24,422 nt of DNA from Deltaproteobacteria bacterium (GTDB lineage: Bacteria > CG2-30-53-67): NCBI GenBank assembly GCA_013151235.1, contig JAADIO010000009.1, forward strand, positions 1 to 24,422. Reading direction: 5' to 3'. The position numbers and the translations under genes were made by a program. Positions 1-24,422 of the stretch are shown piece by piece. The notes beneath the pieces were generated by a model that was given only the letters and a program-made list of their open reading frames with translations, searched no databases and was not told the DNA's origin. Positions within the stretch are counted from its first letter, which is position 1. The number at the start of each line of letters is the position of its first letter.

Positions 1-28
1 CACACGAACGGAATATCAATGACTTACA

Positions 29-85
29 CCGTTCGCCCTGAGCACGCCTGTCCTGAGCTGGTCGAAGGGTCGAAGGGTCGAACGG
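29..85. repeat. Intergenic palindromic (REP-like) repeat
   Basis: Inverted ends CCGTTCG (29-35) and CGAACGG (79-85) enclose a CCTGAGC / GTCGAAGG core. GTCGAAGG is repeated in tandem at 61-76. The unit resembles the widespread intergenic palindrome built on GTTCGCCCTGAGC...GAAGGGCGAAC that occurs in many environmental genomes; that resemblance is from memory, not a search. No coding sequence is visible from 1 to 328. Confidence 0.6.
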
Positions 86-253
86 ACTTTTACGACTTCA
101 TCAACATATCAGACTTTTCCGCATATTTCTTGCGGAGATCCCCGTTCTCAGTAGATTCCGTTGTACTTGATCCCCGATAAAGGGGCGGCTCAGTTGCCGG
201 GAAAGGCGCTCCTGTCTTCTTGATCGGGATCTTCTCTTCTGATGTTTTCAACG

Positions 254-282
254 TGGACTTTTTTCACAGGCTGCTATATAAT
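254..282 (+). promoter_or_regulatory. Candidate sigma70 promoter for ntrYX
   Basis: TGGACT (254-259), a 17-base spacer and a perfect TATAAT (277-282) lie 46 bases before the ntrY-like start codon. The surrounding sequence is A/T-rich. The rest of 86-328 shows no gene, only a short CCCC/GGGG inverted repeat near 175-185. Confidence 0.5.
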
Positions 283-328
283 TTTTTGAAATTATCTACA
301 CCCCCATTGCCTTGAGAAAAAAGAGAAA

Positions 329-2545
329 ATGCAGAGCCGGGACCAGAAAAGACAACCTTCCCTCCGTTCCTTCCGCCGTTATTGGATTGCCGTTCTCGTG
401 CTGCTGCTTCTGTCCGGGGTGACCCTCCTGGCCCGGGGGCATCTCCGGACCGGGGGAACCCTGACCTTCCCCGTCTCCGATTACGTGGTCCTCTTTGCCC
501 TCGGACTGGTGATCGCCATTTTATCCCTCATCCTTCTCCTGATGGTTTTCCGGAACCTGATTAAATACTATTTCGAAGGGAGGAAGACCAAACCCCGTGC
601 CCGAATCAAGACCAAGCTGATCATCGCCTTCGTCGGGTTCTCGCTGGTCCCGTCCGTCCTCCTCTTCACCACGGCCAGTTTCCTCATTACCTCCAGTATC
701 GACAACTGGTTCAACGCCCGTGTCGACCGTTCCCTCCAGGAATCCCTCGACGTCGCCAAGGTCTATTACAAGAACTCGGAACTCAACGCCCTCTATTACG
801 GGCGGCAGATCAGCCAACGGATTACGGACCAACGGCTCCTCAATGAAGGAGCCCTGGATGCCCTGAAGGAACTGATCAACCGGAAGCAGAAGGAGTACAA
901 TCTCGGCGTGGTGGAGGTTTTTTCCGCGACCCACGAGGAACTGGTCAAGGCGATGAACCCCAAAGTCCCTTCCACAACCTTTGTCGGGCCCCGTTCCGAG
1001 ATTATCGAGATCGGTCTGAAAGGAAAGGAAGTCACCGACAGCGAACCGGCCGGCGAGGGGGACATCATCCGGGGGGTCGTTCCGATCCTCTCCTCCTGGA
1101 ACCGGAAGGATGTGGTCGGTGTCCTCGTCGTCAATTATTATGTTCAAAAGAGCCTGACGGCCAAGATGATGAACATCACCCAGGCCTTCAACGAGTACCG
1201 GGATCAGGCGATGCTGAAAAACCCGATCAAGGGGATCTACGTCATGTTTCTCCTCCTGGTCACTCTGGTGATCGTCTTTTCCGCAACCTGGGTGGGGCTC
1301 TACCAGGCCCGGAAGATCACCATCCCGATCCAGGGATTAACCGAGGCGACGCACCGGATTGCCGAGGGAGATCTCGATTTCGTCATCGACGTGGAGTCGA
1401 AGGATGAAGTGGGAAGTTTGGTCGATTCCTTCAACCAGATGATGAACGATCTGAAGAGCAGCAAAGAGAATCTGGAACGGACCAACGTGGAACTCAAGGT
1501 CTCCAATGAGGAACTCGACCGGCGGCGGAGTTACATCGAAACGATCCTCCGCAACATCGATACCGGCGTGATTTCTCTCGACTGGGAAGGAAAGGTGACC
1601 ACCATCAATCCGGCGGCGGAGCGGATGCTGGCCATCCCCATGGTCCAGGCCCGGGGCAAGGATTACCGCGGGGTGTTTCATTATCCCCAGTTGCTGGAGA
1701 GTATCCGGGTGGTGACGACAGGTCACAAAAAGAATTTTCGCCGGGAGTTCCAGCTCCCGACACCGACCCGGACCCTCTTTCTGAAGACCCAGGTGACGGT
1801 CCTGGAAGACGATCGGGGAAACTATCTGGGGGCGGTCGTGGTCCTCGACGATTTTTCCGAGCTGGTCCGTGCCCAGAAGGTGGCGGCCTGGCGGGAGGTG
1901 GCCCGGAGGATCGCTCATGAGATCAAGAATCCCCTGACCCCGATCCAGCTTTCGGCGCAGCGTCTGCGGCGCAAGCAGGAGAAGAAGTCCGACGATCTCG
2001 ATGAGGTCCTGCAGGAGTGCACCGCAACGATCATCCGTGAAGTGGATGGGTTAAAACGGCTGGTCAACGAGTTTTCCCAGTTTGCCAAGATGCCCGATGC
2101 CCGCCCCACCCCGAACAATCTGCATGAAATCGTTTCCGAGGTCTGTGCCCTCTATGAAGGACACCGGGGGATCGAGCTGGTCCGGGAACTGGACGAGAGT
2201 CTTCCCGTGATCCATGTGGATCGGGAACAGCTGCGGCGGGTCCTGATCAACCTGTTGGAGAATGCCGTGGAGGCCATGGACGGCGAGGGGAGGATCCGGA
2301 TTACGACCCGTTACAATCCGGACCTGCAGATGGCCACCCTCGAGGTCTGTGATGAAGGGATCGGGATTCCTCCGGAAGACAAGGGAAAACTCTTTCTCCC
2401 CTATTTCTCCCGGAAGAAATCGGGGACCGGTCTTGGGTTGGCCATCGTTGACCGGATCATCAAGGACCACGGCGGTTACATCCGGGTCAAGGACAATACG
2501 CCCCGGGGGACCCGCTTTATCATTGAACTTCCCACGGCGGCGTAG
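329..2545 (+). CDS. ntrY: NtrY-like membrane sensor histidine kinase
   Basis: This is a 738-residue sensor kinase that would phosphorylate the response regulator encoded 33 bases downstream. Hydrophobic segments lie at about 18-36, 51-76, 96-121 and 302-326. They leave a large extracytoplasmic loop at about 122-300. A HAMP linker (about 327-380) and a short coiled coil (375-400) follow. Next come a PAS domain (about 400-510), an H-box with phospho-acceptor His530 in IAHEIKNPLTP, an N-box with Asn645 in INLLENAVEAM, and the G-boxes DEGIGIPPED and GTGLGLAI. Four membrane segments followed by HAMP-PAS-HisKA-HATPase is the NtrY architecture. NtrY kinases respond to nitrogen or redox/oxygen status in the species studied; the signal here is unknown. 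The ribosome site before ATG is weak (AAAGAG). The call rests on domain order and the NtrX-like partner. Confidence 0.88.
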   Translation: MQSRDQKRQPSLRSFRRYWIAVLVLLLLSGVTLLARGHLRTGGTLTFPVSDYVVLFALGLVIAILSLILLLMVFRNLIKYYFEGRKTKPRARIKTKLIIAFVGFSLVPSVLLFTTASFLITSSIDNWFNARVDRSLQESLDVAKVYYKNSELNALYYGRQISQRITDQRLLNEGALDALKELINRKQKEYNLGVVEVFSATHEELVKAMNPKVPSTTFVGPRSEIIEIGLKGKEVTDSEPAGEGDIIRGVVPILSSWNRKDVVGVLVVNYYVQKSLTAKMMNITQAFNEYRDQAMLKNPIKGIYVMFLLLVTLVIVFSATWVGLYQARKITIPIQGLTEATHRIAEGDLDFVIDVESKDEVGSLVDSFNQMMNDLKSSKENLERTNVELKVSNEELDRRRSYIETILRNIDTGVISLDWEGKVTTINPAAERMLAIPMVQARGKDYRGVFHYPQLLESIRVVTTGHKKNFRREFQLPTPTRTLFLKTQVTVLEDDRGNYLGAVVVLDDFSELVRAQKVAAWREVARRIAHEIKNPLTPIQLSAQRLRRKQEKKSDDLDEVLQECTATIIREVDGLKRLVNEFSQFAKMPDARPTPNNLHEIVSEVCALYEGHRGIELVRELDESLPVIHVDREQLRRVLINLLENAVEAMDGEGRIRITTRYNPDLQMATLEVCDEGIGIPPEDKGKLFLPYFSRKKSGTGLGLAIVDRIIKDHGGYIRVKDNTPRGTRFIIELPTAA

Positions 2546-2578
2546 CGAAAGAAAAAAGAGTACGGAAGGAAAATTGCC

Positions 2579-3937
2579 ATGTCGAAAGCACGAATCCTCC
2601 TTGTGGATGATGAAATGAGCATTCTGAAGACCTTGACCGATATTCTCGAGGATGAAGGGTTCACCGTGGAGAAGGCTTCCTCCGGCGAAGAGGCCTTGCG
2701 GATTTTTCCTGAAGTGGCTCCCGATGTAACCCTTCTCGATGTCTGGCTCCCCGGCATGGACGGGATTGAAGTTTTGAAAAAGATCCGGGAACAGGCGCCC
2801 GAGGCACTGGTGATCATGATGTCCGGGCACGGGACGATCGAAACAGCCGTCCGCGCGACGAAGTACGGGGCCTACGATTTTTCCGAAAAGCCCCTTTCCG
2901 CCGACAAGCTGATCATTATCATTGAGAATGCCCTTGAAAAGAAGCGGCTGGCCGAGGAGAACCGGAGACTTCGCCGACGTTTTGTCGCGGACTACGAAAT
3001 CATCGGGGAGTCGGCGGTTATTCGGGAACTCAAGACCCAAATCGAGATCGCCGGTCCGAGCAAGGGCCGGGTGCTGATCTTCGGAGAGAACGGGACCGGC
3101 AAGGAACTGATCGCCCGACAGATTCATCTCCACAGCGGACGTTCCGCAAAACCTTTTATCGAAGTCAACTGTGCCGCCATTCCACAGGATCTTATTGAAT
3201 CGGAACTCTTCGGCCATGAGAAGGGCTCCTTTACCGGTGCCGTGACCCGCCGAAAGGGAAAGTTTGAACAGGCCGACGGCGGCACCCTCTTTTTGGACGA
3301 GATCGGAGATATGAGTCTTTCCACCCAGGCTAAGGTGTTGCGGGTCCTCCAGGAACAGACCGTTCAGCGTGTCGGTGGATCGGAGGCCTTTGACGTTGAC
3401 GTTCGGGTGATTGCGGCGACCAACCGTGACCTGGAAAAGGAAATCCGGGAAGAACGATTCAGGGAGGACCTTTTCTACCGGTTGAATGTTATCCCCTTTC
3501 GCGCCCCTCCCCTCCGGGAACGGCGGGAGGATATCCCCCTCCTGGTCCGTCATTTCGTGGAAGAGTACGCCCGGGTAAACGGCGTCAAGCAGAAGTCCTT
3601 CCTTGAGGAAGGGATGGAACTCCTCCGGGAATACCACTGGCCGGGAAATGTACGGGAACTGAAGAATATCGTGGAACGGATCATGATCATGGTCCGTAAG
3701 GAGACCATCGGGGCGGACGAGATTCCGGCGGGAATCCGTGTGGATGTCGGGCAAGCGGAAGATTCGGGCTACGCGGGAAGCCTCCGGGAGGCCCGCCTTG
3801 CTTTCGAAGGGGAGTATATCCGCCGTAAGTTGATCGAAAACGACTGGAATGTCTCAAAAACGGCCAAGGTTCTCCAGATTGAGCGGAGCAATCTCCACCG
3901 GAAGATCAAGAGCCTGGGGCTGGAGGAGGACAAATAA
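2579..3937 (+). CDS. ntrX: NtrX/NtrC-family sigma54 response regulator
   Basis: A 452-residue response regulator that partners the upstream kinase. The receiver domain (1-120) has the acidic pair Asp10/Asp11, phospho-acceptor Asp54 in LLDVWLPGMDG, and Lys104. The AAA+ domain (about 142-370) has Walker A GENGTGKE (169-176), Walker B GGTLFLDE (234-241) and the sigma54-contact loop as GSFTGA (216-221), one residue away from the canonical GAFTGA. A Fis-type helix-turn-helix closes the protein (about 415-452, NVSKTAKVLQIERSNLHRKI). The near-intact loop suggests it can activate sigma54 promoters, unlike alphaproteobacterial NtrX, where the loop is lost. AAGGA lies 9 bases before ATG. No matching sigma54 promoter was found beside this operon, so its targets lie elsewhere or were missed. 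Confidence 0.88.
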   Translation: MSKARILLVDDEMSILKTLTDILEDEGFTVEKASSGEEALRIFPEVAPDVTLLDVWLPGMDGIEVLKKIREQAPEALVIMMSGHGTIETAVRATKYGAYDFSEKPLSADKLIIIIENALEKKRLAEENRRLRRRFVADYEIIGESAVIRELKTQIEIAGPSKGRVLIFGENGTGKELIARQIHLHSGRSAKPFIEVNCAAIPQDLIESELFGHEKGSFTGAVTRRKGKFEQADGGTLFLDEIGDMSLSTQAKVLRVLQEQTVQRVGGSEAFDVDVRVIAATNRDLEKEIREERFREDLFYRLNVIPFRAPPLRERREDIPLLVRHFVEEYARVNGVKQKSFLEEGMELLREYHWPGNVRELKNIVERIMIMVRKETIGADEIPAGIRVDVGQAEDSGYAGSLREARLAFEGEYIRRKLIENDWNVSKTAKVLQIERSNLHRKIKSLGLEEDK

Positions 3938-3940
3938 GAC

Positions 3941-3959
3941 GGATCGACCGTTTCGATCC
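3941..3959. terminator. Candidate bidirectional hairpin between convergent genes
   Basis: GGATCGA (3941-3947) and TCGATCC (3953-3959) form a perfect 7-bp stem with a 5-base loop, placed between the ntrX-like stop and the stop of the facing flavoprotein gene. Downstream on the minus strand is only GTCTTATTT, so the U tract is poor. Position favours a terminator; strength is doubtful. Confidence 0.35.
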
Positions 3960-3967
3960 ATGGATGT

Positions 3968-5080
3968 TCAGGAGTTGAGGGTCTTTTCCGCGACGGGGAC
4001 CTCTGCCGTCAATTCCTCGATCAGGTCTTTCACATGAACCAGTTCCTTCACGCGCCAGCCGTTGCTGCCGGAGAAGAAGAGCCCCGTTTTCTGATCTCCC
4101 CGGACGGCATCGCTCAATCGGTCGGCAATGCAATAGCCCACCTTCCGGGATTTCTCCCCATGATTGCAGGGGACGATACAGTTTGAAATACACTCGATCT
4201 TCGGAGCGGTCCCTTCTTCGATGGTCTTTTGCAGGTGTGAGATTACTCCCCGGGCCGGATAGCCGACGGGGGATTTCATCAATGCAATATCTTCTTTCCC
4301 GGCATTGAGGACGACCTGCTTGAATCCGGGGGAGGCATCACACTCGTAGGTTCCAATGAACCGTGTAGCCATCTGGACGCCGGCGGCACCCATCCTGAGA
4401 AAACTTTCGATATCGGCCCGGTCCCAGATCCCTCCGGCGGCGATCACCGGGATCTCCCCCCATTTGGCGGCTTCTTCCAGGACTTCCGGCAGGATCTTTT
4501 CCAGTGCGTATTGGGGGTCCCGGCACTGTTCCAGGGTGTACCCCTGGTGTCCGCCCGATTTCGGTCCTTCCATGACCACGGCATCGGGAAGACGGTTGTA
4601 ACGATGCTTCCAGCTTTTGCAGATAATCTTCAGCACCCGGGCCGATGAGACGATCGGCACCAGGGCGATTTCGGGATTTTCCGCATACTCGGGGAGTCTC
4701 AGCGGAATCCCGGCCCCGGTGATGATCAGGTCGGCCCCGGCATCGACGGCATCCTTCACGACCCGGCCGTATTCGGTGATGCAATGGAGGATATTGACTC
4801 CCACCGCTCCGTTCCCTCCGGCGATTTCCTTGGCACTCTTCACGATTCTAATCAAGGATTCCCGATGGTGCAGGTTGGCTGGTTTGAGGGGCCTTCCTTT
4901 CAGCGTCTCGACGAAATCGGGATATCGGTAACCGGTACAGACCCCGGAGATAATGCCGATACAGCCGTTCTTTGCGACGTTTCCGGCGAGATTGTCCCAG
5001 GAGATACCGACTCCCATCCCTCCCTGGATAATCGGATAGGGAACCTCGATATTTTTGATCTTCAACGGTGGGAGTTTCAA
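3968..5080 (-). CDS. Nitronate monooxygenase / FabK-like flavoprotein with Cys-rich tail
   Basis: A 370-residue FMN-dependent TIM-barrel protein of the nitronate monooxygenase (2-nitropropane dioxygenase) and FabK superfamily. The N-terminus PIIQGGMGVGISWDNLAG (16-33) is the family signature, His178 sits in SGGHQG, and phosphate-binding glycines appear in IAAGGIWD (213-220) and GAAGVQMATRF (231-241). Members oxidise alkyl nitronates or, as FabK, reduce enoyl-ACP. No fatty-acid genes surround it, so the substrate is open. The C-terminal part carries Cys297, Cys301, Cys305 and Cys317 (CX3CX3CX11C), which may bind an Fe-S cluster (see findings). The start is TTG, supported by GGAG 6 bases upstream. 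Without an in-frame ATG nearby this is the best start. It is convergent with ntrX. Confidence 0.82.
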   Translation of the reverse strand: MKLPPLKIKNIEVPYPIIQGGMGVGISWDNLAGNVAKNGCIGIISGVCTGYRYPDFVETLKGRPLKPANLHHRESLIRIVKSAKEIAGGNGAVGVNILHCITEYGRVVKDAVDAGADLIITGAGIPLRLPEYAENPEIALVPIVSSARVLKIICKSWKHRYNRLPDAVVMEGPKSGGHQGYTLEQCRDPQYALEKILPEVLEEAAKWGEIPVIAAGGIWDRADIESFLRMGAAGVQMATRFIGTYECDASPGFKQVVLNAGKEDIALMKSPVGYPARGVISHLQKTIEEGTAPKIECISNCIVPCNHGEKSRKVGYCIADRLSDAVRGDQKTGLFFSGSNGWRVKELVHVKDLIEELTAEVPVAEKTLNS

Positions 5081-5441
5081 TCAGTCTCCACTTTCGGGTA
5101 GGGTTGCCTCAAAGGTGAGCTATTAAATGAAGTCGAAAAGGGCCATGAATATGGTCATTTTTCAGATAGCGGGAAATGCCGGAGAAAAAGATGTTCCATC
5201 GGTTCTCCGATCCTCATTCCTTCAGACCTTTTGAAAACAAATAATGCTCTTACCATACAATAATTCAGGGAAACTATACCATAATTATCCCGGTTTTCCA
5301 AAGGAAAAATGCCGGGTCTTTCCATTGGCGATTCATCCGGATTGGGCTATAATCCGCTTATGAGGACGGCCGGCTGTCGGCGGGGATCGAAATTATACAA
5401 CGGCCCATCTGTTTTTACCTGGGGGAAGAAAGGAGAGGCAC
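5081..5441. other. Divergent intergenic region without a gene
   Basis: This 361-base gap separates the minus-strand flavoprotein gene and the plus-strand NUDIX gene. It is A/T-rich from about 5220 to 5310 and carries the strong NUDIX promoter described separately. I found no convincing promoter facing the flavoprotein gene and no open frame that looks coding. Confidence 0.6.
5325..5353 (+). promoter_or_regulatory. Sigma70-type promoter for the NUDIX gene
   Basis: TTGGCG (5325-5330), exactly 17 bases, then a perfect TATAAT (5348-5353). Transcription would begin near 5360, about 80 bases before the TTG start codon. It is one of the better sigma70 matches in the window. Confidence 0.6.
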
Positions 5442-5849
5442 TTGATAACGGACAAACCACGTAACCCGTTTCCCACGGTGGATCTTATTATTGAGCTGGA
5501 AGAAAAGGGGATCGTCCTGATTCAACGGAAGAATCCCCCCCACGGCTGGGCCCTGCCGGGGGGCTTTGTCGATTACGGGGAGTCGCTGGAGACGGCGGCG
5601 GTCCGCGAAGCAAAAGAGGAGACCGGACTCGATGTGACCCTGATCCGGCAGTTTCACTCCTACTCCGATCCGGCCCGGGATCCCCGGCAGCATAATATTT
5701 CCACCGTATTTATTGCGAAAGCTGAAGGGACCCCGAAAGCGGCCGATGATGCGAAGGAAACGGGGACCTTTACGAGGAAGACCCTGCCGGGAAAACTGGC
5801 TTTTGATCATGGACGGATATTGGAGGACTACTTTACGGGGCGCTACTGA
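5442..5849 (+). CDS. NUDIX hydrolase (MutT/ADP-ribose pyrophosphatase-like)
   Basis: A 135-residue single-domain NUDIX protein. The complete NUDIX box (GX5EX7REUXEEXGU) runs from GFVDYGE through REAKEETGL at about residues 46-67, so the metal-binding glutamates are all present. The core [11 protein letters not shown] and the HNISTVFIA strand (about 86-94) resemble ADP-ribose or 8-oxo-dGTP type members, but substrate cannot be told from sequence alone. The N-terminus [12 protein letters not shown] is typical of small NUDIX hydrolases that begin directly with the domain. It starts at TTG, with AGGAGAG about 5 bases upstream. It is monocistronic with its own promoter. Housecleaning of damaged or signalling nucleotides is the family role; the link with neighbours is not evident. 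Confidence 0.85.
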
Positions 5850-5881
5850 GTAAACTCCAACAAGCACTTCAAAAGAAATTT

Positions 5882-5970
5882 ACCACGGAACACACGGAGA
5901 AAAATAAATCATAGGAAGAACAAAATCAAAGGCGAAAAGCAATCACCGCAGAGTCGCGGAGGTCGCAGAG
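5882..5970. repeat. Interspersed intergenic repeat sequence
   Basis: CCACGGAACACACGGAG (from 5883) and an ACCGCAGAG...CGCGGAG...CGCAGAG series (5944-5970) form degenerate short tandem units. A related piece, CACCGCAGAG, recurs at 19890-19899 behind nifS. Such units are common between genes in deltaproteobacterial and related environmental genomes (general knowledge). The stretch 5850-6005 has no gene. A weak GCAT-AAA-ATGC hairpin followed by CTTTTT on the minus strand (5985-6001) could end the copper operon. Confidence 0.45.
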
Positions 5971-6005
5971 AAAAGCAAAACATGAAAAAGGCATTTTATG
6001 CATCT

Positions 6006-6761
6006 TTATTTTTCGTTGTTCAGGGACCGGATATAGTTGATTACGTTCCATCGGTCCTCTTCGGAGGTCGTTGTTTTCCAGGCAGGCATGGCGCCCCGTC
6101 CTCTGGAGATCTTGTAGAAGATATCTCCATCCGGATGCATGCGGACCATCCAGCCGGTCAGGTCCGCCGGTTTGGGGTTGAGGCTGTCGGCCAGGGCGCC
6201 TGTTCCCTTTGCGTCCTTCCCGTGACAGATGATGCACCGTTGTTCGAAGATCGTTTTTCCCTTTGCGATGGAGTTCTTTGTTGCCTTCACGGGGTTGATC
6301 TTTTCCGCCGCTTCGGCCGGGGCCATCCAGTGGGACTCTCCCATCATGTGGTGATCTTCCTGTCCTTCACTTTTGTTTCCTTCCATTTCCATCTCATGGT
6401 GTTCCTCCTGATCCGTTTTATTTTCTTCGTGTTTCATCTTCATGCCGTGATGGGAGTCTTCCTTTGTTTTTTTGATGTATTTTGCAGGATCCTGTTCAAA
6501 GGCCTTCCGGTCGGCATCGCCGCAGAAGTAGTAGGTCTTCCCTTCGTATTCCATCTTGCCCCCGGCCGCCGTTTCGGGGTTAATCTTCATCCCGCAGACC
6601 GGGTCTGTCACGGTCTTGCCCATTGTTTTCTCCATCATCCCTTTCATGTTGTGTCCCTTCATTCCCTGCATCCCCCCTTCTTCCGCGGGGAGGAGGGTGC
6701 AAAAAGAGAGGGCCATAAGAATGGATAGGATTCCGGATAAGATCAGACTCTGCTTTTTCAT
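6006..6761 (-). CDS. Met/His-rich YHS domain-cytochrome c fusion, exported
   Basis: A 251-residue protein and the last gene of the copper-export cluster, 50 bases after cusA. The chosen start (MKKQSLIL) has AGGAGG 6 bases upstream; an in-frame ATG 33 bases earlier lacks such a site. Order of parts: signal peptide (1-about 26); Met-rich stretch 31-48 (MQGMKGHNMKGMMEKTM); YHS domain 51-96 with TDPVCGM and YYFCGDADRKAF; Met/His/Glu-rich linker 104-146 (HHGMKMKH, HHEMEME, HHMM); class I cytochrome c 160-250 with heme motif CIICH (176-180) and probable axial Met225 in GAMPAW. YHS domains and Met/His clusters bind Cu(I)/Ag(I) in many resistance systems. Inferred role: a periplasmic copper-binding electron carrier or a CusF substitute. 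The combination is unusual, and no assigned name is claimed. Confidence 0.85.
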   Translation of the reverse strand: MKKQSLILSGILSILMALSFCTLLPAEEGGMQGMKGHNMKGMMEKTMGKTVTDPVCGMKINPETAAGGKMEYEGKTYYFCGDADRKAFEQDPAKYIKKTKEDSHHGMKMKHEENKTDQEEHHEMEMEGNKSEGQEDHHMMGESHWMAPAEAAEKINPVKATKNSIAKGKTIFEQRCIICHGKDAKGTGALADSLNPKPADLTGWMVRMHPDGDIFYKISRGRGAMPAWKTTTSEEDRWNVINYIRSLNNEK

Positions 6762-6811
6762 TTTTGCCTCCTTGTTTGGTTTTCCTGTTCTCAATTTTTA
6801 ATTTTCAATCC

Positions 6812-9800
6812 CTAATTCCCGATTTTCGGTTCCGGGCCCCGAGTTCCCTGTCCCCGCCAGATGGCATAGATGGCGGGAATGACGATGAGGGTCAGGACCG
6901 TGGAGGTGACCATCCCGCCGATCATGGGGGCGGCGATTCGCCGCATGGTGTCGGCTCCGGCTCCATGCCCCCAGAAGAGCGGGAAGAGTCCGGCCATGAT
7001 CGCCATGACCGTCATCATCTTGGGACGGACCCGCTCCACGGCGCCGCTCATGACGGCGCTGTAGAGGTCGGTGAGGGAGAGGGGGCCGCCTTTTTCATGC
7101 AATTTTTCCTCATAGGCCTGATCGAGGTAGATCAGCATGACCACCCCCGTCTCCGCCGCCACACCGGCCAGGGCGATAAAGCCGACCCCGACGGCAATAC
7201 TCATATTATAGTGCAGCAAATGGAGGAACCAGACCCCCCCGACGATGGCGAAGGGGAGAGAGAGCATGACGATCAGACTCTCCGGCACGTTCCGGAAGTT
7301 CAGGTAGAGCAGAAGGAAGATGATCAGAAGCGTCACGGGGATCACAACCTTGAGGCGCTGATTGGCGCGTTCCATGTATTCGTACTGGCCCGACCAGACG
7401 ATGCTGTATCCGGGCGGCAGTGAGACCTCTTCACGAATGACCTTCTGCGCGTTTTTTACATAGGTTGCCACGTCACTGCTCTTTAAGTCCACATAAATCC
7501 AGGCCGTGCGCCGGGAGTTTTCGCTTTTGATCGAAGGCGGTCCCTGGTGAATCGAGATATCCGCCAACTGGGTGATGGGGACCTGTGCCCCTTGGGGGGT
7601 GGGGACCAGTATCCTTCTCAGTTGCTGCAGGGAGTTCCGGAATCCTCTGCCGTAACGGAGGTTGACGGGATAGCGTTCCAGCCCTTCCACTGTCTCCGTG
7701 ATGTTCATCCCACCCACGGCGGACTGGATCACATCCTCGACATCTCCTACGGTTAACCCGTAACGGGCCGCCTCCTTCCTCCGGATCTTATAGTCGAAGT
7801 AGTAACCGCCTACGACACGTTCCGAGTAGGCCGAGAGGGTCCCCGGCAGTTTGCGGACGATTGCCTCGATCTTCTTTCCCAGGTCGGAGAGAACCGAGAG
7901 ATCATCACCCATGATCTTGATCCCCACGGGGGTCTTGATTCCGGTGGAGAGCATGTCGATCCGGGTTTTGATCGGCATGGTCCAGGCATTGGTGACACCG
8001 GGGAACCGGATCGCCTGGTTGAGCTTGTGAATCAGTTCCTTGACCGTGATCGTCCGTTCCTCGGGCCAGATCTTGGCAAGCGGTTTCTTGAGGAAACCGG
8101 GCCAGGATGAAAACCACCGTTTTACCGGGATCTTCCGCCACTGGTCTTCCGGCTTCAGCATGATCGTGGTCTCCAGCATGGACAGCGGTGCCGGGTCGGT
8201 TGCGGTATCGGCCCGGCCGATCTTCCCGAAGACATGATGGACCTCGGGAAAGGTTTTAATGATCTTGTCGGTCTGTTGCAACAGTTCCTTGGCCTTGGTA
8301 ATTGAGATCCCCGGCAGGGTCGTCGGCATGTAGAGGAGGTCCCCTTCGTAAAGGGGAGGCATGAACTCCCCGCCGATCTTCTCGAGCGGAAAGAGGGTAT
8401 CGACCTTTTCCAGAACGGACTTCAGGAAAGGATTGTGCACCTTCTGCACCACGAGCCGGTTGAAAGGGAGCAGTGTCAGGATACAGAGAAGGGCGAGGAG
8501 AATCGTCGTCTTCCGGTACTTTAAAACCTTTGTGATGATCGGCCGATAGATCCAGATCAGAAAACGGTTCACCGGGTTTTTCTCTTCTTTTGCGACCTTT
8601 TGGGGCCAGAGGACGATAAAGATGATCGCGGCCGTGATCCCCGCGATGGGAAGGCTGAAGGCAGCGAGACCGCCCGTAAAAAGTTTCAGAACTCCCCACA
8701 GGAACAGGAAGGAGAGACCTCCTGCAAGGAGCGAAACGACCCGCTGTTTTCGTGTCGTCCAGTGGGACGGCAGGAGAGTCGTCCGGACAAAGTACCCCAT
8801 CATCACCGGAACCAGGGTCACGGAGAGAAGAGCGGCCGCCGCCATGGAGTAGGTCTTGGTGAAGGCGAGCGGTTTGAAAAGTCTTCCCTCCTGGGCCTGG
8901 AGGGTAAAAATCGGGAGGAAGGAGAGGGTAATGATCAAAAGAGAGAAGAAAAGGGCCGGCCCCACCTGTTTCGATGCGTCGAGGATAATCTCCCAGTGAT
9001 CTTTCTTCCCTTCGTCCCGTTCCAGGTGCTTGTGGGCGTTTTCGATCATGACGATGGCCGCATCGATCATCGCCCCGATGGCGATTGCGATTCCTCCCAG
9101 AGACATGATATTGGCATTCAGTCCTTGTCGGGACATGACGATGAAGGCCATCAGGATTCCGACCGGGAGCGTAAAGATTGCAACGAAGGCGGAACGGAAA
9201 TGGAGGAGAAAAATAATACAGACCAGGGCCACGACGATCGATTCCTCCACCAGTTTTTCCTTGAGAGTATCGACCGCCCGCTGGATCAGGCCGGAGCGAT
9301 CATAAACCGGGACGATTTCCACGCCTTTGGGAAGTCCTGCCTTCAACTCGGCCAGTTTCTTTTTTACGCGGTTGATTGTGGCCAAGGCGTTCTCGCCGTA
9401 CCGCATGATGACGACCCCGCCGGCTGTTTCCCCCTCTCCGTTCAGTTCGGCGATTCCCCGTCTCAGTTCCGGGCCGAGGTGTACGTCCGCGATATTCCGG
9501 ATCAGGACGGGGGTCCCGTTCTTGTCCGCGCCGACGGGGATGTTTTTGACATCCTCAATGGAATGTATATAACCCAGCCCGCGGACCATGTATTCGGTTT
9601 CGGCCATCTCGATCAACCGTCCCCCCACATCATTATTGGAGCGCTGTATGGCCTTTTTCACCTTGGAGAGGGGAATATTGTAGGCCAGGAGTTTGTTCGG
9701 GTCGACCTCCACCTGATACTGTTTGACATACCCCCCGATGGAGGCGACCTCGGAGACACCGGGTACGGCGGCCAACTGATACCGGAGATACCAGTCCTGG

Positions 9801-10276
9801 ATGCTGCGAAGTTTGGCCAAGTCATTCCGGCCTGTCTTGTCAACCAGGGCATATTCGTAGACCCACCCCACGCCGGTGGCATCGGGGCCGAGAGAGGGGG
9901 TGACCCCCGGCGGAAGTCTCTTGGCCGCATAATTCAGGTATTCCAGCACGCGGCTTCTGGCCCAGTAGAGGTCGGTCCCGTCTTCGAAAATAATATAGAC
10001 AAAGGAGAAGCCGAAGAAGGAGTATCCCCGCACCACCTTTGCGTAGGGCACGGCAAGCATGGCCGTGGTCAGGGGATAGGTAACCTGATCCTCAACGACC
10101 TGCGGCGCCTGGCCGGGATATTTTGTAAAGACGATGACCTGGACATCCGAAAGATCCGGGATCGCGTCGAGGGGGATCTTCGTCATCGTATAGGCACCCC
10201 AGAACAGGATAAAGGCTGTTCCGAGGATCACCAGAAAACGATTTTTAATGGAAAGTTCAATGATTTTTTCAAGCAT
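6812..10276 (-). CDS. cusA: CusA-type Cu(I)/Ag(I) RND efflux pump
   Basis: This 1154-residue heavy-metal RND transporter is the inner-membrane proton antiporter of a tripartite CusCBA exporter. Proton-relay Asp405 lies in GAMIDAAIVMIENAHKH, at the same number as in E. coli CusA. The three methionines of the E. coli Cu/Ag site (Met573, Met623, Met672) have equivalents at Met650 (LLYMPTTLPG), Met700 (PLSMLETTI) and Met775 (RIDMLSTGIK). That supports monovalent copper or silver over zinc/cobalt. It is about 107 residues longer than E. coli CusA (1047). The extra length falls at about 500-560 (two added hydrophobic segments), 606-632 and 714-738. AGGA lies 7 bases before ATG. It sits between cusB and the YHS-cytochrome gene, 44 bases after cusB, so co-transcription is likely. 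Confidence 0.93.
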   Translation of the reverse strand: MLEKIIELSIKNRFLVILGTAFILFWGAYTMTKIPLDAIPDLSDVQVIVFTKYPGQAPQVVEDQVTYPLTTAMLAVPYAKVVRGYSFFGFSFVYIIFEDGTDLYWARSRVLEYLNYAAKRLPPGVTPSLGPDATGVGWVYEYALVDKTGRNDLAKLRSIQDWYLRYQLAAVPGVSEVASIGGYVKQYQVEVDPNKLLAYNIPLSKVKKAIQRSNNDVGGRLIEMAETEYMVRGLGYIHSIEDVKNIPVGADKNGTPVLIRNIADVHLGPELRRGIAELNGEGETAGGVVIMRYGENALATINRVKKKLAELKAGLPKGVEIVPVYDRSGLIQRAVDTLKEKLVEESIVVALVCIIFLLHFRSAFVAIFTLPVGILMAFIVMSRQGLNANIMSLGGIAIAIGAMIDAAIVMIENAHKHLERDEGKKDHWEIILDASKQVGPALFFSLLIITLSFLPIFTLQAQEGRLFKPLAFTKTYSMAAAALLSVTLVPVMMGYFVRTTLLPSHWTTRKQRVVSLLAGGLSFLFLWGVLKLFTGGLAAFSLPIAGITAAIIFIVLWPQKVAKEEKNPVNRFLIWIYRPIITKVLKYRKTTILLALLCILTLLPFNRLVVQKVHNPFLKSVLEKVDTLFPLEKIGGEFMPPLYEGDLLYMPTTLPGISITKAKELLQQTDKIIKTFPEVHHVFGKIGRADTATDPAPLSMLETTIMLKPEDQWRKIPVKRWFSSWPGFLKKPLAKIWPEERTITVKELIHKLNQAIRFPGVTNAWTMPIKTRIDMLSTGIKTPVGIKIMGDDLSVLSDLGKKIEAIVRKLPGTLSAYSERVVGGYYFDYKIRRKEAARYGLTVGDVEDVIQSAVGGMNITETVEGLERYPVNLRYGRGFRNSLQQLRRILVPTPQGAQVPITQLADISIHQGPPSIKSENSRRTAWIYVDLKSSDVATYVKNAQKVIREEVSLPPGYSIVWSGQYEYMERANQRLKVVIPVTLLIIFLLLYLNFRNVPESLIVMLSLPFAIVGGVWFLHLLHYNMSIAVGVGFIALAGVAAETGVVMLIYLDQAYEEKLHEKGGPLSLTDLYSAVMSGAVERVRPKMMTVMAIMAGLFPLFWGHGAGADTMRRIAAPMIGGMVTSTVLTLIVIPAIYAIWRGQGTRGPEPKIGN

Positions 10277-10320
10277 ATTTTATCCTTGTTCTTCATGTCC
10301 TTCATGGTGAATAAGATTCT

Positions 10321-12087
10321 CTAATAAGAAATTTCGTTGCCGCAGTTCAGCATCTTCTTTCCCAGGTACGGGTTCTCCGCCGTTGTTCCTTTCTGCAACC
10401 ACGGTTCCTTGACCATGGGACAGTAGAAGATGGAGAGTCCCAGCGCCCTGGCGCCCTTCGGGTCCCGGTCCTTGACATAATCGGCCAAGGCTTGGCTGAT
10501 CGTCTTGAACCCCTTCCGGACGGTCTTGATATTTCCGGATAACAATTCGGGCGCAGAGACGGTCAGTGCCCTCGTGGTCCCGGCCAGGCTCCGGTCCTTG
10601 TCCGCGACCTTTATCTTCTCAGCGAGTGTTGCCATCTCCACGACCGAAGGTTTGATCCCTTCCAGGGTGTCGGACTTGAGTTTTCGCTGAATGACCAGGT
10701 AATCCTCCAGGATCCGCTCCATGGAGGTCCGGATCGTCTCCGGCAGAGGCGGGGCCGTCTTCATGCCCTTCATATTCTTCATCTCTTTCATTGCTGTTTT
10801 CTTTGCCGGAACTTTCTTTGCTTCCAACATCTTGTTGATCGCCTCTTTGAGATTGCTTTCGGAGTCGATCAGGAACTGTGCCGAGGTTACGACCCGTTCC
10901 CCTTCGGTCAGGCCGGAAAGAATCTGGTAATACCCTTCGCCCTCGGCGCCGAGCTTGACATCGCGGGGGAGAAACTTCCCTTCGCCCCGGCTGAGAATAA
11001 CAATGTTTTTCTCACCGGAACGAAGAATGGCTTCCTCCGGGATCACGAGCGTGGATTTCGATACCCTCGAACGGATCGAGACATTGGCATACATGTCCGG
11101 TTTCAGTTTCCAGTCCGGATTCCTGAATTCCATCCGGACCTTGACGGTTCGTGTCTTTTTGTCGAGAAAGGGGTAGATGTACGAGATCTTCCCCCGGTAC
11201 GCTCTTCCCGGAAGGTAGGAAAGAGTCATTTTTACATCCTGCCCCAAACGCAGCCAGGGAAGCTCATACTCATAGATGTCGGCATAGACCCAGACATCGG
11301 AGATGTCGGCGATCGTATAAAGATTCATCCCCGGTTTGACGTACATCCCCTCCTGTACCTTTTTATCAATGACCACGCCGCGGGTAGGGGAATGGAGAAC
11401 AAGGTCCTTCCTGATCTCGTTGCTCTTTTCGATCTGATCGATCTGCCGGGAGGTGATGTCGAAAAGTTCCAGCCGTTTCCGGGTGGAGGAGAGCAGGGTA
11501 TCCGCTCCTTCCGAAACGGTGGAAAAGGGGCTTGCACCGAGGGACTTTTTGTATTTCAATGCGAGCAGGTATTCCTGCTGGGTGGAGACCAACTCCGGGC
11601 TGTAGATGGAAAGAAGGGCGGTGCCCTTGTCGACATCCTGCCCGAGAAAATCGACGTAGAGTTTTTCTACCCACCCTTCCATTTTGGTATGAATATGTTC
11701 CACACGCCTTTCATCGTAGCCGACACGGCCCACGGTCCGGATAGTCCGGGAGAGCGCCCTTCGTTCGACCGGAGCGGTCCGGACACCGATGTCCTGCACG
11801 GTGACCGGATCGATTCTGATCGTACCCGGCTCGCTCTTGTCTTCCTCTCCTTCATAGACCGGGATCAGGTCCATTCCCATGGGAGACTTGCCCGGTTTGT
11901 CCCGGATATAAGTCGGGTCCATCGGGGCCTGCCAGTACTTGACCTTTCTGGCCTTCCGCCCTCCGTTTGCGGAACTCTTTCCCATGGCGGGGGATTTCTC
12001 CGGATGGGAAGTGCGCCCGAATTGGTAGCCGGTATAAAGCGTCGCTGCCAGGAGAATCAATATTAAGATCGGTTTTCGGATGTTCAT
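10321..12087 (-). CDS. cusB: CusB-type periplasmic adaptor with HMBD and C-terminal metal domain
   Basis: A 588-residue membrane-fusion protein that links CusA to the outer-membrane channel. One N-terminal membrane anchor (about 5-22) precedes a heavy-metal-binding domain (about 50-78, YWQAPMDPTY...GKSPMGMDLIPVYEGE). The usual adaptor core follows: beta-barrel, lipoyl and alpha-hairpin regions (about 88-425) with typical runs such as GWVEKLYVDFLGQ and SPTRGVVIDKKVQEGMYV. A Met-rich linker (about 432-446, MKEMKNMKGMK) joins a C-terminal DUF3347-like domain ending in FYCPMVKEPW...NPYLGKKMLNCG. E. coli CusB has 407 residues, so this copy has added metal-binding ends, as seen in relatives where CusF-like functions are fused. 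GAGGGGA lies 5 bases before ATG. The end domains suggest metal hand-over to CusA. Confidence 0.92.
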   Translation of the reverse strand: MNIRKPILILILLAATLYTGYQFGRTSHPEKSPAMGKSSANGGRKARKVKYWQAPMDPTYIRDKPGKSPMGMDLIPVYEGEEDKSEPGTIRIDPVTVQDIGVRTAPVERRALSRTIRTVGRVGYDERRVEHIHTKMEGWVEKLYVDFLGQDVDKGTALLSIYSPELVSTQQEYLLALKYKKSLGASPFSTVSEGADTLLSSTRKRLELFDITSRQIDQIEKSNEIRKDLVLHSPTRGVVIDKKVQEGMYVKPGMNLYTIADISDVWVYADIYEYELPWLRLGQDVKMTLSYLPGRAYRGKISYIYPFLDKKTRTVKVRMEFRNPDWKLKPDMYANVSIRSRVSKSTLVIPEEAILRSGEKNIVILSRGEGKFLPRDVKLGAEGEGYYQILSGLTEGERVVTSAQFLIDSESNLKEAINKMLEAKKVPAKKTAMKEMKNMKGMKTAPPLPETIRTSMERILEDYLVIQRKLKSDTLEGIKPSVVEMATLAEKIKVADKDRSLAGTTRALTVSAPELLSGNIKTVRKGFKTISQALADYVKDRDPKGARALGLSIFYCPMVKEPWLQKGTTAENPYLGKKMLNCGNEISY

Positions 12088-12147
12088 AATTTCCCCTCAT
12101 GTTTGTTCATCGCGTTTCCAGGCATTGCGAAAAAGGACCGTTTCCCG

Positions 12148-13422
12148 TTAAAAGAGTCTTTCATCAACAATCGCCTCCATCTTGGCCAATTGCTTCTCGT
12201 AGTCGGTCAAAGTGCGGGCATAGGCCAATTCGAATTTCAACAGGGTAAGCTGGTTGTCAACGAGGGTCAGAAAATCAACCTTGTTGACCTGGTACCCTGA
12301 AATAGCGGAGTCCAGGGACTGCCGGGCCTGGGGCAGAAACCCTTTTTTGTAAAGCCGGATCAGGTTTTTCTCCTTTGCGATCTCGGCAAACGTATCTTGA
12401 ATCGCAAAGAGAACCCGGTTCTTCACTTCGTTATAGGTCGACTCCCTCCGGGCCAGTTCCGCCTGGGATTCGATCACCCCCTGGCGCTGTTTCCTTTTGG
12501 CATAGAGCGGAATGTTAACGGTGACAAAGGCGCTGAACCAGTCATTGCCGGGAAAGTTGGCCCCCTCTTCCCGCTGCTTGTAGGTGACGGCGAAGTTGAA
12601 GTCGGGCAGGATGGCCTTTTCGGCAAAGTGAAGGTCCGCCTCGCTCCCTTCAATCAGTTTCTGCGCCGCCTGCAGAGGCAGACTCTTTTTGAGGGCCTTT
12701 GTTTCCAGTTCCTTCAGGGTGAAAGGAAAAGGCGTGGCGGGCCGCTCCTCCGGATCCGCCAGCGGTGTCTCCGGCGCCCGGTTGAGGAGTGTATTGATCC
12801 GGGCCTTTGCCGTCTCTTTCTTTTGATGAAGGACAATCAGTTCATTGATAATCCCGGAGAGTTCCACCTGGGCCTTCAGCACATCCTGCTGCAGACCCTT
12901 CCCGACGGAATACTTGGTTGCGGCCACGTCGGCCAGGCCGGAGAGAAGGTCTCGGTTTCGTTTGTTGATCCGGATGGACTCATTGATAAAGAGGAGATCG
13001 AAATAGGCGTCCTTGACCCGCCGGATGATCTCCGTGACCCGGTCCCGGTAGAGGGCATCCATGGAGTCGGCCCGGAGAGATGCCGCCTTTTCCTTCAGGG
13101 CCAGTTTGCCCGGAAAGGGAAACTTTTGGGAGAGGCCGATCACTTTTGACGTCGGCAGAAAGGCGTCGAACGAGGGATTGGAAACCGGGACGTTATCGAC
13201 GCCGATGGTCAGCATGGGATCGGGAAGGGCGCCCGCCTGCGGGGTCGCCGCCCGGAAGGATTCTACCCGGTTTTTGAGGGTACGGATCTCGGGATTTGCC
13301 TTGACGGCCTCATCGATCAGTACCTTCAGTGTGAGTCTCTCCTGTCCGTATGAGACCGCCGGGAACACCCCGGTTAGAAAGATTCCCCATATGGAAATTG
13401 CAAGCAGTAAACCCTGTGCCAT
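12148..13422 (-). CDS. cusC: TolC-family outer membrane efflux protein (CusC-like)
   Basis: This 424-residue outer-membrane channel should complete the CusCBA pump. A signal peptide covers about 1-26 (hydrophobic GLLLAISIWGIFLTGVF, then AVSYG). The mature part has the two repeated helical halves of the OEP family, with characteristic stretches such as AVKANPEIRTLKNRVESF near the start and a long coiled helix near the C-terminus (QLTLLKFELAYARTLTDYEK). There is no lipobox, so it is probably not a lipoprotein like E. coli CusC. The start used here has AGGAG 7 bases upstream; an ATG 27 bases earlier has no such site. It is the first gene after a near-consensus sigma70 promoter and is followed by cusB after 60 bases. 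Confidence 0.9.
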   Translation of the reverse strand: MAQGLLLAISIWGIFLTGVFPAVSYGQERLTLKVLIDEAVKANPEIRTLKNRVESFRAATPQAGALPDPMLTIGVDNVPVSNPSFDAFLPTSKVIGLSQKFPFPGKLALKEKAASLRADSMDALYRDRVTEIIRRVKDAYFDLLFINESIRINKRNRDLLSGLADVAATKYSVGKGLQQDVLKAQVELSGIINELIVLHQKKETAKARINTLLNRAPETPLADPEERPATPFPFTLKELETKALKKSLPLQAAQKLIEGSEADLHFAEKAILPDFNFAVTYKQREEGANFPGNDWFSAFVTVNIPLYAKRKQRQGVIESQAELARRESTYNEVKNRVLFAIQDTFAEIAKEKNLIRLYKKGFLPQARQSLDSAISGYQVNKVDFLTLVDNQLTLLKFELAYARTLTDYEKQLAKMEAIVDERLF

Positions 13423-13436
13423 TCTGCGCTCCTTTC

Positions 13437-13622
13437 TTAAGTGCAGCATGGATAAAAAATGTCTGGAATTTCAAACAGTTTGAAGTTCTTTCCGAAGATA
13501 TCCCAGAAGAGGGACCCTGTCAATTCTCCGGAGCAGTTCTCCCCGGGAATCCCGGGAGAGGACAAACCGGTCCTGCTGGGAGAAAAAAGGTTCGGGATGG
13601 TGTACTCGGCATCAGCCTTCAT
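13437..13622 (-). CDS. Doubtful 61-codon ORF before cusC
   Basis: An open frame in the gap between the 144-residue gene and cusC. GAGG lies 5 bases before its ATG, and the product is rich in Ser/Pro/Gly and ends with CCT. Against it, the cusC promoter and two GC-rich dyads lie inside it, and there is no recognisable domain or signal peptide. It may be chance in a regulatory spacer. Confidence 0.2.
   Translation of the reverse strand: MKADAEYTIPNLFSPSRTGLSSPGIPGENCSGELTGSLFWDIFGKNFKLFEIPDIFYPCCT
13495..13523 (-). promoter_or_regulatory. Near-consensus sigma70 promoter for cusCBA
   Basis: On the minus strand TTGACA (13523-13518), exactly 17 bases, then TATCTT (13500-13495). The transcript would start near 13488, leaving a leader of about 65 bases before cusC. 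Two dyads lie immediately upstream: CTCCGGAG (13526-13533) and a CCCGGG-AAT-CCCGGG centred repeat with TCTC/AGA flanks (13538-13559). Either could be an operator. The spacer is 17 rather than 19-20, so a MerR/CueR-type mechanism is not suggested. Confidence 0.6.
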
Positions 13623-13704
13623 GTTTGCCTCGTTTTTGAGATTAAAGTCCTGTGGAATCGAGATAAAAAGGAGCTTTCCGATTTTGCACGGGAAAGATCC
13701 CTCT

Positions 13705-14139
13705 CTACTTCGTCCGTGAAATCAGGTGGATCTGGTAGAAAATCCGGCTTTGAATTCGGCTTCCCTCTTTCGGGGTCGTCTTGATCAGGATCGTCCCCAC
13801 GGATCGGTCCGAGGGGATAAAACGGGCAAGCACATTCTCGAACCAGCCGTGGCTTTCATTGAAGATCCAGAACTTCCAGATCCCCGGATGGAGCCGGGTG
13901 ACCGGGAGGTTCGGCCCCATGGCAATCCAGGGAGTTTCTCCGGATTGATCGCAGCGGCCATCTGCATAGGCGAGAAGGAAGGAATCGCTTCCGACCCGGG
14001 ATTCGTATTCGAGGTTTCCTTCCATCCCTTCGGGGATCACGAGGGTCGCGACCGATCTTCCTACCATTCCGGTTGTCTGAAATCGGATGAAATTTTCCGC
14101 CGAAGGAACAGGTTTCTTATGTATGGTTTCAGAATTCAT
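13705..14139 (-). CDS. Hypothetical protein in the copper cluster (144 aa)
   Basis: I do not recognise this protein. It has 144 residues with no signal peptide or membrane segment. The predicted pattern is short beta-strands rich in aromatics (WIAMGPN, WKFWIFNESHGWF at about 88-100, then RIFYQIHL near the end). It has one Cys (Cys63) and no metal-binding cluster. AGGAG lies 7 bases before ATG, giving good support for the start. It lies between the exported Cys-rich gene (159 bases upstream) and cusC (282 bases downstream), all on the minus strand. It is therefore probably transcribed from the promoter at 14769-14797. The compact all-beta look could suit a small cytoplasmic ligand-binding protein, but no function is assigned. 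Confidence 0.65.
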   Translation of the reverse strand: MNSETIHKKPVPSAENFIRFQTTGMVGRSVATLVIPEGMEGNLEYESRVGSDSFLLAYADGRCDQSGETPWIAMGPNLPVTRLHPGIWKFWIFNESHGWFENVLARFIPSDRSVGTILIKTTPKEGSRIQSRIFYQIHLISRTK

Positions 14140-14298
14140 GTCTCACTCCTTAAAAAACATTTGCCGGGTTGGATTGCGGCACGGGACGGGTCGTCGTAGG
14201 CCTGGCCTTAAGAGGCAGGAGGTGTCCCCATACCTGTAGACAGACCGTTCTTTCAGCGGAACTGAAGAATCCGGACGGCTCGACCTGTAAGGAGTGAT

Positions 14299-14757
14299 TC
14301 AGATCAGAAAGGCGCTGTTGAGCAGGAAAACGGAACGTGTCCCTTGTGGAAAAAGTAAGGACCTGTAAAGGAATGACGGATTACCGGAAGCGGGGTAGAC
14401 TGCTCCTTCCACCACCGAAAGGGTGCTGAAAAAAGAACCCTGATTTCCATCGGGATGAAAAACCGGGGAAGAGATCCCTTGTGAAAGAATCAGGCTGCAG
14501 TTACAGAGAGGGCATTGAACCGCATGGGAATGCGAAGAGGAAGTCCCTTTCTGCGAAGTGTCCGGATTGCACCTTTGATCTGCCGCTGAACTTTGGCAAC
14601 CCTCGACCGCCCCGGCCTGCTGTTCCATGCCTGAGGAATGATTCCCCGGCAGACAGGAGCAGAATGCGGGAGTGGTCTGGAGAAGCAACAAGAATACCGC
14701 GAGAAAGGATATCCTGAAGCTCCACTGTGACCTGCGCTGTCTCTGTAAACTTTCCAT
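14299..14757 (-). CDS. Exported Cys-rich small protein, possible metal binder
   Basis: This 152-residue protein is the first gene of the copper cluster. An Arg-rich N-terminus and a hydrophobic core (about 14-32, FLAVFLLLLQTTPAF) form a signal peptide. The mature part has seven cysteines (33, 35, 54, 63, 82, 85, 87), including CSC and CPLCNC, with His77/His79 in SHSHA just before. Short exported proteins with HxH...CPxC patterns often stand at the head of copper-resistance operons (DUF2946- or CopL-like); homology to those is not established here. No Shine-Dalgarno sequence precedes the ATG, but a good promoter would start transcription only about 5 bases upstream, which suggests leaderless translation. 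Likely periplasmic copper sequestration; function is inferred. Confidence 0.6.
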   Translation of the reverse strand: MESLQRQRRSQWSFRISFLAVFLLLLQTTPAFCSCLPGNHSSGMEQQAGAVEGCQSSAADQRCNPDTSQKGTSSSHSHAVQCPLCNCSLILSQGISSPVFHPDGNQGSFFSTLSVVEGAVYPASGNPSFLYRSLLFPQGTRSVFLLNSAFLI

Positions 14758-14768
14758 ATCAATTACAT

Positions 14769-14797
14769 ATGATAACTGTACAATAATCGAAAGTCAA
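14769..14797 (-). promoter_or_regulatory. Sigma70-type promoter at the head of the copper cluster
   Basis: On the minus strand TTGACT (14797-14792), exactly 17 bases, then TATCAT (14774-14769). The predicted transcript start is near 14762, about 5 bases before the ATG of the Cys-rich gene. A TACA-N9-TGTA dyad (14764-14780) covers the -10 element and could be an operator for a repressor, which is speculative. Confidence 0.55.
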
Positions 14798-14851
14798 GTT
14801 CCCCGAAAGAAATGTTTTTCACGCACTATCCGGACTGCGGGCACTATTGCT

Positions 14852-15271
14852 TTACAGAGAGATCGAACCCTTTGCTTCCGCCGTGAGTTCAATCAGGCTC
14901 ATCGCCCCCGCCGCCCGGACGCCCGGTAGAAGATCCGCTTCCGTGATCTTCTTGTTCGCCATGGTCTGGGTGCAACACTGAATCTCGACGCCCAGGTCGA
15001 GGGCTTCCTCGATCCGTTGGGTGAGGGTTGGGACCCCCGGTAGGGGGGTCTCCTCTTTTTCAATGGCTCCTTGAACCATGAGTTCTACCCCTGCCTGAAT
15101 ACAGTAGAGGACCGTCCGGTAATCGGCGGCGGCGGCGAGGCTTGCGAACATGAAGGCCGAGCGGGCCCGGGCGATATTATCAAAGCCGGAGGCCAGGAGC
15201 ACGACATAGAGGTCGGCCATACTCTTGCTCCCGGCATGATCGGTGGACCGTTCTTTTTCCTCGTTGATCAT
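14852..15271 (-). CDS. DsrE/DsrF-like sulfur-relay family protein
   Basis: A 139-residue protein of the DsrE/TusD-like fold. After a 17-residue charged N-terminus comes the typical first strand and helix (ADLYVVLLASGFDNIARARSAFMF split at about 19-42). Later come Cys57, paired Cys99-Cys100 in VEIQCCTQTM, and the family's C-terminal GVRAAGAMSLIELTAEA. The second position of such proteins (GV+I.AC..S.) carries the persulfide-accepting Cys in DsrE, so Cys99/Cys100 are the likely active residues. The start at the ATGA overlap with the OsmC gene has GGAGGTG 3 bases before it; an internal ATG at codon 18 is a weaker alternative. Tight coupling with an OsmC protein suggests joint work on persulfides or organic peroxides. 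Cytoplasmic. Confidence 0.78.
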   Translation of the reverse strand: MINEEKERSTDHAGSKSMADLYVVLLASGFDNIARARSAFMFASLAAAADYRTVLYCIQAGVELMVQGAIEKEETPLPGVPTLTQRIEEALDLGVEIQCCTQTMANKKITEADLLPGVRAAGAMSLIELTAEAKGSISL

Positions 15272-15798
15272 TGCACCTCCAGTTTTGTCTCGATCGCCAC
15301 CGGTCGACTCAGGGTGACCCCGACGGGAGAGGTTTTAATCACATGTTCATGGAGATCCTGCAGCGCCTGTGCATCTGCTTTCCCTTTGATCTTGACGGTT
15401 GCCTTGATATTCTTGTAGCCCGGAAGTTTGTCCATGTTCAGTTCTTCCGGAGGCTCCAGGCCGAGGAAACCCGGCAGATCGATCTCCCCTTCCAGGTCGA
15501 TATTGATGTCTTCCAGTTCGATTCCCCGGGCCGCGGCGTTCATGGCATAGCCGATGGTCAGGCAGGCGCCGTAGGCCTGAAGGACCATCTCGACCGGGTT
15601 GGCCGCCGTGTCGGTTCCGCAGAGCATCTCCGGTTCGTCGGCCAGGAGGGTGAAGTCTCGAGAGCAGGTCCAGACCTTGAATCCTCCTTTCCATTTTGTG
15701 TTGGCCTTCCAGACGGTCTTGCCAGCGGTCCAATTCTGTTTGACCCCTTCTACGGTTGCTCCCAATTTTTCCAGTTCAAGTCCATTGAGCATCGTCAT
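15268..15798 (-). CDS. OsmC/Ohr-family protein lacking the second Cys
   Basis: A 176-residue OsmC-family protein, first gene of a two-gene operon with the DsrE-like protein (4-base ATGA overlap). The family helix NPVEMVLQAYGACLTIGYAM (68-87) provides the peroxidatic Cys79. The position that usually holds the second Cys in the C-P-V motif reads TSPVGVTL, so it is Ser157. Cys45 and Cys60 are additional. Classical OsmC/Ohr enzymes reduce organic hydroperoxides with two cysteines. A one-Cys member may use another thiol partner, possibly the DsrE-like protein (inference). GGAGGT lies about 8 bases before the ATG. A perfect sigma54 -24/-12 element lies about 60 bases upstream, so expression should depend on RpoN and the neighbouring activator. 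Confidence 0.85.
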   Translation of the reverse strand: MTMLNGLELEKLGATVEGVKQNWTAGKTVWKANTKWKGGFKVWTCSRDFTLLADEPEMLCGTDTAANPVEMVLQAYGACLTIGYAMNAAARGIELEDINIDLEGEIDLPGFLGLEPPEELNMDKLPGYKNIKATVKIKGKADAQALQDLHEHVIKTSPVGVTLSRPVAIETKLEVQ

Positions 15799-15858
15799 GA
15801 TGATACCTCCTTTTCGGTTGTAAGGATGAATGAAACATAAATTAACGAGAATAGATTC

Positions 15859-15874
15859 TGCAAGTCTTGTACCA
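15859..15874 (-). promoter_or_regulatory. Sigma54 (-24/-12) promoter of the osmC-dsrE operon
   Basis: The minus strand reads TGGTACAAGACTTGCA, a full match to TGGYRYRN4TTGCW with GG and GC in correct spacing. Transcription should begin near 15848, leaving about 50 bases before the OsmC start codon. The remainder of the 383-base gap 15799-16181 holds the sites listed next and no gene. Confidence 0.8.
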
Positions 15875-15948
15875 ACACTTTCGCAAGATCAGTCCGATTG
15901 TTGTCCGGGAAATGTCCAGACCGAAGAGTATCTATAAATATCGAAAGA

Positions 15949-15961
15949 TAACCGGTTGATT
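15949..15961 (-). promoter_or_regulatory. IHF-like DNA-bending site
   Basis: On the minus strand AATCAACCGGTTA matches the IHF consensus WATCAANNNNTTR at every fixed position. It sits in an A/T-rich stretch between the sigma54 promoter (75 bases away) and the upstream dyads, which is where IHF bends DNA to bring enhancer-bound activator to the promoter. Confidence 0.5.
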
Positions 15962-16082
15962 TATAGAGTCATTATTGTGTTGGGATTTTCCGGAGAGAAG
16001 AGCTTCCTTGAGAATACTTTGTGCAAAGAGAAGATCTGTTTTGTCTTTGAAAGAGGGAGGATGAGATATTTTAGTGCAAATG

Positions 16083-16095
16083 TTGCAAATTGCAA
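16083..16095. promoter_or_regulatory. Upstream activator site 1 (TTGCAA-N-TTGCAA)
   Basis: TTGCAA, one base, TTGCAA: two self-complementary hexamers forming a 13-base dyad. Extra TGCAA half-sites flank it (TGCAA at 16075-16079, TTTTGC at 16098-16103). About 240 bases upstream of the predicted sigma54 start, it is a likely binding site for the adjacent activator. Confidence 0.5.
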
Positions 16096-16166
16096 TGTTT
16101 TGCGGGGTTCTGTTGGGGTGGAACGCCGCGACCGGTTCCCTCTGCCCATGTAAGATGATGGCGACG

Positions 16167-16183
16167 GATTGCAAGTTGCAATC
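16167..16183. promoter_or_regulatory. Upstream activator site 2 (17-base palindrome)
   Basis: GATTGCAAGTTGCAATC is a perfect dyad around one central base and repeats the TTGCAA-N-TTGCAA core of site 1, 86 bases away. It overlaps the last two bases counted from the activator's stop codon, so it must be read together with that gene's end. Confidence 0.5.
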
Positions 16184-17687
16184 ATTGATGTTTCTTCAGC
16201 TTTCTCCAAAGGGTCGAAGTGTCGATCTTTAAAAGTTTCGCTGCCTTCTTTTTGTTTCCCTGCGTCATGTTCAGTACCTTCAGGATATGGGTCTTTTCCA
16301 TCGCATCGAGGGACCAGTTTCCCTCCGGAAGATTCTTCTGAAGGGTGAGAGCGGTCGGGAGGTCTTCCGGCTCAATCGTATCGCCTTCCGTGACGGCGAT
16401 GGCCCGTTCAATGGCGTTCTCCAGTTCCCGCACGTTCCCGGGCCAGGGGTGACGTAGAAGGAGTTCCATGGTCTCTCCGGAGACCCGCCGGATATTTTTC
16501 CCCGTTCTTTTTGCAAAGCGTTCCAGAAAATACCGGGCGAGGAGCGGAATATCTTCCCCTCTTTCCCGAAGAGGCGGAAGTGCAATCCGAATGACATTCA
16601 ACCGGTAGAAGAGATCTTCCCGGAATGTCTTCGATTCCACCGCTTCGGACAGGTCCTTATTGGTCGCGGCGATGATCCGGACATCGACGGTGACGGGGGT
16701 TGTGCTACCGACCTTGAAGAAGGTCCCGTCCTGGAGGACTCGTAGAAGTTTGGCCTGCAGGGCGGGGCTCATCGCCTCCACTTCATCCAGGAACAAAGAT
16801 CCGCCGTGGGCCTCTTCAAATAATCCTTTCCGTTTTGATGTGGCACCGGTGAAGGCCCCCCGGGTATGTCCGAAGAACTCCGATTCGAGAAGGGATTCGG
16901 GAAAGGCGGCACAGTTGACGGAAATGAAGGGCTTCTCCCTGCGGAAACTGTTGTAGTGGATCGCCCGGGCGATCAGTTCCTTGCCGGTCCCGCTCTCCCC
17001 GGAAATGAGGATGCTCGACGGCATGTCGGTGATCTTTCGAACCAGTTTGAGGACCTCTTCCATCCGGTCACTGCAGGAGATAATCCCCCGGAAATTGTAG
17101 TAGCGCCGCTGCAGGTCCGCCTTGTTCCGGACCTTTTCGAAAATCTGTGCATTCTCGATGGCCAGGCTCAACGGAACCGTGGCGGCCCGGAGGATGCTGA
17201 GCAGATCCGGGTCGGGGGTGTAAGGGGTATGGGTAATGACGCAGAGGACGCCGACGACCTTTCCCTTGGCAGCCAGGGGGAGCCCGGCATAGAATTCCAT
17301 TTCTTCCCGTCGGATCGCATCCCGGGTAAAGCGGGGATCCTCCGATGCATGGGAATCGATGATGACCTCCTGATTGCATTCGGCGATTTTGCCGCACATG
17401 CACTCCCCGATCTTGACCTTCTTTTCGGAGAGGTCCCTGACTGCGGAATCGCTGAGATTCCGGAAGGAGACGGGGACCATCTCCATGGTGGAATCATTGA
17501 TGACGTAGATCACGCCGGAATCGACCCCCATGAAATCGATGATCCGGGAGAGTGCCTCATCGAGGATCGGTTTGAGTTCCAGGGTCTGCCCAACGGTGAG
17601 GGCGATCTCATAGAGGACGGACAGGCTTCGGTACTGTCGTTCCAGGTCATTGACCGATGCGGGAAGAGATGGAGTTTCATGATGCAT
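16182..17687 (-). CDS. GAF-AAA+-Fis sigma54-dependent activator
   Basis: A 501-residue enhancer-binding protein that likely activates the downstream osmC-dsrE promoter. An N-terminal GAF sensor domain (about 20-185) contains a cysteine group Cys96, Cys98, Cys104 (GECMCGKIAEC). The AAA+ domain (about 200-430) has Walker A GESGTGKE (230-237), an intact sigma54 loop GAFTGA (277-282), Walker B GGSLFLDE (295-302) and the RLNVIRIALPPLRER arginine-finger region. A Fis-type HTH ends the protein (GNKKKAAKLLKIDTSTLWRK). The layout is that of NifA, FhlA and NorR relatives without a receiver domain, so a small ligand or redox signal rather than phosphorylation is expected. The start chosen has AGGAG 8 bases upstream; an ATG 42 bases earlier lacks one. 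Confidence 0.88.
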   Translation of the reverse strand: MHHETPSLPASVNDLERQYRSLSVLYEIALTVGQTLELKPILDEALSRIIDFMGVDSGVIYVINDSTMEMVPVSFRNLSDSAVRDLSEKKVKIGECMCGKIAECNQEVIIDSHASEDPRFTRDAIRREEMEFYAGLPLAAKGKVVGVLCVITHTPYTPDPDLLSILRAATVPLSLAIENAQIFEKVRNKADLQRRYYNFRGIISCSDRMEEVLKLVRKITDMPSSILISGESGTGKELIARAIHYNSFRREKPFISVNCAAFPESLLESEFFGHTRGAFTGATSKRKGLFEEAHGGSLFLDEVEAMSPALQAKLLRVLQDGTFFKVGSTTPVTVDVRIIAATNKDLSEAVESKTFREDLFYRLNVIRIALPPLRERGEDIPLLARYFLERFAKRTGKNIRRVSGETMELLLRHPWPGNVRELENAIERAIAVTEGDTIEPEDLPTALTLQKNLPEGNWSLDAMEKTHILKVLNMTQGNKKKAAKLLKIDTSTLWRKLKKHQ

Positions 17688-17737
17688 GGATTCCGCTCCT
17701 ACAGAATGGTTCCTGCCATTGGGCCGCAACTCTTGCT

Positions 17738-17766
17738 ATCATACCGAACAAAAAAAGAGAAGGCAA
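17738..17766 (-). promoter_or_regulatory. Sigma70-type promoter for the activator gene
   Basis: On the minus strand TTGCCT (17766-17761), 17 bases, TATGAT (17743-17738). The leader to the chosen ATG would be about 45 bases. It lies back to back with the nifU promoter in the 158-base divergent gap. Confidence 0.45.
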
Positions 17767-17784
17767 ATGGTGTTCCACACCCCG

Positions 17785-17814
17785 CTGACGGTTTTGCACC
17801 CCTTGTGGTATAGT
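17785..17814 (+). promoter_or_regulatory. Candidate promoter for nifUS
   Basis: CTGACG (17785-17790), 18 bases, TATAGT (17809-17814), ending 31 bases before the nifU start codon. No IscR-type site was recognised. Confidence 0.4.
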
Positions 17815-17845
17815 AAAACAAATTGAACAGGGAGGCGCTGAGACC

Positions 17846-18700
17846 ATGTGGAACTATTCGCAAAAGATGATGGATCATTTCCTGAATCCCCGCAACGCCG
17901 GGGAGATTGAGAACGCCGATGCCGTGGCGGAAGTGGGGAACATCACCTGCGGCGATGCCCTCCGGCTGACCCTGAAGGTCGACGAAGACGAGCGGATCGT
18001 CGATGCGAAATTCCAGACCTTCGGGTGCGGGAGCGCCATTGCCTCTTCGTCGGCCCTGACGGAGATGATCAAGGGGAAGACCCTCGATGAAGCGGCCAAG
18101 GTTACGAACCGGGATATTGCCGCTTACCTCGACGGACTTCCCCCGGAAAAGATGCACTGCTCCGTCATGGGGATGGAGGCCCTGGAGGCGGCAATCAATA
18201 ACTACCGGGGAATCGAGACGCCGGCGGAAGACCGGGAAGGGGAGATCGTCTGCAAGTGTTTCGGCGTGACCGACAAGAAGATTGAACGGGTCGTTCGGGA
18301 GAACAACCTGAAGACCGTTGATGACGTAACCCACTACTGCAAGGCCGGCGGGGGGTGTGGGGAGTGCAAGCCGCAAATCGCCGGGATCCTGGAGCGGGTC
18401 CGTCACGAGATGCGGCCCCCGTCCGGTGTGGAGCGGCGCGTCCGATCCAGGGGTAAACTGACCAACATCGAGAAGATGCAGCGGATCATGGAGACCCTTG
18501 AACGGGAGATCCGGCCCGCCCTGAATGCCGACGGCGGTGATATCGAACTGATTGATATCGACGGCGACCGGGTGCAGGTCGCCCTCCGGGGAAGTTGTGC
18601 CGGGTGTGCCGCATCATCAGTTACCCTGAAGATGAGTGTCGAGGCGAAGCTCCGGGAGTTTGTTTCCGAAGAGCTTACCGTAGAAGAGGTGGAGTCATGA
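17846..18700 (+). CDS. nifU: NifU, three-domain Fe-S scaffold protein
   Basis: This 284-residue full-length NifU assembles Fe-S clusters from sulfur delivered by NifS. The IscU-like domain (1-about 122) has scaffold cysteines Cys35 (NITCGD, with Asp37), Cys61 (FGCGSA) and Cys105 (KMHCSV). The central BFD-like ferredoxin domain (about 133-185) has Cys136, Cys138, Cys171 and Cys174 for a permanent [2Fe-2S] cluster. The C-terminal Nfu domain (about 207-284) has the CAGC pair Cys251/Cys254. This is the Azotobacter-type layout. No nitrogenase genes are in view, so it may be the general Fe-S system, as in several anaerobes and epsilonproteobacteria. GGGAGG lies 10 bases before ATG, and the stop overlaps the nifS start (ATGA). 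Confidence 0.94.
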   Translation: MWNYSQKMMDHFLNPRNAGEIENADAVAEVGNITCGDALRLTLKVDEDERIVDAKFQTFGCGSAIASSSALTEMIKGKTLDEAAKVTNRDIAAYLDGLPPEKMHCSVMGMEALEAAINNYRGIETPAEDREGEIVCKCFGVTDKKIERVVRENNLKTVDDVTHYCKAGGGCGECKPQIAGILERVRHEMRPPSGVERRVRSRGKLTNIEKMQRIMETLEREIRPALNADGGDIELIDIDGDRVQVALRGSCAGCAASSVTLKMSVEAKLREFVSEELTVEEVES

Positions 18701-19878
18701 AAACGGTCTACATGGACAACAATGCCACAACGAAGGTTGATCCTCAGGTACTCGATGCGATGCTTCCTTATTTTACCGACCTCTACGGGAACCCCTCCAG
18801 TATGCATCTCTTCGGCGGGCAGGTCGGGGAGGCCATGACCCGTGCCCGGCGGCAGGTGGCCGATCTGATCGGCGCCGATCCTTCAGAGATCCTTTTCACG
18901 AGCTGTGGTACCGAGAGCAACAACACGGCGATCCGGGGGACCCTGAAGTCCTACCCGGAGAAGCATCACATCGTGACGACCCGGGTGGAACATCCCGCGG
19001 TGCTGAACCTTTGTCGGGAACTGGCCCGGGAAGGGTGCAGCGTAACGGAACTTCCCGTCGACCGGCAGGGGGAACTTGATCTAGACCAGCTCCGGGATGC
19101 CATCACACCCGGGACGGCGATCGTCTCCGTTATGTACGCCAACAACGAGACAGGGGTGATCTTTCCCGTAGAGGAGATTGCAGAAATCGTTCACGAGAAG
19201 GGAGCTATTTTTCATTGCGATGCCGTGCAGGCCGTGGGGAAGGTCGGAATCGACATGGCAAAGATCCGGATCGATCTCCTTGCCATCTCCGGCCACAAAC
19301 TCCACGCTTCCAAAGGGATCGGTGTTCTTTACGTTCGGAAGGGAACGCGTTTCCGCCCCTTCCTCATCGGGGGGCACCAGGAACAGGGGCGGCGGGGCGG
19401 GACGGAAAACGTCCCCTCCATCATCGGCCTGGGCCGGGCCTGTGTGTTGGCTGCGGAACAGATGGAAGAGGAAAACCGGCGGGTCCGGGCCCTCCGGGAC
19501 CGCCTGGAACAGGGACTCCTGGAGGCCGTACCCTACGCCTACATCAACGGTCATCCCGATCACCGTCTTCCGAATACGACGAACATCAGCTTCGAATATA
19601 TCGAAGGGGAGGGGATCCTGCTGCTCATGAGCCGGGAAGGGATCGCCGCTTCTTCCGGTTCGGCCTGCACCTCGGGATCGTTGGAGCCCTCCCACGTTCT
19701 CCGGGCTATGGGGGTTCCCTATACCTGTGCTCACGGATCGATCCGCTTCTCCCTCAGCCGGTTCAACACCGAGGAAGAGGTTGACTACATCCTCGAAAAA
19801 CTCCCTTTCATTATCAGCCGACTTCGGGAGCTTTCCCCTTATTGGAAGCGGCGTGACAGTTCGCCCTTACTCAAATAG
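18697..19878 (+). CDS. nifS: NifS/IscS cysteine desulfurase
   Basis: A 393-residue PLP enzyme that removes sulfur from cysteine and hands the persulfide to NifU. PLP lysine is Lys201 in ISGHKLHASKGIG. His99 (VEHPAVL) stacks on the cofactor, and Asp175 with Gln178 (HCDAVQA) contact it. The catalytic cysteine is Cys324 in the flexible loop SSGSACTSGSLEPSHVL, making it a class I desulfurase. The start is the ATG overlapping the nifU stop by 4 bases; upstream in-frame codons would lie inside nifU and are not used. Translational coupling ensures balanced production. No clear terminator follows; a near-palindrome around TCCCGGGA (19924-19941) is the only hairpin in the 81-base gap to the convergent RNase R gene. 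Confidence 0.95.
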   Translation: MKTVYMDNNATTKVDPQVLDAMLPYFTDLYGNPSSMHLFGGQVGEAMTRARRQVADLIGADPSEILFTSCGTESNNTAIRGTLKSYPEKHHIVTTRVEHPAVLNLCRELAREGCSVTELPVDRQGELDLDQLRDAITPGTAIVSVMYANNETGVIFPVEEIAEIVHEKGAIFHCDAVQAVGKVGIDMAKIRIDLLAISGHKLHASKGIGVLYVRKGTRFRPFLIGGHQEQGRRGGTENVPSIIGLGRACVLAAEQMEEENRRVRALRDRLEQGLLEAVPYAYINGHPDHRLPNTTNISFEYIEGEGILLLMSREGIAASSGSACTSGSLEPSHVLRAMGVPYTCAHGSIRFSLSRFNTEEEVDYILEKLPFIISRLRELSPYWKRRDSSPLLK

Positions 19879-19909
19879 AAACAAACCTCACCGCAGAGAC
19901 CACACCGTA

Positions 19910-19923
19910 CTTGACCCCTCGGC
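19910..19923 (+). repeat. 14-base direct repeat, left copy
   Basis: CTTGACCCCTCGGC occurs here and at 23476-23489. Both copies are preceded by CTTACTCAA (19866-19874 and 23461-23469), though at different distances. The pair encloses the RNase R and ATPase genes. Confidence 0.4.
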
Positions 19924-19959
19924 GAGCGATCCCGGGAACGCTTTCGTTTCGGGTAAGTT

Positions 19960-22062
19960 TCAGACCGGCCCGAAGGTGATTTCTCTATCTTCAATGTCAA
20001 CATTCTCTACCCTGACCGTTATTTCATCCCCAATGGTGAAACTTTTCTTTTTCCTTCTCCCGATGAGCCTGAACCGGTCTTCATCGAACCTGTAATAGTC
20101 ATCGGACATGGAGGAGACACGAAGAAAACCCTCCACAAAAATCTCCTTAAGCTGAATCCTCAGGCCGTGAGCATTAACACTTGTAACGAACCCAACGTAT
20201 TCGTTTCCGACCTTGTCCTTCATAAACCATGTTCGCATTGCTCTGACAATCTCTCTCTCCGCCTCGTCGGCCGTTCGCTCGGTGGCTGAAGAATGAGCGG
20301 CGATCTCCGGTAGAACACCCTGGAGATAACTCCTCTTCTTGTCCGTGATACCCTTGCCGGAGAGAATATCCTTAAGTACCCTGTGGACAACCAGGTCCGG
20401 GTAGCGCCTTATCGGGGAGGTGAAGTGGGTGTAGCTCTTTGACGCAAGGCCGAAATGGCCTGTATTCTCAGTTGAGTATTTCGCCTGCTTCAGGGACCTC
20501 AGCAGAAGGATATTCAGCATGGGAGCCTCCTTCTTTCCCTGGATCTTCTTCAGTATGGACCGGAACGCGGCGGCACCCGCCCCCCTGGGCTGAAGACCGA
20601 ACGTCTTTAAGATCGGTCTTAATTCGTCGAGTTTGGAATTATCCGGCTCTTCATGGACCCTGTAGAGAGACGGCACATCGAGACCTTCAATATAGGAGGA
20701 TACGGCCTCATTGGCTGCGATCATAAATTCCTCTATGATCATGTGACTTATGTTCCTCTCCGTCTTCATGATCGCCTCGGGGCTCCCCTGCAGATCAAGG
20801 AGTATATACGGTTCAGGCAGGTCAAAATCGAGACTTCCCCGTTTTACCCTCGATCTTTTCAGGATCTCGTACAACTCCCCCATCGTCTCAAGGTCCTCCA
20901 GGAGAGAATCGTATCTCTTCCTTTCAACCGGATCATGATCCATGAGGATCCTGCCGACTTCGGTATAGGTCAACCTCTCATTGCTGTTGATGACGCTTGG
21001 ATAAAAGGCCTTCTTCGTCATCTTCCCGTCCGTGTTTACATGCATCTCAGCCGTAAAGGCAAACCTGTCCGTTTTTGGCAAGAGGCTACAGAGATTGTTC
21101 GAGAGCGTTTCCGGAAGCATCGGAATCACCTGCCCGGGAAAATAGACGCTGGTACCCCTCCGTCTTGCCTCAATATCAATCCCGGACTCCCACCGGACAT
21201 AATGGCTGACATCCGCGATATGTACATAGAGAATAAAACCGCCTTTTATCTTTTTAATCGATATGGCGTCATCGAAATCCTTGGCGTCCACCCCGTCAAT
21301 CGTGACCGTCGTAAGACCGCGGCAGTCGACCCGGCTCCCGGGACGTATCGCCGGACTGAACCCCTTTGCCTCCTTAAGCACCGCGGGGGCAAACCTGCGG
21401 GGAAGGGAGTGCTCCTCGATGATCATATCGATCTCAACTCCGGGGTTATCAGCATCCGGAAGGACCTTCAGGATACGTCCCTCGGGAGGTCTCGTCGGTG
21501 TCGGATAAGTTGTAAGCTCGACCAAAACAAGGTTGCCGCTCTTTGCCCCCTTCCTGTTAGCGTTGCTGACAAGGACATCAAAGGGAAGGTTTTTCCCCTT
21601 AGGTGCAACAAAATAGCTCCCTTTCTCATGACACAGCTTTCCGATGATCCTCTTGCGGGCACGCTGGAGGATCTTGATGATCGCGCCGTCCCTCTTTTTA
21701 TGGCTTTCCACCCTCGCGATGACCCGGTCTCCGGACATCGCACCCATGGTCTTTCTCCTGGGAATAAAGAGATCCGCTTCTTCTGATTTCTCCGGCAGGA
21801 TAAAACCGTAGCCGTCCCTGTGCCCCTGAAATTCTCCGGTGATCAGGTTCATTTTGTCTGCAATGCCGTACAGACCGGAACGGGTCCTGTATATACTGCC
21901 TGAACTTGTAAGGGATTTCAGTACACGCCTCAAGGACCCGGGCCGGCCGGAAAAGACCTTCAGGTTTCGGGCGATCTCCTTCATCCCGACGGGTTTTGAG
22001 GTCTTCGTCTTCAGATACTTGAGGACTGCATCGCCCTCTCTTAATTTTTCAGGTTTTTTCAT
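19960..22062 (-). CDS. rnr: Ribonuclease R (RNase II/VacB family)
   Basis: A 700-residue 3'-5' exoribonuclease that degrades structured RNA. Domains in order: winged-helix (about 10-68, SKPVGMKEIARNLKV), cold-shock OB folds (about 72-200, HRDGYGFILP), RNB catalytic domain (about 240-580) with the metal-binding aspartates of VDAKDFDDAISI (Asp259, Asp262, Asp264, Asp265), and a C-terminal S1 domain (about 620-700, NEYVGFVTSVNAHGLRIQL). It ends right after S1 and lacks the long basic tail of E. coli RNase R (813 residues). Arginine is often encoded by AGG/AGA, unlike the CGG-rich genes to the left, suggesting separate ancestry. GGAGG lies 14 bases before ATG, a wide spacing. It starts 48 bases after the ATPase gene and may be co-transcribed with it. 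Confidence 0.92.
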   Translation of the reverse strand: MKKPEKLREGDAVLKYLKTKTSKPVGMKEIARNLKVFSGRPGSLRRVLKSLTSSGSIYRTRSGLYGIADKMNLITGEFQGHRDGYGFILPEKSEEADLFIPRRKTMGAMSGDRVIARVESHKKRDGAIIKILQRARKRIIGKLCHEKGSYFVAPKGKNLPFDVLVSNANRKGAKSGNLVLVELTTYPTPTRPPEGRILKVLPDADNPGVEIDMIIEEHSLPRRFAPAVLKEAKGFSPAIRPGSRVDCRGLTTVTIDGVDAKDFDDAISIKKIKGGFILYVHIADVSHYVRWESGIDIEARRRGTSVYFPGQVIPMLPETLSNNLCSLLPKTDRFAFTAEMHVNTDGKMTKKAFYPSVINSNERLTYTEVGRILMDHDPVERKRYDSLLEDLETMGELYEILKRSRVKRGSLDFDLPEPYILLDLQGSPEAIMKTERNISHMIIEEFMIAANEAVSSYIEGLDVPSLYRVHEEPDNSKLDELRPILKTFGLQPRGAGAAAFRSILKKIQGKKEAPMLNILLLRSLKQAKYSTENTGHFGLASKSYTHFTSPIRRYPDLVVHRVLKDILSGKGITDKKRSYLQGVLPEIAAHSSATERTADEAEREIVRAMRTWFMKDKVGNEYVGFVTSVNAHGLRIQLKEIFVEGFLRVSSMSDDYYRFDEDRFRLIGRRKKKSFTIGDEITVRVENVDIEDREITFGPV

Positions 22063-22110
22063 GGTTTCGGTTCAATCCTCCAAATAATATATCAAGATAC
22101 CCCCAAAAAC

Positions 22111-23358
22111 CTAAACAAGATAGACAGGCAGAAATGCAATATCCTTGTTCCTGTCAAAGAAACAGTAATTCTCAGACAATACGATCATTCTGTCCACCGG
22201 ATACTTTTCCCTGAAATGAAACACCGCCCTGCCTCCCTTATTCGAAGCTAATAGGGATTTCACCTCTATAGCAATATTCAGCCCTTGGGCCTCGATCACG
22301 AAATCGATCTCGGCTTTGGATTTTGTACGCCAATAATGAACCTCGTAGCCCCTTTTCAACAACTGCCCTGCCACAAAATTTTCATTTAGGCATCCCCTGT
22401 CCGTCCTTTCGTCCAGAGGCTGGAAATTATTGATGACCATATTGCGGAAGCCGTTATCCCAGAAATAGACTTTTGGAGTCTTGGCAATTTCCGTACGTCT
22501 GTTCTTGCAAAAAGGAGTCAGTCTTTTAATGACAAACGTCTTCTCCAGTATGGCCAAATGGCTTCGGAGCCGGCTGAAGTTGAGAGATGAGACTTGGCCC
22601 AGTTCGTTATGCACGATCATAGACCCGGCCTGAAGAGAGAGCGCCTTCACAAGTTTCCGCAATTCATTCTCCGTGCTCAACTGCAGGATGTCTCGAATCT
22701 CCCGCAGCAGATACGTATTATAGATATTTTTTAAAACCGTTATTTTCTCTTTCTTGCCCTCAGCAAGTACGACCCTGGGATACCCGCCGAAAATGGCATA
22801 TTCGTGATAGTGTTTAAGGATCTCCCGGCCGACGTGTTCAGAAAGTTTCGGGGGTGTCTTTCGTTTGCCCTGCATGTAGCGATCCGTCTTCTCCTTGGCA
22901 TCGAGATAGACGTTTTCATAAAGTCCCGGCTCCCTGTAGGCCAGGCACTCCTGGAAGGTAAAGACGGGAAGGTGAAAAATAAAGATGCGGCCCACCAGGT
23001 ATTTGATGGCCTGATGGGTGAGGTCCAACACCGATGACCCTGAAATAATAATCTTGATCCCGTAGGTGTCATAAAGGTATTTCAGCTTTTGGCCTCCGTC
23101 CGCGGCATACTGAAACTCGTCAATGATAAGATAGTCCGCTCCCTTTACATGAATATTGAAGAAGGCTTTGATATCCGTGTTGAAAAGGCTCAAAAGGTCC
23201 CGGTCCTCAAAGTCCAGAAAGACAGCCTTACTGAGCGACTTCACAATTTGTTTTAAAAGTGTAGTTTTTCCGGATTGGCGTGGACCAATAATAGCCAGTA
23301 TCTCAGGCGTGGGAAGATATTTTCTGATAATTGCTTCGAGATCACGTTTTATATACAT
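22111..23358 (-). CDS. AAA ATPase with DUF4143 domain
   Basis: A 415-residue protein of the widespread AAA_14/DUF4143 group, whose cellular role is not settled. The N-terminal P-loop domain has Walker A GPRQSGKT (25-32), Walker B YLIIDEF (76-82) and a sensor-like IIISGSS (103-109). The C-terminal DUF4143 region (about 190-380) ends with AEIDFVIEAQ...IAIEVKS, the D-x(n)-ExK core of the PD-(D/E)XK nuclease fold. Nothing looks truncated. Codons are A/T-rich compared with the left part of the window. No Shine-Dalgarno is clear, but a TTGACA-N17-TATTTT promoter lies about 27 bases ahead of the ATG. Such genes are often scattered, variable cargo in genomes; here it stands beside an IS110-family element. 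Confidence 0.85.
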   Translation of the reverse strand: MYIKRDLEAIIRKYLPTPEILAIIGPRQSGKTTLLKQIVKSLSKAVFLDFEDRDLLSLFNTDIKAFFNIHVKGADYLIIDEFQYAADGGQKLKYLYDTYGIKIIISGSSVLDLTHQAIKYLVGRIFIFHLPVFTFQECLAYREPGLYENVYLDAKEKTDRYMQGKRKTPPKLSEHVGREILKHYHEYAIFGGYPRVVLAEGKKEKITVLKNIYNTYLLREIRDILQLSTENELRKLVKALSLQAGSMIVHNELGQVSSLNFSRLRSHLAILEKTFVIKRLTPFCKNRRTEIAKTPKVYFWDNGFRNMVINNFQPLDERTDRGCLNENFVAGQLLKRGYEVHYWRTKSKAEIDFVIEAQGLNIAIEVKSLLASNKGGRAVFHFREKYPVDRMIVLSENYCFFDRNKDIAFLPVYLV

Positions 23359-23391
23359 AATTTTGGCAGGGTTATTGTTTTGATATACTTA

Positions 23392-23420
23392 AAAATAGCA
23401 GGGTTGTATATGGATGTCAA
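23392..23420 (-). promoter_or_regulatory. Sigma70-type promoter for the DUF4143 ATPase
   Basis: On the minus strand a perfect TTGACA (23420-23415), 17 bases, TATTTT (23397-23392). Predicted start near 23385, leaving a leader of about 27 bases. Confidence 0.55.
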
Positions 23421-23475
23421 TTCTTTATTACAGCTTGTCTTTGTCGGATTCCGGTCCGCTCTTACTCAACGCTTG

Positions 23476-23489
23476 CTTGACCCCTCGGC
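23476..23489 (+). repeat. 14-base direct repeat, right copy
   Basis: CTTGACCCCTCGGC, identical to 19910-19923, 3566 bases away. It lies in the non-coding stretch between the ATPase promoter and the IS110 recombinase. Confidence 0.4.
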
Positions 23490-23637
23490 CATTGATTCCC
23501 CGTAATGGGTCCGGACCCTTTCGATGTAAACAATCTTTTTCTTTTCATGGGCGAAATGAGTGTTTTAAGACTATATGGGGGAAGGGGTGGGTAGCTGTTA
23601 TACCTATCCGTTACCATGGTCTGATAATCATATAAAA

Positions 23638-23706
23638 GGCACCTCCCCAGCATACCAACGAATTTTGGTATGCTGAGGTAACCCAAAACCTTTCAAAGGA
23701 GGTGCC
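23638..23706 (+). promoter_or_regulatory. Leader stem that can sequester the recombinase RBS
   Basis: GGCACCTCC (23638-23646) is the exact complement of GGAGGTGCC (23698-23706), which contains the recombinase Shine-Dalgarno sequence. Inside lies a perfect 11-bp hairpin, CAGCATACCAA (23648-23658) with TTGGTATGCTG (23665-23675), loop CGAATT. An alternative pairing of ACCT (23641-23644) with AGGT (23676-23679) would free the RBS, so the leader could switch between closed and open forms. Confidence 0.65.
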
Positions 23707-23708
23707 AG

Positions 23709-24422
23709 ATGAAATTGTACACAGCATTTGATCTGCATTCAAACAATAGTTATCTCGGGATTATTGATGAGAAGGGAAATCGGATTGGGAAGAAAAAGCT
23801 TCCCAATGAAGGCAATGTCATTTTGGATGCTCTAAAACCCCATGGGAAAGATATTGAGGGGATTGTGGTAGAATCGACATACAACTGGTACTGGCTGGTT
23901 GACCTTCTCATGGACGCAGGGTATAGCATGCATCTGGCCAACCCTTCGGCCATTCAGAAGTACTCCGGGTTGAAACATATGGATGATAAGCACGATGCCT
24001 TTTGGTTGGCAGAGATGTTACGCTTAGGGATTTTACCGGAGGGATATATCTATCCCAAGGAGGAACGTCCGGTTCGGGATTTGCTCCGAAAACGGGGTCA
24101 CCTGGTCAGGCTCAGAACGTCCCTGATTATCAGTCTTCAGAATATTGTCAGCCGAAACTGCGGGTTCAAGATCAATGTGAATGATGTGAAGAGGCTGAAA
24201 GAAAACCGGATCCATCCTCTGTTGGAAGAGAATGAGGACCTGGCCCTTGCCGGCAGCGTCAGCAAAGAGGCGATCGACTTTCTGACCCGTAAGATCCAAC
24301 AGATTGAATCGGTAGTTCTGAAAAAGATGGCTTTGAATGCATCCCACAGTTTTCTCCTCAGCATTCCGGGAGTGGGAAAGATATTGGCCCTGACCATCAT
24401 GCTGGAGAGCGGCCCCATCGGG
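23709..24422 (+). CDS. IS110-family recombinase (transposase), 3' end outside window
   Basis: The first 238 codons are open to the last base of the window with no stop. The N-terminal RuvC-like DEDD domain shows Asp8 (FDLHSNN), Glu55 (VVESTYNWYW), and Asp93/Asp96 (DDKHDAFWL), matching the four catalytic acids of IS110/IS621 recombinases in order and spacing. A coiled linker (about 115-210) leads into the Transposase_20 region with the helix-hairpin-helix SIPGVGKILALT (about 220-231). The catalytic Ser of that second domain would lie beyond the window. GGAGGTG ends 4 bases before the ATG, a strong site that can be hidden by the leader stem. The gene appears intact as far as it goes; whether the element is functional cannot be judged. 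Confidence 0.9.
   Translation, partial: MKLYTAFDLHSNNSYLGIIDEKGNRIGKKKLPNEGNVILDALKPHGKDIEGIVVESTYNWYWLVDLLMDAGYSMHLANPSAIQKYSGLKHMDDKHDAFWLAEMLRLGILPEGYIYPKEERPVRDLLRKRGHLVRLRTSLIISLQNIVSRNCGFKINVNDVKRLKENRIHPLLEENEDLALAGSVSKEAIDFLTRKIQQIESVVLKKMALNASHSFLLSIPGVGKILALTIMLESGPIG

Follow-up and report, generated by a model that had tools for sequence, protein, structure and literature searches.

A YHS-cytochrome c fusion encoded at the end of a cus operon: a candidate periplasmic accessory of copper export

Known oxidation of periplasmic copper relies on multicopper oxidases that use O2, and Cus efflux systems are usually described together with CusF. In the CusCFBA system of E. coli, CusF is the periplasmic Cu(I)/Ag(I) chaperone, and CueO and CopA/PcoA are multicopper cuprous oxidases. 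YHS/TRASH domains occur in copper ATPases and in an adenylyl cyclase of M. phlei. One Asp and three Cys have been proposed as their metal ligands, and a copper response in vitro was seen for a YHS-domain enzyme (PMC4626032). For GigPABT of Cupriavidus metallidurans, one report proposes that periplasmic Cu(I) is oxidized without a multicopper oxidase and that the electrons pass to the respiratory pool (PMC10304878). Cytochrome c552 of Thioalkalivibrio paradoxus has the heme ligands His59 and Met103, an Em of about +162 mV and disordered His-rich ends, and takes electrons from a copper enzyme, thiocyanate dehydrogenase (TcDH) (PMC9456337). Among open-licence papers, no description was found of a YHS and cytochrome c fusion or of a link between CusA and a cytochrome c.

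The locus described here lies in a 24,422-nucleotide stretch of a deltaproteobacterial genome, hereafter the window. The fusion gene encodes 251 residues on the minus strand, from an ATG at 6761 to a stop at 6006, the stop codon being included in the coordinates 6006-6761. It is preceded on the same strand by cusC, cusB and cusA, which are separated by gaps of 40-60 bp, with about 50 bp between cusA and the fusion gene. The earlier note had placed the gene at the end of a cusCBA operon and had described an exported protein composed of a Met-rich stretch, a YHS domain, a Met/His-rich linker and a CIICH cytochrome c. The gene order bears out the former, and Pfam matches, composition and alignment bear out the latter. 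Promoter and terminator scans around the gene gave results close to chance.

Table 1. Coordinates of the fusion gene, the parts of its product and the neighbouring genes in the window
Feature	Coordinates	Strand	Basis
YHS-cytochrome c fusion gene, last in the cus operon	6006..6761	-	ORF, Pfam domains, orthologues
Shine-Dalgarno AAGGAGG, 5 nt ahead of the ATG at 6761	6767..6773	-	sequence
Signal peptide, residues 1-26, signal peptidase I type, without conserved lipobox Cys	6684..6761	-	sequence
Met-rich N-terminal stretch, residues 27-50 (6 Met, 1 His in 24)	6612..6683	-	
YHS domain, residues 51-97; candidate ligands D53, C56, C80, D84	6471..6611	-	PF04945
Met/His-rich linker, residues 98-143 (6 Met, 7 His in 46)	6333..6470	-	
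Mono-heme class I cytochrome c with leading HWMAP motif, residues 144-251	6009..6332	-	PF13442 2.3e-13; 7o9u 3.3e-18
Heme-binding CIICH, residues 176-180, axial His180	6222..6236	-	C176, C179, H180 invariant
Axial methionine M225 in GRGAMPAW	6087..6089	-	alignment with axial Met103 of 7o9u; invariant
cusA, RND pump, TIGR00914; Cu(I)/Ag(I) methionines M650, M700, M775 kept	6812..10276	-	
cusB adaptor: N-terminal heavy-metal-binding domain (PF19335), N-terminal Met ligands kept, additional C-terminal domain	10321..12087	-	
cusC, outer-membrane factor (PF02321)	12148..13449	-	
Cys-rich exported 152-aa protein	14299..14757	-	no Pfam match; homologues in G002, G003

The protein is unlikely to be a lipoprotein, because Cys21 of the signal peptide is not conserved in the orthologues. 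Met and His together account for 7 of the 24 residues at 27-50 and 13 of the 46 at 98-143, with chance probabilities of 3e-5 and 2e-8 at the window background. No other 46-residue stretch in the window's main genes holds more than 8. This ligand-rich sequence forms the basis for proposing that the protein may bind copper. The Met/His density of the linker differs among the orthologues, from 19 Met plus His down to 5, the latter in G003. The mature fusion proteins contain exactly four Cys, which here lie pairwise in the YHS domain and in CIICH. An AlphaFold2 model built from two sequences was poor (pLDDT 49; about 80 in the YHS domain and mostly below 50 in the cytochrome), and sequence alignment served to assign the axial ligands.

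The heme domain has the features of a class I mono-heme cytochrome c, namely a CxxCH motif, a distal axial Met and a profile match. Residues 164-244 match Cytochrome_CBB3 (PF13442) with an E-value of 2.3e-13 and also Cytochrom_C, both above the cut-off. The best solved match is cytochrome c552 of T. paradoxus (PDB 7o9u, E 3.3e-18), whose axial Met103 aligns with M225. The two share a His-rich lead-in and the same spacing of CxxCH and axial Met, and c552 (PDB 7o9u, 9vr0) also partners a copper enzyme. Unlike the fusion protein, c552 is without a YHS domain, serves thiocyanate dehydrogenase and is not reported in a Cus operon in the accessible part of its description (PMC9456337).

The YHS domain matches PF04945 over residues 51-97 (E 1.6e-13; 50.8 bits against a cut-off of 30.3). 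As in the YHS/TRASH domains described in PMC4626032, it starts with D-x-x-C and has a central Cys. It differs from them in being exported, in being joined to a cytochrome c and in carrying Asp or Glu in place of the third Cys. D53, C56 and C80 are kept here and D84 replaces the third Cys, so that the site departs from the full set of one Asp and three Cys, which is a proposal and not needed for a Pfam YHS match. Across the four orthologues D53, C56 and C80 are invariant and position 84 is D or E. Among 45 distinct YHS ORFs of the fetched loci, the third-Cys position is acidic in 13 and Cys in 32. The start is visible in 12 of the 13 acidic ORFs, and export is predicted for every one of these 12, whereas 12 of the 32 Cys-type ORFs are flagged as exported or membrane-spanning (Fisher 1.3e-4, by a crude signal-peptide rule and uncorrected for kinship). 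Two other settings of YHS domains were seen. Five family genomes each also encode, elsewhere, a small exported free-standing YHS protein of the form DPxCGM ... FCxxxE (L111, L112 (G000:C10), L113-L115). In G290 (L184 2427-4214), a long ORF resembling a CusB-type adaptor bears YHS domains at its C-terminal end, which constitutes another joining of YHS and Cus.

The pump was aligned with E. coli CusA because TIGR00914, which CusA matches with 1234 bits, spans both CusA and CzcA pumps. M650, M700 and M775 align with E. coli M573, M623 and M672, the three methionines of the copper/silver site. The N-terminal Met ligands of CusB are likewise kept in alignment with 3ne5_B (PM ... MGM). The pump thus looks like a Cu(I)/Ag(I)-type CusCBA by sequence. 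A zinc/cobalt-type pump was rejected, as the CusA Met triad is present.

Several neighbouring features were also noted. CusB (10321-12087, minus strand) carries at residues ~479-583 an extra C-terminal domain that contains a CPM ... CGN motif and is similar to LIC13259/LIC11441 proteins (NF047615). A 144-aa protein without a family match (13705-14139, minus strand) is encoded between cusC and the Cys-rich exported protein. The latter (14299-14757, minus strand) has no Pfam or NCBIfam match. Its CxCLPG ... CPLCxC type recurs beside cus genes or a Cus-linked cytochrome (L027 7654-8094, L028 3339-3785), and homologues lie ahead of cusC in G003 and ahead of the Cus-linked cytochrome in G002.

The fusion lies beside cusA in four of six sampled genomes of one GTDB family, this one and three others. 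Full-length orthologues lie 54-177 bp after cusA in G000, G001, G003 and G005, which represent two genera. A domain-architecture search had been suggested in the earlier note, together with the view that its idea would fall if no other genome had the fusion beside metal export genes. The search found YHS and cytochrome c fused next to cusA in four genomes of one family, so the idea withstands that challenge in three genomes besides this one. Two sets of 386 and 384 genomes, which share some members, yielded no fusion besides these. No further fusion occurs among the 45 distinct YHS ORFs of the fetched loci, and plasmid records contain one domain or the other and no fusion. A scan of genome contigs returned a single full-length relative. 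In G002, of the same family, the linker and cytochrome are present without the YHS domain, upstream of a more distant cusCBA (CusA 48% identity). This cytochrome falls within the clade of the fusions in the tree, so that either loss of the YHS domain in G002 or a move of the gene is probable.

CusF (PF11604) and Cu-oxidase_3 (PF07732) gave no match in the six draft genomes of the family, and matched in control genomes. The lack of recognisable CusF and multicopper oxidase is judged by these two models in draft genomes. The earlier suggestion that the fusion takes the place of CusF holds up to this extent, as PF11604 is found in none of the six. The Pfam scan of the fusion protein itself gave YHS and cytochrome families only, with no CusF (PF11604) and no Cu-oxidase domains. 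A CusF homologue was rejected on the lack of a PF11604 match. Cytochrome c maturation genes and genes for COX1-family heme-copper oxidases are present in the family genomes.

Related cytochromes recur near CusA in other families. Loci were counted as Cus-linked when a CusA with 45% or higher identity lay within 4 kb of the cytochrome. By this definition 12 of 69 non-fusion loci, from six families, are Cus-linked, with about 0.3-1.3 loci expected by chance. The first sample contributed 6 of 53 (G002, G047, G222, G081, G194 and G075). The second contributed 6 of 16, but was centred on G222 and is biased, having been chosen after the first result. At the family level, six families compare with at most about one expected (P ~5e-4 on a generous assumption). 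Most relatives of the cytochrome sit away from CusA. Mapped on the cytochrome tree, which has few columns, the Cus label requires seven changes, fewer than in shuffles, and the Cus-linked rows are spread over more than one clade. The Cus-linked copy in G194 appears frameshifted. In a separate setting related to metals, the cytochrome accompanies HMA-like proteins, a Cys-rich protein and FtsX-type ABC genes (L032 6537-10551 in G049; L092 3941-9666 in G194).

Some of these cytochromes carry metal-binding-like parts of their own. That of G047 has a C-terminal segment resembling a heavy-metal-binding domain (HMBD) and a Met/His tail, the search in its phylum covering three genomes. His/Met-rich tails are also present on the cytochromes of G002, G075 and one of G415. 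An exported Met-rich protein (16-27% Met, within 6 kb, same strand) is encoded near 9 of the 12 Cus-linked cytochromes versus 1 of the 57 others (Fisher 4e-8, uncorrected for kinship). The parts of the fusion therefore appear as adjacent genes in other lineages and in one chain here. Examples in families f76 and f262 are L072, L073, L207, L210-L212, L214 and L215.

These features lead us to propose, with a probability of about 0.42, that the fusion protein is a copper-binding cytochrome dedicated to the Cu(I)/Ag(I)-type CusCBA as a periplasmic accessory. Its Met/His-rich stretches and two-Cys YHS domain would capture periplasmic copper, with which the tethered mono-heme cytochrome c would exchange one electron. 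The direction would most likely be from Cu(I) to heme, the electron then passing to the respiratory chain, and the copper may be transferred to CusB. The cytochrome would act in place of the missing multicopper cuprous oxidase, and the metal-binding part would replace the missing CusF. Like CusF, the protein is exported, encoded in a cus operon and expected to deliver Met-bound copper to the pump; it differs from CusF in having heme c together with a YHS domain and shows no sequence relation to it. It would share with CueO and CopA/PcoA the oxidation of periplasmic Cu(I), but has no homology to them, and its electron would enter a cytochrome chain and not go directly to O2. GigPABT differs in the proposed destination of its electrons, the quinol pool, and a YHS-cytochrome fusion is not described in the accessible part of that report (PMC10304878).

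Redox handling of copper by the fusion protein is plausible. It gains support from the lack of multicopper oxidases, the Cus-linked cytochromes of other families and the role of c552 as an acceptor of electrons from a copper enzyme. This last point, together with the lack of recognisable cuprous oxidases and the route proposed for C. metallidurans, favours transfer from Cu(I) to heme. The proposal is also backed by the recurrence of the fusion in four genomes, 3' of cusA, and by the invariance of D53, C56 and C80 in the YHS domain, of CxxCH and of M225. The poorly conserved Met/His of the linker, the G002 cytochrome without a YHS domain, the distance of most relatives from CusA and the scattering of the Cus-linked rows over the tree speak against it. 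A wider version, which we consider tentative and rather unlikely, is a heme-based copper redox module of Cus systems. Here a soluble cytochrome c would take electrons from periplasmic copper or give electrons to it, replacing CusF and the multicopper cuprous oxidase, with the cytochrome and the Met-rich protein encoded by separate genes in several families and fused in this one.

Electron flow in the reverse direction has to be taken seriously, since Cu(I) is what Cus exports and what soft ligands prefer. Electrons from the respiratory chain might reduce the heme, and the heme might then turn Cu(II) held in the His-rich linker into Cu(I), which would pass through the YHS and Met sites to CusB and CusA. 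The retained Met triad of CusA and the preference of soft YHS/Met ligands for Cu(I) are consistent with such reduction, and the +162 mV of the c552 heme is near the value for aqueous Cu(II)/Cu(I). This couple is shifted to a higher potential at a soft Cys/Met copper site, so oxidation by a heme of ~+160 mV would be uphill and the reverse direction favoured. Copper in the periplasm is more toxic as Cu(I), however, which would make production of this form costly, and the related c552 is an acceptor and not a donor in its partnership with a copper enzyme. On balance reduction seems unlikely.

The heme may instead have no exchange with copper. The protein would then be a Cu(I) chaperone or buffer that delivers to CusB in the manner of CusF, its cytochrome serving as a copper-tolerant carrier when copper damages other cytochromes. 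The metal-binding parts vary while the heme domain is constant, same-type cytochromes occur at loci without CusA, and copper affects c-type cytochrome assembly, as cited in PMC10304878. We regard this reading as unlikely, since it leaves unexplained both the repeated Cus linkage in six families and the fusion of heme and metal-binding parts in one chain. CusCBA also exports Ag(I), and with only two YHS Cys and an acidic last ligand, C56 and C80 could form a redox-active pair or an Ag(I) site for silver or another thiophilic metal. Two-Cys acidic YHS domains are general in exported proteins (12 of 12 with an intact start), and Met/His stretches are typical copper ligands, which makes silver or thiol chemistry very unlikely. 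Restriction of the fusion to one family would suit an ordinary electron-carrier cytochrome that happens to adjoin cusA. Such coincidence is rejected as barely credible: the 54-177 bp spacing is kept in four genomes and two genera, and the relatives' Cus linkage is far above expectation.

The domains and the pump are known already; the open-licence papers searched describe neither the combination of domains nor the recurring link of the cytochrome to Cus. If the proposed oxidation by a Cus-dedicated cytochrome is correct, bacteria without CusF and multicopper oxidases would have a route of copper oxidation that could do without direct use of O2. For CusA-adjacent genes annotated merely as 'cytochrome c', a role in copper tolerance could then be tested. 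The Cus-linked heme proteins in distant groups hint at a little-noticed, heme-based handling of copper.

Follow-up and report, generated by a model that had tools for sequence, protein, structure and literature searches.

A predicted sigma54 regulon in which a GAF-domain activator, paired dyads and a -24/-12 promoter accompany an OsmC-DsrE gene pair

The window, by which we mean the whole stretch of 24,422 nucleotides that was analysed, carries three adjoining genes on its minus strand. Gene calls and Pfam matches identified a sigma54-dependent activator of 501 amino acids (16182..17687) with the layout GAF - AAA+ - Fis-type HTH, an osmC-like gene encoding 176 amino acids (15268..15798; PF02566, 1.3e-18), and a dsrE-like gene encoding 139 amino acids (14852..15271; PF02635, 5.8e-13) that overlaps osmC by four bases (ATGA). 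An earlier note on this DNA had described an activator with intact GAFTGA beside an OsmC-DsrE pair, and this was borne out. Along the minus strand the activator is followed by dyad 1, dyad 2, an IHF-like site, a -24/-12 promoter, osmC and dsrE, the order and orientation which that note had put forward as an enhancer-dependent arrangement. Because the window genome encodes one rpoN, three HU/IHF-family proteins and about 34 matches to the activator query, sigma54 control is available there. Divergent from the activator lie nifU and a nifS-like cysteine desulfurase gene (17846-19878); nifU is retained in G001, a second species of the genus, but a search of the Nitrospirota loci did not find it next to the triad. 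Downstream of dsrE and on the same strand, positions 6006-13449 hold a Cus-type RND efflux set (CusA-, CusB- and CusC-like) and a c-type cytochrome/YHS-like protein.

Exact copies of TTGCAANTTGCAA occur at 16083-16095 and 16169-16181, where two TTGCAA-N-TTGCAA sites had been claimed. Elsewhere in the 2,620,954-base genome there are none, so that the total is two, and the reversed-pattern control gave 0. The letters of the claimed motif thus stand, but relatives of the locus define the site differently, as ATTGCA-N3-TGCAAT. So delimited, dyad 1 (ATTGCAACTTGCAAT, 16168..16182, minus strand), the proposed activator binding site, shares its first A with the TGA stop codon of the activator, and dyad 2 (ATTGCAATTTGCAAC, 16082..16096, minus strand), a proposed second activator site, lies 86 bp past it. 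The spacer between them (16097..16167, minus strand) includes a 22-base block, GTCGCGGCGTTCCACCCCAACA, which is identical in the aligned G001 sequence and matches no named element.

The proposed promoter, TGGTACAAGACTTGCA (15859..15874, minus strand), confirms the claimed perfect match to TGGYRYRN4TTGCW; it contains GG-N10-GC in the correct direction and is the sole perfect -24/-12 match in the 24.4 kb window. Between enhancer and promoter, on the same strand, the IHF-like site AATCAACCGGTTA (15949..15961) agrees exactly with the consensus, again as claimed. When one mismatch was allowed, the window contained four -24/-12 matches against 0.88 expected; exact IHF matches numbered two against 0.55 expected. 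A lone match of either kind therefore carries little weight, and comparison had to decide.

An OsmC search of species genomes led to a Nitrospirae MAG locus, L065, which carries this triad as well, at 54-75% identity. A DsrE profile was run over Nitrospirota genomes and the regions around its matches were examined, which gave a set of 23 loci with activator, osmC and dsrE in that order: the window, G001 and 21 from Nitrospirota. In one further locus (L249) the order is activator, dsrE, osmC. Searching for adjacent GAF-sigma54 activator and osmC-dsrE genes and comparing their gaps thus added 22 loci, most of which keep the sites. Failure of the dyads and the -24/-12 element to be conserved in homologous loci had been named as the result that would speak against a regulon; the outcome was the opposite, both being conserved.

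A near-perfect ATTGCA-N3-TGCAAT lies at an offset of -1 to +15 from the activator stop codon in 20 of the 23 loci; L184, L242 and L246 have no good dyad there. The second dyad follows 76-91 bp past the first in most loci and about 31 bp past it in three. Equivalents of the -24/-12 element precede osmC in most loci, two of them with three mismatches, and L242 has no good promoter. Fifteen activator-osmC gaps contain 21 dyads with at most one mismatch, against 0.05 expected and a maximum of two in 200 shuffles, and 13 of these gaps have a sense-strand -24/-12 site with at most two mismatches, against 0.13 expected and none on the antisense strand, figures which, the loci being mutually related, are not to be read as probabilities. 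What counts instead is that the sites have been kept while the sequence around them has decayed: apart from a few closer pairs, most gaps are about 40% identical, roughly the level that an alignment of unrelated sequences yields. In G001, whose OsmC is 91% and whose activator is 87% identical to that of the window, the gap, 383 bp long in the window, is 64% identical, and both dyads, the IHF core and a -24/-12 block of 17 bases stand out as islands of identity. The IHF-like site is not conserved at the equivalent position in most other loci; the proposed IHF bending is thus supported within the genus and is not general beyond it. In five of 15 loci (L171, L178, L180, L182 and L183) a divergent -24/-12 site, facing away, lies 21-62 bp upstream of the activator start, with MTHFR or a third OsmC gene downstream in some; the window has no such divergent sigma54 promoter.

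The motifs might be chance matches, with transcription of the operon starting at an ordinary promoter or running on from the activator gene; in favour of this, it is not unusual for 24 kb to contain one IHF or -24/-12 match. The joint conservation over 23 loci, with dyads and promoters so far above expectation, and the absence of reversed-pattern matches from 15 genomes refute this explanation and leave it a negligible probability. Since genes and sites recur in about twenty deeply diverged genomes, we take the regulon to be real. The proposal of an enhancer-dependent sigma54 regulon is strongly supported by the conserved sites, and activator, dyads, -24/-12 promoter and osmC-dsrE very probably constitute one compact regulatory unit, as judged from genes, sites, their order, their conservation and protein-site co-variation, all read from sequence.

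The activator combines GAF (2.8e-13), Sigma54_activat (PF00158, 3.2e-71), AAA_lid and HTH_8 (1.2e-11) domains. Its AAA+ domain with GAFTGA, its C-terminal Fis-type HTH and the inverted-repeat sites upstream of the target are those of a sigma54 enhancer-binding protein. Orthologues adjoining osmC in the 22 other loci are 54-87% identical to it, and no relatives were found in viral contigs. All 15 activators in the alignment keep Cys96, Cys98 and Cys149 of the GAF domain (CxC plus one); where these have CxC, the closest full-length paralogue encoded in the genome has GEGVTGK. The invariant cysteines make the domain a candidate thiol or metal sensor. A structure prediction for the GAF domain from three input sequences had a pLDDT of 35, too low to give its fold.

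Does the activator itself read the dyads? Under the N3 pattern, two loci (L179 and L180) first appeared to lack dyads. They are in fact the sole loci with N4 dyads, perfect and one base wider, and their activators are the sole ones that carry four additional residues immediately ahead of the HTH. N4 dyads thus go with activators of the longer linker, which links protein to site. The two are not clear sisters on the tree, and their co-variation may nevertheless reflect one shared ancestral change and hence a single event. The genome of L179 (G366) also has a neighbouring second activator with a short linker, and an N3 dyad pair. The match of linker to dyad spacing, although noticed post hoc, is the best evidence that the activator family itself reads the dyads.

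The dyads might instead bind another factor, a repressor or a different sigma54 activator, with the adjacent activator controlling something else. The genome's roughly 34 activator matches would allow this, and a location at a gene's 3' end would be compatible with repression or autoregulation. Yet the sites accompany the activator at its stop codon in 20 of 23 loci, their spacing shifts with the linker of the activator's own HTH, and a -24/-12 promoter comes after them. We consider this alternative very unlikely.

In 15 genomes there are 23 exact dyads, of which about 14 lie in the activator-osmC gap; the reversed-pattern control gave 0. A good, correctly placed promoter accompanies off-locus dyads at one place only. 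There, in G366 (L210:2884-3097; G366:C195), an N3 dyad pair 91 bp apart is followed by TGGCATTATAATTGCT before a gene for a URO-D-type methyltransferase, a putative second member of the regulon. The description of the regulon as self-contained therefore holds for the window genome, where all dyads are at the locus, and fails in G366. Where off-locus dyads lack a promoter, as in TypA, ahead of GAPDH and elsewhere, they were taken as chance. In other genomes some lie close to genes of YeeE and TauE type, which were named by eye; as regulon sites these are no more than suggestive.

We then considered what the two target proteins might do. OsmC/Ohr peroxidases use two catalytic cysteines, an active-site one and a resolving one (CPV). 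The window protein has the OsmC domain, and Cys60 and Cys79 are invariant in the alignment, but the usual resolving cysteine is Ser157 in 23 of 23 sequences, so the catalytic pair is incomplete and a standard two-cysteine OsmC peroxidase is unlikely. The protein was also rejected as a member of NF041052 (53.3 against a cut-off of 95). In DsrE, Cys99-Cys100 is invariant in the 23-locus alignment. Its nearest solved structure is 3mc3 (2.1e-10), and Cys100 aligns with the conserved DsrE active-site cysteine; it thus has the fold and the conserved active-site cysteine of DsrE sulfur carriers. 3mc3 is a Sulfolobus DsrE3A, a group that carries thiosulfate on cysteine (PMC4175335). The Cys-X7-Cys of DsrE3A is absent, residue 108 being Lys.

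A peroxide-induced OsmC peroxidase system would account for the OsmC fold and the invariant active-site Cys79. It is nonetheless improbable, given that serine replaces the second catalytic cysteine in every locus and that the constant partner is a DsrE of the persulfide/thiosulfonate-carrier type. The peroxide-detoxifying OsmC that was one option in the earlier note has accordingly become less likely. Its suggestion of a thiol, persulfide or peroxide signal survives in part: the three invariant GAF cysteines keep a thiol, persulfide or metal sensor possible, while peroxide is weakened.

Genomic neighbours point in two directions. A diverged OsmC2-DsrE2 pair (L187:3149-4960, and L186), or DsrE alone (L173), lies with SsuABC-like transporters and a TauE/SafE-type permease (identified by eye), and in both L186 and L187 OsmC2 has a -24/-12 site ahead of it. 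In L064, TusA-like and Hdr-like genes flank osmC (TusA by eye), with a URO-D-like gene nearby. MTHFR, URO-D and CobW genes flank several Nitrospirota triad loci. The loss of the OsmC cysteine, the likeness to DsrE3A and the sulfur-gene neighbours favour a sulfur relay that operates during the use of reduced or organic sulfur, a reading on which our confidence is evenly balanced. Alternatively, OsmC and DsrE might be accessories in a regulon that serves one-carbon/corrinoid metabolism of methyl compounds, methylated sulfur or others, rather than oxidant or persulfide defence. MTHFR, the URO-D-type methyltransferase and CobW beside the triad, the dyad pair and -24/-12 site before the URO-D gene in G366, and the URO-D-like gene near osmC in L064 all agree with such a role. 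However, none of MTHFR, URO-D or CobW is near the window operon, and the constant targets are osmC and dsrE only, which makes the one-carbon role doubtful, although of appreciable probability.

The window lineage is probably not Nitrospirota: in a listing of its nearest genomes, relatedness drops from the same class straight to the same domain, although hundreds of Nitrospirota genomes were covered. The activators of its genus branch within those of Nitrospirota on a midpoint-rooted tree, and close OsmC relatives were found in none of the other genera examined of its family and class. On the simplest reading, genes and sites would have moved jointly by transfer. A sister OsmC subfamily, hosted by Nitrospira, Desulfobacterales, Verrucomicrobia, Acidobacteria and Ignavibacteriales, has different GAF/PAS sigma54 activators, mostly of about 650 amino acids, just upstream (L099, L101-L105, L107, L108, L110, L112, L114, L116, L120-L122, L125, L126, L134, L138 and L140). 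These activators were rejected as orthologues, their 40-52% identity being confined for the most part to the AAA+ region, and their loci were set aside, having no dyads and weaker promoters in a different position. Regulation of OsmC genes by sigma54 may be widespread.

We infer the following course of binding, activation and looping. The one-component activator, made from 17687..16182 and expressed from its own putative promoter, would bind as dimers to the two ATTGCA-N3-TGCAAT repeats, which lie at its stop codon and shortly past it. A signal reaching the GAF domain would cause the AAA+ domain to hexamerise, and the hexamer would contact sigma54-RNA polymerase at -24/-12 (15874-15859) through DNA looping, probably aided in the window genus by IHF at 15949-15961. 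The opened promoter would yield osmC and dsrE as one message. As to chemistry and signal we can only guess: OsmC-DsrE most likely moves or repairs sulfur bound to proteins or small molecules (persulfide/thiosulfonate chemistry) in the setting of reduced or organic sulfur use, and a species of sulfur or thiol, perceived via the invariant CxC...C cysteines, most likely acts as the signal. It is possible, and we propose it tentatively, that the activators form a new sulfur-responsive sigma54 regulator family whose GAF CxC...C senses sulfane sulfur or thiols, a portable switch that passes from one phylum to another along with its sites and an operon for OsmC-DsrE sulfur relay.

The searchable open literature yielded no account of a regulon like this, in agreement with the earlier note, and the regulon seems previously undescribed there. 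Literature on OsmC with DsrE or sigma54 consisted of selenoprotein surveys and unrelated papers, and OsmC and DsrE are absent from the main text of a D. vulgaris sigma54 regulome paper and of a 2025 multi-phylum sigma54 survey. The locus provides a function-ready assignment of activator, binding motif, promoter and target for a sigma54 activator family whose hosts are largely uncultured Nitrospirota and relatives, for which no described sigma54 regulon of this kind was found. Through it, one regulator, and hence one signal, becomes attached to DsrE and an OsmC of the one-cysteine type, a pair that is poorly understood. The correspondence of linker length with dyad spacing gives a simple way to probe how sites are measured by activators of the Fis type.

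Compared with known systems, the window OsmC belongs to the OsmC/Ohr family as a sister to NF041052 (OsmC-related (seleno)protein) and the solved 2opl. It shares the OsmC domain and the active-site cysteine in GACLT, and departs from the family in having SPV, with the resolving cysteine lost, the extra invariant Cys60 and an N-terminal extension. DsrE resembles the DsrE3A carriers of Metallosphaera cuprina and Sulfolobus (3MC3) in its closest solved structure and its aligned Cys100 (PMC4175335). It differs in having Cys99-Cys100 in place of Cys-X7-Cys, and OsmC rather than TusA/Hdr as partner. The activator shares with one-component GAF-type sigma54 activators the GAF - AAA+ (GAFTGA) - Fis HTH layout, the upstream dyads and, as we infer for this locus, IHF-assisted looping to a -24/-12 promoter. 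Among these the closest curated model is NifA (TIGR01817), and its score of 392.9 bits against a cut-off of 528.85 led us to reject that identity. The NifA dyad is TGT-N10-ACA; unlike NifA, the window activator has a different dyad, different targets and a CxC motif in its GAF domain.
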